Positions 1-64,000 of a stretch of 64,000 nt of DNA are shown here, in pieces. The notes under the pieces are model-generated. The model made no database searches and had not been told where the DNA came from. It worked only from the letters and a program-made list of their open reading frames with translations. The translations under genes were made by a program, and so were the position numbers. The DNA is taken from assembly GCF_003697815.1 (NCBI RefSeq), contig NZ_RDQG01000036.1:1-64000 (forward strand), written 5' to 3'. The stretch is from Halalkalicoccus subterraneus (GTDB lineage: Archaea; Halobacteriota; Halobacteria; Halobacteriales; Halalkalicoccaceae). The stretch's first letter is position 1. Every line of letters starts with the position of its first letter.

Positions 1-699
1 GTGACCCGCCACCGGATCGAGGACGGCGTCGAGAAGGGGATCACGAGCACGCAGGGGCTGATCGCACAGGGGCGCGGCGAGGCGTTCGACTACCTCTTGG
101 GCGAACGGACCATCGACAGCGCCGACGCCGCCACCCGCGCCGCGGCTGCCCACCTTCTTTTGGCGCGCCACCCGGTACTTTCCGTCAACGGGAACGTCGC
201 CGCGCTCTGTCCCGGCGAGATGGTCGACCTCGCGGAGGCGGTCGGCGCGGACCTCGAAGTCAACCTCTTCGGGCGAACCGAACAACGGGTCCAAGCGATC
301 GTCGAGCACCTGCGTGACCACGGCGCAACCGGGGTCAAGGGGCTCGCGGCCGACGCTCGGATCCCAAACCTCTCACACGAGCGCGCGAAAGTGGATGCGG
401 ACGGGATCTACGATGCGGACGTCGTGCTCGTTCCCCTCGAGGACGGCGACCGTGCGGAGGCGCTGGGTGCGATGAATAAGACAGAGATCGTGATCGACCT
501 CAATCCTCTCTCCCGCTCGGCCCGGGTCGCGGCGGTCCCGATCATTGACAACATCATTCGGGCCGTGCCGAACGTCGCACGCCACGCCCGCGAGCTTCGC
601 GAGTCGGGTGCGGATCTCGAGGCGATCGTCGAGGCGTTCGACGCCGAGGCGACGCTCGCCGACGCCGAGCAGGTCATTCGTTCTTCGAGCGCCGACTGA
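1..699 (+). CDS. 4-phosphopantoate--beta-alanine ligase, 5' partial
   Basis: This is the archaeal phosphopantothenate synthetase family (formerly DUF137), which condenses 4-phosphopantoate with beta-alanine using ATP in cytosolic CoA biosynthesis. It replaces bacterial PanC. The family's N-terminal stretch RHRIEDGVEKGITSTQGLIA and the segment EIVIDLNPLSRSARVA are visible. The window opens on an in-frame GTG, but from memory homologues extend some 15 or more residues further N-terminal. The true start therefore probably lies outside and 232 residues remain. No neighbour in the window belongs to CoA synthesis. Confidence 0.9.
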   Translation: MTRHRIEDGVEKGITSTQGLIAQGRGEAFDYLLGERTIDSADAATRAAAAHLLLARHPVLSVNGNVAALCPGEMVDLAEAVGADLEVNLFGRTEQRVQAIVEHLRDHGATGVKGLAADARIPNLSHERAKVDADGIYDADVVLVPLEDGDRAEALGAMNKTEIVIDLNPLSRSARVAAVPIIDNIIRAVPNVARHARELRESGADLEAIVEAFDAEATLADAEQVIRSSSAD

Positions 700-839
700 G
701 TTCGGCCGCTCGAGGGGAGATCGAACCGCAGGGCGACCGTGACGGCGGCGACGTATCGCCCGGGAAACGGGGCGGATGAACGGATACGGGCATCGACCCG
801 GTCGACTAATGCGACGCTTCCCGTACGAACGGGTAGCCC

Positions 840-1415
840 ATGGCCCACGACCCCTTTCCGACGGTGGACACGGATCGCCTCGAAACGGCTGGGTGGGTGC
901 TCGACGAGCGAACCGACGATACCCTGTTCTCGCTCGCGTCGGTCCGCGTCGAGGGGCGGACACTCCTCTACGAACAGCCCGACCTCCGACGCCGGATCCG
1001 CGAAACCTGTGAGGAGGGAGACCTCCCGTGGCGGTTCTTCTTCGCGACCCGTCTCACGTTCGTGCCCCCGCTTGCCCCGGGGATCGGACCCATGAGCGTG
1101 TTTCCGATGGTGCTGTCCGAATCCCGCCGCGAGTTCGTCGCCGACCTCGAAGAGCAGGGGTTCGAGGCCGTCGAGCGCGAGCGAACCCAGCGAATGCGAA
1201 TCGATTCGGGGGACCGGGTTCGACTCACGAAGTACGCCGCCCGATTCGAGACCGGCGACCTCGACACCGGGGTCGAGGCGTGGTTCGGCGTCTGGACCCG
1301 TTCCGGCGAGTTCCGGATCGCTGGCGGAGCCTACCCGACGGGCGAACTCCCCGTCGATCTCGATCCGACGAGCTACCGCGAGGAACTGCTCGACCTGATC
1401 CGGAGCGTCGCGTAG
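840..1415 (+). CDS. Conserved haloarchaeal protein of unknown function
   Basis: A 191-residue soluble acidic protein with no domain I recognise. It has a strongly hydrophobic middle (about 60-85) with a FFFATRLTF segment and a PLAPGIGPMSVFP loop, but no convincing membrane helix or signal peptide. Coding character is good. The ATG is preceded at about 30 bases by a CTAATG box, so a leaderless transcript is plausible. It stands alone between the phosphopantothenate synthetase gene and thi4. Function is left open. Confidence 0.75.
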   Translation: MAHDPFPTVDTDRLETAGWVLDERTDDTLFSLASVRVEGRTLLYEQPDLRRRIRETCEEGDLPWRFFFATRLTFVPPLAPGIGPMSVFPMVLSESRREFVADLEEQGFEAVERERTQRMRIDSGDRVRLTKYAARFETGDLDTGVEAWFGVWTRSGEFRIAGGAYPTGELPVDLDPTSYREELLDLIRSVA

Positions 1416-1458
1416 CTCACCGGTATCGTATCACTCCGACGAGAGCTACCGCAACGCC

Positions 1459-1488
1459 TTTCAACTACCCAGTAATATAACTTAGTGG
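1459..1488 (+). promoter_or_regulatory. thi4 promoter with candidate ThiR operator
   Basis: A TATA-like TTTCAA (1459-1464) lies 28 bases before the thi4 ATG, which fits leaderless transcription. Between it and the start, 1469-1488 is an imperfect palindrome (CCAGTAATAT/AACTTAGTGG) with seven of ten complementary pairs. Its position over the transcription start suits repressor binding, and a ThiR-like regulator is encoded 2 kb away. The upstream gap is only 74 bases, with no room for a TPP riboswitch. Confidence 0.45.
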
Positions 1489-1489
1489 T

Positions 1490-2428
1490 ATGAGCCAGTA
1501 CGAGCGCTTCAGCGACGTGGGCGAGGCGGACGTAACGCGCGCGATCGGCCAGGAGTGGACCGAGGAGTTCATGGACTTCTCGGATTCGGACGTCATCATC
1601 GTCGGGGGCGGCCCCTCAGGGCTGATGGCCGCGAAGGAACTCGCCGAGCGGGGCGTGAAGACGATGGTCGTCGAGAAGAACAACTACCTCGGTGGTGGGT
1701 TCTGGCTGGGCGGGTTCCTGATGAACAAGGTGACCGTGCGCCAGCCCGCTCAGGACGTTCTTGAGGACCTCGACGTCGACTTCAAGCTCGCGAGCGACAC
1801 CGAAGGGCTCTACGTCGCGAACGGGCCCGAAGCCTGTTCGGGACTGATCAAGGCGGCGTGTGACGCCGGCGCGAAGATGCAGAACATGACGGAGTTCACC
1901 GACATCGTGATCCGTGAGGACCACAGAGTGGGCGGGATCGTGATGAACTGGACGCCGGTCCATGCCCTTCCACGGGAGATCACCTGTGTCGATCCCATCG
2001 CCGTCGAGGCGGATCTGGTGATCGACGCGACGGGCCACGACGCGATGGCGGTCACCAAACTCCACGAACGGGGCGTGCTCGATGCGCCGGGGATCGGCGA
2101 CGCCGCGGCGAGTTCGGGCGGAATGGACGGGACCGACGACGATTCGTATGGCGCGCCGGGCCACGATTCCCCCGGACACGATTCGATGTGGGTCGGAAAG
2201 AGCGAGGATGCGGTCGTCGAGCATACCGGACTAGCGCACGACGGACTGATCGTCACCGGAATGGCGACCGCCACCACCTACGGTCTCCCGCGGATGGGCC
2301 CGACCTTCGGCGCGATGTTGCTGTCGGGAAAGCGCGCCGCCCAGGCCGCCCTCGACGAACTCGAAGTGGACTCCGATCCCGTCGAACTAACGGATCGGCA
2401 GGCCGCCGCGGCCGCGAGCGACGACTGA
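1490..2428 (+). CDS. thi4: Thiazole synthase Thi4
   Basis: Thi4 builds the ADP-thiazole precursor of thiamine from NAD and glycine. The 312-residue protein has an N-terminal FAD/NAD-type Rossmann motif (GGGPSG, about 39-44), the LGGGFWLGG segment (67-75) and the C-terminal [13 protein letters not shown] segment typical of the family. Cys166 (in ITCVDP) falls at the active-site cysteine. From memory, the equivalent cysteine is required for thiamine synthesis in Haloferax, whereas methanogen Thi4 uses free sulfide at a histidine. This copy therefore looks like the cysteine type. A disordered Gly/Asp/Ser insert lies near 205-232. Expression probably follows thiamine status through the operator at its start. 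Confidence 0.95.
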
Positions 2429-2545
2429 TCAGCGATACGACCCTCAGTCCGAAAGGACCAGCATCTCCGTCGCCTCGGGCTAAAACTCGTAGGGAACCGG
2501 GACGGATCGCGGGAGTTATCTCCCTGATCCGTTTCGGACTACCCA

Positions 2546-2941
2546 ATGGGTAGCTTCTCCTCCGACATTCAGGTCCGTTTTCGCGACATCGACGCCATGG
2601 GGCACGTGAACAACGCGGTCTACGCGACCTACGTCGAACAGGCCCGTACCGAGTACTTCAGACGGGTGCTCGACGAGGGCCTCGACGCCGTCTCGACCGT
2701 GCTCGCCTCGCTGGAACTCTCCTACGAGCGCCCGATCCTCCTCGACCAATCCGTGACCATCGAGATCGACGTCCCCGAGATGGGGCGGTCGAGCCTCCCG
2801 ATGACCTACGAGGTCCTCGCCGACGGCGAGCGGGTGGCGACCGCCGAGTCGGTCCAGGTGTTTCTCGACCCCGAAACCGAGAAACCGAGTCCGATCCCCG
2901 AGCGCTTTCGCGAGCGCATCGCGGAGTTCGAGGGCTTATAG
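2546..2941 (+). CDS. Acyl-CoA thioesterase, 4HBT hotdog family
   Basis: A 131-residue single hotdog-fold protein of the YbgC/4-hydroxybenzoyl-CoA thioesterase type. The signature FRDIDAMGHVNN lies at 12-23, with Asp16 in the usual catalytic position. The substrate is unknown but should be an acyl- or aroyl-CoA. A TTATCT box 29 bases before the ATG suggests a leaderless mRNA. Its stop codon directly abuts the stop of the convergent methyltransferase gene. Confidence 0.88.
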   Translation: MGSFSSDIQVRFRDIDAMGHVNNAVYATYVEQARTEYFRRVLDEGLDAVSTVLASLELSYERPILLDQSVTIEIDVPEMGRSSLPMTYEVLADGERVATAESVQVFLDPETEKPSPIPERFRERIAEFEGL

Positions 2942-3586
2942 TACCGTCCCGGCGGTCAGCCGAACGAGTCCGAGCGCGCCGTCCGTGTGGACCGTCCGCT
3001 CACAGCGTCGTCCAACAGTTCTGTGCCCCACTGCAACCCGCCGGTCGAGTTCCTCGGTGGGATCGTTGAACCGACGCTTGCCCGGCGTCGAGGCGTAGAC
3101 GAACGCCCGAAAGGGGAGGTTGATCAGCGGGCCGTACGCCCGGCGACTCCGTGCGGCGTTGAGCAGTGCGACCCGCCCGCCGGACCCGACGAACTCACAC
3201 CAGCCCTCGACCACTGCCTCGGGATCGGGGAACATCCCCACGACGAAGGTGGCGACGACCGCATTCGCCCCCTGTAAGGGGGGAGCGGTGGCGTCCCCGC
3301 GCACGAGGTGAACGTTCTCCCAGCCCTCGCCGGCGACGTGCTCGCGTGCCCGGTCGAGCACGCCCCCCGAGACGTCCACGCCGATCACCGTTCCCTCGGG
3401 GCCGACTTCCTCTCTGAGAGAGGCGAGGTTCGCGCCGGTCCCACAGCCCATTTCCACGACTACGTCCCCGAGTTCGAGCTCCAGTGCCTCAGCCGTTCGT
3501 CTCCGCAACCCGGCGATTCCGGGGATCCCTCGCGAAACGTGATCGTAGAGGTCGGCCCACCGGGTGTAGAAGTCGGCGGCACTCAT
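2936..3586 (-). CDS. Class I SAM-dependent methyltransferase
   Basis: A 216-residue methyltransferase with motif I EMGCGTGAN at about 45-53 and an acidic motif II (VIGVDVS, about 70-76). The substrate cannot be told. The N-terminus (FYTRWADLYDHVSRG) resembles UbiE/small-molecule methyltransferases. The start ATG overlaps the stop of the ThiR-like gene in an ATGA, so it is the third gene of the dcd-thiR-methyltransferase operon. A thiamine link is possible only by association. Confidence 0.85.
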   Translation of the reverse strand: MSAADFYTRWADLYDHVSRGIPGIAGLRRRTAEALELELGDVVVEMGCGTGANLASLREEVGPEGTVIGVDVSGGVLDRAREHVAGEGWENVHLVRGDATAPPLQGANAVVATFVVGMFPDPEAVVEGWCEFVGSGGRVALLNAARSRRAYGPLINLPFRAFVYASTPGKRRFNDPTEELDRRVAVGHRTVGRRCERTVHTDGALGLVRLTAGTVL

Positions 3587-4485
3587 CGGAGCAGGGGTGT
3601 GATCGCCTCGGCTACCTCCGGGGCGTCCTCGCCGAGGACGTAGATCACGGGCTCGATCCCGAACCCGCCGGTCTGGGCGAGCACTGTCGCGTCGGGTTCC
3701 GATTTGAGCGCGGCGGCGATCGCCTCGTCCAGTTCCTCTTCGCCTTCGAACTCGACGACGGTGTGGCCCGTATCCGAGAGGAGCGCCGACAACGAGGGGT
3801 CGTACCGCACGTTCAGCGCCGCGTTCGCGTCGCTCCCGTGTTCTCGTGCCGTGAGGAGGACGTTCGCGACGTGCTCGCTGACGCCGAACTCCGGATCGCC
3901 GGGGATGGTCGCCCGCCCCTTCACGTCGAAGATCCGCCCCGGAACGCCCGCGACGTCGTCGATGGTGGTGGCCTCGGGGACGCACTCGACGAGGTTCGAC
4001 CCGACGTTGGGGATCAGCCCCGCAAAGCCGCTTGCGTTCTCGAGGGCTCTGAGCCCCTGTCGGACCGACGAGAGCACTCGCTCGGTGGTCCGGAGTTCGC
4101 TTTCGGGATCGTGGATCCGGAACTCGCCCTCGTGGTCGGCGAGTTCGGGCATCGACTTCTCGTGGAGGCCCGCCATGAGATCCCCGCGGGTTTCGAGCCG
4201 GCGGATCAGCACTTCGGCCTCGATGAGTGCCTGCACCCGGCTCATGTCGCCCGTCGAGAGCCCCTCGCCGACCCGTGCGATGAGTTCCTCGACCCGGTCG
4301 TCCCCGAGGACGGCCTCGTTGCGGGCGACCTCGCCGTGGGCGTACTTCGAGACGGCACTCTGGCTGATACCGAGCATCCCCGCGACCTCGCTCTGGGTCA
4401 ACCCCCGATCGCGGAGGTCCTCGGCGAGCATCGACCGGAAGGTCGGCAGGAACTCCTCGACGACGACCTCCTCGACGAACTTCAT
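3583..4485 (-). CDS. thiR: ThiR-like HTH-ThiN transcriptional regulator
   Basis: This 300-residue protein has two parts. An XRE-type helix-turn-helix occupies about 20-50 ([20 protein letters not shown]). A C-terminal ThiN-like domain (about 125-300) contains [11 protein letters not shown] and PGRI. ThiN domains make thiamine phosphate in ThiD-ThiN enzymes and serve as ligand sensors in archaeal ThiR repressors. The HTH fusion with no ThiD points to the regulator. Arg184 and His205 keep the 21-residue spacing I remember for two functional ThiN residues, so residual activity or ligand binding is possible. Both ends overlap neighbouring genes by ATGA. The likely target is thi4 upstream. Confidence 0.85.
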
Positions 4486-5138
4486 CGTCCCTTCCCCCCC
4501 GACTCGGCCGATCCGTCCGGAGCGGACTCGTCCTCACTGCCCTCGGCGGGTCGCTGATCGCCGCCGAACTCGTGATCGCCTTGAATCCGCGAGGCCTGTG
4601 GACCGCGCTGGTCCTGGTACTTCGAGCCGCGTCCCGACCCGTAGGGTCGCTCGGCGGGGTTTTTCATCTCGGTGAACACCAACTGGCTGATCCGCATCCC
4701 GGGGGTGAGCGCGACGGGCGCGGTCCCCAGGTTCGAGAGTTCGAGCGTGATCTGGCCCCGATACCCGGGATCACAGAGCCCCGCGGTGGCGTGGACCACG
4801 ATGGCGAGCCGACCCAGCGACGAGCGACCCTCGACGTTGGCGAGCAGATCGGGGGGGATCTCGACGCGCTCCTTCGTGGTGCCGAGGACGAAGTCGCCGG
4901 GATGAAGGACGAACTCCTCGCCCTCGTCGATGACGGTTTCGGAGACGTATTCGGAGACCTCCTGCTCGCTACCCGGGTGGATACAGGGGATGTTCGCGCG
5001 CTGGAACTCCAGGAACTCGCGTCCGAGTCGCAGATCGACGCTCGCGGGCTGGATCTGCAGGTTGGGGTCGTCGAGGGGATCGATCACCAGATCGCCCCGT
5101 TCGAGGCGACGCAGGATATCGGCGTCCGAGAGGATCAT
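4482..5138 (-). CDS. dcd: dCTP deaminase
   Basis: A trimeric dUTPase-fold enzyme that deaminates dCTP to dUTP in pyrimidine deoxynucleotide supply. Family motifs RSSLGR (105-110), [13 protein letters not shown] (116-128) and TLELSN with Glu133 as the likely catalytic base are intact. The archaeal enzyme can be bifunctional with dUTPase activity, which cannot be judged here. The last 30 residues are a low-complexity acidic Gly/Ser/Asp tail. The chosen ATG (MILSDAD) sits 27 bases from a TTTACA box on this strand. It is the first gene of the operon with thiR. Confidence 0.93.
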
Positions 5139-5162
5139 ACCCGAATCAATCGGGTGGGGTGG

Positions 5163-5199
5163 TGTAAACCTTCCCGATGGCGAGTAGCCACCGCTATAA
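5163..5199. promoter_or_regulatory. Divergent dcd / pth2 promoter region
   Basis: On the minus strand TTTACA (5163-5168) is centred 27 bases from the dcd ATG. On the plus strand TATAA (5195-5199) is centred 25 bases from the pth2 ATG. Both spacings are those of leaderless archaeal transcripts. The two core promoters share an 83-base gap. Confidence 0.6.
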
Positions 5200-5221
5200 C
5201 CTTCGGCGAGCCAGAGACGAT

Positions 5222-5560
5222 ATGAAACAGGCGATCGTCGCCCGCACGGACATCGGCATGGGACAGGGAAAACTCGCCGCACAGGTCGCCCACGCCTCGC
5301 TGTCGGCCTACGAGGACACCGACAAGGGCGCGCGCACGGACTGGAAGGGCGGCGGCCAGAAGAAGGTCGTGCTGAAGGCCTCGGGCGAAAAGGAGATCTT
5401 CGAGCTCGCGGACCGCGCGGAGCGCGAGGGTGTGCCTCACGCGGTGATACGGGACGCGGGCCACACCCAACTCGAATCGGGCACCATCACGGCGCTCGCG
5501 GTCGGGCCCGCCGCCGACGATCGGGTGGATCGCGTGACGGGCCACCTCTCGCTGTTCTGA
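5222..5560 (+). CDS. pth2: Peptidyl-tRNA hydrolase Pth2
   Basis: Pth2 frees tRNAs from peptidyl-tRNA dropped by ribosomes and is the archaeal/eukaryotic type. The 112-residue protein has the hallmarks [14 protein letters not shown] (13-26), KKVVLKA and the closing [18 protein letters not shown] segment. The ATG is chosen because the TATA box lies 25 bases upstream and homologues begin M-K-Q. It is transcribed alone, divergent from dcd. Confidence 0.95.
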
Positions 5561-5585
5561 TCCCGGGTCGCCGCGACCCGGCCGC

Positions 5586-5591
5586 TTTACC
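5586..5591 (+). promoter_or_regulatory. TATA-like box of the DsbA-family gene
   Basis: TTTACC is centred about 25 bases before the ATG at 5614, the spacing of a leaderless haloarchaeal promoter. Confidence 0.45.
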
Positions 5592-5613
5592 GGCTCGCCG
5601 CCCAACGGGAGCC

Positions 5614-6249
5614 ATGAGCGAAACCACGGTCCAGAAGGAGCGGCTCACGATCTACGCCGACTACGTCTGTCCGTTCTGTTACCTCGGTCGAAAGTCCCTC
5701 GAACAGTACCAGGAAACCCGCGAGGACCCTCTAGAACTCGACTGGCAGCCCTTCGACCTGCGAAGCGACAAACGGGGGCCGGACGGTGAGATCGATCACT
5801 CGGTAGAGGACGGAAAGGACGAGGAGTACTTCGAGCAGGCGAAGGAGAACGTCCGGCGGCTACAGGAGGAGTACGGCGTCGAGATGGCCCAGGAGATCAC
5901 GACGGCGGTCGACTCGCTGCCCGCACAGGCCGCCTCGCTGTACGTCAAAGAGCGCCACCCCGAGCGCTGGCAGGAGTTCGACGAGGCGATCTACGCGGCC
6001 CTCTGGACGGAGGGCCGGGACATCGGGGATCGAGAGGTGCTCGCCGACCTGATCGAGAACGCGGGACTCGATCCCGAGGAGGTACTCGAAGCGAGCGAGG
6101 ACGACGAGATGCGCGAACGCCTCGACGAGCACTTCGCTGAGGCCCGCGAGCGAGGCGTGACCGGCGTACCGACCTTCGCCTACGACGGGTACGCCGCCCG
6201 GGGTGCGGTACCGCCCGAGCAGCTCGAACGATTGGTCGAGGGGGAGTGA
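5614..6249 (+). CDS. DsbA-family (FrnE-like) thiol oxidoreductase
   Basis: A 211-residue thioredoxin-fold protein with an inserted helical domain, as in FrnE/DsbA proteins. The active site CPFC is at 19-22 and the cis-proline segment GVTGVPTFAYDG is near the C-terminus. There is no signal peptide, so it probably acts in the cytosol as a disulfide isomerase/oxidase or glutathione-independent thiol enzyme. It stands alone and its substrate is unknown. Confidence 0.88.
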   Translation: MSETTVQKERLTIYADYVCPFCYLGRKSLEQYQETREDPLELDWQPFDLRSDKRGPDGEIDHSVEDGKDEEYFEQAKENVRRLQEEYGVEMAQEITTAVDSLPAQAASLYVKERHPERWQEFDEAIYAALWTEGRDIGDREVLADLIENAGLDPEEVLEASEDDEMRERLDEHFAEARERGVTGVPTFAYDGYAARGAVPPEQLERLVEGE

Positions 6250-6250
6250 G

Positions 6251-6823
6251 TCACAGTCCCGCGACGAAGTCGAAGCCGTAGTAGGAGACGGCGGTCAGGA
6301 TCACCGTCCAGAGGGCGATGCTCGCTGTCAGCCACGCCCCGACGGCCCGTTTTTCGGAGCCGGTCGCGAGCGCGATGAGCGCCGCGAGATGCACCCCAGT
6401 GACCATCGGCGAGCAGAGCGCCAGCCCGGCCAGCCCGTAGCGGTCCCAGATGGCCCGTGCCCGACCTCCGGCCCGCTCGCGCGGCTCTCCCTCCGTCCGG
6501 CGCCTCGTCCACCAGGCCCGCACCCGGCCGTGGAAGGCGATGACCGCATAGACCGACAGGGCGTTCCCGAGGAAGGCGAAGACGGCGACAGCGACGGCGT
6601 TCATCCCGAGGCCGATCCCGACCGGGATCACGAGGAAGATCTCGAACCACGGGATCGCGGCGAACAGGAAGACCAGCGCGTAGCCCAGCGGTCCGCCCGA
6701 TTCGACGAACAGGTCGGTGGCCGAGCGTGCGGCGGATACGGGTTCGATAGCGATCACGAGCAGTCCGACGACGAGCCATGGGGGGGACCGACGTCTCAGG
6801 ATCGAAGCGACACGCATCGTCAT
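6251..6823 (-). CDS. Small multidrug export-family membrane protein
   Basis: A 190-residue polytopic protein resembling the Sm_multidrug_ex family. It has about four to five membrane helices and the conserved segments AAIPWFEIFLVIPVGIGLGM and GNALSVYAV. The family name is historical and export activity is not established. A second ATG six bases downstream (6817) is better spaced (27 bases) from a TCTAAA box and may be the real start. It converges on the DsbA-family gene with one base between stops. Confidence 0.8.
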   Translation of the reverse strand: MTMRVASILRRRSPPWLVVGLLVIAIEPVSAARSATDLFVESGGPLGYALVFLFAAIPWFEIFLVIPVGIGLGMNAVAVAVFAFLGNALSVYAVIAFHGRVRAWWTRRRTEGEPRERAGGRARAIWDRYGLAGLALCSPMVTGVHLAALIALATGSEKRAVGAWLTASIALWTVILTAVSYYGFDFVAGL

Positions 6824-6850
6824 CGTCTCAGACGCCGTCGGTTTTAGATC

Positions 6851-7192
6851 CTATCGATCGTCGGTGTGTTCCTCGATGAACCCGAGGATCTCCTCGGCGC
6901 CCTGAAAACCCTTCGCCAGCCGGGCCACCCGCTGACCGTCCTCGAACAGCACCAGCGTCGGGACGCTCCTGATGTCGTACTCCTCGACGAGCGAGAGGTC
7001 CGTCTCCGGGTTGAGCATGACGACCCTCGCGTCGGTCGCCCGCTCGACATTGCCCAGTACGGGCTCGATCGACTGACAGAGCGTACAGCCCTTGGTGTAG
7101 AACTCCGCGAGCACGACGTCGTGTCCGTCCACGATCCGGTCGAGCTCCTCGCCGGTATCGATTCGCAGCGGCGTTTCGGCGGTCGCGCTCAT
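6851..7192 (-). CDS. Thioredoxin-family protein
   Basis: A 113-residue thioredoxin-fold protein with active site CTLC at 36-39 (not the classical CGPC) and the cis-Pro segment IRSVPTLVLFEDG. The altered dipeptide implies a redox potential unlike classical thioredoxin. It is cytosolic, with no signal peptide. It is oriented away from mutS, with about 100 bases of shared upstream DNA. Confidence 0.9.
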   Translation of the reverse strand: MSATAETPLRIDTGEELDRIVDGHDVVLAEFYTKGCTLCQSIEPVLGNVERATDARVVMLNPETDLSLVEEYDIRSVPTLVLFEDGQRVARLAKGFQGAEEILGFIEEHTDDR

Positions 7193-7263
7193 GGGTACCC
7201 TAGAAGCTCCATCCGGTTAGGTGGATCGCCCGGAATCGCCTCACGAGAGCTGGTTCCGAGGGG

Positions 7264-7268
7264 TATTT
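7264..7268 (+). promoter_or_regulatory. TATA-like box of mutS
   Basis: TATTT is centred about 28 bases before the mutS ATG at 7294, consistent with a leaderless transcript. Confidence 0.4.
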
Positions 7269-7293
7269 CCACCCGGAGAGCCTCCTCTCTCCC

Positions 7294-9915
7294 ATGGACG
7301 CGGCGCTCGGCGCGCCGGAGAAGATGCGAGCGCGCCACGAGGAGCTGACGCCGATGATGCGCCAGTACTGCGATCTCTGTGCGCAGTACGACGGGTCGCT
7401 GGTGCTCTTTCAGGTGGGGGACTTCTACGAGACGTTCTGCGAGGCCGCCGAGGTCTCGGCGCGGCTCTTGGAGATCACGCTGACGAAACGCGAGGATTCC
7501 ACAGGGAGCTACCCGATGGCGGGCATCCCGATCGGTAGCGCCGAATCCTACATCGAGACGCTGCTGGACGCCGGCTTCCGGGTCGCGGTCGCGGATCAGG
7601 TTCAGGACCCCGAGGAGGCGAGCGGCGTGGTCGATCGCGCCGTCACGCGGATCGTCACGCCCGGCACCCTGACCGAGGACGAACTACTGCGAAGCGAGGA
7701 CAACAACTACGTCGCGGCGCTGGCTCGCGAGGGCGAGAGCGCGGACGGCGAGGAGTACGGGCTGGCCTTTCTCGACGTTTCGACCGGCGACTTCGTCGCC
7801 ACTGGGTCGAGTTCGGAGGAGACGATCAGGGACGAGATCAGCCGCTTTGCGCCCGCTGAGGCGATCATCGATCCCGGGTTAGAGGGGTTCGACGGGTTCG
7901 ACGCAGACTGCATGGTCACGCCGTACGACCCCTCGGCGTTCGAGCTCGAGGGGGCCCGCGAGCTGCTCGATTCGTACTTCGGCACCCCCGAAAAACGGCT
8001 GGCGAGCGACGCCGAGATCAGCGCCTGCGGCGCGCTGCTCTCCTACGCCGAGTACGCCCGCGGCGGGCAGGACGGCCGTCTGGACTACCTCAACCACCTC
8101 ACTCGGTACGAGCCCCGCGAGTACATGCTGCTGGACCGGGTCGCACTCCGTAGTTTGGAACTGTTCGAGCCGCGGGCGGTCGGCGGCGACGGCGAGCACA
8201 CTCTCTTGGGCGTTCTCGACGAGACCGCCTGCGCGCTCGGTCGACGAAAGCTCACCGACTGGCTGCGCCGGCCCCTGCTGGATCCCGACCGGATCGAGGC
8301 CCGACTCGACGCCGTCTCCGAGTGGACGACGCTCGTCGGCGCCCGCGAGGAGGTTTACGACCTCCTCTCGGAGGTCTACGACGTCGAGCGCCTGATCGCG
8401 CGGGTCTCGCGGGGTCGGGCCAACGCCCGGGACCTGCGCGCGCTGAAGGACACCCTCGATACGGTCCCGGAGATCCGCGCGGCGATGGAGGGCGTCGAGA
8501 GCAACACCCTCCGCGAACTCCGGGGAGAGCTCGACGAACTGGAGGAAGTGCGGGACTTGATCGACCGCGCGATCAGCGAGAGCCCGCCGATCGAGATCAC
8601 GGAAGGCGACGTGATCGCGCCGGGCTACGACGCCGGTCTCGACGAGCTACGAGAGACCGAGCGCGAGGGCAAGGACTGGATCGACTCGCTCGAGAAACGG
8701 GAACGCGAGCGCACCGGGATCGACTCGCTGAAGGTCGGGTTCAACCAGGTGCACGGCTACTACATCGAGGTCACGAACCCCAACCTCGATCGGGTGCCCG
8801 AGGACTACACCCGCAGACAGACCCTGAAGAACTCCGAGCGCTTCTACACGCCCGAACTCAAGCGTCGCGAGGACGAGATCATGGCCGCCGAGGAGCGCGC
8901 CGACGACCTCGAGTACGAGCTGTTCGTCGAAGTGCGTCGGGAAGTCGCGGACGAGTCCGAGCGGGTGCAGGCGGTCGCCGAGACGCTGGCGACCCTCGAC
9001 GTGCTGGTCTCGCTCGCCGACGTCGCCGCGAAGTACGGCTACGCCCGCCCCGATATCGACGAAAAACCGGGAATCGACATCGAGGGCGGTCGACATCCGG
9101 TCGTCGAGCGTACCCAGGAGTCGTTCGTTCCAAACGGGGCCGAACTCTCCCCAGAGGAACGCCTCGCGGTGCTGACGGGCCCGAACATGAGCGGGAAGTC
9201 GACCTATATGCGCCAGGTCGCGCTGATCGCCATCCTCGCCCAGATCGGGAGCTTCGTGCCCGCGAGCCGGGCTCGAATCGGGATCGTCGACCGGGTGTTC
9301 ACCCGCGTGGGCGCGAGCGACGACATCGCCGGGGGCCGGTCCACCTTCATGGTCGAGATGAGCGAGCTCGCGACCATCCTCAGAGGGGCCAGCGAGCGCT
9401 CGCTGGTCCTGCTCGACGAGGTCGGACGGGGAACGAGCACCGCCGACGGGCTGGCGATCGCCCGCGCCATCACCGAGTACGTTCACGACGAGGTCGGCGC
9501 TATGACGCTCTTTGCGACCCACCACCACGAGCTCACCGCGCTCGCCGACGAACTCCCTAGTGCCTTCAACCTCCACTTCGCGGCCACCCAAACCGACGAC
9601 GGCGTCACCTTCCGTCACGACGTCTCGCGGGGAGCTGCCACTGCGTCGTACGGGATCGAGGTCGCACGCGCTGCGGGCGTGCCCGAGCACGTCGTCGAGC
9701 GCTCGCGCGCGCTCGTCGCGGAGGACGCTCTGGAGAACGCGACCGACGGCGGACGCGCTGTCGGCGACGACGGTACGGGGTCGGCCCCGGCTCCTTCGGA
9801 ACCGATGTCCGATCCCCTCGCCGATGAACTCCGCTCGCTCGACGTCGCGAACATGACGCCCATCGAGGCGTTGACGACGCTCGACCGGCTGAAACGCGAG
9901 GTCAACGAGGATTAA
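7294..9915 (+). CDS. mutS: DNA mismatch repair ATPase MutS
   Basis: MutS1-type mismatch recognition protein, 873 residues. The mismatch-reading Phe-X-Glu motif is present (FYE, 44-46). The C-terminal ABC ATPase has Walker [10 protein letters not shown] from about 629 and Walker [12 protein letters not shown] with Asp708/Glu709. The acidic low-complexity stretch around 805-845 precedes a C-terminal helical segment. Unlike MutS2, it lacks a Smr domain and keeps the N-terminal reading domain. No mutL is visible in the window. It converges on nucS, and its TAA overlaps the nucS TAA in the bases TTAA. Confidence 0.96.
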
Positions 9916-10649
9916 GGCGAGAGCGCGACGAACTCGAACCCCTTCTTCGCGAGCAGCCGGCGGGCACGATCCGTCACCGAGGGTGCGACCAGTATCCCGC
10001 GGATCTCGACGCCGGCATGGAGGTCGCGTTCGAGCGCCTCGGCGTAGCGGTTCAGCTGGCCGACCGCGTCGGGACCGACCCGTCGGCGTTTCAGTTCGAG
10101 GATCACGACCCGGCCCTCCCGGTCCTCTCCATAGATATCGATCGCGCCAGCCGGAGTGTTCCGTTCGGTGGCGAGCGGCCGAAAGCCCGCCTCGATCAGT
10201 TCGGGCTCCTTCAGGATCCGGCGTTTCATGTCCTCCTCGGTCCCCGTCACCGAGAGCTCCGCGCCGCCCTCGCCGTCGGCCCCGACGTCGAAGACCGCGA
10301 GATGGGCGACCCGCTCGAAGCGCACCGCGAGCTTCTCGTCGGGGTTCGAGCGCCGGCTGTGGAGTTCGAGGGTTCCGTCCTCGAGTCGCGCCTCCTGCTC
10401 GCTGCCCGGGGGCTGCCAGTTGATCGGCTTCTGGCCCTCGTCGGTGTGGACCAGTACCGTTCCGTCGGGTTTGCACATGACGTGGCGTCGTCCGGGTCCC
10501 AGGCTGCTCTCCGCGCGGCCGTCGTACTCGACGGTGCACTCGCCGAAGAGCGTCGCCAGCGCGCCCCGCTCGATCGCGCTCGCCAGCCGGTCGTGGGCCT
10601 CCGCGGCGCTCGGTTCCGAGAGCGCGACGATCTTCTCGGTCGCTGTCAC
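9912..10649 (-). CDS. nucS: Endonuclease NucS (EndoMS)
   Basis: NucS/EndoMS is a PCNA-interacting nuclease that cuts mismatched or branched DNA and runs a MutS-independent mismatch repair in some lineages. The 245-residue protein has an N-terminal DNA-binding domain with the NWQPPG loop (78-83). Its nuclease core has Asp171 (AIDIYG), Glu185 and Lys187 (LELK) and QLNRYAEAL (199-207). The GTG start at 10649 gives the family's normal length. An ATG further upstream would run into the next gene. Sharing a border with mutS puts two mismatch systems side by side. Confidence 0.93.
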
Positions 10650-10684
10650 TGTCGTCCCTACCGACTCCGCGGGTAAAAGCCACG

Positions 10685-11119
10685 CTATCGCTGCGGAACG
10701 ACCACTTCCGTCGTCCCGGCGAACCCCCGGACCCGGCTCTCGAGGTAAACCCACGCGGCCCGTTCGTCGAGCAACCCCGATTCGATCGCGTCGCCGAGCG
10801 TTGCCTTTATCGCATGGGTCCAGCCCCTGAGGTACTCCTCGCTCAGTCCCGCTTCGGGCCTGAGAGCGATACAGGCCCCGCCCATCGGGGTCAGGGAGTC
10901 GGCCGTTGGGACCGAGAACGGGAGGACGAAGTAGTCCGTCTCCCGATCCTCGCGGACGACGACCGTTTCATGGCTCCGAAAATCGACGGACTCGAAGACC
11001 GCGCGCCGCGAGAGGGCGCTCGCGACCGGCTCCGCCTCCCGCTCGGAGTGCTCGCGGCACTCGGCGAGCGTGTAGGCGCCGTTGGCGAGCCGCTCGGCGA
11101 CGAGGGTTCTGCGGGCCAC
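10685..11119 (-). CDS. Conserved haloarchaeal protein of unknown function
   Basis: A 144-residue soluble protein that I do not recognise. It starts with a helical segment (MARRTLVAERLANGAYTLAE) and has a central beta-rich region containing SVPTADSLTPMGGACIAL. The GTG start is supported by a clear TATAAA 27 bases upstream. It may share a transcript with nucS, 35 bases downstream. No cysteine pairs or nucleotide-binding motif are visible. Confidence 0.72.
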   Translation of the reverse strand: MARRTLVAERLANGAYTLAECREHSEREAEPVASALSRRAVFESVDFRSHETVVVREDRETDYFVLPFSVPTADSLTPMGGACIALRPEAGLSEEYLRGWTHAIKATLGDAIESGLLDERAAWVYLESRVRGFAGTTEVVVPQR

Positions 11120-11143
11120 GCCCCCCTTGGCCCCGCCATCGCG

Positions 11144-11149
11144 TATAAA
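11144..11149 (-). promoter_or_regulatory. TATA box of the 10685-11119 gene
   Basis: GTTTATAC on the minus strand (TATAAA read on the plus strand) is centred 27 bases from the GTG start. It is among the best TATA matches in the window and fixes the start of a gene that otherwise lacks recognisable homology. Confidence 0.6.
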
Positions 11150-11355
11150 CCTCCGTGGCTATCCGAACCGGGCAGGCGAGAGCGGCTTGAGGAGTCCCCT
11201 GTCGTTCCCGAGCAACCGATCCGCGAACAGGTCCGCCACCGCCGGCGCGAGGTCACGCCGAGCCCGCTCATGGCCGTCGCAATGGGGAGTCCTCGATCCT
11301 TGTCGCGCCGACCAGCGGTCGTCCGTCGGGGGTGATAATAGTTCCCGTGGCGTTG

Positions 11356-11384
11356 ATACCCCGGGGCTGCGTGTGTCGGGGTAT
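11356..11384. promoter_or_regulatory. Inverted repeat over the cbiA start
   Basis: Perfect eight-base arms ATACCCCG (11356-11363) and CGGGGTAT (11377-11384) are separated by 13 bases. The left arm overlaps a TATA-like TTGATACC and the right arm contains the first bases of the cbiA ATG. It could be an operator or, if transcribed upstream, a hairpin hiding the start codon. Confidence 0.4.
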
Positions 11385-12678
11385 GAAGGGATTCGTCATC
11401 GCGGGGACCGCCTCGGGCGTTGGGAAGACCGTCGCCACGCTCGCGGCGATCCGCGCGCTTTCCGCGGCGGGCTACACCGTCCAGCCGGCGAAAGCCGGCC
11501 CCGACTTCATCGACCCGAGCCACCACGCTGCGGTCGCCGGGCGCGCCTCGCGCACGCTCGACCCGTGGCTCTGTGGCGAGTCGGGAATGGCGAGAAACTA
11601 CTACCGCGGCGAGGGCGAGGTCTGCGTCGTCGAGGGGATGATGGGGCTGTACGACGGCGATACGAGCACCGCCCGGATCGCCGAACGCCTCGATCTGCCC
11701 GTCGTCCTCGTCTGCGATGCGAGCGCCGGCATGGAGAGCGTCGCCGCGAGCGCCCTTGGCTTTCAGGAATACGCTTCCTATGCCGGCCACGACATCGACG
11801 TGGCGGGGATCGTCGCCGGGCGGGCCCACGGTGGGCGCCACGAGCGGGGGATCCGCGAGGCGCTGCCCGATTCGCTCGCGTATTTCGGACGGGTTCCGCC
11901 GACCGAGGGGCTCGAGATCCCTGAACGCCACCTCGGACTCCACATGGGCGGGGAGGCCCCCATCGATCTCTCGACGCTCGACGAGGCCGCCGCCCACCTC
12001 GATAGCGAAGCGCTCGCCGAGGTCGCGCGTGCACCGCCGCGACCCGACCCCGTCGAACCGTCCCCCGCCACCGGAAAACGGGTCGCGGTCGCCCGCGACA
12101 GCGCGTTCTGCTTTCGGTATCCCGCGACGATCGAGCGCCTGCAGGAACGCGGCGAGGTCGTCCCCTTCTCGCCCGTACGGGGCGACGCGCTGCCCGACTG
12201 TGACGGCGTCTACCTCCCCGGCGGCTACCCCGAACTGTACGCTGGCGCGCTCGCCGAGAGTTCCGCCCTCGAAACCCTCGCCGAGCGCGCGGGCGAGGGA
12301 CTGCCCGTCTTCGGGGAGTGTGGCGGGATGATGGCGCTTTCCGAGTCCCTGACGACCGTCGAGGACGAGAGCTACCGGATGGCCGGGGTCCTCCCTGCCG
12401 ACATCGAGATGCGCGAGCGGTATCAGGCGCTCGATCACGTCGAACTCCGGGCGCGCGAGGATACCCTGTCCGCCAGGGCAGGCCAGTCCCTCCGGGGCCA
12501 CGAGTTCCACTATTCGAGTGCCGAGGTGGGTTCGGATGCTCGCTTTGCCTTCGACGTCGAACGCGGGAACGGGATCGACGGCGAGCACGACGGCCTGATC
12601 GAGTACGACGTGCTCGGAACCTACGCCCACGTCCACGCCGAGAGCGGCGCGTTCGATCGCTTCTGCGAGGCGCTCTGA
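11383..12678 (+). CDS. cbiA: Cobyrinate a,c-diamide synthase
   Basis: CbiA amidates carboxylates a and c of cobyrinate (or the hydrogenobyrinate analogue) using glutamine and ATP. The 431-residue protein has the BioD-like ATPase part (GTASGVGKT, 7-15; [12 protein letters not shown]) and a C-terminal class I glutamine amidotransferase with nucleophile Cys313 in FGECGG. The ATG at 11383 is preferred because the P-loop then starts seven residues in. Other corrin-ring genes are not in the window. The later steps lie in the operon at 24-31 kb. Confidence 0.94.
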
Positions 12679-12683
12679 GAGGG

Positions 12684-12689
12684 TTTATC
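12684..12689 (+). promoter_or_regulatory. TATA-like box of truD
   Basis: TTTATC is centred 26-27 bases before the truD ATG at 12713, within the 34-base gap after cbiA. truD can therefore be transcribed independently. Confidence 0.5.
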
Positions 12690-12712
12690 CGCCCGCCGGG
12701 ACGAGATCCGGT

Positions 12713-14044
12713 ATGAACGATCGTCTCCGAGCCGCACATCCCACGGAGCGCGAGGTCGGCATGGAGTACTACGCCAGTAGCGCCGAGGGGATCGGCGGGA
12801 CGATTCGCGACCGCGACGAGGACTTCCGGGTCCGCGAGATCGAGGACTTTTCGACCCAGCCGATCGACGCCGACCCCGACGCCTACCCGCATCTCGTGAT
12901 CCGCGCGACCCTCCGGGGCTGGGACACCAACGACTTCGCTCGCCGGCTCTCCGATGCAATGGGGGCGAGCCGCGAGCGGGTCTCGTGGGCCGGCACGAAG
13001 GACAAACGCGCCGTGACGACCCAGCTGTTCAGCGTCATGAAGGGCGATCCCGATGCGCTTCCCGACATCCGTGACGCGGAGATCGAGGTGGTCGGGCGCG
13101 CCGGTCGGGACCTGCAGTTCGGCGACCTGGCGGGCAACGCCTTCGAGATCCGGGTTCGCGACGGCGATCCCGAGCGGGTCGACGCGATCACCGAGGAACT
13201 GCGCGCGTTCGGCGGCGGTTCCGTCGGCGTGCCGAACTACTTCGGCCAACAGCGCTTCGGCAGTCGTCGGCCCGTCACCCACCGGGTGGGCCTGGCGATC
13301 GCCCGCGAAGACTGGCGCGGCGCGGTCATGGAGTATCTCGGCAATCCCCGCGAATCGGAGCCCGAGGACACGCAGGCGGCCAGAGGATACGTCGGCGAGA
13401 CGGAGGACTGGGCGGGCGCGCTCGAACGTTTCCCGCGAAAGCTCGGGTTCGAGCGCGCCATGCTCCACCGGCTGGTCGAGGACGGGGCGACAGAGCCCGA
13501 GGACTTCCGCGCCGCCCTCGAAACCGCGCCCACCAACCTCCAACGGCTGTTCGTCAACGCCGCCCAGTCCTCCGTGTTCAACCGGATCTTGAGCGAGCGG
13601 CTGAAACGGGGCCTGCCGTTCGACCGCGCGGTCGCGGGCGACGTGGTCTGTTTCTCGGATGCCGCCGCTCCGGAGGGTCTCGTGCGCCCCGATACCGGCA
13701 GAACCCAGCGTGTGACTGAAAACCGTGTCGAGACGATAAACCGCCACGTCGAGCGCGGGCGGGCGTTCGTCACCGCGCCGCTCGTCGGCACCGAAACCGA
13801 ACTCGGCGCGGGCGAACCGGGCGGGATCGAACGCGAAGTGCTCTCGGAAGTCGGCATTTCAACTGCCGATTTCGAGCTGCCCGGCGAGTTCGGCTCGACC
13901 GGCACCCGCAGAGCGATCCTGCTGACGACCGACCTTTCGGTCGAGGACGACCCGCTCGCGTTCGACTTCGTGCTCCCGAGCGGCTCGTATGCGACCGTTC
14001 TGCTTCGCGAGTACTTGAAGTGTGACCCGCGCGATCTGGGCTGA
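12713..14044 (+). CDS. truD: tRNA pseudouridine(13) synthase TruD
   Basis: TruD isomerises U13 of tRNA (and related sites) to pseudouridine. The 443-residue archaeal form carries the catalytic motif AGTKDKRA with Asp97 and the [11 protein letters not shown] segment, plus an inserted TRUD domain as expected for the family length. It is leaderless by promoter spacing. No tRNA-modification partner is adjacent. Confidence 0.95.
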
Positions 14045-14084
14045 GACGGGGTAGATTCATCCTCGTGGCGGTCCTACAACGGGT

Positions 14085-14588
14085 ATGACAGAGTTCTCAG
14101 TCGCCGGCGTTCGGATCACCCGTCGCGAGGTCCTCGGTGCGCTCGCGGCCGCCGTCCTGATCAACCTGGTCGGGGCGCTCGGCGTTCCCTTTACGACCCC
14201 CGACAGCGCGTGGTTCCAGGCGCTCGACAAGCCGTGGTTCTACCCGCCGGGTGCGGCCTTCGGCGTCGTCTGGACGGTCCTCTTTTCGCTCATGGGGATC
14301 GCCGCGTTCCTCGTCTACCGCCACGGTGTCGAGAACCGCGCGGTGAGGATTGCCCTCGGCCTCTTCGCCCTCCAGATGGTCGTCAACGTCGCGTGGTCGC
14401 CGGCGTTTTTCGCCGCCCAAGAGCTCCTGCTCGCGTTCGGGATCATCGTCGTCCTCTGGGCCCTGATCGTCGCGACCATCGCCGCCTTCTCGTGGGTAGA
14501 CCGCCGCGCGGCCCTCCTGTTGGTTCCGTACCTCGCGTGGGTCTCCTTTGCGGCCGTGTTGAACTACTCGATCTGGGCGCTCAACTAG
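14085..14588 (+). CDS. tspO: TspO/MBR-family membrane protein
   Basis: A 167-residue protein with five hydrophobic segments, the TspO/peripheral benzodiazepine receptor fold. The family segments DKPWFYPPGAAFGVVWTVLF (45-64), NVAWSPAFF and the closing WVSFAAVLNYSIWALN are clear. TspO proteins bind porphyrins and related ligands in membranes. In haloarchaea a link to light or retinal/tetrapyrrole physiology is conjecture. It follows truD with a 40-base gap and probably has its own promoter. Confidence 0.9.
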   Translation: MTEFSVAGVRITRREVLGALAAAVLINLVGALGVPFTTPDSAWFQALDKPWFYPPGAAFGVVWTVLFSLMGIAAFLVYRHGVENRAVRIALGLFALQMVVNVAWSPAFFAAQELLLAFGIIVVLWALIVATIAAFSWVDRRAALLLVPYLAWVSFAAVLNYSIWALN

Positions 14589-14645
14589 CCCTCCTCGAAA
14601 CTCGTTCCCCTCCGGAGCTACTCGCAGGACGGGTTTGAACCGTTA

Positions 14646-15413
14646 CTACTCGAACAGCTTCCCTTCCTCACCGATCCCGTCGATGCGCGCCCGCTCTTCG
14701 CGTGTAAGCTCGATTCCACCGGCCACGAGGTTCGCCTCCAGATGGTCGACGCTGCTCGCCTTCGGGATCGGGACGACGCCATCCGTGCCCGCGAGCCACG
14801 CGAGGCTCACCTGCGCCTCGCTGATCCCGCGCTCGGCGGCGATCCCTCCCAGAACGGGATCGTCGAACACCTTCCCTTGGGCCAGCGGCGAGTACGCCAC
14901 GAGCGTGTGGCCGTCCTCGCGGGCGTATTCGAGCAGATCGTCCTCCCGGTAGAACGGGTGGCGCTCGACCTGGTTGGCGGTGATCGGCGAATCGAGGATC
15001 TCACTAGCTTCCTCGAACTGGGCGGTGGTGAAATTGCTCACGCCGACGTGCTCGATCAGCCCTTCGGCACGGAGCTCGTCGAACGCCGGCAGCGTCGCCT
15101 CGGGATCGTAGGCCTCGATCGGGCGGTGGACGTAGAGCAGGTCGACGCGGTCGAGACCCAGTCGGTCGAGGCTCTCCTCGGTACTCCGGCGCACGTCTTC
15201 GGGCGCGAGGTCATCGGCCCAGACCTTCGTCGCCACCGTCAGCTCCTCGCGGGGCACGTCGGCGCGGGAGATTCCCTCGCCGACGACGTCCTCGTTCTCG
15301 TAGATCTGGGCGGTGTCGAGGTGGCGATAGCCGATCTCGATCGCGCGGGCGATGGCGTCCGGGTCCTCGATGCCCATCGTGCCGAGGTCGATCTCCGGGA
15401 GCTGTAGTTCCAT
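14646..15413 (-). CDS. Aldo/keto reductase
   Basis: A 255-residue TIM-barrel oxidoreductase of the DkgA/2,5-diketogluconate reductase type. The catalytic tetrad is intact: Asp33, Tyr38, Lys63 and His96 (LYVHRP). NADPH is the likely cofactor. ATG 15413 gives the family N-terminus. An upstream in-frame ATG would add about 26 unsupported residues. The substrate is unknown. A distant paralogue of a different subfamily lies at 35.8-36.8 kb. Confidence 0.88.
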   Translation of the reverse strand: MELQLPEIDLGTMGIEDPDAIARAIEIGYRHLDTAQIYENEDVVGEGISRADVPREELTVATKVWADDLAPEDVRRSTEESLDRLGLDRVDLLYVHRPIEAYDPEATLPAFDELRAEGLIEHVGVSNFTTAQFEEASEILDSPITANQVERHPFYREDDLLEYAREDGHTLVAYSPLAQGKVFDDPVLGGIAAERGISEAQVSLAWLAGTDGVVPIPKASSVDHLEANLVAGGIELTREERARIDGIGEEGKLFE

Positions 15414-15490
15414 GTCCTCCCCTCGGGAGCCCGCGTCGAATGGCTGTCGGAAGCGGTCGGGTTTTACCCCAGGGAGCGGTAGGGAGTCCA

Positions 15491-16216
15491 ATGCGGTGTC
15501 GCGCGTGTCACTCGGAGATCGACAAACCGGGCGATTACTGTCTGGTCTGTCGCTCGCCGAACGCCGACGGCGTGGTCTGCGAGATCGCCCGCGACCGGGT
15601 CGCGCTGACGATGCTCCACGAGGACGAGATCCTCGGCGAGACGATCATAACTACCGTTCCCGAATCCGGCGATCCCGCCGAGGTCGTCGAGCGCCGGAAC
15701 TTCGCGGGCCGGGTCGCAGACGAGATCCGGAGGAAACGTCCCGAGGCTGTCTACGCCGCCGGGGATCGCGAGGTCCTCCGGGAGGTCCGCGCCCAGTTGC
15801 ACTACGACTTCTATCGCGTCTCGGACGACGACCCCGTCGAGGCCGTCCGCAGTCGGCTCGGCGAGCCCGCGCTCGCGACCGTCGAAACACCGCCGAAGGA
15901 GAAGATCGGCGGCAGCCACTCGACGCTGATCGGCGGGCGCACAGGGATGAAGGTGATCCACCACGTCGCGGGCCATCCACACGTCAAGAAGGTGATCCCG
16001 GGACCGATCGACGCCGGCGGCAGCGGCTCGCGTTCGGGGTTGCGTGCGAAGGCGACCCGCGCCGGACGAAACGGCAACGTCCGGCTGCTGTTGCGGGACG
16101 GGTCGAGCGTGCAGGAGAACCGGGTCGTGACGACCGCCCCCGACCGCGAGACCGGCGAGCGGGTCCGGGCGGACTTAAACGACCTTCTCGAGGAGGAGGG
16201 CTACGGCGTGAGTTAG
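15491..16216 (+). CDS. DUF2103-like predicted metal-binding protein
   Basis: A 241-residue protein that opens with a CxxC...CxxC zinc ribbon (Cys3, Cys6, Cys17, Cys20). Its C-terminal half has GGSHSTLIGGRTG, a His-rich segment (VIHHVAGHPHVKKVIPG) and a basic GSRSGLRAKATRAGRNG stretch, matching the archaeal DUF2103 predicted metal-binding family as I remember it. The basic tail suggests nucleic-acid contact. The function is unknown. It is divergent from the aldo/keto reductase gene with a 77-base gap. Confidence 0.78.
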   Translation: MRCRACHSEIDKPGDYCLVCRSPNADGVVCEIARDRVALTMLHEDEILGETIITTVPESGDPAEVVERRNFAGRVADEIRRKRPEAVYAAGDREVLREVRAQLHYDFYRVSDDDPVEAVRSRLGEPALATVETPPKEKIGGSHSTLIGGRTGMKVIHHVAGHPHVKKVIPGPIDAGGSGSRSGLRAKATRAGRNGNVRLLLRDGSSVQENRVVTTAPDRETGERVRADLNDLLEEEGYGVS

Positions 16217-16237
16217 CCGAAATCCGGCCGGATTCAG

Positions 16238-16681
16238 TCAGTTCCTGACGGCGATCCTCCGAACGCGATCCACGAGCCGGTGTAGTAGGTCGCCGCCGAC
16301 TGCACACAGGGCTCCCACTACCACTACTAACAGAACCCCGCCGATCAGGACGATCGGGCCGGCGACGAGGAGAAACGCCAGTCCGAACGAGTCCGAGAGA
16401 GGCTGGCTGATGAGGTCGATCACCCACCAGACGACGACCGGGATTATACCGACAAGCGCGGTCTGTGCCCCGGCATGAGTGGATCCCATTGGCCGGTCCG
16501 CAGAGAGATAGCCGGCGAGCACACACGCGAGGAAGAGCGCCTCGCCCTCGACTGAGCTCGGATCCTCCTGCCAGTTGAGGGCGACGGTCGCCGGGATCGA
16601 GGCGAGCCCGAGCAGCGTCGCCGTTCGCAGATCGTCGTCGAACCACTCGGCGACGTTCCACGAGGACGTGGTCGGCATCAC
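16238..16681 (-). CDS. Haloarchaeal membrane protein (DUF5518-like)
   Basis: A 147-residue protein with about four membrane helices (around 22-38, 42-62, 70-92 and 98-125) and a short basic C-terminus. It resembles the small haloarchaeal DUF5518 membrane family, of unknown function. Two adjacent ATGs (16681 and 16678) are possible starts. It converges with the DUF2103-like gene. Confidence 0.68.
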
Positions 16682-16827
16682 CTACGAAATATACGTCATC
16701 TGACTTGATCGTTCGGGCTCGGCCGCGTTGCGGACGGCCCGAGGCGATCCGTACCCGGCGGTTTCGGACCCGGAGAGGGGTGCGGTTCAACAGGCTTATG
16801 TGCGCCCTGCGGGTAGTGACTGCCACT

Positions 16828-17100
16828 ATGGCTAGAAGCAAATCGGGACGCGTCGGCAGCGCGGGACGCTTTGGCGCGCGCTACGGTCGCGTCGCACGCC
16901 GCCGGGTCGCGGAGATCGAGGACGACATGGAACACGCCACCGTCGACGGCGACGACGTCACCCGCGTGGGGACGGGCATCTGGAAGAACGAGGAGACCGG
17001 AGAGGTCTTCGCGGGCGGCGCCTACCGACCCCAGACGCCCGCCGGGCGCACCGTCTCGCGCTCGATCCGCGCGGCCCTCGACGAGTCGGACGACGAATGA
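16828..17100 (+). CDS. rpl37ae: Ribosomal protein eL43 (L37Ae), cysteine-free form
   Basis: A 90-residue large-subunit protein. The basic N-terminus ([20 protein letters not shown], 5-24) and the end ([19 protein letters not shown]) are typical. The family normally holds a zinc with two CxxC pairs, the second following GTGIW. Here the protein has no cysteine at all: the region reads [17 protein letters not shown]. Clean flanks and its place at the head of the rpoP-pcc1-pfdB operon argue it is functional. Its 3' end overlaps rpoP by ATGA. Confidence 0.9.
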
Positions 17101-17231
17101 GCTACAAGTGTTCGCGGTGCAAACGCGACGTCGAACTCGACGAGTACGGCGGCGTCCGCTGTCCGTACTGCGGCCACCGCGTGCTCCTCAAGGAGCGCAG
17201 CCGCGACGTCAAGGAAGTCGGCGTCGAGTGA
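17097..17231 (+). CDS. rpoP: RNA polymerase subunit P (Rpb12/RpoP)
   Basis: A 44-residue zinc-ribbon subunit of archaeal RNA polymerase. Cys5, Cys8, Cys22 and Cys25 form the metal site, and the C-terminal RVLLKERS segment is conserved. The ATG overlaps the eL43 stop (ATGA) and its TGA overlaps the following GTG, so translation is probably coupled through eL43-rpoP-pcc1. The pairing with eL43 is an old archaeal gene order. Confidence 0.93.
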
Positions 17232-17497
17232 CGTCCGATCGGCTCCACGACGCTTCTCTTCGCTTCGACTACGATGACCAGCGCCGCGCCCGCCTCGTCG
17301 AGCGCTCGGTCCGTCCCGAACTCGAGGAGCTGGCCGACGAGCGCTCGCGGGCGTCCGTCTCACGGGACGGGGCGACCCTGTCTGTTCGGATCGAGGCGGG
17401 AGATCTCGTTGCCCTACGTGCGGCGGCGAACACCTGGCAGACGCTTATCGAGGTCGCAGAGCGGAGCGCGGCGGCGGTCGACCTCGTCGAGACGTAA
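17228..17497 (+). CDS. pcc1: KEOPS complex subunit Pcc1
   Basis: Pcc1 is the dimerising subunit of KEOPS, which makes the t6A modification at tRNA position 37. The 89-residue alpha/beta protein ends with the family's [16 protein letters not shown] helix. The GTG start overlaps the rpoP stop (GTGA). Other KEOPS genes are not in the window. The context between rpoP and prefoldin is the usual archaeal one. Confidence 0.88.
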
Positions 17498-17535
17498 AAC
17501 GGGGGTTTTTCAGTCCGGACCACCTCGGTCGGGGT

Positions 17536-17937
17536 ATGCAGGGTAACCTACCGCCGGAAGCACAGGAGAAACTCGAACAGCTCCAGGACCTTCAGGAGAC
17601 GGCCCAGCAGGTCGCCACCCAGAAGAACCAGACCGAATCGACCCTCAACGACTCGCAGAACGCCCTCGAAACCCTCGAGGACGTCGACGAGGACACTATG
17701 ATGTATCGCGAGGCCGGCGAGCTGCTGATCGAGACCGACCGCGAGACCGCAGAGGAGGAGCTCTCGGAGAAGGTCGACAGCCTCGAAGTCCGCCTCGAGA
17801 CGCTCAAGAAACAGGAAGAGCGCGTCCAAACCCAGTTCGAAGAGCTCCAGGAGGAGCTCCAGCAGATGCTCGGCGGCGCGGGCGGCGGCCCCGCGGGCCC
17901 GGCAGGCGGCCCCAGCCCCGGCCCCGGCGGCGCGTAG
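17536..17937 (+). CDS. pfdB: Prefoldin beta subunit
   Basis: A 133-residue coiled-coil chaperone subunit that hands unfolded proteins to the thermosome. Two long helices (about 9-45 and 75-115) flank the short beta hairpin, as in the family. A Gly/Pro/Ala-rich tail (114-133) is unusual padding and probably disordered. It starts 38 bases after pcc1, behind a T-rich stretch (17505-17511), so it may have its own start site. The next gene begins at the base after its stop. Confidence 0.94.
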
Positions 17938-18186
17938 ATGGAACCCGCAGACGAAGAGGTCGTGCGAACAGCGGCTGAGGCCGCAGAAGGGCTGGTCTTT
18001 TCGCGGTATCGCCGCTCCGAAGTCGACGACCTCGACGTGACGGTGCGCTTCGAGGAGGGGATCCTCGAGGTCGACGTCTACCTGAACGTCGAGGACGAGA
18101 ACGCGGACCGAGTCGCAGAGGACGCCGTCGCGGCCGCCGAGTCGGCCGTCGACGAGCTGTTCGCCGAGGACGGCGGATCCGAGTGA
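17938..18186 (+). CDS. DUF3194 family protein
   Basis: An 82-residue acidic protein of the archaeal DUF3194 family. It begins immediately after the pfdB stop with no spacer, so it is certainly cotranscribed. The centre (VTVRFEEGILEVDVYLNVED) is beta-rich and the ends helical. Its constant position next to prefoldin suggests a role in folding or translation, but no function is known. Confidence 0.82.
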   Translation: MEPADEEVVRTAAEAAEGLVFSRYRRSEVDDLDVTVRFEEGILEVDVYLNVEDENADRVAEDAVAAAESAVDELFAEDGGSE

Positions 18187-18216
18187 GCTGATCTCAGAAA
18201 GGCGCCTCGGCACGTT

Positions 18217-20118
18217 TTACGTCAGGACCAACAGCAGGAGGCTCACGGCCAGGACGGCGACGGTGACCGCGACGGCGAACGCGCTGCCGAGCGTCACCGC
18301 CGCGTTGGCCGTGCTGGCGAGCGATTCGGTCCGGTCGTTGCCGAACACCGTTACTGCGGTTCGTTCGCTCGCCAGCCCGGCCTCGACGGGTTCGAGGTCG
18401 TCGAGCGCGGTCCCGACCAGTCGGCCCACGAGCGCCTCGAGGTCGTCGTGATCGATCGCGGCTCCGACCTGGTTCGTCGCCTCGACCGTGTTGACGACGT
18501 GGGTATCGGTGGTCAGCACCTCCGCGGCGTCGACCCCGTCGAGCGCCCCCAGGAGCCGGTCGCGAAGCCCCGGCTCCATGTTGTTGCCGTCGATCAGCAC
18601 GTAGGCGGTGGTGTGATCGCCGACCGCGACGACGGCGACCCGCACGCCGAGCGGACCGATCCCCTCCTCTGGCGTCCACTCGGTTCGATCCCAGGCGGTC
18701 CCCAGGCGGAGTCGGCCGTCGTCACCGTCGACCATTCGCTCGCCGGCCTCGGTCGCGGCCTCGATGAGGTCGAACGAGCGCGTGCTGCCGGGCGTGACGT
18801 GGCCCAAATCGGGGCCGGACAGCCCGTTGTTGCTGTTGTGGGCGTCCGCGACGAGCGCGTCCTCGAGGCCAGCGGCCCGCGCTTGCGCCCGGGCGGTGAG
18901 CCCGACGCCGTAGTCGACGTCGTCGGCGAACCCCGGCGCGAACGTCGAGACCAGCAGGCCGCCGTCGCCGAAGCGCTGGCCGAGCACCGACGCCTCGCCC
19001 GCCCGGACGCGGACGCCCGCGCTCGCGCTCGGGGCGTAGTCGATCCGGTCGTGGGCCCGTCTGGCCGCTTCGAGCAGCGAGTCCACCTCGCGCTCGGTGA
19101 CGAGGTTGAAGTCGTGGCCGGCGGTCGCGTGCGGGGGAAACGCGAGCCCGTCGGCCTGCCGGGCGATCCGGGTCGGGACGTTGCCGCCGCCGATCTCGCC
19201 CATCGGCCCCGGATGGATCATCGGGAGGACGAACCGGGCCTTTTCCTCGCCGCCCGGTCGGCGAAAGGCGAGCACCGTGACCGGGACGATCGCCTCCTCG
19301 CCGAGCTGCTCGAAGAACACCTCGAGCTCGCGAGAGCCCTCGGCGACGTGGCCGATGAAACCCCGGAGGAAATCGAGCACCGAGACGCCGAAGCTGCGCC
19401 GCCACGGCCGGTCGATGGCCGCGAGAAAGAGGTGGACGCCGAGGGCATACAGCGCACAGAGAACGATCAGAAGCGAGAAATGTCGCGGTGCGAGCCCCGT
19501 GAGCGCCGCGGGCGCCTCCTCGGTACGGATCAGATAGGGTCGAAGCGAGCCGTCGAAAACCGGGCCGCCGATCTGGACGTACCGGTAGGTACCCCCGTAG
19601 ACGAACAGCAACGCGGCCGCGACGGCGGTCTGGATGCCCGCGGGGATCGTGGCCACGGGCAGCGACGAACGGGACACCGCCATCACCACGAGCAGGCGCA
19701 CGGCGAACACCGACGCCAGCCCGACGACGAGCGCGTCGAAGATGAACGGCTGGCCGAGACCGACGAGCGTCCCGACGACGTCCGCACACACCAACACGGC
19801 GACGACGAGCAGCTCCCCCGCGAGCGCGAGCAGCGCAGACCGGTTCGGCGTGAACTGCCCGCCGAGAAACCGATCGACGCCGGTCGTCGCGACCGCCGCG
19901 ACGATCGTCGGCACCCAGACGTAGAAGATCCCCTGCCAGGCGTCGTGGCCGACGACCCGAAGCTCGGCGATCGGTGCGGTGGCTCCCGCCGCCGAATCGA
20001 ACGACGCGACGCCGACTACGGCCGCGACACACAGCCCGACCGCCAGGCTGGCGTGCCACCGTGGCGCCCGAAAGACGTACCGCGAGAGGTCGGCGAGATC
20101 GCTCTGGGCCGCCGTCAT
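18217..20118 (-). CDS. DUF2070 family membrane protein
   Basis: A 633-residue protein with about seven hydrophobic helices in the first 240 residues, a large soluble middle (240-600) and a C-terminal membrane anchor (610-633). The soluble part contains the family's MIHPGPMGEIGGGN (293-306) and DAHNSNNG motifs, whose His/Asp residues suggest metal binding or hydrolase-like chemistry. No activity is known. It faces the prefoldin cluster convergently, with a 30-base gap. Confidence 0.85.
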   Translation of the reverse strand: MTAAQSDLADLSRYVFRAPRWHASLAVGLCVAAVVGVASFDSAAGATAPIAELRVVGHDAWQGIFYVWVPTIVAAVATTGVDRFLGGQFTPNRSALLALAGELLVVAVLVCADVVGTLVGLGQPFIFDALVVGLASVFAVRLLVVMAVSRSSLPVATIPAGIQTAVAAALLFVYGGTYRYVQIGGPVFDGSLRPYLIRTEEAPAALTGLAPRHFSLLIVLCALYALGVHLFLAAIDRPWRRSFGVSVLDFLRGFIGHVAEGSRELEVFFEQLGEEAIVPVTVLAFRRPGGEEKARFVLPMIHPGPMGEIGGGNVPTRIARQADGLAFPPHATAGHDFNLVTEREVDSLLEAARRAHDRIDYAPSASAGVRVRAGEASVLGQRFGDGGLLVSTFAPGFADDVDYGVGLTARAQARAAGLEDALVADAHNSNNGLSGPDLGHVTPGSTRSFDLIEAATEAGERMVDGDDGRLRLGTAWDRTEWTPEEGIGPLGVRVAVVAVGDHTTAYVLIDGNNMEPGLRDRLLGALDGVDAAEVLTTDTHVVNTVEATNQVGAAIDHDDLEALVGRLVGTALDDLEPVEAGLASERTAVTVFGNDRTESLASTANAAVTLGSAFAVAVTVAVLAVSLLLLVLT

Positions 20119-20200
20119 TCTCTACGCCTCCGGTTGCCAGCAGGGTAAACGTTCGCTCGTGGCGCTCGCGAGCCCGGGGGCGGCTTCCCGACCGGCCGGT

Positions 20201-20749
20201 TCAGTCACGACAGCGGGCGGCGAAGTTCTCGAAGACTTCCTCGCCCTCCTCGGTGTGGGCGACTTCGGGATGCCACTGGACCCCGTAGAGCTCCCGCCGT
20301 TCACACCCCATCGCTTCGATCCCACAGATGTCGCTTTTCCCGGTGAGCGTAAACCCCTCGGGCAGCTCTTTGACCTCGTCGCCGTGGGACGCCCAGACGC
20401 GGGTTTCGGGCGCGAGTGAGCCGACCAGTGGATCGGTTTCGTCGACGATCTCGACGGTGACGTCGGCGTAGCCGCCGTACTCGCCGCTGCCGACCCGGCC
20501 CCCGAGCTCGTCGGCGATCACCTGCATGCCGAGACAGATCCCTAGCACTGGAACGTCCAGATCGAGGTACTCTCCGCAGTTGCCCGCTCGGTCGATGTCC
20601 GGCCCGCCCGAGAGGACGAGCCCGTCGGCGTCGATCTCCTCGGGCGGCGTGTCGTTGTCGATCGTTTCCGTATCGATCCCGAGGTCGCGCAGCGCGCGAC
20701 CTTCGAGGTGGGTGAACTGGCCGTGGTTGTCGACCACGTCGATTCGCAT
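20201..20749 (-). CDS. guaA1: GMP synthase glutaminase subunit
   Basis: A 182-residue class I glutamine amidotransferase that supplies ammonia for converting XMP to GMP. Archaea encode this half separately from the ATP-pyrophosphatase subunit. The nucleophile elbow GICLGMQ and the His/Glu of GVQWHPEVAH are in place. The ATG at 20749 gives MRIDVVDNHGQF, the family N-terminus. The partner guaB-like/GuaAb gene is not in the window. Confidence 0.93.
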   Translation of the reverse strand: MRIDVVDNHGQFTHLEGRALRDLGIDTETIDNDTPPEEIDADGLVLSGGPDIDRAGNCGEYLDLDVPVLGICLGMQVIADELGGRVGSGEYGGYADVTVEIVDETDPLVGSLAPETRVWASHGDEVKELPEGFTLTGKSDICGIEAMGCERRELYGVQWHPEVAHTEEGEEVFENFAARCRD

Positions 20750-20786
20750 ACCCTGGGTAACTGATGGGGGGCCAAAAGGGGCGCGA

Positions 20787-21338
20787 TCAGCGCTCCTCGC
20801 GTTCGCGCTCGCTCGCGCGCCGAAACCCGAGTTCGTCGAGTTCGCGACTGCGCCTGTCCTCGGCTGCCGCGAGCGCCGAGGCGCTCGGCGACGCGTCGTC
20901 GTCGATGCGTGCCCACGAGCCGTGGACCTTCGCGTGACACCACCGACAGAGGACGACCGTGATCTCGTGGGCCGGCTTCCCGTCGGTCCCCTCCCGGTCG
21001 CCGGGATCGTCCGCGTCGTCGGCATACGAGAGGTGGTGTTCCTCGAGCAGGGGACGTTCGCCCGTATGGGCCATGCGGCGCTCCTCGAGCCCGCAGCGGC
21101 GACACGTTCGCTCGTTCGCCCGCGAGCGAAAGTGCGGACAGTCGCGCCATTCGACGCCGTCCTCGCTCGCGACACAGGCGTACTCGGCCGCACGTCGGTC
21201 GCGCGCGAACTCCGGGTTCGCCTCCGGGCGCTCGATCGCGAACCGACAGCGCCCGTCGTCGGTGCAGTGATCACAGCGCTCGGCGTGTTCGTAGGGGTCG
21301 TCGACGCCGACTGAGGTTCCTTTCGGCGTGTGTTCCAT
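20787..21338 (-). CDS. HNH-endonuclease-like cysteine-rich protein
   Basis: A 183-residue protein rich in metal-ligand pairs: Cys22/25/31, Cys55/67 and Cys79/82. An HNH-like core follows, with HH at 101-102 and CRWCHAKVHG at 131-140. The order resembles an HNH nuclease with extra zinc knuckles, and no mobile-element features are near. The ATG at 21338 is preferred over one 57 bases upstream. It runs in the same direction as guaA1, 37 bases ahead of it. It could be a structure-specific nuclease or a DNA-binding protein only. Confidence 0.75.
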   Translation of the reverse strand: MEHTPKGTSVGVDDPYEHAERCDHCTDDGRCRFAIERPEANPEFARDRRAAEYACVASEDGVEWRDCPHFRSRANERTCRRCGLEERRMAHTGERPLLEEHHLSYADDADDPGDREGTDGKPAHEITVVLCRWCHAKVHGSWARIDDDASPSASALAAAEDRRSRELDELGFRRASEREREER

Positions 21339-21426
21339 TTCCCGGGATACACCCCGTTTCGAGCGATTCGGCCAAAAGGGTTCCGCGGGCCACAAGGCTC
21401 ATGTCATCGGTTTTCCCACACCATCT

Positions 21427-21768
21427 GTGCGCCTCGTTCACCGTGACCTCGACATCGTCGTCGCCTCGAACGTCGAGGTCGCAGACTCGTTTCTCGCCCG
21501 CGCCCGCGGGCTGATGTTTCGCCGGCAGCTACCCGATGACTACGGACTCGTTTTCGAGTTCGGAAAACCCGTCACGCGGTCGTTACACATGCTGTTCGTC
21601 CCGTTTCCGATCGACGCCGTCTGGCTGGTCGACGGGGAGGTCACCCACACCGCACGTCTCGACGCCTGGACCGGCTTCGGCCGGGGCCGGGCCGACACGA
21701 TCGTCGAGCTCCCGGCGGATGCGGGCGGGGGGATTCGCGAGGGAGACCGGATCGAGGTGGCGCGCTGA
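21427..21768 (+). CDS. DUF192 family protein
   Basis: A 113-residue beta-barrel-like protein of the DUF192 family, with the segments ARGLMFRRQLPDDYGLVFEF and MLFVPFPIDAVWLVDGEV. Many members carry a signal peptide, but this one has none, as is common in haloarchaea. Function is unknown. The GTG at 21427 is the only start giving the family's length. Confidence 0.85.
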   Translation: MRLVHRDLDIVVASNVEVADSFLARARGLMFRRQLPDDYGLVFEFGKPVTRSLHMLFVPFPIDAVWLVDGEVTHTARLDAWTGFGRGRADTIVELPADAGGGIREGDRIEVAR

Positions 21769-21827
21769 CCGGGATCTCCGTCGGAACCGGCAGTTTGATA
21801 TGCAGTGTCTCCCTCGGTTGGAGTACA

Positions 21828-21914
21828 ATGGAGAGCAACCCTCACCATTCGGACTCGGAGGATAGAGGAAGTCGGGGCGACCCGGCTGGATGCGAAATTC
21901 TCCCCCGAATATAA
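21828..21914 (+). CDS. Candidate 28-residue leader ORF before leuA
   Basis: An ATG-started ORF of 28 codons (MESNPHHSDSEDR... to PRI) lies in another frame from the downstream synthase and ends 17 bases before its likely TTG start. A TTTGATAT box 25-33 bases upstream would make it leaderless. It is rich in Ser/Asp/His and contains no leucine run, so a classic attenuator is not obvious. It may equally be an artefact. Confidence 0.3.
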   Translation: MESNPHHSDSEDRGSRGDPAGCEILPRI

Positions 21915-21930
21915 TCGCTTTACCCAACTG

Positions 21931-23433
21931 TTGGATTCGATCGACTCGGTAGACCTTCTCGATACCACGCTCCGCGACGGCGAGCAAGCGCCGGGTATCT
22001 CGCTCTCCCCGGAGGAGAAAGCCGAGATCGCCCGCACGCTCGACGCCGCTTCCGTCCCCTACATCGAGGCCGGTAGCGCCTGCACCGGCGAGGGCGAACG
22101 GCGCACCATCTCGCGGGTGACCGACCTCGGGCTCGACGCCACCGTGACGAGCTTCGCCCGCGGCGTACAGAGCGACGTCGACCTCGCACTCGATTGTGGC
22201 GTCGACGGCGTCAACCTCGTGGTGCCCGCGAGCGACCGCCACATCGAGGGCAAGGTCGGCTCTACGCGCGGGGACGTGATCGAGCGCACCGTCGAACTGG
22301 TCGACTATGCCACGGATCACGGCCTCTGGGTCGAGGTCATCGGCGAGGACGGCTCGCGTGCGGATCCGGACTACCTCGTCGACCTGCTCGGAAGCGCGCT
22401 CGACGCCGGTGCCGACCGCGTTTGTTATGCCGACACGGTCGGCCACGCGGGTCCCGAGGCCGCCTACGAGGCCGTCTCGCGGCTCGCCGAACTCGGGCCG
22501 ACGAGCACCCACACCCACGATGATCTCGGGCTGGGAATGGCCAACGCCCTCGCGAGCGTCGCGGCGGGCGCGGACCTCGTTCACGCCACCGTCAACGGCG
22601 TCGGCGAGCGCGCGGGCAACGTCGCCACCGAGGAGGTGGCGATCGCGCTCGATCACTGCTACGGCGTCGAGACGGTCGATACCACGCAGCTGTACGACCT
22701 CGCGGGGCTCGTCTCCCGGTACACCGGCGTGCCCCTGCCCCCGAACAAGGCCGTCGTCGGCGAGAACGCCTTCGCCCACGAGAGCGGGATCCACACCGAC
22801 GGCACCCTGAAGGACGAGCGGATGTACGAGCCCTACTCCCCCGAAAAGGTGGGTCGCGAACGCCGGCTCGTCCTCGGGAAACACACCGGGCGGGCGGGTG
22901 CGCGCGCCGCGCTCGCAGAACACGACGTCGAGGTGAGCGAGGAGGACCTCGCGGAGATCGTTCCGCGGGTCAAGGGACTCGCCGACCGTGGAAAACGCGT
23001 CACCGACGCCGACCTGCTGGCGATCGCCGAGGACGTGCGCGGTACCGAGCGCGACCGCCGGGTCGAACTGCTCGACCTTACCGCCGCGAGCGGCGGCGAC
23101 ACCCCGACCGCGAGCGTTCGCCTGCGGGTCGACGACGACGAACGGGTCGCAAGCGGCGTCGGCAGCGGGCCGGTCGACGCGGCGGTATCGGCGGTCCGCG
23201 AGGCGCTGGGCTCGGCGGCCGACGCCCAGCTCGACTCCTATCACGTCGACGCGATCACCGGCGGCACGGATGCCGTGGTGACCGTCGAGGTAGCGATGTC
23301 GCGGGGCGATCGCACGGTGACCGTCGCGCGCAGCGACGCCGACATCACGCGCGCGAGCGTAGTGGCGATGGTCGACGCGCTCGATCGACTCCTCGTCGAC
23401 GAGCCGGCGCCGATCGTCCCGGCGGACGACTAA
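21931..23433 (+). CDS. (R)-citramalate / 2-isopropylmalate synthase family enzyme
   Basis: A DRE-TIM acyltransferase that condenses acetyl-CoA with pyruvate (CimA) or 2-ketoisovalerate (LeuA) in isoleucine or leucine synthesis. The catalytic LLDTTLRDGEQAPG segment begins nine residues in, the metal-ligand HTHDD is at about 195, and a LeuA-type allosteric domain occupies the last 110 residues. Sequence alone does not settle which substrate. The TTG start (LDSIDSVDLLDTT) fits the family N-terminus. A GTG at 21805 would add 42 unsupported residues that overlap the leader ORF. Confidence 0.8.
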   Translation: MDSIDSVDLLDTTLRDGEQAPGISLSPEEKAEIARTLDAASVPYIEAGSACTGEGERRTISRVTDLGLDATVTSFARGVQSDVDLALDCGVDGVNLVVPASDRHIEGKVGSTRGDVIERTVELVDYATDHGLWVEVIGEDGSRADPDYLVDLLGSALDAGADRVCYADTVGHAGPEAAYEAVSRLAELGPTSTHTHDDLGLGMANALASVAAGADLVHATVNGVGERAGNVATEEVAIALDHCYGVETVDTTQLYDLAGLVSRYTGVPLPPNKAVVGENAFAHESGIHTDGTLKDERMYEPYSPEKVGRERRLVLGKHTGRAGARAALAEHDVEVSEEDLAEIVPRVKGLADRGKRVTDADLLAIAEDVRGTERDRRVELLDLTAASGGDTPTASVRLRVDDDERVASGVGSGPVDAAVSAVREALGSAADAQLDSYHVDAITGGTDAVVTVEVAMSRGDRTVTVARSDADITRASVVAMVDALDRLLVDEPAPIVPADD

Positions 23434-23750
23434 TCCTCGATCCGACGCAGTTCGACCTCGCCGGTGGCATAAACGGTGATTCGGTGTTCCTTGAGCGGGA
23501 ACTGGACGATCCCGTTGTCGCGGTCGGTGCGGTGACGGACGGGTCTGAACAGCCCGTCGAGACAGTCCGGATCGATCACGTCGGCGAGCACCCGCGAGGA
23601 GGGCCCCTCGACGTCGACGGCCTCCTCGATGGCCTCGATGACGGTCGTACTGAGCGCGCGCCGGCTCTCGAAGTCGTGAGTCGTCCGATAGACCGGCGAT
23701 CCCTCCCCGACGGACACGGTGCGATCGCTGGGACGACCCTCGTCGGTCAT
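23430..23750 (-). CDS. HalOD1 output-domain protein
   Basis: A 106-residue protein consisting of little more than a haloarchaeal HalOD1 output domain (STTVIEAIEEAVDVEG ... GIVQFPLKEHRITVYATGEVEL). Such domains end sensor or response proteins, but this copy has no receiver or sensor part. An AT-rich promoter segment lies upstream (23776-23787). It converges on the leuA-family gene with a 4-base overlap. Its partner is unknown. Confidence 0.8.
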   Translation of the reverse strand: MTDEGRPSDRTVSVGEGSPVYRTTHDFESRRALSTTVIEAIEEAVDVEGPSSRVLADVIDPDCLDGLFRPVRHRTDRDNGIVQFPLKEHRITVYATGEVELRRIED

Positions 23751-23775
23751 GGACTATCGACCCTTGGCGACGCGC

Positions 23776-23787
23776 ACATAATATATT
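23776..23787 (-). promoter_or_regulatory. AT-rich promoter of the HalOD1 gene
   Basis: An AT-rich box, AATATATTAT on the minus strand, is centred about 30 bases from the HalOD1 ATG. A second AT-rich patch (23803-23820) lies further upstream. The remaining gap to tRNA-Ser shows no gene. Confidence 0.45.
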
Positions 23788-23903
23788 CGACCATTAACCT
23801 CCACGCATAAATATGTTATCGCTTACCGGAGAAATCGCCCCGGCGCTGGAAGCAGCGAAACGGCCCGGTCGGTATCGGGTTCGTCGATCGGAACGGCAGA
23901 AAG

Positions 23904-23988
23904 CGCCGAGGGAGAGATTTGAACTCTCGAGTCCGTAAGGACAGCAGATTTCGAATCTGCCGCCTTGGCCAGGCTAGGCTACCTCGGC
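23904..23988 (-). tRNA. tRNA-Ser (anticodon CGA)
   Basis: The 85-base gene has perfectly paired acceptor arms GCCGAGG/CCTCGGC with discriminator G. The anticodon stem GCAGA/TCTGC closes the loop TTCGAAA, giving anticodon CGA for UCG codons. It has the long variable arm typical of tRNA-Ser and a T loop TTCAAAT. CCA is not encoded. No intron is present. Confidence 0.95.
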
Positions 23989-24011
23989 TCGTCCCTTTCT
24001 ACACGCGAGTG

Positions 24012-24018
24012 TATTTTA
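24012..24018 (-). promoter_or_regulatory. TATA box of tRNA-Ser
   Basis: TAAAATA on the minus strand is centred 27 bases from the tRNA 5' end, the expected archaeal promoter position. The surrounding 24000-24083 is unusually AT-rich for this window and contains no gene. Confidence 0.55.
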
Positions 24019-24083
24019 GTTGTTTCGCTTTCATTAGTGATACTGATTGACACACACGGGAGCAACCAAACTTATCAATTTTA

Positions 24084-25604
24084 CTATATTTGTGGCGAAT
24101 CGAACCCGAGCGCGTCGAGCGCGAGGTGGTCCGCGACCAGCCTCGCGGCCCGGTCGTAGGGTGAGGTCCGGTCGGAGGAGTCGGGACGCTCGCGGCCGGC
24201 GTGCTCGAAGACGTGGTCGAGAAACGCCTCGCGTACGATCCGGTTTTCGAACACGCCATGGAGATAGGTTCCGAGCGTACGGCCGGTTGCCGCGCCTTCC
24301 TCGTCGAAGGGACGGGCGGCAGGACCCGTCAGACGGCTCTCGCCCATGTGGATCTCGTAGCCCGTCACCCGACCGCGCGCGCCCGCGAGCGGGCCGACCC
24401 CACGGAGTTCGCGCTCGACGCGCTCGACGCGTTTCTCCTCCGAGAAACGCGTTTCGACCGGCAGGAGGCCGAACCCCTCGATCACGTCCTCGTCGCCGGT
24501 GCCCTCGACGGCGGCGTTCGTGATGCGCTCGCCGAGCATCTGATAGCCGCCACAGAGTCCGACGATCGGGCCCGAAAACTCGCGAAGACGGTCGCCGAAG
24601 CCAGCCTCGCGGAGTTCGAGCAGGTCGTCGACGGTGTTCTTCGTTCCGGGGAGCACGACCGCGTGTGCGCCGTCGAGCACCGACTCGGGCGGGCCGTAGG
24701 CGACGCCGACGCCCTCCTCGCGTGCCAACGGTTCGAGGTCGGTGAAATTGGAGATCCGCGAGAGGCGAGGAATCGCGATCCGCACTCCCTCCGGGTCGCC
24801 GTAGACGGTCGTCTCGCCCGCTGCGGGGAGCGAGACGCTGTCCTCCTCCGGGAGACCGGGGTCGTCGTAGGGGAGCACCCCGAGGACGGGGACGCCGGTT
24901 CGGTCCTCGATCTCCTCGATCCCCGGTTCTAGGAGGTCGGAATCGCCCCGGAACTTCGTGATCAGCGCGCCGACCACCCGCTCGCGGCAGTCCTCCGGCA
25001 TGAGTTCGAGGGTGCCATAGAGGCTCGCGAACGCGCCGCCGCGTTCGATGTCACAGACCAGCAGGACCTCCACGCCTCGCGGGCCGCCCGCTCGCCCCTC
25101 CGACGCGCCCCGATCCGCGAAGCGGGCGGTCTCGACATTCGCCAGATCCCGGTCCGCGAGGTTGATCTCCGCGATACTTCCTGCGCCCTCGGCGATCACC
25201 ACGTCATACTTCGCGGCGAGGCGCGCGTGGGCACGGCGGGCGGCCTCGCGGGCGCGCTCCCAGCCGTTCTCGTAGTACTCGCCCGCCGCGACGTTTCCGA
25301 CCGCCTCGCCGTCGATTATCAGTTGACTCTCGCCGTCGCCGCGTGGTTTGAGGAGCACGGGGTTCACGTCGGTGGTCGCCTCGATCCGGGCGGCCCGCGC
25401 CTGCACGTACTGGGAGACGCCGATCTCGCCGGCCTTCGTCGGATCGCCGGCCCGCGGGACCGCACGGGCGTTGTTCGACATGTTCTGGGCCTTATACGGT
25501 GCGACGGCCACACCCTGATCGGCGAGGTGGCGACACAGCCCCGACGCGACCGTGCTCTTGCCGACGTGGCTCGCGGTCCCGGCCACCAGAAGGGTGCGGG
25601 CCAT
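24084..25604 (-). CDS. cbiP: Adenosylcobyrate synthase (cobyric acid synthase)
   Basis: CbiP/CobQ performs four glutamine-dependent amidations on adenosylcobyrinate diamide. The 506-residue protein has the N-terminal BioD-like ATPase ([10 protein letters not shown], 8-17; [10 protein letters not shown]) and a C-terminal glutamine amidotransferase with nucleophile in GLCGGYQML. It is the last gene of the eight-gene cobamide operon and starts directly after the cobA stop. Genetic work on CbiP in Halobacterium showed it is needed for cobalamin synthesis. Confidence 0.95.
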
Positions 25605-26276
25605 TCAGTACTCGGTGCCCTTCCGGGCGCGCTGGCCCTCCTCGAACTGGTGTTTCTCCTTTTTCACATGGGTCACGAGGTCCGCGCCGTCGTAGAGGTA
25701 CTCCGGCTTCTCGTGGCCCCCCGTTAGAACGAGTTCGAGATCGGCGGGTTTGTCCTCGATCAACTCGACGAGGTCGTCGGGATCGACCAGCCCCCTGTTG
25801 GCGGCGTAGACGACCTCGTCGAGGATCAGCATGTGCACTCCTTTCTCGGGCTTGCCGTCGAGCGCGAGCGGTTCGTCGAGATCCGCCGCCCGTGCCGCCT
25901 CGACCAGCTCCCGTGCGCGCTCGAACCCGGCGTCGGCCTCGCTCTCGTGGTCCGTGTCCTCGCTGCCGTCGCGCATGCCGTGCCAGCCGTAGTGGCCCGC
26001 GTTCTCGTAGGAGAAGCTCGGTATCGCTCGGATCGCGTTGTACTCGCCCCGGACGTCCTCGACGCTCGAGGCGCCGCCCTTCATGAACTGGAGCATATGG
26101 ACCCGATAGCCGTGGCCCGCGGCGCGAAAGCCCATCCCCATCGCCGCCGTCGTCTTTCCCTTCCCGTCGCCCCACCAGAGCTGGACGCGCCCGAACTCCG
26201 CGGGCGCGCTCGATTCGATCTCGTGGGCTTCGGGCGTCCGTCCCCGTCCAGGGGTGTTCTCGAGAGCCATACCCAC
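25605..26276 (-). CDS. cobA: Cob(I)alamin adenosyltransferase CobA
   Basis: CobA attaches the upper 5'-deoxyadenosyl ligand to the corrinoid cobalt. The 223-residue RecA-like protein has the P-loop GDGKGKTT (36-43), followed by AMGMGFRAAGHG and the LILDEVVYAANRGL segment. An extra 20-residue N-terminus precedes the core. The second ATG (26270) is an alternative start. It abuts cbiP, with which it acts in sequence. Confidence 0.93.
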   Translation of the reverse strand: MGMALENTPGRGRTPEAHEIESSAPAEFGRVQLWWGDGKGKTTAAMGMGFRAAGHGYRVHMLQFMKGGASSVEDVRGEYNAIRAIPSFSYENAGHYGWHGMRDGSEDTDHESEADAGFERARELVEAARAADLDEPLALDGKPEKGVHMLILDEVVYAANRGLVDPDDLVELIEDKPADLELVLTGGHEKPEYLYDGADLVTHVKKEKHQFEEGQRARKGTEY

Positions 26277-26279
26277 CCC

Positions 26280-26999
26280 TTATCGTGGATCCACTTCGTC
26301 CGTTCGGTCCCCTACCCGGTAGACTGCGGCACGCTCGGTCGTCTCGACCCCGTACTCGGCCTCGGACGGGGTCGGGATCTCCCGCTCGGAATAGCGCGAA
26401 TCGAGGCTTGCGACCACCGCCTCCCGCACGCAGGCGCGGGTCGCGGCGCCCACCGGTGTCGCACTCCCGGTGAACTCGACGGGCTCGCCCGCGGGGTCGC
26501 AGGCCGCGACGACGGCGTCGGTGGTCGTCCCCGGGACGCCTGCCCGCTCCATGAGGGTCGCGGCCTTGGCCTCCGCGGCCACGGTCAGGAGGTTCGCGAG
26601 CGCGCCGCCCCGACAGTCGCGGGTCGTCCCGACGATCACGTTGACCGTCCCAGCCCCCTCCTCGGCCGGCACGCTCGGCTCCCCCGAAGGCGCCATCGGC
26701 AGCGCCGCCGGGTTCGAGACGCCGGCGGTGGCGATCGCCTCCACGGGGCCGTAGCGTGCGCCGCGGGCGTGTTCGAGGTCGACGCCGGTCAGCAGCGCCG
26801 GCCCCGGGCGCTCGAACCGCGCGCGCTCGCGTCGGGTTGCGACGTAGCTCGCGAGGTCGGTCCGCCCCCAGCTCTCGGGAACCGAGACGTTGTACGCCAC
26901 CGGTCCCTCCGAGAAACCACCGTCCCAACCGGTGCTCAGCCACCGAGTCCCCTCGCGTTCGACCCGTAGAACGCCCTCGCGGACCCGCGTCTCAAACAT
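26280..26999 (-). CDS. cbiZ: Adenosylcobinamide amidohydrolase CbiZ
   Basis: CbiZ cleaves the aminopropanol side chain of salvaged cobinamide to give adenosylcobyrate, which re-enters the pathway at the CbiB step. It is the archaeal salvage route, first shown in methanogens and Halobacterium. Family segments GVSNPAALP (about 94-102), TVNVIVGTTRDCRGGALANL and GTTTDAVVAA are evident in the 239 residues. It overlaps cobD by 8 bases. Presence beside de novo genes means the operon serves both routes. Confidence 0.93.
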   Translation of the reverse strand: MFETRVREGVLRVEREGTRWLSTGWDGGFSEGPVAYNVSVPESWGRTDLASYVATRRERARFERPGPALLTGVDLEHARGARYGPVEAIATAGVSNPAALPMAPSGEPSVPAEEGAGTVNVIVGTTRDCRGGALANLLTVAAEAKAATLMERAGVPGTTTDAVVAACDPAGEPVEFTGSATPVGAATRACVREAVVASLDSRYSEREIPTPSEAEYGVETTERAAVYRVGDRTDEVDPR

Positions 27000-28002
27000 C
27001 GAGGAGGACCTCGATCAGTCGATCGTTCTCCTCGGGGGTCCGGACCGCGACCCTGACGTGGGAGTCGAGCCCGCGAAAGGAGCGGGCGTCCCTGACCGCC
27101 AGATCACCCTCGCGGACCCGGTCGAGCACCCGGTCGACCGACCGCGCGCCGGTGTCGAGCAGGAGGAACGGGGCCTCGGAGGGCACGACGTTATACTCGC
27201 TTTCGAGGGTCTCAGCCATCCGCGCGCGCTCGGTCCGGACGCGCCGACGGGTCTGCTCGACGAACCCGTATTGGGCCATACAGTGGGCGCCGACCGTGGC
27301 GGCGGGGGTTCCGAGGTTCCAGGCCCGTCGGGCGTTTTCGAGGCGCTCGCGGCGCTCGCCAGTCGCGACCAGGAACCCCGCCCGGAGTCCCGGCAGCCCG
27401 AACAGCTTGGTCAGCGATCGGGCGACGACCGCCCCCACACGGCCCGCCATCGAGTGGCGGTCGGTGAACCCCAGAAAGGCCTCGTCGACGAGCAACGCGG
27501 TGTCGGCCTCTCGGCAGCGCGCGAGGAAATCCAGCAGATCGCCCGACTCGTAGGCCGTCCCGGTGGGGTTGTTCGGGTTGCAGACGATCGCCATCGCGTG
27601 GTCGGCCGGGTCGCTCTCGCAGACCTCGTCGTGGGCGACGAACTCCACATCGGCGCCCTGGAGGTGAACCTCGCGGGCGTACTCGCCGAAGCTCGGGGTC
27701 GGGACGAGCACCGATTCGTCCCGCGAGACGGTCGTCGCGATCGCGAGCCGGATCCCCGCGAGCCCGCCCGGCGTCGGCACGACTCCCTCGGGCGGACAGT
27801 CGACGTACTCGCCCGCGGCGCTGCGGTACTCCGGGTAGGCGTCGTCCGGATAGCGCCTCGACCGGGCGAGCGCGTCCCCGTAGACGTCGGCGACCCCTGG
27901 CGGCGTTCGCGGGTTGACGTTCGCGCTAAAATCGATGACCTCCGGCTCGGAACAACCCCCGTGTGGTACGCGTCCGACCCTCGCCGCCGTGTCCGGATCC
28001 AT
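26992..28002 (-). CDS. cobD: Threonine-phosphate decarboxylase CobD
   Basis: A PLP enzyme of the HisC-like fold that makes (R)-1-amino-2-propanol phosphate for the corrin side chain. The 336-residue sequence has the cofactor contacts NPNNPTGT (142-149), LVDEAFLGF and Schiff-base Lys199 in SLTKLFGLPG. Histidinol-phosphate aminotransferase is the main alternative, but position between cobY and cbiZ decides for CobD. Confidence 0.9.
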   Translation of the reverse strand: MDPDTAARVGRVPHGGCSEPEVIDFSANVNPRTPPGVADVYGDALARSRRYPDDAYPEYRSAAGEYVDCPPEGVVPTPGGLAGIRLAIATTVSRDESVLVPTPSFGEYAREVHLQGADVEFVAHDEVCESDPADHAMAIVCNPNNPTGTAYESGDLLDFLARCREADTALLVDEAFLGFTDRHSMAGRVGAVVARSLTKLFGLPGLRAGFLVATGERRERLENARRAWNLGTPAATVGAHCMAQYGFVEQTRRRVRTERARMAETLESEYNVVPSEAPFLLLDTGARSVDRVLDRVREGDLAVRDARSFRGLDSHVRVAVRTPEENDRLIEVLLDV

Positions 28003-28024
28003 ACCGACGCATGACCGCGCGGGG

Positions 28025-28585
28025 TTAGAAGCGTTCGGACGCCACGCGTTCGGCGACCGCCAGGTCGGCCGGTTCGTTCACGTTGATCGCGAGCCCGACC
28101 CGATCCACCCTCTGAACCGACTCTTCCCCCTCTCCAACGACGTTCACTCCGGTCGGCGCGAGCGCGCGCCCCTCGCGTTCGAACCGCGTTCCGACGCTGA
28201 CGCCGAGGGCACGCTTTCGCTCGACGGGCACACAGACCGTGCGCGACCCACGTTTATACCCATCGAGGGCGGCCCGGACGTCCGCCGGCAGGAGGCAGGG
28301 CAGGTCCGCGGTGAGGGTCACGACCGGCGGGTCGATCGCGCTGAGCGCCTGTGAGAGGTCCTCGACGTAGCCCGCGCCGGACGTTTCGATGATCGGGACG
28401 CGACCGGCGAGACGTGCCCGCGTCTGGGGAGTGTGTGTCGAGGGGGCGGCATGGACGGTCCCGACGACGGGCGCGACGGCGTCGAGCACCCGGTCGACCA
28501 TGGGCGTTCCCCCGACTTCGACCAGCGGCTTCTCGCCCATCCCGAGACGGGTGCCCCGCCCGCCGCACATCACCAGAGCGTCCAC
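28025..28585 (-). CDS. cobY: Adenosylcobinamide-phosphate guanylyltransferase CobY
   Basis: CobY is the archaeal, non-kinase replacement of bacterial CobU and activates cobinamide phosphate with GTP. The 186-residue protein is a small nucleotidyltransferase with the signature VMCGGRGTRLGMGEKPLVEVGG near the N-terminus (shown by positions 5-26) and a metal-binding LTADLP. The GTG at 28585 gives the family start and overlaps the end of cobS by 16 bases. Confidence 0.9.
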   Translation of the reverse strand: MDALVMCGGRGTRLGMGEKPLVEVGGTPMVDRVLDAVAPVVGTVHAAPSTHTPQTRARLAGRVPIIETSGAGYVEDLSQALSAIDPPVVTLTADLPCLLPADVRAALDGYKRGSRTVCVPVERKRALGVSVGTRFEREGRALAPTGVNVVGEGEESVQRVDRVGLAINVNEPADLAVAERVASERF

Positions 28586-29304
28586 GCGATCACCCCCGCG
28601 TGCAGTGCGAGGACCCGCCCGAGTTCGTTCGTGGCCCCGAGCACGTCGCCGCTGATCCCGCCCAGTCTGTAGTGCGCCCACCGGCCGAGCAGCGCACCCG
28701 ACAGCGTCGCACCGCAGACGGCCGCCAGCGCCGGCACCGAGATGAGTGCGGCGGGAACTGCGGCCGCAAGAGGCGCGAGGAGCGTCCCCGATTCCTGTCC
28801 GACGAACTGTGAGCCCAGTCCCTCGTGGGCCAGCTCGCCGAGACGGATCAATAGAGCGACGGCGAACTTCGCGCCGACCTCCGCGGCCAGCACGATCCCG
28901 GCGGCCGCGGCCAGCGGCAGCCCCGCCAGCGCCACCCCCGCGAGCGCCAGCCCCGCGAGGACGATCCCGAGCGCGAGGAGCGCCCCGACGCCGACCGTCG
29001 TATCGCGCATGACCGCGCGGCGCTTCTCCCGGTCGCCGTGGACGACCGCCGCATCACCCAGGTCCGCGACGCCGTCGGCGTGGTTGACGCCGGTGACGAG
29101 GTAGACCACGGAAACGAAGGCGAACGCGGTGCTCGGCCCGGGGAGCGGGAGCAGGAAGGGGACCGAGAGGAGCGCCCCGACGACGTAGCCCGCGATCGGG
29201 AAGGCCGCCGGGCTTTCGCGAAACGCTTCCCAGGCGCGCTCGTCGCGGCCGACCGGCAGGCGCGTGAGGAAGCCGAGCGCCCCCCGGAGGGCGTCTACAG
29301 CCAT
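28570..29304 (-). CDS. cobS: Cobalamin synthase CobS
   Basis: CobS joins adenosylcobinamide-GDP to alpha-ribazole (phosphate) in the membrane. The 244-residue polytopic protein carries the family motif GVNHADGVADLGDA (72-85), with its metal-binding Asp residues, and five to six membrane helices. It overlaps both cobY downstream and cbiB upstream, so translation of the three genes is probably coupled. Confidence 0.93.
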   Translation of the reverse strand: MAVDALRGALGFLTRLPVGRDERAWEAFRESPAAFPIAGYVVGALLSVPFLLPLPGPSTAFAFVSVVYLVTGVNHADGVADLGDAAVVHGDREKRRAVMRDTTVGVGALLALGIVLAGLALAGVALAGLPLAAAAGIVLAAEVGAKFAVALLIRLGELAHEGLGSQFVGQESGTLLAPLAAAVPAALISVPALAAVCGATLSGALLGRWAHYRLGGISGDVLGATNELGRVLALHAGVIAWTLW

Positions 29305-30194
29305 GCGACCACCCCGGCAAGGGCGTACGAGAGCGCGCCCGCGAGCGCGACGATCCTGACCCCGCGGCGGGCGTCGGCCCCCGTCGGCAGGTCTCTAGAG
29401 GGATTTAGGACGTAGACGCCGGGTTTTTCGAGGCGCACGTCCAGCAGGCCGGCGAGCGTCGCCATCGGCCAGCCGGAGTTGGGGGAGGGCGGCGCGCCGG
29501 CCCACTCGCGGGCGCGAACGAGCGCGCCCGGTCGGCGGGCGGCGAGCGCGAGCAGGGCGGCGCTTGCGCGTGCGGGCAGCCACATGACGTAGTCATCGAG
29601 GCGGGCGCTCGCGGTGCCGTGGGGCTTCTCGGGGTAGCCGAGCGTCGAATCGAGCGTGTTGACCGCCTTGACCCAGGCCGCCCCACCGGCCCCGAGCGAC
29701 GGCGAGAGCGGGGCGAGCAACGCGAACGCGGAAAGCGGTGCGACCAGCCCGTCCGCGAGGTTTTCACTGGCGCTCTCGACGGCGGCGCTCCGAAGTTCGC
29801 CCGCCGAGAGCTCCTCGGGGGTACGCCCGACGAGCGCCCGCACCGCCTCGCGCGCCCCTGCGAGGTCGCGCTCGCTTTCGTCGATCACCGTCCGCGCGAC
29901 GTCCAGCAACATTCGCAGGCTCGTCGTGGCGAACAGCGCGCACCCGGCGGCGAGGATCCCGAAAAAGGGACCGAGCGAGCCGGCCAGCGCGACGAACCCC
30001 GAAACAGCGCCCGCGACGAACAGCGGACAGAGGAAAGCGATGGCCAGCCCCGCCGTTCCGGGATGACTCCACTCGCGGTCGGCTCGCTCGACCGCCCGGC
30101 CGAACCACGCGACGGGATGGACTTCTGTTGGTGGTTCTCCCAGCGCGAGTTCGAGGCCGACGGCGAGTGCGAGCGCCGCGAGCACGAGGCTCAT
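29295..30194 (-). CDS. cbiB: Adenosylcobinamide-phosphate synthase CbiB
   Basis: CbiB attaches aminopropanol phosphate (from CobD) to adenosylcobyrate. The 299-residue integral membrane protein has the family segments PPTEVHPVAWFGR (21-33), ESASENLADGLVAPL and NTLDSTLGY. There are four to five membrane helices. The ATG overlaps the upstream HAD gene's stop region, and the 3' end overlaps cobS by 10 bases. Confidence 0.93.
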   Translation of the reverse strand: MSLVLAALALAVGLELALGEPPTEVHPVAWFGRAVERADREWSHPGTAGLAIAFLCPLFVAGAVSGFVALAGSLGPFFGILAAGCALFATTSLRMLLDVARTVIDESERDLAGAREAVRALVGRTPEELSAGELRSAAVESASENLADGLVAPLSAFALLAPLSPSLGAGGAAWVKAVNTLDSTLGYPEKPHGTASARLDDYVMWLPARASAALLALAARRPGALVRAREWAGAPPSPNSGWPMATLAGLLDVRLEKPGVYVLNPSRDLPTGADARRGVRIVALAGALSYALAGVVAWL

Positions 30195-30820
30195 CGCTCG
30201 CGCTCGCAGTCGTCGAGCAGCGCGGGCACCTCCGACAGCGCGATCCCATCGAGGACGATCGCGCGCCCGCCACAGGTCGCGATCCCGCCGTCGGCGACGG
30301 GCGAGTCCCCGACGTGCGTGAGCGTTTCGACGGACGTTCCGAGCCCGGTGGCGACCGCCTCGAACGCCTTCGGGTGGGGTTTCCGCCAGCCACAGTCCAC
30401 GCTCGAAACGACCGCGTCGAACTCCCCGCGCAGGTCCGCGCGGATCAGCGTCCGGGCGACCAGTTCGGGCACGCTGCAGTTCGAGAGCAGGCCGACGGGC
30501 CCCAGTTCGTGGGCCGCCACGATCGCCTCGCGGGCTCCCTCTCGGACTTCGACGTCGGGGTCGAACGCCGCGATCACGGCTCGTCTGGCCGCGTTCTCCG
30601 GGACGTTGACCCCACAGGCGGCGAGCGCCCACGCGACGTGGGCGTGAAGGGGAACCTCCGCGCCCTCGGGAGCGTCGATCTGCGGGGTGCGGTAGGCCTC
30701 GTCCCATTCGGTGGGGACGTCGACGCCGCGGGCGGCGAGTTCGGCCGCGATCGCCCGTGCGGGATCGTCGGGCTTCGGCGCGCGGACCAGCGTTCCGAAC
30801 AGGTCGAACGATACTGCCAC
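30191..30820 (-). CDS. HAD-family hydrolase in the cobamide operon
   Basis: A 209-residue haloacid dehalogenase-superfamily protein and first gene of the operon. The nucleophile loop is FDLFGTLV with Asp6. The SNCS segment and KPHPKAFEAV (motif III lysine) follow, then HVGDSPVADG. The residue two after the nucleophile is Phe, not the general-acid Asp of most HAD phosphatases, as in haloacid-dehalogenase-type members. Because no CobC/CobZ phosphatase is nearby, it is a candidate for alpha-ribazole or adenosylcobalamin phosphate dephosphorylation, by association only. The GTG at 30820 has a GATTCAAG box about 28 bases upstream. Confidence 0.8.
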   Translation of the reverse strand: MAVSFDLFGTLVRAPKPDDPARAIAAELAARGVDVPTEWDEAYRTPQIDAPEGAEVPLHAHVAWALAACGVNVPENAARRAVIAAFDPDVEVREGAREAIVAAHELGPVGLLSNCSVPELVARTLIRADLRGEFDAVVSSVDCGWRKPHPKAFEAVATGLGTSVETLTHVGDSPVADGGIATCGGRAIVLDGIALSEVPALLDDCERER

Positions 30821-31095
30821 TACCCCGTGATTGGCGAACGCGGACTTGAATCGCTCGGTCGTCCCGGCACCGGGTGCCCTGGCCTGCGAGCCGCCCGCCC
30901 CCGAGACAGTCCGCGAATCGGTCCGCGGGCGGAGAACGCGACCGCAAGCAGAAGTATGAGGGGACTGGCTGTGGGAGCCTCCATGGATATCGATGGTTGA
31001 ACAGCGCTGTCTATCGTCTCCCGGTAGTATCGCCACCGCGAACCGATCAGGACGGTTCCGTCGAGCGAGCCCCGACGCCGGACGGACCGACGACG

Positions 31096-31812
31096 GATCC
31101 GACGGTTCGCGAGGCGATCAGCTACTGTCTCGACGCCGACGAGGCCGTCCGGGAGTTCGTCGAACCGATGGGCCGGCGGGTCTATAGCCCCCTTCCGAGA
31201 CGGGTCGCCGAGGAGTGGGACCTGCCCGTCGAGCAGTGGGCCGCGATCCCGAATCCGAAGAACACGGAGCGCGTGAAACGGCTGTTCGAGGAGGCAGACG
31301 AGACGAGCGGCCAACTGAAGATCCTGACGTCGAAGGACCCCGTCGCAACGGAGTTCGCCGAGGCGCTGGCGGGCGGGCTGCGGGACGCCGGTCACGGCGC
31401 GCTCGTCACCTCGAAACCGTGGTCGAGCTACCTCGAGACGGTCGTCACGGGTGCTGCGAGCGATTACTCGTTGTTCGTCGGTGAGATCACGGGCACCTCG
31501 GATCCGGACTCGTTTCTGTACCCGACGTCCCACGAGAACATGGCCGGGAAGACCAACGGCGTCTTCGAGCGCGACGACGAGGTGATGGAGCCCATTTTGC
31601 AGGCCCGGACCACTCTCGATTGGATGCGCCGCCGGGACCTCTACGAGACGGCGATTACGGGACTGCTCTCGGATCGGGCCCTCCTACCGCTCTGTTCGAT
31701 GACCAACAGCTTCGCGACGACCGACCGGGTCCGGGACTTCCGGGTCCATCTGATCCCCGAGGTCAATCCGCGACTCGCGGGCACCGACCCCGTCGTGGAG
31801 GTCCGGTCGTGA
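31096..31812 (+). pseudogene. Truncated family 5 solute-binding protein remnant
   Basis: About 238 codons encode only the C-terminal part of a peptide/nickel-type ABC solute-binding protein. VREAISYCLDADEAVREFV and the SPLPRRVAEEWDLP segment match the family's second lobe. The signal peptide, lipobox and first 300 or so residues are missing. The frame stays open upstream to 30874 but has no recognisable sequence or promoter there. No permease or ATPase subunits of an ABC transporter follow. Codon quality remains good, so decay is recent or the fragment is still translated. Its TGA overlaps the next gene's GTG. Confidence 0.7.
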
Positions 31813-32867
31813 GCGAGATGTTCGGCGTGGGGACGGCCGTTGCGCTCGGCGTGGGCGGGATCGTCGGCGGGGGGATCTACGCGGCGATCGGGATCGTCGT
31901 CGCGGCGGCCGGCGTGCTGACGTGGTTCGCCTACTCGCTCGCGACCGTCGTCGTGCTCTGTTGTGCCTACTCGTACGTCAAGCTCAACGAGATCACCGAC
32001 AACAGCGGCGGTTCGGTGTCCTTCCTCGAGGAACTGACCGACCGGACGACGGTCGCGGGCGTCATCGGGTGGACTCTCGTCGTCGGCTACATCGGTACGA
32101 TGGCGATGTACGCCTACGCGTTCGGTGCGTACGGCCGGATGATGCTCGGCATCGAGTACGTCTGGGGGCTGCCGATACGGCAGTTCCTCTCCGTGTTCGT
32201 CATCGCCGCCTTCGTCGGGCTGAACCTGTTGGGGGCGGGCTCGACGGCCGCCGTCGAGCGGTATCTCGTCTTCGTCCAGGCGGGGATCATTGGCCTGTTC
32301 GGCCCCATCGCGCTCTGGTTCGGCTTCTCGAACCAGATTCTCCAGATAGGGTTCTCCGAACTCGGCCGCTCGCTCTCGAGTTTCGATTTCAACCCGATCA
32401 TCGCCGCCTCGGTCGGTTTCGTCTCCTTCGAGGGGTGGCAGCTGCTCTTTTACGACCAAGAGCAGTTCGACGACCCCGACGAGACGATCGCGAAGGGGAT
32501 CTTCATCTCGATCCCGATCGCCGCGTTCATCTACGTCCTCGTCGGGTTCGTCATCACGAGCCTGCTGCTCGAGGAGGTCGTCGCCGCCCAGCCCGAGGCG
32601 GCGCTGCTCTACGGCGGGCTCGTGATCTCGAAGTGGCTCGCGCTCGCCAACCGCGACCGCGGGACCATCAACGCCCTCCCGCCGCTGGTCGGTACCGTCG
32701 GGTCTGCCGCCTTCTTCGTCATGCTTACGTGGTATCTCTACGCACAGCTTCCGTCGGTCTTCTGGCTCGTCGTTCTCATCGCGGCCGCGGTCTTCACCGT
32801 CGAGGCGGTCTACTTCGAGCGCAGGTCGATCGCGCAGGGGCTTCGCGAGGCCGAACGACAGCTGTGA
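31809..32867 (+). CDS. APC-family amino acid permease, short form
   Basis: A 352-residue transporter with about nine to ten membrane helices. The N-terminal GVGGIVGGGIYAAIG is the substrate-binding helix break of APC permeases. After the sequence EEVVAAQPEAALLYGG the reading jumps quickly to NRDRGTINALPPLVG, where full-length relatives have one or two more helices, so an in-frame internal deletion is possible. It starts with GTG inside the stop of the binding-protein remnant. Function may be lost. A naturally short permease is the alternative. Confidence 0.7.
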   Translation: MSEMFGVGTAVALGVGGIVGGGIYAAIGIVVAAAGVLTWFAYSLATVVVLCCAYSYVKLNEITDNSGGSVSFLEELTDRTTVAGVIGWTLVVGYIGTMAMYAYAFGAYGRMMLGIEYVWGLPIRQFLSVFVIAAFVGLNLLGAGSTAAVERYLVFVQAGIIGLFGPIALWFGFSNQILQIGFSELGRSLSSFDFNPIIAASVGFVSFEGWQLLFYDQEQFDDPDETIAKGIFISIPIAAFIYVLVGFVITSLLLEEVVAAQPEAALLYGGLVISKWLALANRDRGTINALPPLVGTVGSAAFFVMLTWYLYAQLPSVFWLVVLIAAAVFTVEAVYFERRSIAQGLREAERQL

Positions 32868-33017
32868 TATCTGCCGTGTCCGACCGCCTCTTGTGATGTT
32901 GATGCGGTTCGATTCGCCCTCGCGTTCGAGAATCCCGTCGTCGTATCGCTGACTTTGGCGAGCGCTCGCGCCTCGTCCCCGCGAAGGGGACTAATACCCT
33001 CGTCCCGAACGGTCCGT

Positions 33018-33323
33018 ATGGCCGACGGAGTCCTCTCGCGACTGCTGCAGGGCGGGTTCAGGGAACAGAACGCGCGCCTGCGGATCGACTGGATGACCCA
33101 CACCGACGAACGGATCCTGGAGCTGCTCGCGGAGGAACCGGCGACGCCGAGTGCGGTCGCCACACGCCTCGAGAAGAGCGAGGAGTACGTCGCCGACCGC
33201 TGTCGCCAGCTCGCCACCCGCGAGCTGCTCGCGCGCGAGGACGGCGTGTATCGCCTCGCCCAGCGGGGACGGCGCTACCTCGACGGCGAACTCGACCCGG
33301 AGAAACTGGCCGACGACGCCTGA
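33018..33323 (+). CDS. Winged-helix DNA-binding protein (PhiH1 repressor-like)
   Basis: A 101-residue single winged helix. The core MTHTDERILELLAEEPATPS (26-45), a recognition helix around 55-70 and the wing GVYRLAQRGRRYLDGE fit haloarchaeal PhiH1-repressor-like proteins. The ATG at 33018 has a CTAATAC box 26 bases upstream. An internal ATG at the MTHTDE position is an alternative start. No phage genes are nearby, so it is a host regulator with unknown target. Confidence 0.8.
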   Translation: MADGVLSRLLQGGFREQNARLRIDWMTHTDERILELLAEEPATPSAVATRLEKSEEYVADRCRQLATRELLAREDGVYRLAQRGRRYLDGELDPEKLADDA

Positions 33324-33518
33324 ACACTGCGGCCGTCTATCGGTCTTTGTCGGGCGACATGTGTGTCGGTCGAACTGCACACGAACTGCGGGGCGCTCAT
33401 TGCGGTCAACTGTACCATCCGTCTTCACCAGCGAGCGATTGGTTCGCTCGATCCATAGTACGAAACGGATACCGCATCGCGCCGCGAGCCGCTCGGTCCT
33501 CATGTGCGTTCGGAGAAG

Positions 33519-33592
33519 TCCGCTCTCCCCGATTCGAACGGGGGACAAGCCGATCTACAGTCGGCTGCTCTACCAGGCTGAGCTAAGAGCGG
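33519..33592 (-). tRNA. tRNA-Tyr (anticodon GTA)
   Basis: The 74-base gene has acceptor arms CCGCTCT/AGAGCGG with C1-G72 and discriminator A, the archaeal tyrosine identity. The stem GCCGA/TCGGC encloses CTGTAGA with anticodon GTA. The T arm has TTCGAAT. It is intronless and CCA is not encoded. A TTAAG box lies about 33 bases upstream. Confidence 0.95.
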
Positions 33593-33724
33593 GCGACACC
33601 TACCGGTCGTGCGTTTCCGGACTTAAGGGTTGTTATTCACCCGAACCCGTCCCCGACGGGAGACGCGCGTCCGACGCGATCCTAAACGTTGATATACTCG
33701 GGGTAGCTATAAACGCCCAGTTCG

Positions 33725-34225
33725 ATGAGCAAGGTAACCTTTCGCGCGGACGACGACCTCGTTGCCCGCATCGAGGCGATGGACACCTCGAAAAGCGAGG
33801 TCATGCGCGAGGCGCTCCGCGCGTACCTCGGCTCCGAGCCCAGCGCGCCCGGCGGGACCGAGGGTTCGCTCGATTCGCTCATCACCGACAAGATCGACCG
33901 ACGGATCGACGACCGACTCGCCGGCGGCACCGACCTCACCGTCACCGTCGCGATCGAAGACGACCGAGTTCGGACCGAACGCGACGCGAAAGCGGCGCAA
34001 ACGACGCAAACGGACGAAGACACGCCCGACGATTCGACCGGGCGGGAACACGCCTGCCAGCAGTGTGGCGAACCCCTCGAAGACGCGCACGCCTACTGTC
34101 CGAACTGCGGCGAGAAGGCCACGGACCCCGCGACCTGTCACTGCGGGATCGAGCTCCGATCGGACTGGGCGTTCTGTCCCGACTGCGGCCGTCGGACGCC
34201 CGCCGCGGACGTGCTGGACCCCTGA
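33725..34225 (+). CDS. cdrL: CdrL-like RHH and double zinc-ribbon protein
   Basis: A 166-residue protein with an N-terminal ribbon-helix-helix (VTFRADDDLVARIEAMDTSK, 4-23, then SEVMREALRAYLG), a charged linker and a C-terminal pair of zinc ribbons (Cys111/114/125/128 and Cys138/140/151/154). This architecture and its place upstream of a small RHH gene and ftsZ2 match CdrL, a regulator reported for the cdrS-ftsZ2 division operon. The likely targets are the GTAAGAC sites just downstream. A GATATAC box lies about 30 bases before the ATG. Confidence 0.85.
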   Translation: MSKVTFRADDDLVARIEAMDTSKSEVMREALRAYLGSEPSAPGGTEGSLDSLITDKIDRRIDDRLAGGTDLTVTVAIEDDRVRTERDAKAAQTTQTDEDTPDDSTGREHACQQCGEPLEDAHAYCPNCGEKATDPATCHCGIELRSDWAFCPDCGRRTPAADVLDP

Positions 34226-34244
34226 CGGGCGAATCGGCCGGTAG

Positions 34245-34252
34245 TTTTAATA
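34245..34252 (+). promoter_or_regulatory. TATA box of cdrS-ftsZ2
   Basis: TTTTAATA would place transcription start near 34275-34280, leaving a 5' leader of over 100 bases before cdrS. The predicted start coincides with the palindrome that follows. A TATA box close to the cdrS ATG is not seen. Confidence 0.5.
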
Positions 34253-34277
34253 GTTCCCGCGGGTACGGTACGGCCAT

Positions 34278-34293
34278 GTAAGACACGTCTTAC
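34278..34293. promoter_or_regulatory. GTAAGAC palindrome, candidate CdrL/CdrS operator 1
   Basis: GTAAGAC and GTCTTAC, perfect seven-base arms two bases apart, lie at the predicted transcription start of the cdrS-ftsZ2 operon. Symmetric seven-base arms suit a ribbon-helix-helix dimer. The same seven bases recur twice below. Confidence 0.6.
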
Positions 34294-34339
34294 GTGCTGG
34301 CCATCGACTCGCCACGGATGGGGCGGGTCTGGCCGTTTT

Positions 34340-34376
34340 GTAAGACACGACGACTGCATTTCGGTCCTCGTCTTAC
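34340..34376. promoter_or_regulatory. GTAAGAC inverted pair, candidate operator 2
   Basis: GTAAGAC (34340-34346) and GTCTTAC (34370-34376) face each other across 23 bases, ending 15 bases before the cdrS ATG. They repeat both arms of the upstream palindrome. Spacing is wide for one dimer, so two dimers or looping are possible, as is a stem-loop in the mRNA leader. Confidence 0.5.
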
Positions 34377-34391
34377 ACAAGGGGAAGAATC

Positions 34392-34571
34392 ATGGAACGT
34401 GTGACACTGCGAATCCCGGAACAACAGATAGAAGAGGTCGAACGAATGGTCGAGACGGGGCAGTTCCCCAACCGCAGCGAGGCGATCCGCGCCGCGGTTC
34501 GGGAGATGCTCGACGAGCGGGGTGTTGGCCAGGACACCCAGCAAACCGAACGCACGTGGGCGAAGGTGTAA
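34392..34571 (+). CDS. cdrS: CdrS, short ribbon-helix-helix division regulator
   Basis: A 59-residue RHH protein: beta strand ERVTLRIPE (2-10), then helices over 11-20 and 29-43 with the [14 protein letters not shown] segment. CdrS is reported in haloarchaea as a regulator controlling ftsZ2 and cell division. Here it is followed by ftsZ2 with only three bases between stop and ATG. It is probably cotranscribed and perhaps autoregulated through the GTAAGAC sites. Confidence 0.9.
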
Positions 34572-34574
34572 CCG

Positions 34575-35720
34575 ATGCAGGACATCGTCCGCGACGCGCT
34601 CGACAACGCCGAGAGCGAGCAACAGCGCAAACGTGAGCTCAGCGACGCCGAGGAGTTCGGCGATCCGCGGATCGTCATCGTCGGCTGTGGTGGTGCCGGT
34701 AACAACACCGTCAATCGGCTCTACAACATCGGCGTCGACGGCGCCGAGACGGTGGCGATCAACACCGACAAACAGCACCTCCAGATGATCGAGGCCGACA
34801 CGAAGATCCTCGTCGGCAAGTCCCTGACCAACGGACTCGGTGCCGGCGGCGACCCCGAGATGGGCGAGCGTGCCACCGAGATGGCCACCGGCACCATCGA
34901 GGAGGTGCTCGGCGACGCGGATCTCGTGTTCGTCACTGCCGGTATGGGCGGTGGCACCGGCACCGGCGCGGCACCCATCGTCTCGAAGATCGCGAAAAAC
35001 CAGGGCGCGATCGTCGTGGGTATGGTCTCGACGCCGTTCAACGTCGAGCGGGCTCGTACGGTGAAAGCCGAGGAGGGACTCGAGAAACTCCGAAACGAGG
35101 CCGACTCGATCATCGTGCTCGACAACAACCGCCTGCTCGATTACGTCCCGAACCTCCCGATCGGAAAGGCGTTCTCGGTGATGGACCAGATCATCGCCGA
35201 GACGGTGAAAGGAATCAGCGAGACGATCACCCAACCCTCGCTGATCAACCTCGACTACGCCGACATGACCGCGATCATGAACCAGGGTGGCGTCGCCGTC
35301 ATGTTGGTCGGCGAGACCCAGGACAAGAACAAGACCGAGGAGGTCGTCAACGACGCGATGAACCACCCGCTGCTCGACGTCGATTACCGCGGCGCTTCGG
35401 GTGGCTTGGTCCACATCACCGGCGGCCCGGACCTCACGCTGAAGGAGGCCGAGGGCATCGCCGACAACATCACCGAGCGCCTGGAGGCCAGCGCCAACGT
35501 GATCTGGGGCGCGCGCATTCAGGAGGAATACAAGGGCAAGGTCCGGGTGATGGCGATCATGACGGGCGTTCAGAGCGCCCAGATCCTCGGCCCGAGCACG
35601 CAGAAACAGGCCGACCGCTCGCGGGCCTCGATCGACGGCCGGCAGGTCGACGCCGGTGCCCAGAGCGACGGCGGCCAGGACGAGCTGGAGAAGAACAACG
35701 GGCTGGACGTCATCCGCTGA
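34575..35720 (+). CDS. ftsZ2: Cell division protein FtsZ2
   Basis: A tubulin-superfamily GTPase, 381 residues, that constricts the division ring in haloarchaea together with FtsZ1. The GTP signature GGGTGTG is at 125-131 and the T7 loop NLDYAD (225-230) carries the catalytic aspartates Asp227 and Asp230. The acidic C-terminal tail ends NNGLDVIR. FtsZ2 rather than FtsZ1 is indicated by the short N-terminal extension and the cdrS linkage. It is translated from the cdrS mRNA. Confidence 0.94.
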
Positions 35721-35846
35721 CCGCGACGCGACGGCCTTCTTCCTGCCCTCCGTTTTTCGACCCGTCAGCCGACGGCCCGTTCCGATAGCCAACCCCGATG
35801 GTCGGATACGTCTCCGGCCCAGCCGTTTTCACCGTGAACGCGGCGA

Positions 35847-36830
35847 CTACCAGCGGTGATGGACTGCCGGCACGACGTGGTGGTCGTAGACGTCCCGAAC
35901 CGCCCGGTGCTGTGCGTCGTCGGGCGCCGGGAGGTCGGCGGCTTCGACGTTCTGGCGGATGTGTTCGGGGTTCGTCGAGCCGGGAATCACCGTACTGACG
36001 GCGTCGAAACTCAGGATCCAGCGCAGTGCGAACTGCGCCATCGTCGCGCCCTCGGGGACGACCGGTCGGAGTTCCTCGACGGCCTCGACACCGTCCTCGA
36101 GGGGAACGCCCGCGAACGTCTCGCCGCGATCGAACGCCTCGCCCTCACGGTTGTAGTTGCGGTGGTCGTCCTCCGCGAACTCGTCGTCGGCGTCGATGGT
36201 TCCCGTCAGTAAGCCCGAGGCTAGCGGCACCCGGACGATCACGCCGACGTCGCGGCGTTTGGCCTCGCGGAAGAACAGCTCCGCGGGTCGCTGGCGGAAC
36301 GGGTTGAATATCATCTGGACGGTCTGTACGCCGGGGTACTCGATTGCCTTGAGTCCCTCTTCGACCGTCTCGACGCTGACGCCGTACTCGTCGATTCGGC
36401 CCTCGTCTGCGAGGCTCTCGAGCGCGTGGAAGACCGCCGGACGGTAGTAGGCCTCCGTGGGCGGGCAGTGCAGTTGGAGCAGGTCGATCGTCTCGACGGC
36501 GAGGTTCTCCCGGCTCCGATCGACGAAGGTTCTCAAGTTGTCCTCCGTATAGCCCTCGACCTCGTGGGGCGAGAGCCGGCGGCCGGCCTTGGTGGCGACG
36601 ACGGGTTCCTCCTCGCGCTCCTCGAGGACGGCGGCGATATGCCGTTCGCTGCGGCCGTCGCCGTAGACGTCGGCCGTATCGATGAAGTCGACCCCGGCGT
36701 CGAGCGCGGCGTGGATCGCGCTCCGGCCCTCCTCGTCGGAGACCTCGCCCCAATCGGAGCCGACCTGCCAGGTGCCGAGTCCGATCTCCGAGACGGTCCA
36801 ACCGGTGCGTCCGAGCGGGCGCTGTCGCAT
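35847..36830 (-). CDS. Aldo/keto reductase (YajO/general stress type)
   Basis: A 327-residue TIM-barrel oxidoreductase. The N-terminal GRTGWTVSEIGLGTWQVG, the tetrad residues in DTADVYGDGRSE and TKAGRR, and LLQLHCPP with its His are in place. The C-terminal VIPGSTNPEHIRQN binds NADPH phosphate. The substrate is unknown. It converges on ftsZ2 with 126 bases between. Coding length is normal. Confidence 0.9.
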   Translation of the reverse strand: MRQRPLGRTGWTVSEIGLGTWQVGSDWGEVSDEEGRSAIHAALDAGVDFIDTADVYGDGRSERHIAAVLEEREEEPVVATKAGRRLSPHEVEGYTEDNLRTFVDRSRENLAVETIDLLQLHCPPTEAYYRPAVFHALESLADEGRIDEYGVSVETVEEGLKAIEYPGVQTVQMIFNPFRQRPAELFFREAKRRDVGVIVRVPLASGLLTGTIDADDEFAEDDHRNYNREGEAFDRGETFAGVPLEDGVEAVEELRPVVPEGATMAQFALRWILSFDAVSTVIPGSTNPEHIRQNVEAADLPAPDDAQHRAVRDVYDHHVVPAVHHRW

Positions 36831-36866
36831 GGTTCAACCGGGAACGCCAGTCGCTTGTAGCTTCGC

Positions 36867-37829
36867 CTACACCGCCTCGATCGCCGCCAGCAGCGAGCAC
36901 TTTCGACAGATCTCTCGAGTCGTGGTCGAGCCACAGCGCTCGCATTCCTTCAGGTCGGCGCTGCGGTCGTCGAGTTCGTCGGAGACGATTCCTCCGAGCT
37001 CCTCGTAGCCGGCCATGATCGAGTGGCGCGTCCCGGGATGGTTCTCCTCTAGGTCGTAGAGTAGACGCTGGATCTCGCCGCGATAGGCCTCGCTCGAATG
37101 GGGACATTCGGTGATGTGGGCCGGGAGGTCCGTCAGATGGGCGTAGAGCGCGACCTCCTTTTCGGGGACGTCCCGTAGGGGCTTGGCCCGCGGGACGAAC
37201 TCGTCTCCCTCCTTCCGTTCGCCGAATCCCCCGAGTGACGCGTCGAAGTGCTTGGCGATCTGGGCGACGTCACCCTCCAAGAAATTCATCAGCGCGGTCT
37301 GGGCCTCGTCGTCGAGGTTGTGACCCGTCAGCAGTTTGTCCGCATCCAGTTCCTCGGCGTATTTCGAGAGGAGGTCCCGGCGGAACACGCCGCAGTACGC
37401 GCAGGCGGCCATGTCCTCGGGGTCGTCCTCGACGACGTCGTCCATCCGAACGCCGAACTCCTCGGCGTAGCTGACGACCTCATGGCGAATCCCGATCTCC
37501 TCGGCGAGTTCGACACAGGCGTCCAGACTCTTATCACGGTAGCCCTCGATTCCCTCGTGGATCGTCAACCCCACCAACTCGACGCGGGGGTCCTCCTCGA
37601 ACGTCTCGTGGAGAACGTGTGTGAGAACGACGCTGTCTTTTCCTCCTGAAAGGCCGATCACCCACGTCTCGGGGTCCTCGGGGGTCGCGTCGTCCGACAG
37701 AAGGGAGTCCTCACGGATCCGTTTTCTGACCCGCCGGTCGACGCTCTCGAGGAAATGTGCTTCACAGAGATGCGCCCCGGAGTACGCCGCGTGCATGACC
37801 GCCTCGCGGTCGCACTTCGTACACTCCAT
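36867..37829 (-). CDS. ncsA: tRNA 2-thiolation ATP-pyrophosphatase NcsA
   Basis: An NcsA/Ctu1/TtuA-type enzyme that adenylates and thiolates U34 of tRNA in the cytosol, using a SAMP-type sulfur carrier in haloarchaea. It has 320 residues: N-terminal zinc site (Cys3, Cys6, Cys22), PP-loop SGGKDS (61-66), the CAYC pair (Cys143, Cys146) and a C-terminal zinc ribbon (Cys296/299/308/311). Proximity to ftsZ2 resembles the order I recall from Haloferax. A CATACG box sits 27 bases before the ATG. Confidence 0.92.
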   Translation of the reverse strand: MECTKCDREAVMHAAYSGAHLCEAHFLESVDRRVRKRIREDSLLSDDATPEDPETWVIGLSGGKDSVVLTHVLHETFEEDPRVELVGLTIHEGIEGYRDKSLDACVELAEEIGIRHEVVSYAEEFGVRMDDVVEDDPEDMAACAYCGVFRRDLLSKYAEELDADKLLTGHNLDDEAQTALMNFLEGDVAQIAKHFDASLGGFGERKEGDEFVPRAKPLRDVPEKEVALYAHLTDLPAHITECPHSSEAYRGEIQRLLYDLEENHPGTRHSIMAGYEELGGIVSDELDDRSADLKECERCGSTTTREICRKCSLLAAIEAV

Positions 37830-37907
37830 CGCCCGATCCTAACCCGGCTCGGCGTATGACGGTTTCGCTCCGAGGGGGTTTTGGCCCCCCGCACGCAAGG
37901 GTTGACA

Positions 37908-38558
37908 ATGGATCGAAGCGCGGCGGTCGAGCGGGTCGAACGGCTGGTCGAGACGGTCGAGTCCGACCCCATGCCCGTCCCCGTTCGCGAGATCTGGGTC
38001 TACGGCGAGGTTTCGCTCGGGCTCGACCCCATCGAACGCCTCGACGTCTATCTCACCAAGGACGTCCTGCTGGGCGGCGGGGGCGATAGCGACCGAAGCG
38101 AGGAGTTCGAGGAGCGATACGGCGTGAAGGGGATCGGGGGGACGGTCAGAAGCGAGTGGGCCGAGACGTTCCCCGAACATATTCGCGCAAACGACAACGG
38201 CTACGCCGCCCCGGAGAAGTGTCTCGCGGCCCATCTCATCGGCGACGACGAACCGATCCACCTCGAGGTCTGTAACGCGAGCTTCGAGGACAACGTCACC
38301 CAGCGCCTCCAGGGCGCGAAGATGCGAAACGACTACGAGCAGATCCTCGACCCCCGTGGGGTCTGTCTCTGGGTCGACGGCAGGCGTAGCGAGGAAGCCT
38401 TCGGGAAGCTGCGTTCGGGCGAACTCGTCCTCCCCACCCTTCCCGAGGCCCTCGGGATGCTCGGAATGGACGAGGGCGAGGCGAGCGAGGCCGCAGAGAC
38501 CCTACAGGCCTACCGCGAGCGCCAGCAGGGCGCGACGGTGCGGGGCGACGTGGTCTGA
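37908..38558 (+). CDS. Conserved haloarchaeal protein, possible nucleotidyltransferase fold
   Basis: A 216-residue protein of unknown function. The segment REIWVYGEVSLGLDPIERLDVYL (positions 27-49) faintly recalls the GS-x-D-x-D start of small nucleotidyltransferases. The exact Gly-Ser is absent and only one acidic residue is placed right. Further along are HIRANDNGYAAPEKCLAAHL and VCLWVDGRR. A TTTTGG box lies 28 bases before the ATG, inside a G/C hairpin (37874-37890). Divergent from ncsA. Confidence 0.75.
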   Translation: MDRSAAVERVERLVETVESDPMPVPVREIWVYGEVSLGLDPIERLDVYLTKDVLLGGGGDSDRSEEFEERYGVKGIGGTVRSEWAETFPEHIRANDNGYAAPEKCLAAHLIGDDEPIHLEVCNASFEDNVTQRLQGAKMRNDYEQILDPRGVCLWVDGRRSEEAFGKLRSGELVLPTLPEALGMLGMDEGEASEAAETLQAYRERQQGATVRGDVV

Positions 38559-38627
38559 GCTCGGAAACTCCTCTCCGTTCGCGCCCCGTTTGACAACTCC
38601 TTTCGTAGACTCCCGCCATCCCCCGCC

Positions 38628-39095
38628 ATGTTCGACGCCCTCCGCGCGCGGCTCTCCCGGCACGTCTTCAACCTGTTTCCGGCCTATCGGGGCACCGGCG
38701 GCCGGATCACCCACATCGCGCCCGACTGGCAGGAGGTCCGGATCGAGCTCCCGCTGAACTGGCGGACGAAGAACTACGTCGGTACGACGTACGGCGGCAG
38801 CATGTACGGCGCCGTCGACCCTGTCTACATGATGATGCTCATCCGAACCCTCGGCGAGGAGTACGTCGTCTGGGACAAGGAGGCCGAGATCCGCTTCAAG
38901 AAGCCCGGAAGAGGGACGCTGTACGCGACCTTCCGGCTGTCCGACGAGGAGCTCGACGCCATCCGTGCGGAGCTCGAACGGACCGACTCGACCGACCGCG
39001 TCTACACCGTCGACCTCATCGACGAAGAGGGGATCACTCACGCCACAGTAAGAAAGACGCTTCACGTCACGACCGACCAGGGGAAGGCGGCCTGA
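38628..39095 (+). CDS. DUF4442 hotdog-fold protein
   Basis: A 155-residue hotdog-fold protein of the DUF4442 group, related to acyl-CoA thioesterases. The NWRTKNYVGTTYGGSMYGAV segment (43-62) is characteristic. A catalytic residue cannot be assigned and no acyl substrate is known. It follows the 37908 gene by 69 bases and may share its transcript. Confidence 0.85.
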   Translation: MFDALRARLSRHVFNLFPAYRGTGGRITHIAPDWQEVRIELPLNWRTKNYVGTTYGGSMYGAVDPVYMMMLIRTLGEEYVVWDKEAEIRFKKPGRGTLYATFRLSDEELDAIRAELERTDSTDRVYTVDLIDEEGITHATVRKTLHVTTDQGKAA

Positions 39096-39096
39096 A

Positions 39097-39894
39097 CTAT
39101 GCGTCGACCCGACCGACGGTCACGTAGAAAGGCACCCGTTCGACCCGCTCGTACTCGCCGGCCTGCATCTGTCCGATCGCCTCGCGGCCCATCTCGCGCC
39201 ACTGGGCGCGTAGCTCGTCGAACTCCCCGGCTTCGAGGGATCCCTCGAGCATGGTCTCCCGGTCGCTCTCGATCCCCTCCCCGGTGGCCTTGCGCTTCGC
39301 GCTTTCGAGCGCCGCATCGTCGTAGGGCGGTTTCACGACCGTCTCGTGGTCGTACCGTCGCGTTCGCACGTCAGACAGTCCGGCTTCCTCGAACAGGTCC
39401 TTACTGTCCGCCCCGAGGGTGACGTCCGTCCCGACCCCCCCGATGTAGTGCTCGCGGGCGCGCCGGGCAAGCGCCGACTCACTTTCCACCGTCGACTCGA
39501 CCTCCACCCCGCCGTTGTCGGGTTCGATCGCACAGACGAGGTCCGAAGAGACCCGCGTGAACTCCCCGACCGCCCGGCGGGGCACGGGGAGGTTGATCAG
39601 CAGGGCCTGACAGGTCACCAGATCGATCGCGCCGTCCCGAAGGGGCAGGCGGGTCGCATCGCCCGCCAACACCGGGACGTGGTCGTAGGCGGACGCGAGC
39701 AGGTTCCGGTCGGCGTCGATCCCGATCACCTCGGCGGGACTTTCACGTGCGAGCACGCGCGTCAGCTCGCCCGTCCCGCAACCGACGTCCGCGATCCGCT
39801 CTCTTTCCTCGAGCTCGAGGTCCGCGAGCGTCCCGACCTCCTCCCACATCCCGCGGCGCGTCTCTTCGAGGTAGTCGGCGTCGAACCGGCGCAT
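39097..39894 (-). CDS. Class I SAM-dependent methyltransferase
   Basis: A 265-residue methyltransferase with motif I DVGCGTGEL (36-44) and motif II VIGIDADRN. The C-terminal half has an unusual IGGVGTDVTLG segment and reads like small-molecule methyltransferases of haloarchaea. The start ATG lies immediately beside the nfo stop, so the two are an operon. The nuclease neighbour does not reveal a substrate. Confidence 0.87.
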   Translation of the reverse strand: MRRFDADYLEETRRGMWEEVGTLADLELEERERIADVGCGTGELTRVLARESPAEVIGIDADRNLLASAYDHVPVLAGDATRLPLRDGAIDLVTCQALLINLPVPRRAVGEFTRVSSDLVCAIEPDNGGVEVESTVESESALARRAREHYIGGVGTDVTLGADSKDLFEEAGLSDVRTRRYDHETVVKPPYDDAALESAKRKATGEGIESDRETMLEGSLEAGEFDELRAQWREMGREAIGQMQAGEYERVERVPFYVTVGRVDA

Positions 39895-40722
39895 CTACCG
39901 TCGGAGCTCCCGAACCCGGTCGATGTTCCACTCGTAGCTCTTGCCGTCCTCGGTGGGCGTTTCGAGCACCAGCGGAACGTCTTCGAGATCGGGGTGGTTG
40001 ATGATGGTTTCCATCCCCTCGACCCCGATCAGGCCCTCGCCGACGTGGGCGTGTTCGTCCTTGTTCGTCCCGCAGGCGTGTTTCGAGTCGTTGAGGTGGA
40101 TACACCGGAGGTGTTCTATTCCTACGACGTCGTCGAACTCCTCGACGGTCCCCTCGACGCCTTCGGCAGTAGAAAGGTCGTAGCCCGCGGCGAAGGCGTG
40201 GGCGGTGTCGACACAGACGTCCAGGTCGTGCTCGCTGGCTTCGAGCACTTCGGCGAGGTGTTCGAACTCCCCGCCGAGTTTCGTGCCCGATCCCGCGTCG
40301 CTCTCGATCAGGATCGTCACGTCCTCGGGAACGTCGAGTTCGTCGAGCGCTCCCGCGGCGTTCTCGAGTCCCCCCTCGACGCCCGCGCCGGTGTGGGCAC
40401 CGAGGTGGACGTTGACGAACTCGATCCCCAACTGCTCGGCGGCGTCGAGTTCGGCCTGCATGCTCGCGACCGACTTCTCGCGCAGGTCCTCCTTCGGCGT
40501 ACAGAGGTTCACGAGATACGAGGCGTGGATGACCCACGGCCCGTCGAGGGTTTCGAGCGTCTCCTCGCGAAACCGTTCGGCCTCCGCCTCGTCGATTTCG
40601 GGGTGGGCCCAGACCTGCGGGGACGTGGTGAAGATCTGCCCGCAGTTGCCGCCCACATCGAGCTGTCGCGAGACGGCGTTGTCGACGCCACCGGCGATCG
40701 AGACGTGTGCTCCGACGTGCAT
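39895..40722 (-). CDS. nfo: Endonuclease IV (AP endonuclease)
   Basis: A TIM-barrel zinc enzyme that nicks DNA 5' of abasic sites in base excision repair. The 275 residues include the usual zinc ligands in HVSIAGG (6-12), [26 protein letters not shown] and [10 protein letters not shown]. Length and ligand set are normal. A CTATCG box about 25 bases before the ATG suggests its own promoter, overlapping the end of the small ORF upstream. Confidence 0.95.
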
Positions 40723-40765
40723 GCCGGAGGGAGCCGGCGGGAAACGATAGGGGCTTCGACTTCGA

Positions 40766-40912
40766 TCACTCGCGGGCGACCGTGATCGTCATCGCACCAC
40801 GGACACTCGTCGGCGTGGCGAACGCACCCGTCCCCTCGACGGTGAGTGCCCGGCGTTCGTCGGTCAGTTTCCGGTCGCACTCTTCACAGCGACAGGCGAT
40901 CCGTTCGATCAT
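40766..40912 (-). CDS. Candidate small cysteine-rich protein
   Basis: A 48-residue ORF with a [10 protein letters not shown] metal-knuckle-like cluster (Cys7, Cys9, Cys12) followed by a beta-rich stretch. Longer starts (ATG 40951 or further) are open. No clear TATA box is found. Haloarchaea encode many such zinc-finger microproteins, so it is plausible. The supporting evidence is only composition, cysteine spacing and position before nfo. Confidence 0.45.
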
Positions 40913-41124
40913 ACCGATCGAAGGGCCCCGAGATCCCTTCCTTCGAGCCATGGACGGATCGGAAGTGGACGTGGTTCGCGTGTTTTCGCCCGAGTTCAGG
41001 GTCCTTGGTACCGTTTTACAACCTTTCATGACCGCAACAGTTAAATCGATCGTGCCTGTACTAAGAGGTACCAGAACGCCACCGGCGTGACGGCAGTATC
41101 GCTCGAAAAAATGAGAGGGCATCC

Positions 41125-41130
41125 TTATAC
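41125..41130 (+). promoter_or_regulatory. TATA box of the coiled-coil gene
   Basis: TTATAC predicts transcription start near 41154 and a leader of about 47 bases, unlike the mostly leaderless neighbours. A GGAGG (41172-41176) in the leader precedes a second ATG at 41179 in another frame. The rest of the 288-base gap (40913-41200) shows no gene. Confidence 0.4.
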
Positions 41131-41200
41131 TGGGTTGGTTGCGACGAGGAGTGTGTACTGCCGGGTTTCGGTGGAGGGATGGCTAACGGATTAACTACGC

Positions 41201-42082
41201 ATGGTAGACGAAAGCAAGAACATCGAGATCAGCGACTCCGATCTCGAAAGCGACTCGAAAGGACAGCTCATCAAACTCGCCGGCAAGCTCCGGGACCGAC
41301 GAAACGACCTCAACCAGATGGCCTCGAAGCGCGCCGGAAAGCGCGACGAGCTCAACGCGGCGACCCGCGAGAAGGTCGACGAGGCCCAAGAACACCGGGA
41401 GAAACGCGACGAGTTGAACGAGCAGGTCCAGGAGCACAAACAGAAGCGAAACGACCTCAACGCCGAGGCAAACGAACTGTTCGACGAGGTCGAGAGCCGC
41501 AAGTCGGACCTCGAACTCGACGACGGCAAGGGGCTCGACGAGCTCGAAGAGGAGATCGAACAGCTCGAGTTCAAACAGCAGACCGAGGTGCTCTCGACGG
41601 AGGACGAGCGCGAACTCATCGAGAAGATCGAAAACAAGCGCGAGGAGTACCGCGAGCGCCAGGAGAAACTCGAGGGTAACGACGACCTCGAGGGGCTCGT
41701 CGAGGAGGCAGAAGAGGTCCGCTCGGAGGCCTCCCAGCATCACCAGAAGGTCACCGAGCTCGCCGATCAGGCCCAGGAGCACCACAACGACATGATCGAG
41801 GCCTATCGGGAAGCCGACGACATCAGGGACGACGCCGACGAGATGCACGAGGCGTTCGTCGAGGTCCAGGAGGCCGCCGACCAGCACCACGAGGACTTCG
41901 TCCGCGTCCAAAAGCGTCTGCGCGAACTCGACAAGAAGGAGGAAAAGGCCCGCAAGTCCAACCGCGAGCAGGAACGCGAGGAGGCCAAGGAGGAAGCCGA
42001 GGAGATCTATCAGAAGTTCAAGGAGGGCGAGACCCTCGACACCGAGGACCTGATGAAGCTCCAGAAGACCGGCCTGCTCTAG
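41201..42082 (+). CDS. Archaeal coiled-coil protein (COG1340-like)
   Basis: A 293-residue, highly charged protein that is almost entirely coiled coil (about 20-275). It has repeated EEL/EKR heptads, a His-rich turn (QHHQKV, EHHNDM, QHHEDF) and a C-terminal tail EGETLDTEDLMKLQKTGLL. The tail and length match a conserved archaeal family sometimes mislabelled phosphoserine phosphatase. A structural or scaffold role is likely. No enzymatic motif is visible. Confidence 0.85.
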   Translation: MVDESKNIEISDSDLESDSKGQLIKLAGKLRDRRNDLNQMASKRAGKRDELNAATREKVDEAQEHREKRDELNEQVQEHKQKRNDLNAEANELFDEVESRKSDLELDDGKGLDELEEEIEQLEFKQQTEVLSTEDERELIEKIENKREEYRERQEKLEGNDDLEGLVEEAEEVRSEASQHHQKVTELADQAQEHHNDMIEAYREADDIRDDADEMHEAFVEVQEAADQHHEDFVRVQKRLRELDKKEEKARKSNREQEREEAKEEAEEIYQKFKEGETLDTEDLMKLQKTGLL

Positions 42083-42168
42083 GACCGGTTTCTCACCTTT
42101 CTGCGGTCCGATCTCCGCCGCCCGCAGCGACGTCACTAGGGGGCGGACCGCCGTCTCCGTTCTCAACC

Positions 42169-42219
42169 TTTAATCAGCCTCCGGCCCGATCGACGAGTAT
42201 GACCCGGAGGTCCGTATGA
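42169..42219 (+). promoter_or_regulatory. sppA promoter, six-codon leader ORF and Shine-Dalgarno
   Basis: TTTAAT (42169-42174) is 27 bases before an ATG at 42199 that opens a six-codon ORF (MTRRSV) whose TGA overlaps the sppA ATG as ATGA. GGAGGT (42206-42211) inside it is a strong Shine-Dalgarno for sppA. A leaderless mini-ORF could thus be coupled to sppA translation. Confidence 0.5.
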
Positions 42220-43211
42220 ACGCGAGCGGGATCGGACGACTGGCCGTTTCGCTGCTCGGAGCGCTGCTCGCCGTCGCCGTCGGCTACGTGCTGTTCTTCG
42301 AACTGCCGACGACGGGCGTCGAGCTCGTCGGGGTCCTGTTAGTGATCGCCACCGGCCTGATCGGCCTGCGGATCGCGGGTCGGCTCGCCGGAAGCGCCTT
42401 TACGACCTACAACGTCGCCCAGGTGGCCGTCGAGGGGCCCATCTCGCGGGACGGTGGAGGCGGGCGGTTGCCGAGCGGGCCCACCACCACTCCCACCGAC
42501 GACATCGTCGAGCAGATCGAGGCCGCGGACGCCGACGAGACGGTCGAGGGACTCTTGATGAAGCTCAATACGCCCGGCGGCGAAGTCGTCCCGAGCGACG
42601 ACATCCGAAAGGCGGTCGTCGAGTTCGACGGGCCGACGATCGCCTACGCGACCGACGTCTGTGGCAGCGGCGGCTACTGGATAGCGAGCGGCTGTGACGA
42701 GCTGTTCGCCCGCGAGGCCAGCCTCGTGGGGAGTATCGGCGTGATCGGCTCGCGGGTCAACGCCGCCGATCTCGCCGAGCGTGCAGGGCTGTCCTACGAG
42801 CGCTTCGCCGCCGGGAAGTACAAGGACGCGGGCGTGCCGCTGCGCGAGATGGAGGAGGACGAGCGCGCCTACCTCCAAGGACTCATCGACGACTTCTACG
42901 GGCAGTTCGTCGAGCGCGTCGCCGAGGGCCGCGAGCTGAGCGAGGAGACGATCCGCGCGACGGAAGCCCGCGTCTACGTCGGCGAGGAGGCGCTCGAACT
43001 CGGCCTAGTTGATTCGCTCGGCACGCGCGAGGACGCAAAAGACCGCCTCGGCGAGGTCCTTGACCTCGACCCCGACGTCCGGGAGTTCGAGCCCGACCGC
43101 GGGATGATGGCGCGGCTCTCGGTCGGGAGCGCGTCGGTCGCCTACGCGTTCGGGGCGGGGATCGCGAGCGTGGTCGGCGACTCGGACCGCGAAATCGACG
43201 TGCGCCTGTAG
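42216..43211 (+). CDS. sppA: Signal peptide peptidase SppA, S49 family
   Basis: A 331-residue membrane-anchored serine protease with a Ser/Lys dyad that degrades leftover signal peptides. Two hydrophobic helices at 8-29 and 36-56 anchor it. The protease part has the LNTPGG turn (118-122), Ser151 in CGSGGYW and Lys203 in GKYKDAG. It is half-length, the Bacillus/archaeal single-domain type, so it should form a multimeric ring. Start fixed by Shine-Dalgarno GGAGGT. Confidence 0.92.
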   Translation: MNASGIGRLAVSLLGALLAVAVGYVLFFELPTTGVELVGVLLVIATGLIGLRIAGRLAGSAFTTYNVAQVAVEGPISRDGGGGRLPSGPTTTPTDDIVEQIEAADADETVEGLLMKLNTPGGEVVPSDDIRKAVVEFDGPTIAYATDVCGSGGYWIASGCDELFAREASLVGSIGVIGSRVNAADLAERAGLSYERFAAGKYKDAGVPLREMEEDERAYLQGLIDDFYGQFVERVAEGRELSEETIRATEARVYVGEEALELGLVDSLGTREDAKDRLGEVLDLDPDVREFEPDRGMMARLSVGSASVAYAFGAGIASVVGDSDREIDVRL

Positions 43212-43214
43212 GTT

Positions 43215-43220
43215 TTTATC
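43215..43220 (+). promoter_or_regulatory. TATA-like box of the DUF373 gene
   Basis: TTTATC is centred 28 bases before the GTG at 43246, just after the sppA stop. It supports the GTG start and an independent leaderless transcript. Confidence 0.5.
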
Positions 43221-43245
43221 CGGGCGGCGTCTGTGTGGGCACATC

Positions 43246-44391
43246 GTGAGTACGTTGGTGGTGTGTCTCGATCGGTCAGGTGCGATCGCGGAGGCCGCGG
43301 GCGTCTCTCCCCCCGTCGTCGGCTGGGAGGCGGTTCGATCGCTCGTGATCGACGTCGGTCTCGCGGACCCGGAGGACTCCCGGGTCAACTGCCTGCTCGA
43401 AACCCTGCGGGTGGCCCGCGAGCTCCGGGACGGCAATGAGGCGGTGACCGTCGCGGTCGTCACGGGTGGGGCCGACGCGGTCGGGGCGGGCCGGTCGATC
43501 GCTGCCCAGATCGAGGCGCTTCGGGCCGCCCACGCCGTCGACACCGCGATCATCGTCACCGACAGTGCCGAGGACGAACGGTTCGTCCCGGTTATCGAGA
43601 GCCGCCTGTCGGTCGATTCCGTCGACCGGGTTGTGGTCCGCCAGGCCCGCGACATCGAATCGACGTACTACCTGCTCAAACAGTTCCTCGGCGACGAGGA
43701 GCTCCGCCAAATCACGCTCGTCCCGCTCGGGCTGGCGCTGATCGTCTTTCCCGTTCTGCTCGCGTCGATGGGACCGGTCGTCGCCGTCGCCTCGCTGACC
43801 GCCGTCTTCGGGCTGTTCCTCCTGTATAAGGGGCTGGGGATCGACAGCTACCGCTCGACGCTGTCGGCGAACCTGCGCGGGGCGCTGTACTCGGGGCAGG
43901 TATCGGTCGTGACTTACGTCGTCGCCGTGGGACTGGCGCTGGTGGGCGTCTTCGTCGGCGTGCTCGGCGTCTCGGGGTTCGACTCGGGCGGGGGCGTTCT
44001 CGTCCCCGCGATGGGCTTCGCTTACGACAGCATTCCGTGGCTCGCGATGGCCGCGCTCACGGCGAGCACGGGCCGTCTGATCGACGAGGCGATCCGCGAC
44101 GAGCCCGTCCCCACCTCGTCGCTGAACCTCCCGTTCGGGGTGATCGCGCTGGGACTCGTCGTCCGGGGGTTCTCGGCGTATTTCCTGCAGCGAAGCGCGG
44201 CGATGGCCCACTCGACGGTACCGTCGCTCGACGTCGGGACCGTCTCCGTCGAGGGGTTCACCCTCGCGCCGATCCAGCAGCTCGCCGCCTTCGTCGTCGC
44301 GGGCGTCGTCATCAGTCTCGTCGGGGTCCGGGCCTCGACGCGCTTTGCCGGCGCCCCCGAGGCCGAAGCGGACGCGGAGGCGACCGACTGA
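43246..44391 (+). CDS. DUF373 family membrane protein
   Basis: A 381-residue archaeal DUF373 protein. The first 150 residues are a soluble Rossmann-like domain (STLVVCLDRSGAIAEAAG; VAVVTGGADAVGAGRSIAAQ). The rest has about six to seven membrane helices (160-360) and an acidic tail. It resembles conserved archaeal proteins of unknown role. A ligand-binding domain coupled to a membrane domain suggests sensing or transport, by inference only. Confidence 0.85.
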   Translation: MSTLVVCLDRSGAIAEAAGVSPPVVGWEAVRSLVIDVGLADPEDSRVNCLLETLRVARELRDGNEAVTVAVVTGGADAVGAGRSIAAQIEALRAAHAVDTAIIVTDSAEDERFVPVIESRLSVDSVDRVVVRQARDIESTYYLLKQFLGDEELRQITLVPLGLALIVFPVLLASMGPVVAVASLTAVFGLFLLYKGLGIDSYRSTLSANLRGALYSGQVSVVTYVVAVGLALVGVFVGVLGVSGFDSGGGVLVPAMGFAYDSIPWLAMAALTASTGRLIDEAIRDEPVPTSSLNLPFGVIALGLVVRGFSAYFLQRSAAMAHSTVPSLDVGTVSVEGFTLAPIQQLAAFVVAGVVISLVGVRASTRFAGAPEAEADAEATD

Positions 44392-44393
44392 GC

Positions 44394-44399
44394 TTTACC
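44394..44399 (+). promoter_or_regulatory. TATA-like box of dph6
   Basis: TTTACC is centred 25-26 bases before the ATG at 44422, right after the DUF373 stop. Leaderless transcription of dph6 is likely. Confidence 0.45.
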
Positions 44400-44421
44400 G
44401 CTCAGGGCACAGTCCCTCCGT

Positions 44422-45126
44422 ATGACGAACTGGATCGCGCTCTTCTCGGGCGGAAAGGACTCCTCGTGGGCGCTGTATCGTGCGCTCGAATCCGGGCTGG
44501 CGGTCTCGCGGCTGGTGACCGTCCACCCCGCCGCTGACTCGTACATGTACCACGTGCCCGCGACCGACCTCGCTGCCCTCGCGGCCGAGAGCATCGGTAT
44601 CGAACTGCTCGAAGTCGACTCCGCGGTCGGGGCCGAGGCCGTCGCCGATTCGGGCGCGCAGGGCGACGCCGAACTCGAACCGCTCGAAGCCGCCCTTTCG
44701 GAACTCGACGAGTCGCTCGGGGTCGATGGGCTGATCGCCGGCGCGGTCGAAAGCGAGTTCCAGACCAGCCGGATCGCCGCGATGGCCGAGCGGCTGGGCG
44801 CCGAGACGTTCACGCCGCTGTGGGAGCGCGACCCCGTTTCGCTCGCGGAGGCGATGCTCGATGCGGGCTTCGAGATCCGGATCGTGCAGGTCGCCGCGGC
44901 CGGCCTCGACGAGTCGTGGCTCGGACGAACCCTCGATCGCGAGGCACTCGACGAACTGATCGCCCTCAACGAGCGCTACGGCGTCCACGTACTGGGAGAG
45001 GGCGGGGAGTTCGAGACGCTCGTCACCGACGGACCGCATATGGACCGCCCGATCGAGATCGAATACGAGACGGAATGGGGGGAGGGCCGCGGAACCCTGA
45101 CGATCACCGACGCACGATTGGGGTGA
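44422..45126 (+). CDS. dph6: Diphthine--ammonia ligase Dph6
   Basis: An ATP-pyrophosphatase that makes the last amide of diphthamide on translation factor aEF2. The 234-residue protein starts with the PP-loop SGGKDSSWAL (9-18) and carries the family's VDGLIAGAVESEFQTSRI and GEGGEFETLVTDGP segments. Dph6 rather than ThiI or NcsA is supported by these two. Other diphthamide genes are not in view. It converges with the nucleotidyltransferase gene. Confidence 0.9.
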   Translation: MTNWIALFSGGKDSSWALYRALESGLAVSRLVTVHPAADSYMYHVPATDLAALAAESIGIELLEVDSAVGAEAVADSGAQGDAELEPLEAALSELDESLGVDGLIAGAVESEFQTSRIAAMAERLGAETFTPLWERDPVSLAEAMLDAGFEIRIVQVAAAGLDESWLGRTLDREALDELIALNERYGVHVLGEGGEFETLVTDGPHMDRPIEIEYETEWGEGRGTLTITDARLG

Positions 45127-45127
45127 G

Positions 45128-46105
45128 CTACGCGTCGGAGTCGTCGCCGTTGATCCTCGTGTGGGCGCCGATGAGCGCGCCCGCGAGGTTGATCCCCTCG
45201 ACGTGGGTGCCCTCGTCGATGATCGTCCCCCGGAGCTCGCAGTCGGTGACGGTCACGTCGGGGAAGATCACCGAGCGCTCGGCGGTGACGCCGTCGAGGT
45301 GTGCGCCGGCCATGACGTGGACGTTCTCGCCGACCGTGCTGTTCTCGACGGTTGCGTCGGGGTGGATGTGGCTGTCGCCGTCGAGGAACCACTCGACGGC
45401 GTCGAGGTAGCTCTCGGGGGTGCCGATGTCGTACCACGCCTCGTCGAACGTGAAGGCATATACTTCGCCCCGCTCGACGAGCCACTGGATGAACCAGCCC
45501 GGCTCGTCGGGGTTGTTGTCGTCGGCCAGATACTCGTCCAGTCGGTCGAGGTCCTCGGCCGGAAAGCCGTAGCAGGCGATCGAGGCGAGCGTGCTCGCGG
45601 GCTCTTCGGGTTTCTCCTCGAAGCCGACGACCCGGTCGCCCTCCAGGTCGACGATCCCGTACTGGCTCGCCCGGTCGTAGGAACCGACGTCGTAGGCCGC
45701 GAGCACGGGCTCCCCTTTGGTCTCGAAGAAGTCGATGAACTCGCTGATGTCGAAGCTGATCAGGTTGTCGCCCGCGATGACGAGGGTGTCCTCGGAGAGG
45801 GTCTCGCGCTCGACGAGCTGGGCGAGCGCACCGACGACGCCGAACTTCTCGTCCTCCTCGCTGGTCTCCTCGACGGAGACGCGCGGTTTCTCGAAGCGAC
45901 TCGCCTCGATGTGTGCTTCGAACTCCTCGGCGAAGCGCTCGTTGGTGCTGACGTAGACGTCCTCGATCCGGTCGTCGGCTTCGAGACCCGAAAAGACCTG
46001 GTCGATGACGGTCTCCTCGCCGACCGGCAGCACCATCTTCGGTCGATGTTTCGTGATCGGCCACAGCCGCGTCGCGTACCCGCCAGCCAGCACGATTGCG
46101 TCCAT
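45128..46105 (-). CDS. Sugar-phosphate nucleotidyltransferase with beta-helix domain
   Basis: A 325-residue GlmU/RmlA-like enzyme. The nucleotidyltransferase core has LAGGYATRLWPITKHRPK (6-23) and IAGDNLISFDIS with the metal aspartate. From about 235, hexapeptide repeats (HIHPDATVENSTVGENV...) form a left-handed beta helix. The signature Ala-Gly-Gly-Tyr replaces the usual GGxGTR. It makes a nucleotide-activated sugar for glycosylation or lipids. Which sugar is not evident. Confidence 0.9.
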   Translation of the reverse strand: MDAIVLAGGYATRLWPITKHRPKMVLPVGEETVIDQVFSGLEADDRIEDVYVSTNERFAEEFEAHIEASRFEKPRVSVEETSEEDEKFGVVGALAQLVERETLSEDTLVIAGDNLISFDISEFIDFFETKGEPVLAAYDVGSYDRASQYGIVDLEGDRVVGFEEKPEEPASTLASIACYGFPAEDLDRLDEYLADDNNPDEPGWFIQWLVERGEVYAFTFDEAWYDIGTPESYLDAVEWFLDGDSHIHPDATVENSTVGENVHVMAGAHLDGVTAERSVIFPDVTVTDCELRGTIIDEGTHVEGINLAGALIGAHTRINGDDSDA

Positions 46106-46200
46106 ACTCGCGTATCGTCACCCGGTGGTAAGTCGTTTTTCCTGTCCGGCGCCGAGCCGGCCCGACAACGGTTTTGTTCCCCGGTCGCCTCGGAACCCGT

Positions 46201-46497
46201 ATGCGCGAACCGACCGGTACGACCCGCGAACGCATCGCCGCCCGCCTCCGCGAGGGGCCCGCGACCCCCAGTGCGCTCGCCAGCGAGTTCGCGATCACGA
46301 CCGGGAGCGCCCTCTCGCACCTCGAGCACGTCTCGCGTTCGGTCGACGGCGACGCTGGCGACGAACAGTTGTTGGTTTCCCCGCCGGAGTGTCGCGAGTG
46401 TGGGTTCTCGGGGTTCGACGACCCGCTGAACGTCCCCTCGCGGTGTCCCTCGTGTAAGACCGAATCGATCGAGGAGCCGGCGTTCGTTCTCGAATAG
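46201..46497 (+). CDS. HTH plus zinc-ribbon transcriptional regulator
   Basis: A 98-residue archaeal regulator. An ArsR-like winged helix covers about 8-50 (RERIAARLREGPATPSALAS). A zinc ribbon with Cys64/67/82/85 (CRECGFSG ... CPSC) follows. The combination is the conserved archaeal COG3357-like family, target unknown. It is oriented away from the sugar nucleotidyltransferase gene, with a shared 95-base gap. Confidence 0.85.
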   Translation: MREPTGTTRERIAARLREGPATPSALASEFAITTGSALSHLEHVSRSVDGDAGDEQLLVSPPECRECGFSGFDDPLNVPSRCPSCKTESIEEPAFVLE

Positions 46498-46541
46498 CGT
46501 CGCCGCGGCGCTCGAAGCCCGTGAAAACGCGTCCCTGTGGA

Positions 46542-47240
46542 CTACCGGGACCGTGCGCGGTCGATCCAGCCCTGGAGGCGCTTTTCGGAGAGCCCGGTCG
46601 ACTCGGAGAGTTCGCCGGCGTCGGCCGCCGCGAGGTCGGCGGGCGAATCGACACCGGAATCGGAGAGTTTCGTGGCGTACGAGGGGCCGATCCCCTTGAT
46701 CTCCCGAAGGGTCCCCTCCGAAACCGACTCCGATGACGGCTCGCCGACCGGCCCGGACGCCGCTTCCGGGTCGCCCGTCTCGTCCCCGATGTCGGGCTCG
46801 GCGTTCCCATCCACATCCGGTTCGGGCTCGGACGTCGCGTCCGGTTCGGTCCCGATGTCGGGATCGGGTTCCTCCTCTCCGTTCGACTCCGACTCGGGTT
46901 CGACCATCTCCATCGGCTCTGATTCGGGTCCGGCCGGGTCGTCCTCGGTAGCCTCGGCGGACCCGTCGGTGCTCGGGCCGTCGACCTCGGGGTCGACCGA
47001 GGGCTCCGGATCTGCCCCCGAGTCGGGCTCGGCGGTCGGTTCGTCCTCGGCCACGGGATCGGGTTCGGCGGCCTCGGAGCCCGGAGCGGGCGTTTCTGGT
47101 TGGGCCCGCTCGTCGGCGGTGGCGTCCGATTCGGGGTCGCGCTCGACCGTGACACCGGCGGTGTCGGTGCCCTGCCGACCGCTGTTCGACTGCCCGCCGT
47201 CGAGCCCGAGCAACGATTTCAGCTTGTTCAGCAGTGCCAT
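46542..47240 (-). CDS. Helix-hairpin-helix protein with acidic linker
   Basis: A 232-residue protein. A basic N-terminus (MALLNKLKSLLGLD) is followed by about 150 residues of Glu/Pro/Asp/Ser repeats (EPDPD-like) and a C-terminal HhH/SAM-like domain (LREIKGIGPSYATKLSDSGV, about 175-194, to AGELSESTGLSEKRLQGWIDRA). The domain type binds DNA in helicases and topoisomerases. The very long disordered linker is unusual. It may link DNA to another factor. A CTTTTAAG promoter lies 29 bases upstream. Confidence 0.85.
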   Translation of the reverse strand: MALLNKLKSLLGLDGGQSNSGRQGTDTAGVTVERDPESDATADERAQPETPAPGSEAAEPDPVAEDEPTAEPDSGADPEPSVDPEVDGPSTDGSAEATEDDPAGPESEPMEMVEPESESNGEEEPDPDIGTEPDATSEPEPDVDGNAEPDIGDETGDPEAASGPVGEPSSESVSEGTLREIKGIGPSYATKLSDSGVDSPADLAAADAGELSESTGLSEKRLQGWIDRARSR

Positions 47241-47262
47241 TGGAGGTGGTATACGCGCCGAC

Positions 47263-48093
47263 CTACTTAAAAGCGCCCGACGAATCCGACAGTTCCCCCC
47301 GCAGTGACTCGTTCATGGCGTCGACCGGGGCCTCCTGTCCGGTCCACTGTTCGAGCGCCTCGACCCCCTGATAGAGCAACATCCACGCCCCGTCGATCGT
47401 CTCGGCACCGGCTTCGTTCGCCTCCCGAAGCAGGCGGGTTTCGAGCGGCTGGTAGACGATGTCCATCACCGTCAGGCGGCGATCGAGCAGGTCGGCGGCC
47501 ACCGGCGAACGGTCTCCCTCCATCCCGACGCTCGTGGCGTTGACGAGCACCTCTGCGTTGGCGAGCAAGCTCTCGAGTTCGCCGAGGCTGTGGCCCGTCG
47601 CACCCGGTACGGCCTGTGCGAGCTCGGTCGCGTGCTCCTCGGTCCGGTTCGCGATCGTCACGGTCGCCCCGGCGTCGGCGAGCGCGAACGCGATCGCCCG
47701 CCCGGCCCCGCCGGCTCCGATCAGTACCGCTCGCGCGCCGTCGAGAGCCACGTCGTGGTGTTCGAGCGCCCGGCGGGCACCGACCGCGTCGGTGTTGTAC
47801 CCGACCGGGGTGCGGTTCTCACCCTCGAACCCGATCGTGTTGACCGCCCCGATCCGGTCGGCCAGATCGTCGAGTTCGATCATCGTCACCACGTCCTGTT
47901 TGAACGGGATCGTCACGTTCAGTCCCTTGATTCCAAGCGCTCCGGCCCCCCTGATCGCGGCCTCGAGCGATTCGACCTCCGGTTCGAAGGTGACGTACCG
48001 GGCGTCGATCCCCAGCTCCCGGTAAGCCGCCTCGTGCATCGGTGGCGATAACGAGTGTCCCACCGGATTGCCAAGCAGCCCGTAGACGTCCAT
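47263..48093 (-). CDS. aroE: Shikimate dehydrogenase
   Basis: AroE reduces 3-dehydroshikimate with NADPH in aromatic amino acid synthesis. The 276 residues carry the substrate loop GHSLSPPMH (12-20), catalytic Lys65 in NVTIPFKQ, Asp102 (NTD) and NADP-binding GAGGAG (127-132). The ATG at 48093 gives the family N-terminus MDVYGLLG. No other shikimate gene is close. Confidence 0.94.
47266..47273 (-). promoter_or_regulatory. TATA box of the HhH-protein gene
   Basis: CTTTTAAG on the minus strand is centred about 29 bases from the ATG at 47240 and sits inside the last codons of aroE. The HhH gene probably has its own leaderless transcript. Confidence 0.5.
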
Positions 48094-48164
48094 GCGTGGA
48101 GTATCCGACCGACGCGGCATAACACCCCGGGAACCCGTGATCGAGTGCCCGGGGGAGCGACGCG

Positions 48165-48170
48165 TTTATT
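48165..48170 (+). promoter_or_regulatory. TATA-like box of dtdA
   Basis: TTTATT is centred 26-27 bases before the GTG at 48194, which supports that GTG over upstream in-frame codons. Confidence 0.5.
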
Positions 48171-48193
48171 CGCGAACGCCGCGAACGCCGCCC

Positions 48194-49513
48194 GTGATCG
48201 GAATCGTCGTCAGCCGTGCGGATTCGGCCTCCGAATCGATCGGCGAGCAGCTGCTCGAGCTCGCCGACTGGCGCGAACGCGAGGGCTCGGACCGACCCGA
48301 TGGGGATGGAGGCGGGAGCTACTACACCCTCGAAACCGAGAGGGCGAGCTTCGAACTCCGCACGTTCGGGGAGTGGCACCTCGAACTGGACGGCGTCGCG
48401 GAGGCGTTTTCGGATCCCGACCTCGTCGTCTTCGCCTCCCGGCATTCGGGCGAGACGGGGCCGCTTCTCACGGCGCATTTCACCGGCAACTTCGGTCCGG
48501 CGGAGTTCGGCGGGCGTGCCGGCGAGCTCGCGGCGGCCGCGCCGGCGGCGCACAAGCGGCTGCTGGAGGGCTTTCGCGAGCACGCCCCCGACGGCTACGA
48601 GGTCGGCATGGAGTGTACCCACCACGGACCGACCTCAGTAGGAGCACCCTCGCTCTTTGCGGAGTTGGGAAGCGGCGAAGCGGAGTGGGAGGACGCCGCG
48701 GGTGCCCGCGCGGTCGGTCGGTCGATCCTCGATCTGGAGGGCGTTACCCACCAGGAAAGACAGGTCGTCGCCTTCGGCGGCGGCCACTACGTGCCCCGTC
48801 CCACGCGAATAGTGACGGAAACGCCGTGGGCGGTGGGACACATCGGTGCCGACTGGTGTCTCGAGGAGATGGGGCCGATCGACCCCGACGTGATCGACCG
48901 GGCCTTCGAGCGAAGCGGGGCCGAAATCGCGGTCATCGACGGCGAGCGCCCCGAACTCGAATCCGTCATCGAGGAGCTCGGCTACCGGGTGGTGAGCGAG
49001 ACGTGGCTCCGGGAGGTCGATGGCCGGGACCTCGACCTCGTTGCCCGACTCGAATCCGAACTCGACTCCGTCGAGGCGGGGCTCCGATTCGGCGAGCACG
49101 GCGGACCGTTCGAGGTCCGCCCGCTGCCCGTCGAGCTGATCGGGACAGCCCGCGCGGTCGATCCCGATGCTGTCCGCGAGGCGGTCGAGCGCTACACTGT
49201 CGCCTTCGGGACTACGGAGGGCGGATCCGAGGTCGGCGAGCGCGCGGCTTTCGCGAGCGACGCCGATCGGGAGGCGCTCCTCGAGGATCTGGTCGGAGTT
49301 CTCGACCGGGAGTACGAGGTCGAGCGGCGGTCAGACGGGGTACTCGTCCGCGAGCGGGCGTTCGACCCGGAGAAGGCGGCGACCCTCGGCGTCCCCGAGG
49401 GGCCGAAGTTCGGGCGCCTCGCGTCGGGCGAGCCCGTCGAGGTCGACGGCCGGACCATCGATCCCGATGCGGTGACGTCCGAGGAGATTAGGACGTTGTC
49501 ATATTCTCCCTGA
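48194..49513 (+). CDS. dtdA: D-aminoacyl-tRNA deacylase DtdA
   Basis: DtdA removes D-amino acids from mischarged tRNA and is the archaeal/plant type, unrelated to bacterial DTD. The N-terminal [32 protein letters not shown] (110-129) and the zinc site in ECTHHGPTS and AFGGGHYVP are family hallmarks. The 439 residues include a C-terminal extension of about 170 residues (from about 270), characteristic of halophilic versions. Start GTG. Confidence 0.93.
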
Positions 49514-49584
49514 ACCGGTCGGACGCGTGTCGGACGGAAACGGGAACAATCATTACGATGGGTACATTACGAGCGCGCAAGACA

Positions 49585-50742
49585 ATGGACTCGATCATTC
49601 AGGACGCCGTCGACAACGACGAGGCCGAGCAGGCGGCGCCGGGAGACGACACCGAGGACGCCGAGGACGACGGCGTCGCCCCCGAGGTCAGCGAGTCGGG
49701 GCAGATGACCGACGAGGAGCTTCGCAACGTACTGGAGGACCTCCAGACCAACATCACCGTCGTGGGCTGTGGCGGCGCCGGCGGGAACACCGTCAACCGG
49801 ATGGAAGAGGAGGGGATCCACGGCGCGAAGCTCGTCGCCGCGAACACCGACGTCCAGCACCTCGTGGAGATCGAGGCCGACACCAAGATCCTGCTCGGCG
49901 AGCAGAAGACCCGCGGCCGGGGCGCGGGCTCGCTCCCGCAGGTCGGCGAGGAGGCAGCGCTGGAAAGCGAGGACGAGGTCAACGACGCGATCCAGGGCTC
50001 GGACATGGTGTTCGTCACCGCAGGGCTGGGCGGCGGGACCGGCACCGGGAGCGCGCCGGTCGTCGCAAAGGCCGCCCGCGAGTCGGGTGCGCTCACCATT
50101 GCCATCGTCACGACGCCCTTCACCGCCGAGGGCGAAGTCAGGAGAACGAACGCGGAGGCCGGGCTCGAACGCCTTCGGGACGTCGCCGACACCGTGATCG
50201 TCGTCCCGAACGACCGCCTGCTCGATGCCGTCGGCAAACTGCCCGTCCGGCAGGCGTTCAAAGTCGCCGACGAGGTGCTCATGCGCTCGGTGAAGGGGAT
50301 CACCGAGCTGATCACCAAACCCGGGTTAGTGAACCTCGACTTCGCGGACGTTCGAACCGTTATGGAGAAGGGCGGCGTCGCCATGATCGGGCTCGGCGAA
50401 AGTGACTCCGAGTCGAAGGCCAAGGACTCGGTGAAGTCGGCGCTCCGATCGCCCCTGCTCGACGTCGACATCTCGGGGGCGAACTCCGCGCTGGTGAACG
50501 TCACCGGCGGCAACGACATGAGCATCGAGGAAGCCGAGGGCGTCGTCGAGGAGATCTACGAGCGCATCGACCCCGACGCCCGCATCATCTGGGGCACCTC
50601 CGTCGACGAGGAGCTCGAGGGTGCGATGCGGACGATGATCGTCGTCACTGGCGTCGACTCCCCGCAGATCTACGGTCGGGAGGAAGAGCAACAACAGGAA
50701 CAGTCCGCCGGGCAGCTACAGGACATCGACTACGTCGAGTAA
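49585..50742 (+). CDS. ftsZ1: Cell division protein FtsZ1
   Basis: The second tubulin-like division GTPase, 385 residues from this start, thought to assemble first and position FtsZ2. It has GGGTGTG (149-155) and a T7 loop NLDFAD with Asp252/Asp255. An acidic N-terminal extension (residues 10-45) and a Gln/Glu-rich tail distinguish it from FtsZ2. The ATG at 49558 would add nine residues. ATG 49585 is favoured by an AT-rich ATTACGA box 30 bases upstream and by the family start MDSII. FtsZ1 and FtsZ2 lie about 14 kb apart on the same strand. Confidence 0.93.
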
Positions 50743-50743
50743 G

Positions 50744-51826
50744 TCAGTACTCGATCTCGATCGCGGGCATCTCCAAAAAGGCCGTCTCGTAGCCGTCGTG
50801 TCTCGCGATCTGGGGAACCGAATCGATTTCGATGCGAATCACGTTGCCTTCTTCGAGTGCCACCGGCGCGCCGTAGTGAAAGCCGAGCTCCGCATCGAGC
50901 GTCGCCGTCAGCGAGTCCTCGAAGACGGACTCTCCTTCCCGAGTCACCCGTGTGGAGAGGGCCATCAGCGGGAGCATGACGCGGTTGTGCGGCGTGCGCG
51001 GCGAGACGGCGAGATACGGGCCATCGAAGCGCTCCGCGTCGAGGGCGACGACGACGAACTCGGCGTCGCCGCTCCGTTCGGCTCCGATCAGCTCTCCCGG
51101 CAGCTCCTCGGCCGGCGGCACGGTCGACTGGGGCATGTGGTGGGTCCCGTGGTCGCCGCCCGCGTGCGCCATCTCCTCGTGGTCCATCAGGTCGAGTTCG
51201 CCGCGCTGGCCCCGCCTGCTCTCGTCGATCAGCTCGAACCCGAGGTCGTAGACGACGTCGGTGTCGAACTCGAAGTCGAACTCGGCGGTGCGGGGCTCTT
51301 CGAGGGCCCCGCCGAGCTCGCCGACGCCCCGCGCGTCCGCCGGGTTGATGCGGAGGGTCGCGGTGTACTCGCCCTCCTCCTCGATCGCGAGGTTGTCCCC
51401 GTAATGAAACCCCATGCGCTGGGAGAGCATCGCCCAGAGCTGGCCGGCGTAGGGCGTTCCGTCCCCGCCCTCGACGGTCATGCGGACGTCCGCCGGGACG
51501 ACGACACCCGATTCGGTCTCCCAGACGCTCGCCATCAGGTGCAGCGCGTCGTCGTCGGTGATCTCGACCCTGTTGGTCTCCGTGCCGGTGATCGTCCAGA
51601 AGCGGTGTGGGTAGGTATACGAGAGCGAAACGGTGTACTCGCCGGCCTCCACGAACCCGTAGGTCCCCATTTCCTCGACGGAGGCGGGGACGTAGGCGGC
51701 GTCGGGGCGGTCCTCGACGATCGGGGGGTCGCGCCAGGCCGACTGGGTCTCGAAGACGCCGGTACAGCCCGCCAGCCCAGACGTTCCGAGGAGGGCGCCG
51801 GCTCGCAGGAAACCGCGGCGGTTCAT
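50744..51826 (-). CDS. Tandem P19-like iron-transport lipoprotein
   Basis: A 360-residue exported lipoprotein with a twin-arginine start (NRRGFLRAG, 2-10) and lipobox GLAGC (Cys21). It contains two P19/Iron_transport-like beta domains, about 45-165 and 240-360, each with the diagnostic loop FHYG (140-143 and 316-319), which in bacterial P19 proteins sits near the metal site. A His/Met-rich linker (213-232, five His and three Met) joins them. Metal binding on the outer surface is likely. Copper or iron cannot be told apart. It is followed on the same strand, upstream in transcription, by a membrane protein. Confidence 0.85.
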   Translation of the reverse strand: MNRRGFLRAGALLGTSGLAGCTGVFETQSAWRDPPIVEDRPDAAYVPASVEEMGTYGFVEAGEYTVSLSYTYPHRFWTITGTETNRVEITDDDALHLMASVWETESGVVVPADVRMTVEGGDGTPYAGQLWAMLSQRMGFHYGDNLAIEEEGEYTATLRINPADARGVGELGGALEEPRTAEFDFEFDTDVVYDLGFELIDESRRGQRGELDLMDHEEMAHAGGDHGTHHMPQSTVPPAEELPGELIGAERSGDAEFVVVALDAERFDGPYLAVSPRTPHNRVMLPLMALSTRVTREGESVFEDSLTATLDAELGFHYGAPVALEEGNVIRIEIDSVPQIARHDGYETAFLEMPAIEIEY

Positions 51827-51862
51827 ATCGCCCCTCGGGTCCTCGCCGTCTTACGGGTTGCG

Positions 51863-53254
51863 TTAACTGACGAACGCCGGCTCGGCGGTCGGCAGCGAGA
51901 TCAACCAGAGGCTGACCATCGTATAGCAGATCATCACGATCACGAAGGGATACTGGCTGCGGATCGCCTGTAGCCGGCTCGGAAAGACGGAAAACGAGGC
52001 GGCGTGGGCGGCCCAGATCGCGAGCAAGTGTCCGAGGAGAACGAACACGATATCGAGCACGCCGAACCACCCCGGTAATACGAGCGTCAGTGGCGGTAGC
52101 GGCGGCGAGAAGGGGCTCTGAAGGGTAAACAGGAGCGACGGGGACAGCGAGACGAAGAAGGTGAAGTAGTGTGCGAGGTGGTAGCCCGCGGCGATCCCGA
52201 TGAGTGGCGGCGCAAATCGGACCGCGAGCGATTCGGCGGTGACGTACGTTTCGGCGAGGCGTTTCGCATAGCGGGTCGCGAGCCAGTAGCTCCACAGGAA
52301 GAGGCCGTAGCCCGCGAGCAGGAGGATCCCGTAGGTCAGAAGCGGCGGGACCCCGAGTCCGACGAGGAACTCGACGGTCGCGATCCCCGGCGGGACGACG
52401 ACGAAGGCGCTGTAGGTGAGTTCCCAGACCAGCAGGATCACGAACGCGACCCCACTGGGGCTGTCCACGACGCCGGATTCGCGGAGCTTCGCGCCCGGAA
52501 GGACGAGTTCGATTCCCGCAGCGGTGCGCTGGATCGGCGCGACCGCCCCGTAGTACCGAAAGAGCACCGCAAGGGGGTCGCCGTGGCGAAACCAGCTCGA
52601 CGGGGAAAAGACGACCGCGCCCGCGAGCGTGTAGGCGCTGTAACAGAGCACCGCGACCGCCAGCGTTTCGGGGACGGTGTTGATCGGGAAGGCGATCTCG
52701 ACCCACAGGATCCCGAGGAGGCCGCCGACGGCGGGCCAGACTCCCCAGCGCTCGGGGAAATCGACGAAGCCGTTCGGGAGCGCCCGCGAAAGGGCTCGCC
52801 ACGGGTTCAGTGCGGGCCACGGGTTCACGAGGAGGTACGCGACCATCACCAGCCCCGAGCGCGCGCCGACGAACACGAGGAGAACCGCGAGGTTGGCGTT
52901 GGCGATGCTCGGGCCGGTTAGCCCGATGTAGACGACGAGCGCGAGGCCGACGACGGCGAGCGCGCCGACGAGGGTGCGAAGCGGGCGAAGCGTCCCCTCG
53001 TCGACGGTGGCCGCCCGTCGCCAGGTGTGCAGCGAGTCGATCAGTCGCCGGTCGGTGACGAACATCGCGAGCAGCCCCGACGCGCCGACGGCGGCCCCGC
53101 CGGTGAACAGATAGAGCCACGTCGGCACCTGGAGGTCCCTGCCTTCGTCCTGGAGCCCGGTCGCGACGTTGCTCGCGGTGACGCTATCGGTCGCGAGCAC
53201 GAGCAGCCACAGCGCGAGCACCACGATCGCTAGCCTGCGCGTCCGTCCACCCAT
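51863..53254 (-). CDS. Polytopic membrane protein, putative transport partner
   Basis: A 463-residue protein with about eleven membrane helices (roughly 8-22, 46-68, 92-112, 120-142, 170-190, 195-215, 265-285, 300-322, 340-365, 395-418, 435-455). I recognise no known transporter motif. His residues sit within helix 9 (YHLAHYF) and helix 10 (GHLL ... AHAAS). It is the upstream neighbour of the P19-like lipoprotein, 37 bases away in the same direction, which suggests a metal import or heme-related module. The function is inferred from context only. Confidence 0.75.
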   Translation of the reverse strand: MGGRTRRLAIVVLALWLLVLATDSVTASNVATGLQDEGRDLQVPTWLYLFTGGAAVGASGLLAMFVTDRRLIDSLHTWRRAATVDEGTLRPLRTLVGALAVVGLALVVYIGLTGPSIANANLAVLLVFVGARSGLVMVAYLLVNPWPALNPWRALSRALPNGFVDFPERWGVWPAVGGLLGILWVEIAFPINTVPETLAVAVLCYSAYTLAGAVVFSPSSWFRHGDPLAVLFRYYGAVAPIQRTAAGIELVLPGAKLRESGVVDSPSGVAFVILLVWELTYSAFVVVPPGIATVEFLVGLGVPPLLTYGILLLAGYGLFLWSYWLATRYAKRLAETYVTAESLAVRFAPPLIGIAAGYHLAHYFTFFVSLSPSLLFTLQSPFSPPLPPLTLVLPGWFGVLDIVFVLLGHLLAIWAAHAASFSVFPSRLQAIRSQYPFVIVMICYTMVSLWLISLPTAEPAFVS

Positions 53255-53344
53255 TGTCGGTTCTCGGCTCCGGAGGGTTCTCTACCTGTCGCTCACCGCC
53301 TCATCAATAGATAGAAAACCCCTCCTCTCCTATCGCCCGCCAGT

Positions 53345-53518
53345 ATGAACGTCCCGACCGATATCAACTCCTACGTCCGCGTCCTGAAGTTCGCCACGAC
53401 GCCGGAGTGGGAGGAGTTCTCCCGCGTCGCGCTGATCGCCGCTGCCGGCATCGTGCTCGTCGGCATGCTTGGTTTTCTGATGTTCGTCCTCATGAGCTAC
53501 CTTCCGGGGGGACTCTGA
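53345..53518 (+). CDS. secE: Preprotein translocase subunit SecE
   Basis: A 57-residue single-helix subunit of the SecYE translocon (Sec61 gamma type). An amphipathic surface helix (TDINSYVRVLKFATTPEWEE, 5-24) precedes the membrane helix (27-51). The stop is one base before the spt5 ATG, the usual archaeal pairing of secE with spt5. An AT-rich GATAGAAAA box is about 29 bases upstream. Confidence 0.93.
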   Translation: MNVPTDINSYVRVLKFATTPEWEEFSRVALIAAAGIVLVGMLGFLMFVLMSYLPGGL

Positions 53519-53519
53519 G

Positions 53520-53957
53520 ATGCCGATCTACGCCGTCAAAACCACGGCCAGCCAGGAACGCACCGTCGCCGACATGATCATGAACCGCGAGGAGCCCGAG
53601 ATCCACGCGGCGCTGGCGCCCGACTCGCTGACCAGCTACGTCATGGTCGAGTCCGACGACCACGCGATCATCGAGCGCGTCCTCGATGAGATCCCCCACG
53701 CGCGCTCGATCGTCCCCGGCCAGAGTTCGATCACCGAGGTCGAACACTTCCTCTCGCCGAAACCGGACGTCGAAGGGATCGCGGAGGGGGACATCGTCGA
53801 GCTGATCGCCGGGCCGTTCAAGGGTGAGAAGGCACAGGTCCAGCGCATCGACGAGGGCAAGGACCAGGTCACCGTCGAGCTCTACGAGGCGACCGTTCCG
53901 ATTCCCGTCACCGTGCGCGGCGACCAAATCCGCGTGCTGGATAGCGAGGAGCGGTGA
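53520..53957 (+). CDS. spt5: Transcription elongation factor Spt5 (NusG)
   Basis: The archaeal Spt5 binds the RNA polymerase clamp with Spt4 and aids processivity. Its 145 residues hold an NGN domain (1-85; VKTTASQERTVADMI at 6-20) and a KOW domain (about 90-140; GDIVELIAGPFKGEKAQV). Length is normal. Spt4 is not in the window. Confidence 0.95.
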   Translation: MPIYAVKTTASQERTVADMIMNREEPEIHAALAPDSLTSYVMVESDDHAIIERVLDEIPHARSIVPGQSSITEVEHFLSPKPDVEGIAEGDIVELIAGPFKGEKAQVQRIDEGKDQVTVELYEATVPIPVTVRGDQIRVLDSEER

Positions 53958-54183
53958 GCGAAGCGAATCGCTCCTCGAGAAGTCGAGCGGCGTAGCCGCG
54001 AGACAGCGAAGAACGCTAGCGCGTCCTTCTGGCTCCCGTTCGCTCGCTGCGCTCGTTCACGGGAACAGCGAGAAACGCTGACAGCACTCCTCGGACCATA
54101 CGAACGGCGAAGCCATGAGATCGCACACGGGGCCGTCCGCACGAACCACAACTCGCAAACCCGCCCTCCGCGAACCGTCCGTC
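53958..54183. other. Palindrome-rich intergenic region
   Basis: This 226-base gap has short hairpins, such as CGGCGTAGCCG and an imperfect CCCGT...ACGGG stem near 54041-54063, and GAGCG/CGCTC alternations. No ORF with coding character, tRNA or promoter stronger than a weak GCAAAC near 54151 is seen. It may hold a terminator of secE-spt5. Confidence 0.4.
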
Positions 54184-54936
54184 ATGCCGACTCGTGTCGA
54201 CCCGCACGTGAAGATCCTCGACGAAGGGGTCGCCCGCCGGGCGAAGGCCCGCGGTATCGACGTCCTCGTCTACGCCCCGCATTTCACCCGTCTACCGACG
54301 ATCCGCGAGCGCGCCGCACGGTTCAGCGACGACGACCTGCTCGTGGTTCCGGCCCGCGAACTCTTTACTGGGAGTTTTCGGAACCGAAAACACGTCCTCG
54401 CGCTGGATCTCGATAGTCCGATCCCTGATTTCCTCACCTTCGAGGCCACCCTCTCGGAACTCGACCACCAGAACGCCGTCACGCTTGCACCCCACCCCGA
54501 GTTCGCGACGGTCAGTGTGGACGTCATCGACCTGCGCCGCCATCCCGATCGCTTCTGTGGCGTCGAGGTCTACAACCCGAAACACCTCGCGAAGCACAAC
54601 CGCCGCGCACGCGAGATCGCCCGCGAGACGGGACTTGCACCCTTCGGCTCCTCGTATGCGCATCTCACCCCGACGCTCGGCGAGGTCTGGACGGAGTTCG
54701 AGACCGATATCGACTCGGCGGGTGATCTCCACGAAGCGCTTCGGACGGGCGCGCCCCGACGGGTGATCCACCGGTCAGGTCGGAGCCACGAACTGCGCTG
54801 TCGGACGGAGTTCGCCCATCTCGCGTGGGAGAACTCCTGGAAGAAGGTCGACCGGCTGGTCCTCTCGGGAATGGAGCCGACACATCCGTACCACCCCGCC
54901 TACGAAGGGCGGTTCGATGCGGCGTCAGTCTACTGA
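54184..54936 (+). CDS. PHP-domain protein, divergent metal site
   Basis: A 250-residue PHP (polymerase/histidinol phosphatase) superfamily protein. The usual first motif HxH is replaced by DPH (6-8). VLVYAPHFTR, the RELF glutamate, LAPHPEF and a GSSYAHL segment follow. Metal ligands are thus only partly conserved, but this pattern looks typical for the haloarchaeal branch. A phosphoesterase role is possible. Substrate unknown. Confidence 0.82.
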   Translation: MPTRVDPHVKILDEGVARRAKARGIDVLVYAPHFTRLPTIRERAARFSDDDLLVVPARELFTGSFRNRKHVLALDLDSPIPDFLTFEATLSELDHQNAVTLAPHPEFATVSVDVIDLRRHPDRFCGVEVYNPKHLAKHNRRAREIARETGLAPFGSSYAHLTPTLGEVWTEFETDIDSAGDLHEALRTGAPRRVIHRSGRSHELRCRTEFAHLAWENSWKKVDRLVLSGMEPTHPYHPAYEGRFDAASVY

Positions 54937-54942
54937 CTCGTA

Positions 54943-55428
54943 CTACGCGCCGAGCACCGCGAGGACTTCTCGGGCGGTTTCGGCCGGCAGCCAGCGGATC
55001 ACGGCTGCGGCGACCGCGAGTTCGAGGGCCGTCACGACGAGGGTCACCGCCGAGGACCACCGGCTTCGGACGGGAACCCCGAAGGGAAACCCGAACTCTC
55101 GACTCCAGAGGGGGTAGAACAGGGCGATCCCGCGTTTGCTCCCGAAGACGTCGAGCAGGTAGTGACTGAGCACCCCGACCCAGACCCACCGGAGGTTCCC
55201 GAAGTAGATCGGGTAGGCGAGAAATATCGCCAGTACGGGCAGGTTGTGGAACGTCTTCCGGTGTTTTCCGAAGGCGGTGTCCACGTCGGGAAAGAGCGCA
55301 CCGAGAACGATGGGAACGAACAGCTGGGCGACGACCAGGAGCGTCCCGACCTCCACGGTGGGCCGAACCACCACGCCGAGCCCGACCGAGAGAAGCGCCG
55401 CGTTCAGCACGTGCCCGCGTTTATTCAT
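54943..55428 (-). CDS. YdjM-like membrane metal-dependent hydrolase
   Basis: A 161-residue integral membrane protein of the YdjM/DUF457 group. It has four to five helices and the motifs GHVLNAALLS, LFPDVDTAFGKHRKTFHNL (45-63), with its conserved Asp and His residues, and VLSHYLLDVFGSKRG. These form a membrane metal site, as in the phospholipase-like family. No substrate is known. A TTATTTT box 27 bases upstream makes it leaderless. Confidence 0.86.
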   Translation of the reverse strand: MNKRGHVLNAALLSVGLGVVVRPTVEVGTLLVVAQLFVPIVLGALFPDVDTAFGKHRKTFHNLPVLAIFLAYPIYFGNLRWVWVGVLSHYLLDVFGSKRGIALFYPLWSREFGFPFGVPVRSRWSSAVTLVVTALELAVAAAVIRWLPAETAREVLAVLGA

Positions 55429-55451
55429 CTATCTGATGTGAGACTAGGGGG

Positions 55452-55458
55452 AAAATAA
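55452..55458 (-). promoter_or_regulatory. TATA box of the YdjM-like gene
   Basis: TTATTTT on the minus strand is centred 27 bases from the ATG at 55428, between that gene and the end of cinA. Confidence 0.5.
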
Positions 55459-55466
55459 CGGTTCCG

Positions 55467-55961
55467 TCAGACGATCGCGTCGTGAAGATCGGCGAGGGCT
55501 TGCCGCGCGATCTTCCCCTTGATCTCCGTCCGCGAGCCGTCGAACTCGTAGCGCGAAACGGTCGCGTACGAGTCGCCCGACCCCCAGGGGGCGGCGTAGG
55601 CGACGCCGATGAACACCGTGCCGACGGGGGCCTCCTCGCTTCCTCCCGCGGGTCCGGCGATTCCAGTCGTAGAAACGCCCCACGTGACGTCGGCGACGTC
55701 GCGTGCGCCGCGGGCCATCCCGCGGGCGACGGGGTCGCTGACCGCGCCGTGTTCGTCGAGCGCCTCCCGGGCGACGCCCACCATCTCCCGTTTGGCGTCG
55801 TAGGCGTAGGTGACGAATCCCCGGTCGAGGTAGTCGCTCGACCCCGGGACGTCGGTCAGCAGCGACCCGATCAGCCCGCCGGTACACGACTCGGCGGTCG
55901 CCACGGTCGCCCCGCGCTCGCGAAGCGCCTCGCCGACGCGCTCCTCTATCGGGTCGCTCAT
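55467..55961 (-). CDS. CinA-family nicotinamide-nucleotide amidohydrolase
   Basis: A 164-residue CinA C-terminal-type (PncC) domain that deamidates NMN in pyridine-nucleotide recycling. AESCTGGLIGSLLTDVPGSS (23-42) and GVSTTGIAGPAGGS are diagnostic. The stand-alone length is normal for archaea. Its ATG overlaps the NTF2-like gene's stop (ATGA), so the two are cotranscribed. Confidence 0.9.
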   Translation of the reverse strand: MSDPIEERVGEALRERGATVATAESCTGGLIGSLLTDVPGSSDYLDRGFVTYAYDAKREMVGVAREALDEHGAVSDPVARGMARGARDVADVTWGVSTTGIAGPAGGSEEAPVGTVFIGVAYAAPWGSGDSYATVSRYEFDGSRTEIKGKIARQALADLHDAIV

Positions 55962-56311
55962 ACCCGGCCGGTGTCCGTGTAGGTCCAGCGCTCCGTGATC
56001 AGTCCCTCGTCGTCGAACCGGTGGATGTCGGCGAAGCCGAATTCCACCTGCTGACCCTCCAGAACGCCCGAAAACCGACCCCGGACTGCGACCGTGTCGT
56101 CGTCAATCGTGAGGTCAGCAATGGAATGGGTGCCCTGCTCGATCGCACGCACCTCCCGGTAGAACTCCTCGAACTCCGCCATCCCGTCGATGGACTCCTG
56201 ACCGGGGCGGTGGTAGACGACGTCAGCCGAAAAGAGGGCGAACAGGTCCTCGTAGGCCTCGCTATCGACGTGTTCGTAGTACTTCCGAATCGCCTCCTCG
56301 CTCGCGCTCAT
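55958..56311 (-). CDS. NTF2-like (SnoaL-type) small protein
   Basis: A 117-residue cone-shaped alpha/beta protein of the NTF2-like superfamily (EEAIRKYYEHVDSEAYEDLF, 4-23; VVYHRPGQESIDGMAEFEEF). Members are ligand-binding or isomerase-like and often have no known role. It is the first gene of the pair with cinA. A CATATA box 27 bases before the ATG marks the promoter. Confidence 0.83.
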   Translation of the reverse strand: MSASEEAIRKYYEHVDSEAYEDLFALFSADVVYHRPGQESIDGMAEFEEFYREVRAIEQGTHSIADLTIDDDTVAVRGRFSGVLEGQQVEFGFADIHRFDDEGLITERWTYTDTGRV

Positions 56312-56334
56312 GGTCGCGCTTGGGGTTCGCCCGT

Positions 56335-56341
56335 CATATAT
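56335..56341 (-). promoter_or_regulatory. TATA box of the NTF2-cinA pair
   Basis: ATATATG on the minus strand is centred 27 bases before the ATG at 56311. The operon therefore starts leaderless. Confidence 0.55.
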
Positions 56342-56419
56342 GATCGGTTGCCGACCCCCGTGTGGGGCGGTCGGGCCGAGCCGGGAGGGATTTATCCCGT
56401 CGAGACCGCTAGACCGGTC

Positions 56420-57088
56420 ATGGTGTCCCCGTTCGATGTCCTCTCGATCGATCCCGATGCGGACGACGCGGAGATCGATCGCGCCTATCGCCGGCGGGTG
56501 ATGGAAACCCATCCCGACCACGGCGGGTCGGCTCGGGAGTTCCAGTCGGTCAGAGAGGCCTACGAACAACTCGTCTCGGGCGAGTACGACGGGCGCCCGG
56601 TCGTCGAGTCCGGTCCGAAGGCGGGCGCGGACAGTGACGGCGACGAGGACGACGGGGACGACGAGCAGTCCCGCGTCGAATACCTGAACTACGAGGTGCT
56701 CGACGATCACGGCTGGAGTCTCGACGACGAGGACCTCTTCGAGAAGGCCGCCGACGCGGGGCTCGACGCGACCGACTACGGCCGATTTCTCGTCCAGCCG
56801 AACGAGTCGCTTCTGGAGGCCGCAGAGAACCGCGGGTTCGCGTGGCCGTACGCCTGCCGGGGCGGGGCGTGTGCGAACTGCGCGGTCGCGGTCGTCGAGG
56901 GCGAACTGGAGATGCCGGTCAACCACATCCTCCCGCCCGAGATGCTCGACCGGGGAATTCGGCTGTCCTGTAACGGTACCCCAGGCACCGACGAGATGCA
57001 GGTCGTCTACAACATCAAGAACCTCCCGTATCTCGACGAACTTCGGCTCCCACCCCGACCGTTCGAGCAGGCGTACGTCGACGACTGA
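56420..57088 (+). CDS. J-domain / [2Fe-2S] ferredoxin fusion
   Basis: A 222-residue fusion. Residues 3-52 are a DnaJ-type J domain with the Hsp70-contacting HPD at 31-33. A short acidic linker follows (60-83). From about 85 it is a Halobacterium-type plant-like ferredoxin, including the halophile acidic insert (VEYLNYEVLDDHGWS) and cluster cysteines Cys146, Cys151, Cys154 and Cys184. The acidic insert and cysteines imply electron transfer with cytosolic partners. The J domain implies DnaK contact, perhaps for cluster delivery or folding. It is divergent from the NTF2-like gene. Confidence 0.9.
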   Translation: MVSPFDVLSIDPDADDAEIDRAYRRRVMETHPDHGGSAREFQSVREAYEQLVSGEYDGRPVVESGPKAGADSDGDEDDGDDEQSRVEYLNYEVLDDHGWSLDDEDLFEKAADAGLDATDYGRFLVQPNESLLEAAENRGFAWPYACRGGACANCAVAVVEGELEMPVNHILPPEMLDRGIRLSCNGTPGTDEMQVVYNIKNLPYLDELRLPPRPFEQAYVDD

Positions 57089-57137
57089 GCGGTCCGAACT
57101 CCGAAAGACGCAGGGCAATTCGAGGCGACGGGCCCGT

Positions 57138-58238
57138 ATGGACTACGAGAAGCCGCTTTTCTTCCAGGTGATGCAGTACGCCGAGCGGGCCGAGCGAGAC
57201 GTGATCGACATGGTCAGCGGCAACCCCGACTGGGAGCCACCGGAGGCGCTCCGGGAGGGACTGCGCGAGTACGCCGACCGCCCCGTCTCCGAGTACCAGT
57301 ACCCCCCGAGCGACGGCCTACGCGAACTCCGCGAGGAGATCGCCGCCCGCCGGAACATACCAGTTGAGTCGGTGATCGTCACCAATGGCGGGGGCGAGGC
57401 GAACTACCTCGCGATGGCCGAGGCGCTGGACCGTGATGCCGGCGAGGAGGTGATCCTCACCGATCCCGTCTATCCGTACTACCCCGGCAAGACCCAGATG
57501 TTGGGTGGCGAGCCGGTGTACGTCCCCGTCGAGAAGGACGGCCGGCTCGATCCTGTCGCGGTTCGCGAGCACGCGAGAGCCGATACCGCCGCGATCGTCG
57601 TCAACTCGCCGAACAACCCGACGGGAGCCGTCTACGGTGAGGACACGATCGAGGAACTCGTCGCCATCGCGGAGGAGAACGACGCGATCCTCGTCAGCGA
57701 CGAGGTCTACGACCACTTCGACCAGTCGGGGCGGTTTGCGAGCGCGCTGTCGGTCGACTCCGATCACCGCGCGATCACGGCCAGCTTCTCGAAGTCGATG
57801 GCGATCACCGGTTTCCGGGTGGGGTATACCGTGTTGCCGCCCGCGCTCGCCGAACCCGCCAGAACCCGTCACATGCTCGTCAACGTCGCCGGCTCCCGGC
57901 CCGCCCAGTACGCGGTCTTGAAGGCCCTTCGCGAGACGGAGCCCGACTACTACGAGGGCACTCGGGAGATGCTCGCCACGCGCATCGACGCCTTCACGGA
58001 CGCGCTGGATGCGGCGGGCGCACAGTACACCCGGCCTGATGGCGCGTTTTACGTGCTGGCGCGCTTCGAGGGTTTTCCCGGAACGATGGCGAACGTCGAG
58101 CGCCTGATCGACGAGGCCGGCGTTGCCGGGATGCCCGGCGAAGCCTTCGGCGAGTCGCGCTCGGAGTGGCTTCGCTTCGCGCTCGTGACGCCGCGTGCGG
58201 AGGAGGCCGCCGACCGACTGGCCGAGTTTTTCGGCTGA
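57138..58238 (+). CDS. PLP-dependent aminotransferase, class I/II
   Basis: A 366-residue AspC-like enzyme of fold type I. Cofactor contacts are NSPNNPTG (156-163), SDEVYDHF and Schiff-base Lys219 in SFSKSMAITGFRVGY. The amino donor is unresolved. Aspartate or another 2-oxo acid is likely. It follows the J-domain ferredoxin with a 49-base gap and may be cotranscribed. Confidence 0.9.
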   Translation: MDYEKPLFFQVMQYAERAERDVIDMVSGNPDWEPPEALREGLREYADRPVSEYQYPPSDGLRELREEIAARRNIPVESVIVTNGGGEANYLAMAEALDRDAGEEVILTDPVYPYYPGKTQMLGGEPVYVPVEKDGRLDPVAVREHARADTAAIVVNSPNNPTGAVYGEDTIEELVAIAEENDAILVSDEVYDHFDQSGRFASALSVDSDHRAITASFSKSMAITGFRVGYTVLPPALAEPARTRHMLVNVAGSRPAQYAVLKALRETEPDYYEGTREMLATRIDAFTDALDAAGAQYTRPDGAFYVLARFEGFPGTMANVERLIDEAGVAGMPGEAFGESRSEWLRFALVTPRAEEAADRLAEFFG

Positions 58239-58277
58239 GACCGACGGGTACACGGCGATCGGCGAAAATCGTGAAGT

Positions 58278-59354
58278 ATGGCCGAACTTGACGTCGAACC
58301 CGTCGAGCGGATCGAGGACGTGGACGTCCCGGTTCCGTCGGGCGTCGACGCGCCCGAGTACGTCCTGTACGGGGGGAAAGGCGGGGTCGGGAAGACGACG
58401 ATGGCCGCCGCGACCGCGCTCGCGAGCGCACGGGACGGCACCCGAACGCTCGTCGTTTCGACGGACCCCGCCCACTCGCTTTCCGATACGCTCGAAACCT
58501 CGATTCCGAGCGAACCGACGCGGATTCGAGACGACATCCCGCTTTTCGCCGCCGAGATCGACCCCGACGAGACGATTGACGAGGGGATGCTCGGCGGCGA
58601 GAACCCGTTGGGAGGGCTCGAAGGGATGTTCGGCGGTGCGGGTGGGGCGGATGGCTCGGGGGACGTGGACGACGGTGCGGGTGGACTGGGCGACCTGCTG
58701 TCGGGCGGGTCGATGCCCGGTGCGGACGAGGCCGCAGCGATGCGCCAACTGCTGCAGTACCTCGACGACGACCGGTTCGACCGAGTGGTGATCGATACCG
58801 CACCGACGGGCCACACCCTCCGGCTGCTCGAACTCCCCGAACTGATGGACTCGATGGTCGGGCGACTGATGCAGTTCCGCCAGCGGATACAGGGTATGGC
58901 AGAGGGGATGAAGGGGATGTTCGGTGGCGAGGACCCCGTCGAAGGGGGGACCGACCTCGACGAACTGCGCGAGCGGATCGAGCACCTGCGAGCGACGCTC
59001 CGCGACCCCACGAAGACCGATTTCCGGGTCGTGATGGTCCCCGAGGAGATGAGCGTCGTCGAGTCCAAACGGCTGCTCAGTCGGTTGGCGGAGTTCGAGA
59101 TCCCCGTTTCCACCGTCGTGGTCAACCGCGTGATGGAGGATTTTGCAGACGTTGCCGGCGGCGACCCCGAGGACTTCGTCTCGCCCGACGTCGAGAACTG
59201 CGAGTTCTGTAAGCGCCGCTGGCAGGTCCAGCAGGGCGCGCTGACCCGCTCGCAGGAGGTCTTTCGCGGTCACGACGTCAAACGGGTGCCGCTCTTTGCC
59301 GACGAAGTCCGGGGCGAACGGATGCTCGAACTCGTCGCGGCCTGTCTCGACTGA
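58278..59354 (+). CDS. get3: Get3/ArsA-family ATPase
   Basis: A 358-residue deviant-Walker-A ATPase (GGKGGVGKTT, 32-41) of the Get3/TRC40 (tail-anchored protein) and ArsA family. It has a CxxC zinc motif (Cys308/Cys311 in ENCEFC), diagnostic of Get3 dimers and absent from ArsA. A Gly/Met-rich insert (about 105-150) and a Met-rich helix (MDSMVGRLMQF ... MAEGMKGMFGG) could bind membrane helices. The Get1/2 receptors are not known in archaea. A targeting role is inferred. Confidence 0.88.
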   Translation: MAELDVEPVERIEDVDVPVPSGVDAPEYVLYGGKGGVGKTTMAAATALASARDGTRTLVVSTDPAHSLSDTLETSIPSEPTRIRDDIPLFAAEIDPDETIDEGMLGGENPLGGLEGMFGGAGGADGSGDVDDGAGGLGDLLSGGSMPGADEAAAMRQLLQYLDDDRFDRVVIDTAPTGHTLRLLELPELMDSMVGRLMQFRQRIQGMAEGMKGMFGGEDPVEGGTDLDELRERIEHLRATLRDPTKTDFRVVMVPEEMSVVESKRLLSRLAEFEIPVSTVVVNRVMEDFADVAGGDPEDFVSPDVENCEFCKRRWQVQQGALTRSQEVFRGHDVKRVPLFADEVRGERMLELVAACLD

Positions 59355-59355
59355 C

Positions 59356-59361
59356 TTTATC
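59356..59361 (+). promoter_or_regulatory. TATA-like box of the M24 peptidase gene
   Basis: TTTATC is centred 26-27 bases before the ATG at 59385, immediately after the get3 stop. Confidence 0.5.
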
Positions 59362-59384
59362 CCGGTCCCGTTCGATCTCCCGGT

Positions 59385-60464
59385 ATGACCGTCGACTACG
59401 AGGACCGGACCCGCGTCTGCCGTCGGGCGCTCTCCCCACAGGAATGTCTCGTGCTCTTTCCCGGCCCGAACTGCCAGTATTTGACGGGCTTTCGCGACGA
59501 GCCGATGGAGCGCCACCTCCTGTTGTTCGTTCCCAGCGAGAGCGAGCCGGTCTTCCTCGCGCCGGCGATGTACGACGAACAGCTCGCCGACACCCACGTC
59601 ACGGACTTCCGGCTATGGGACGACGGCGAGGACCCCCGTGAGCCTCTTCGGGAAATCATCGAGGAAATCGACCCCGAGCGCCTGCTCGTCGACGACCGGC
59701 TGTGGGCGCGCTTTACCCAGGACCTGCGGGCCGTGACCGACGCCGAGTTCGGGCTGGCGAGCGAGGTGCTCGCGGATCTCCGACAGAGAAAGGACGACGC
59801 GGAAATCGGCGCGATTCGACGAGCCAGCGCACTGACCGACCGGGTGAGCGAGGAGATCAGGGAACTCGACGCGGTCGGGATGAGCGAACGCGAGCTCGCC
59901 CGCGAGATCGACTCGCGGCTGGCCGCCCTCGGCGGCGACGGGCCCTCGTTCGAGACGATCGTCGCTTCGGGACCCAATGGTGCACGCCCGCACCACCGCC
60001 ATGGGGGCCGGGAGATCGAAGCCGGCGATCCCGTCGTACTGGATTTCGGCACCCGATTCGAGGGGTATCCGAGCGATCAGACCCGGACCCTCGTCTTCGG
60101 GGGCGACCCACCCGAGAAGTTCGAGGCGGTTCACGACGCCGTCCGCAAGGCCCAGGGGGCGGCCGTCGAGGCGGTCGAACCCGGCGTTTCGGCGGAAACG
60201 ATCGACCGCGCGGCCCGCGAGGTGATCGAACGGGCGGGCTACGGCGAGGAGTTCACCCACCGGACCGGCCACGGGGTCGGTATCGAAGTTCACGAGCCGC
60301 CCTACATCGTCGAGGGGAACTCGAGAGCGGTCGAGGAGGGGATGGTCTTCAGCGTCGAACCGGGGATCTATCTGGAGGGCGAATTCGGCGTCCGGATCGA
60401 GGATTTGGTGGTCGTCACCGAGGACGGCTGCGAGCGACTCAACGACTCGCCTCGGGGCTGGTGA
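59385..60464 (+). CDS. Xaa-Pro dipeptidase-like M24 metallopeptidase
   Basis: A 359-residue pita-bread-fold peptidase. All five metal ligands are present: Asp220, Asp231, His296, Glu325 and Glu339. The N-terminal creatinase-like domain (about 1-130) precedes the catalytic part. It probably cleaves Xaa-Pro dipeptides. Its 3' end overlaps the convergent glycerate kinase gene by 26 bases. Confidence 0.92.
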   Translation: MTVDYEDRTRVCRRALSPQECLVLFPGPNCQYLTGFRDEPMERHLLLFVPSESEPVFLAPAMYDEQLADTHVTDFRLWDDGEDPREPLREIIEEIDPERLLVDDRLWARFTQDLRAVTDAEFGLASEVLADLRQRKDDAEIGAIRRASALTDRVSEEIRELDAVGMSERELAREIDSRLAALGGDGPSFETIVASGPNGARPHHRHGGREIEAGDPVVLDFGTRFEGYPSDQTRTLVFGGDPPEKFEAVHDAVRKAQGAAVEAVEPGVSAETIDRAAREVIERAGYGEEFTHRTGHGVGIEVHEPPYIVEGNSRAVEEGMVFSVEPGIYLEGEFGVRIEDLVVVTEDGCERLNDSPRGW

Positions 60465-61782
60465 CGACGAGCACCCGCAAGTCATTGACGTTCGTGCCCG
60501 TTGGCCCGGTTTCGATCAGTCCATCACGCTCTTCGAGATAGGGATAGACGTCGTTATCGGCCAGCGCGGCGCGCGCGAACTCGGGATCCGAGACCGTCCC
60601 GCCGTCGACGATCGCACCAGCGGCGTCGCTCGCCCCGTCGATCCCGTCGGTGTCGACGCTTGCGAGCGCGATTCGCTCGCTCTCCCGGAGTTCGAGCGAC
60701 GCCGAGAGCGCGAACTCCTGGTTGGGTCCGCCGGTGCCGTCGCCCCGAAGCGTCACCGTGGTCTCGCCGCCGGAACAGATCACTGTCGGGGGCTCGATTG
60801 GGTTGCCCGTGCGCTGTACCTCCTCGGTGATCGCGACGTGGGTCTTCGCGGCCTCGCGGGCTTCCCCGCGAACGCTCGAGGAGAGGACGAGGGGTTCGTA
60901 CCCCCGCTCGTCGGCGAGGTCACGCACCGCTTCGAGCGCCGTGAAGCCGTCGGCGATCACGTGGTTGTCCACGTGATCGAAGGCCGGATCCCCGGCGTCG
61001 GGGGTCTCCTCGACCTTCCCGTTCGCTCCCCGGTCGAGCCGATCGGCGATCGCTTCGGGCGGGTCGATCCCGTAGCGAGAAAGCACCTCCTGGGCCTCTG
61101 CGAACGTCGTCCCGTCGGGCGCGGTCGGCCCGCTCGCGATCGTGCTCAGGTCGTTGCCGATCACGTCGCTGACGATCAGCGAAACCACCTGTGCGGGTGC
61201 GGCCCGCCGGGCTAGCCCCCCGCCCTTGAACGCCGAGCAGTGCTTGCGGACGGCGTTGATTTCGCCGATCTCCGCGCCGCTCGCGAGCAGCGCCTCGGTC
61301 ACCTCCTGCAGGTCCGACAGCGAGATCCCCTCTGCTGGTGCGGGCATGAGCGCGCTGCCCCCGCCGGAGACCAGCACGACCGCGAGCGTTTCTTCTCCTA
61401 CTTCGTCCGCGAGTTCGAGCATCGCGCGGGTCGAGGCGACGCCGCGCTCGGAGGGAACGGGGTGATCGCCCGGCAGTACCTCGATTCGCTCGGTTTTCTC
61501 GGGTGCGTCGGTGACGACCCGTCCCCGATCGATACGCTCGCCGAGGGCGCCCTCGATCGCGCTCGCCATCCGGCCGCCGGCGTTACCCCCGCCGAGGACC
61601 ACGATCTCGGCGTACGAAGCGAGGTCGTAGCTCGCCTCGCCAATGGTCAGCCGATTCTCCTCAAGCGAGACGCTCTCGTCGATCGCCCGCACGGGGTCCG
61701 CAGCCGCGATTCCGGCCTCGATACAGTCGAGTGCGAGGTCCCGTTCGGGCGTGCTTCCTAGCGCCTCGCGATTCCGCATCAT
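60439..61782 (-). CDS. Glycerate 2-kinase (GCK/MOFRL type)
   Basis: A 447-residue type-2 glycerate kinase that forms 2-phosphoglycerate. The N-terminal DUF4147 domain has LGGGNAGGRMA (63-73) and VLVSGGGSALM. The C-terminal MOFRL domain has ICSGGETTVTLRGDGTGGPNQEF (about 335-357). Haloarchaea use it in fructose/glycerate breakdown. It starts within the last codons of the upstream SDR gene (ATGA-type overlap). ATG 61779 is an alternative. Confidence 0.92.
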   Translation of the reverse strand: MMRNREALGSTPERDLALDCIEAGIAAADPVRAIDESVSLEENRLTIGEASYDLASYAEIVVLGGGNAGGRMASAIEGALGERIDRGRVVTDAPEKTERIEVLPGDHPVPSERGVASTRAMLELADEVGEETLAVVLVSGGGSALMPAPAEGISLSDLQEVTEALLASGAEIGEINAVRKHCSAFKGGGLARRAAPAQVVSLIVSDVIGNDLSTIASGPTAPDGTTFAEAQEVLSRYGIDPPEAIADRLDRGANGKVEETPDAGDPAFDHVDNHVIADGFTALEAVRDLADERGYEPLVLSSSVRGEAREAAKTHVAITEEVQRTGNPIEPPTVICSGGETTVTLRGDGTGGPNQEFALSASLELRESERIALASVDTDGIDGASDAAGAIVDGGTVSDPEFARAALADNDVYPYLEERDGLIETGPTGTNVNDLRVLVVTSPEASR

Positions 61783-62603
61783 CCGGCGATCTTCAGAGCG
61801 AGCTTGAACGCCGTGTCCCGCAGCGAGTCGGGCAGCAGGCGGGCGAACGAGCCGAGTTTCGCGACCTTCCCGACGGGGTAACGGGCGTTGGGCCGGGTCG
61901 CGCTCGCGGCGTGAACGATCCAGTCGGCGACTTCGCTCGGTTCGATCGCGCCGGGGCCGTCCCCGCCGATCGCGTTCGTGTCGTCGATCACGCTGTAGAT
62001 GTCGCTGTACTCCTCCGAACGGGGGATGTCGTCCGCGGAGTCGGTCGCGCGGTTCGAGAACCCCGTCTTCACTGGGCCGGGCTCGACCAACACGACGTCG
62101 ACGCCGAAGCGGTCGGCCTCGACACGAAGGGAGTCGGTCATCGACTCAAGGGCGGCTTTCGATCCGCAGTAGACGCCGCCGCCGGGGAACGAGACGCGCC
62201 CGGCGAGACTCGAGACGTTGACGATCGTGCCGTCGCCGCGCTCGCGCATGTGCGGGAGGACCTCCTGAACGAGGCGGTGGGGGCCGTAGACGTTCGTGTC
62301 GAACTGGCGCTCGACGTCGCGAACCGGAATGTCCTCGACGGGGCCCAGTTGACCGTAGCCCGCGTTGTTGACCAGACAGTCGATACGGCCGGTATCGGCG
62401 AGGATATGCTCGACGACCGATTGTATCTGCACGTCGTTGGTCACGTCGAGTTCGGCCGTCTCGCAGCCGAGTTCTGCGAGATCCGCGATGTCGCCCGGAT
62501 CGCGGGCGGTCGCGTACACCGTCCATTCCTCGTCCAAGAACTGCCGTGCCGTCTCGCGACCGATCCCCGACGAACAGCCCGTGATACAAACGGTCTTCTC
62601 CAT
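61779..62603 (-). CDS. SDR-family oxidoreductase
   Basis: A 274-residue classical short-chain dehydrogenase. The NAD(P) motif TGCSSGIG is at 8-15. NNAG is at 79-82. The catalytic residues are Ser131/132, Tyr145 and Lys149. A C-terminal tail (PSEVADWIVHAASATRPNARY ...) reads like SDRs of sterol/retinol-like type. It is cotranscribed with glycerate kinase, but no pathway link is certain. Confidence 0.9.
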   Translation of the reverse strand: MEKTVCITGCSSGIGRETARQFLDEEWTVYATARDPGDIADLAELGCETAELDVTNDVQIQSVVEHILADTGRIDCLVNNAGYGQLGPVEDIPVRDVERQFDTNVYGPHRLVQEVLPHMRERGDGTIVNVSSLAGRVSFPGGGVYCGSKAALESMTDSLRVEADRFGVDVVLVEPGPVKTGFSNRATDSADDIPRSEEYSDIYSVIDDTNAIGGDGPGAIEPSEVADWIVHAASATRPNARYPVGKVAKLGSFARLLPDSLRDTAFKLALKIAG

Positions 62604-62627
62604 GTCCCGACAGTCGACGGCAGGGGT

Positions 62628-62634
62628 GTTAATT
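62628..62634 (-). promoter_or_regulatory. TATA box of the SDR-glycerate kinase operon
   Basis: AATTAAC on the minus strand is centred 28 bases from the SDR ATG. Divergent to it, a weaker TTTTTG (62664-62669) may serve the SHOCT gene. Confidence 0.5.
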
Positions 62635-62696
62635 GTTGTACTCTGTTCGCGGCCGGGGAACCCTTTTTGCCCGCCTCGACCTACTCAGTCGTGATC

Positions 62697-63101
62697 ATGA
62701 GGACCGAGCGCTTTCAGCGGCGACTCGACGAGGAGTACGCCGAAGGCTGGCGGGTCGCACGCGAGGGCGAAACCCGCGTCGTACTGAAGAACCCCGACTA
62801 CGGCTCGGCATGGCTCCACGGGCTCATCGCGCTTACCACCGTGTGGTTCACCTTCGGCCTCGGCAACCTCATGTACGCCGTCTACGCCTACCTCAACTCG
62901 CCGACGAAGCTGCTGACCGAGGACGACTGTTTCGAGGACCCCGACCCCGAGGCCGACGCACTGACCGTCCTCCGACAGCGCTATGCGCGCGGGGAGCTGA
63001 GTGATGAAGAGTTCGACCACCGGGTCGAACGCCTGCTGGGCAGCGATCCTACCAGAGGCCGACGAAGCCGAACTCGCGAGCGAGCGACCGACCGCTACTG
63101 A
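62697..63101 (+). CDS. SHOCT-domain membrane protein
   Basis: A 134-residue protein with a soluble N-terminus, two hydrophobic stretches (about 41-52 and 55-70) and a C-terminal SHOCT helix-turn-helix (ALTVLRQRYARGELSDEEFDHRVERLL), an oligomerisation motif. A GTG six bases upstream (62691) is an alternative start with equal promoter spacing. It overlaps the convergent endonuclease V gene by 7 bases. Confidence 0.83.
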   Translation: MRTERFQRRLDEEYAEGWRVAREGETRVVLKNPDYGSAWLHGLIALTTVWFTFGLGNLMYAVYAYLNSPTKLLTEDDCFEDPDPEADALTVLRQRYARGELSDEEFDHRVERLLGSDPTRGRRSRTRERATDRY

Positions 63102-63823
63102 CGCGCCGCGTCGGCGAGTTCGCCCGCATACGAATCGGCCCGCCGGACCGGCTCGGGGAGTTTATAGCCCGCACAGTGTGCGTGAGCGAGCGAGGTGGCC
63201 GTCTCCGCGCCGACGCGGTGGCCCGGGCTCACGTAGAGCGGGTTGATGTATCGCGAGCTCCCCTCGTACTGGCGGGTCTGGACGGCGTAGCCGAGCACCG
63301 TCCCCTCTTCGACTTCGACCCGGCCGTCGGCGAGGATCGGGACTCTGGTTCCCTCCGAGAAGGGCTCCTCGGGCGGGTTGCTCAGCCGGCCACAGAGCAG
63401 GCTCTTTGCGACGCCCACACTGGGAAGGTCGAGCGCGACACCCATGTGGGTCGCGAGCCCGGCCTGTCGGAAGTGGATCCGGCCGCTGCCGTCGAACAGC
63501 GCGAGGTCCGGCTCGCACTCCAGTTCCTCGAAGGCCGCGAGGATCGACTCGCCCTCTCGGAAGGAGAGCAGGCCGGGAATGTAGGGTATGGAGAGCTCGG
63601 TGACGGCGGAGGCGCGCTCTACCACCTCGCCGTCGCGCATGGCGACGATCGCGCTGACGGCCTGCTCGCCGGGGAACGCCTGATCGACGCCGACGACGAC
63701 CGGCGAGTCGGGGAGTGGTTCGTCGTCGAAGACCGCCTCGCGCGCGATATCACGCTGGAGCACCTCCATCTCCGTGCGCGAGAGGTCGGGATCGGGCCGG
63801 AACTCGGGGCGGGTGACTTCCAT
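63095..63823 (-). CDS. nfi: Endonuclease V
   Basis: Endonuclease V nicks DNA beside deaminated adenine (inosine). The 242-residue protein has the RNase H-like core with Asp47 (VGVDQAF), Glu91 (SFREG), Asp111 (LFDGSGRIHFRQAGLATHMG) and Lys140. The usual HPR is HFR here. All catalytic residues are retained. Together with nucS, nfo and mutS it makes four DNA-repair genes in this window. Confidence 0.92.
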   Translation of the reverse strand: MEVTRPEFRPDPDLSRTEMEVLQRDIAREAVFDDEPLPDSPVVVGVDQAFPGEQAVSAIVAMRDGEVVERASAVTELSIPYIPGLLSFREGESILAAFEELECEPDLALFDGSGRIHFRQAGLATHMGVALDLPSVGVAKSLLCGRLSNPPEEPFSEGTRVPILADGRVEVEEGTVLGYAVQTRQYEGSSRYINPLYVSPGHRVGAETATSLAHAHCAGYKLPEPVRRADSYAGELADAARQ

Positions 63824-64000
63824 TAGAACCGTCCCCGTCCGGGACCGCCGGGGCCGCCCGGTCCTCCGGGACCGCCGGGGCCGCCGCCGAACTGGAGCTG
63901 GTCGGGCGCTCGCTCGCCTTCACGTCGGAGCTTCTCGCCGTAGGCCAGTCCGACGAACAGCCCCGCGAGGTGTGCGAGGTGGGCGATCCCGCCCGCACCG
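63823..64000 (-). CDS. Rhomboid intramembrane protease, 3' end only
   Basis: The last 58 residues of a minus-strand gene that begins beyond the window. GIAHLAHLAGLFVGLAYGEKLRR contains the rhomboid catalytic histidine helix, identifying an intramembrane serine protease. A low-complexity tail of PGG repeats (63838-63891) ends GRGRF. Its stop shares one base with the endonuclease V start. Confidence 0.8.
   Translation of the reverse strand, partial: GAGGIAHLAHLAGLFVGLAYGEKLRREGERAPDQLQFGGGPGGPGGPGGPGGPGRGRF
63838..63891 (-). repeat. Gly-Pro repeat tract in rhomboid tail
   Basis: Five tandem copies of a CCN-GGN-GGN type codon unit encode PGGPGGPGG-like repeats. Slippage in this GC-only tract could vary tail length between strains. 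The repeat lies after the last membrane helix and is not part of the catalytic core. Confidence 0.55.

Follow-up and report, generated by a model that had tools for sequence, protein, structure and literature searches.

A once-per-genome palindrome at the cdrS-ftsZ2 promoter of Halobacteria and its probable role as an operator of ribbon-helix-helix regulators

The leader of the cdrS-ftsZ2 operon of Halobacteria carries a palindrome, GTAAGAC-N(2-5)-GTCTTAC. Of 222 haloarchaeal species, 216, from 70 of 71 genera, have exactly one copy in the genome; the reversed pattern, used as a control, was found in 0 of 222 genomes. The palindrome and its companion sites are real and under strong selection, and we consider it probable that they form a feedback operator array on a structured leader, a set that would be read by the ribbon-helix-helix (RHH) protein CdrL and very likely also by CdrS. 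The DNA analyzed in detail was a 64,000-nt stretch of Halalkalicoccus subterraneus (contig NZ_RDQG01000036.1, assembly GCF_003697815.1), referred to below as the window; its features are listed in Table 1.

Table 1. Features of the window around cdrS-ftsZ2 and ftsZ1 (positions counted from the first base of the window).
Feature	Position	Strand	Description	Basis
Degenerate CdrS-type site, cdrL promoter	33658..33675	.	GGGAGAC-GCGC-GTCCGAC	2/12 mismatches to GTCNGACN4GTCNGAC
cdrL	33725..34225	+	166 aa, RHH domain and double zinc ribbon	Pfam RHH_1, DZR, Zn_Ribbon_1
TATA-like element, cdrS-ftsZ2 promoter	34245..34252	+	TTTTAATA	Distance to palindrome
O2 palindrome (arms 1 and 2)	34278..34293	.	GTAAGAC-AC-GTCTTAC; about +3 to +18 of the transcript from the inferred start	Conservation
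SL2, predicted leader-RNA stem-loop	34294..34339	+	Arm 2 to arm 3	Fold z, compensatory pairs in Halalkalicoccus
Arm 3	34340..34346	+	GTAAGAC, left half of O3	Leader comparison
SL3, predicted stem-loop	34347..34369	+	Arm 3 to arm 4	Fold z, one compensatory pair in Halalkalicoccus
Arm 4	34370..34376	-	GTCTTAC on +, right half of O3, directly before Shine-Dalgarno	Leader comparison
cdrS Shine-Dalgarno	34381..34386	+	GGGGAA	Kept in leader alignments
cdrS	34392..34571	+	59-aa RHH protein	Pfam RHH_1 1.5e-9
ftsZ2	34575..35720	+		Pfam Tubulin and FtsZ_C
CdrS-type site, ftsZ1 promoter	49518..49535	.	GTCGGAC-GCGT-GTCGGAC	67 nt before ATG; the window's only such site
ftsZ1	49585..50718 (ATG to end of aligned part)	+		47% identical to FtsZ2

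The palindrome and its companion sites

The initial annotation of the window had described a perfect palindrome with two further arms 62 and 92 bases on, positions and distances that proved correct, between a gene for an RHH protein with zinc ribbons and an operon whose first gene encodes another RHH protein, assignments with which the Pfam matches of cdrL and cdrS agree. Exact GTAAGAC heptamers number six on the two strands of the window (3.2 expected by shuffling), and four of them lie within 99 bp. The 16-bp palindrome (O2) is the sole occurrence in the 3.61-Mb genome with two mismatches allowed; the N4-spaced form, searched in the same genome with up to two mismatches, gave 7 matches versus 6 for the control.

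A cdrS match was present in 222 of 222 haloarchaeal genomes, and we read 153 cdrS leaders, of which 110 were left after removal of near-duplicates. Absence of the sites from other haloarchaeal cdrS leaders had been named beforehand as grounds for refutation, and conservation turned out to be class-wide: besides the genome counts given above, all 14 bases of O2 match in 106 of the 110 leaders, 13 in two and 12 in two. RHH genes adjoin O2, with cdrS directly downstream in all leaders and cdrL upstream in about 95%. The O2 spacer (n = 106 leaders) is 4 bp in 85, 5 in 13, 2 in five, 3 in two and 6 in one, the 2-bp form being that of Halalkalicoccus and one close metagenome bin. With arms of 7 bp the centers lie 9-13 bp apart (11 bp in 85 of 106 leaders), so that O2 has the short inverted half-sites, about one helical turn apart, of an RHH operator; we counted the variability of the spacing, 2 to 6 bp, against an operator model. 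Presence of the palindrome beyond Halobacteria was rejected because matches there were at chance level: the pattern was in 3 of ~204 genomes outside the class, which does not exceed the reversed control, and in 41 of 43 inside it. A literature search for the heptamer GTAAGAC found no relevant paper.

A TTTATA-like element begins 32±2 bp upstream of the left arm of O2 in 97 of 110 leaders, which puts the inferred +1 some 2-3 bp before the palindrome; the earlier statement that the palindrome sits where transcription should start is thus right to within a few bases, judged from the TATA distance. Just upstream of the BRE/TATA lies a further site, O1, marked, with the left arm of O2 as reference, by GTCTTAC at -52±1 or GTAAGAC at -62 to -65. 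At least 6 of its 7 bases are present in 92 of 110 leaders but in none of 110 control windows placed 60 bp farther upstream, and because O1 falls outside the transcript of the cdrS-ftsZ2 promoter, we take it to be read as DNA. O1 was not recognizable in the window species; in some congeners its place is taken by GTCGTAC. Downstream, 72 of 106 leaders have arm 3 at 62-68 bp from O2 (73 including one at 89 bp), and arm 4 is found in 94 of 106, 20-33 nt before the ATG. O1 had been overlooked in the initial annotation, as had the CdrS-type site in the cdrL promoter, the probable structure of the leader RNA and the eight species that lack CdrL and keep the palindrome, all described below.

Two side observations concern related sequences elsewhere. 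Three genomes of a single family have GTAAGACAYGTCGTAC, one mismatch from the palindrome, downstream of cdrS at a distance of 1.3-3.3 kb (G119:C6:158789-158804, G160:C95:8079-8094 and G182:C3:853904-853919). GTAAGCC-N4-GTCTGAC stands directly upstream of an unrelated RHH gene (L248; G000:C15:22588-22605), a placement that may reflect autoregulation with a related motif.

A sister motif and the two candidate readers

A related motif, GTCNGAC-N4-GTCNGAC, lies immediately before the TATA, with no more than one mismatch, in 16 of 20 haloarchaeal ftsZ1 promoters, including that of the window (0 of 20 when shuffled). At ftsZ1 it coincides with the place of the published CdrS ChIP-Seq site of Haloferax volcanii, at -50; the motif reported for CdrS in that species is symmetrical and precedes ftsZ1, PanA, hisB and a PRC-domain gene (PMC8406309). 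The sister motif, with no more than one mismatch, also precedes genes of these four kinds in Haloferax marinum, which we matched to the published list by reading protein sequences without a family search; since further matches in that genome fall inside genes or upstream of unlisted genes, this supports a CdrS motif but does not prove it. From the sequence comparisons, GTCNGAC-N4-GTCNGAC is most likely the CdrS motif, and GTAAGAC would be private to cdrS-ftsZ2. A perfect CdrS-type site, GTCAGACACATGTCTGAC, also occurs directly upstream of a gene for a ParA/Soj-like ATPase (L258; G000:C16:34612-34629); CdrS affects sojA in Halobacterium salinarum (PMC7439475).

A single base per half-site, on the outer side of each arm, separates GTAAGAC from GTCAGAC. 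The third base of O2 is A rather than C in 99% of leaders, so O2 is a relative and not a member of the CdrS regulon motif, with which it shares N4 spacing in 85 of 106 leaders (the window itself has N2). The suggestion that the half-sites could stand for a single CdrL/CdrS motif shared across a regulon was therefore not borne out: the GTAAGAC palindrome occurs once per genome, GTAAGAC is absent from ftsZ1, and ftsZ1 and genes of the CdrS list carry GTCNGAC-N4-GTCNGAC instead. A wider GTAAGAC regulon (N4 spacing, up to two mismatches, ten genomes) was likewise rejected, other matches being few and several of them of the CdrS type. The remark that the motif was not noticed upstream of cdrL holds for GTAAGAC but misses the sister motif, which is present in 35 of 94 cdrL promoters with at most one mismatch and in 59 with at most two (0 and 3 when shuffled), mostly 55-75 nt before the ATG. 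Of the earlier reading overall, the candidate binding sites stand and the single shared motif with its regulon is not supported.

In Hbt. salinarum the sole reproducible CdrL ChIP site genome-wide is upstream of cdrS-ftsZ2 (PMC7439475), which makes CdrL the leading candidate reader; this single site matches a once-per-genome motif. Given this peak and the class-wide conservation, the half-sites are very probably, as first proposed, binding sites of the CdrL/CdrS system. CdrL was reported in an earlier paper to be present in all Halobacteria, a statement at odds with eight genomes of 94-99% completeness, from seven genera and four families, in which it was undetectable. Six of these absences come from full scoring in a search that recovered two positive controls (G001, G007, G093, G136, G138 and G183), and those in G002 and G026 come from a phylum search in which only part of the candidates were scored. 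All eight genomes keep O2 at 14/14 and arm 4 at 7/7; O2 is thus not confined to genomes with CdrL, as a CdrL-only operator would be, and something besides CdrL must also need it. O1 is at 7/7 in 71 of 103 genomes with CdrL versus 1 of 8 without (Fisher p about 0.003, shared ancestry ignored), and arm 3 is mostly degraded in those without (Fisher p 0.002, shared ancestry ignored). We read this as O1 and arm 3 depending on CdrL and O2 and arm 4 serving something universal, most simply CdrS, which is probably the additional factor.

Neither cdrS nor cdrL is on the published Hfx. volcanii CdrS ChIP list, and the CdrS used there bore an N-terminal FLAG, adjoining the DNA-reading strand (PMC8406309). 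The N-termini read M-E-R-V-T-L-R in CdrS and M-S-K-I-T-F-R in CdrL. In RHH proteins alternate residues of this strand contact bases, so that R3 in CdrS versus K3 in CdrL should be the main DNA-reading difference, and we hypothesize that it accounts for half-site position 3 being C in one motif and A in the other.

The probable leader structure and alternative explanations

The transcribed leader is probably structured, as judged from predicted folds. Relative to shuffled sequences the whole leader has a mean fold z of -3.76, and values are also negative for the segment between arms 2 and 3 with the arms excluded (mean -2.04, 73 leaders) and for the insert between arms 3 and 4 (mean -1.22, 63 leaders); the controls gave +0.09 for untranscribed promoter and -0.36 for a cdrL segment. 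The predicted best fold joins arm 1 to arm 4 and arm 2 to arm 3, and in 61 of 63 leaders this arrangement comes to within 1 kcal/mol of the minimum. Inverted DNA sites make pairing of the arms in RNA unavoidable. Six Halalkalicoccus leaders show compensatory change at 5 of 36 pairs (1.8 in shuffles, as high in 7 of 500), and sliding the pairing partners in this alignment reduced the number to 0-2. Across the class no RNA covariation was seen in an alignment of leaders picked for intact arms, where arm invariance holds by construction and the inter-arm loops do not align between families, and Rfam covariance models gave no match to the leader up to E=1. A switch between 1-2/3-4 and 1-4/2-3 pairing was judged unlikely, the second being favored in 54 of 58 leaders; in Halalkalicoccus a 2-nt loop moreover forbids 1-2 pairing. 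In Natrialbaceae-like leaders (A5 columns 82-92; e.g. L026, L055) a nearly invariant GTC(T/A)GACAGGGGCG lies between arms 3 and 4, where it is a CdrS-type half-site and also belongs to a predicted hairpin.

Three other explanations of the sites were weighed. CdrL alone might read GTAAGAC as a dedicated one-target regulator, leaving CdrS no role at this promoter. The single CdrL ChIP site, the once-per-genome motif, the lack of cdrS on the Hfx. volcanii CdrS list and the decay of O1 and arm 3 where CdrL is lost all fit such an arrangement, but we regard it as unlikely in view of the intact O2 and arm 4 in the eight genomes without detectable CdrL. Nor was an RHH substitute recognized among the RHH matches inspected in those genomes, which, judged by eye, were NikR-like or antitoxin-like; a 36-aa RHH query gave no matches, not even CdrS, and that search is hence uninformative. 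That the palindrome is a terminator or 3′ processing hairpin of cdrL is barely credible: it does lie on the cdrL strand, after the stop codon, but no T run comes after it, its position is fixed relative to the cdrS TATA, and it persists where cdrL is absent.

Alternatively, the arms could be kept mainly for RNA: 1-4 and 2-3 pairing would give the 5′ leader a three-way junction governing translation or stability. The fold scores, negative outside the arms as well and near zero in untranscribed promoter, the compensatory pairs in Halalkalicoccus and the near-minimal 1-4/2-3 fold agree with this, as does the finding that ribosome occupancy of cdrS-ftsZ2 in Hbt. salinarum does not track its mRNA (PMC8303175). 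We nevertheless hold it to be quite improbable, because the arms lack the class-wide covariation that a plain RNA stem would show, the identical heptamer is kept upstream of the TATA, arm 3 or arm 4 is missing in some lineages, and the predicted fold leaves the Shine-Dalgarno mostly open. Dual use of the arms, as DNA operators for CdrL/CdrS and as leader-RNA pairing (1-4, 2-3) that adjusts cdrS-ftsZ2 translation, possibly via the same RHH proteins, is a tentative possibility.

A proposed feedback loop for division-protein dose

Bacterial RHH repressors such as NikR, MetJ, CopG and Arc bind inverted or repeated half-sites, and autoregulation is common among them. The arms described here resemble these operators, and one RHH dimer per half-site would be expected; they differ in lying on both sides of an archaeal TATA/BRE promoter and within the leader, at one locus per genome. 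The region bound by CdrL in Hbt. salinarum (PMC7439475) agrees with ours in promoter, operon and the single target per genome, but was described as a ChIP peak without a sequence motif, for which we give a probable site at base resolution and class-wide. With the CdrS motif of Hfx. volcanii (PMC8406309), reconstructed here as GTCNGAC-N4-GTCNGAC, the cdrS leader shares half-site length and N4 spacing but has A at half-site position 3. Furthermore, the published CdrS sites lie upstream of promoters and cdrS is off that list, whereas O2 lies downstream of the start.

In the operator array that we favor, each seven-base half-site would hold one RHH dimer, two dimers sitting side by side about one helical turn apart, with O2 as the strongest site of a set around the cdrS-ftsZ2 promoter. 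From their positions we infer that O1, just upstream of the BRE/TATA, would serve activation and that O2, just downstream of the start, would serve repression, with O3 in the leader. Reading of this set by CdrL, and very likely by CdrS too, would use feedback to fix how much CdrS and FtsZ2 is made. A two-gene loop is predicted to be closed by CdrS, which would read GTCNGAC-N4-GTCNGAC in the ftsZ1 promoter and, in many lineages, in that of cdrL; the structured leader would probably add a second, translational layer.

These sites bear on how archaea set the dose of their division proteins. The published CdrL peak, which had no motif, now has a base-resolved, class-wide candidate site, and two near-identical motifs can be told apart, GTAAGAC for the operon itself and GTCNGAC for ftsZ1 and others. 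This pair of motifs parallels two regulators whose main difference is a single DNA-reading residue, and the distribution of the sites predicts a CdrS-CdrL feedback loop.
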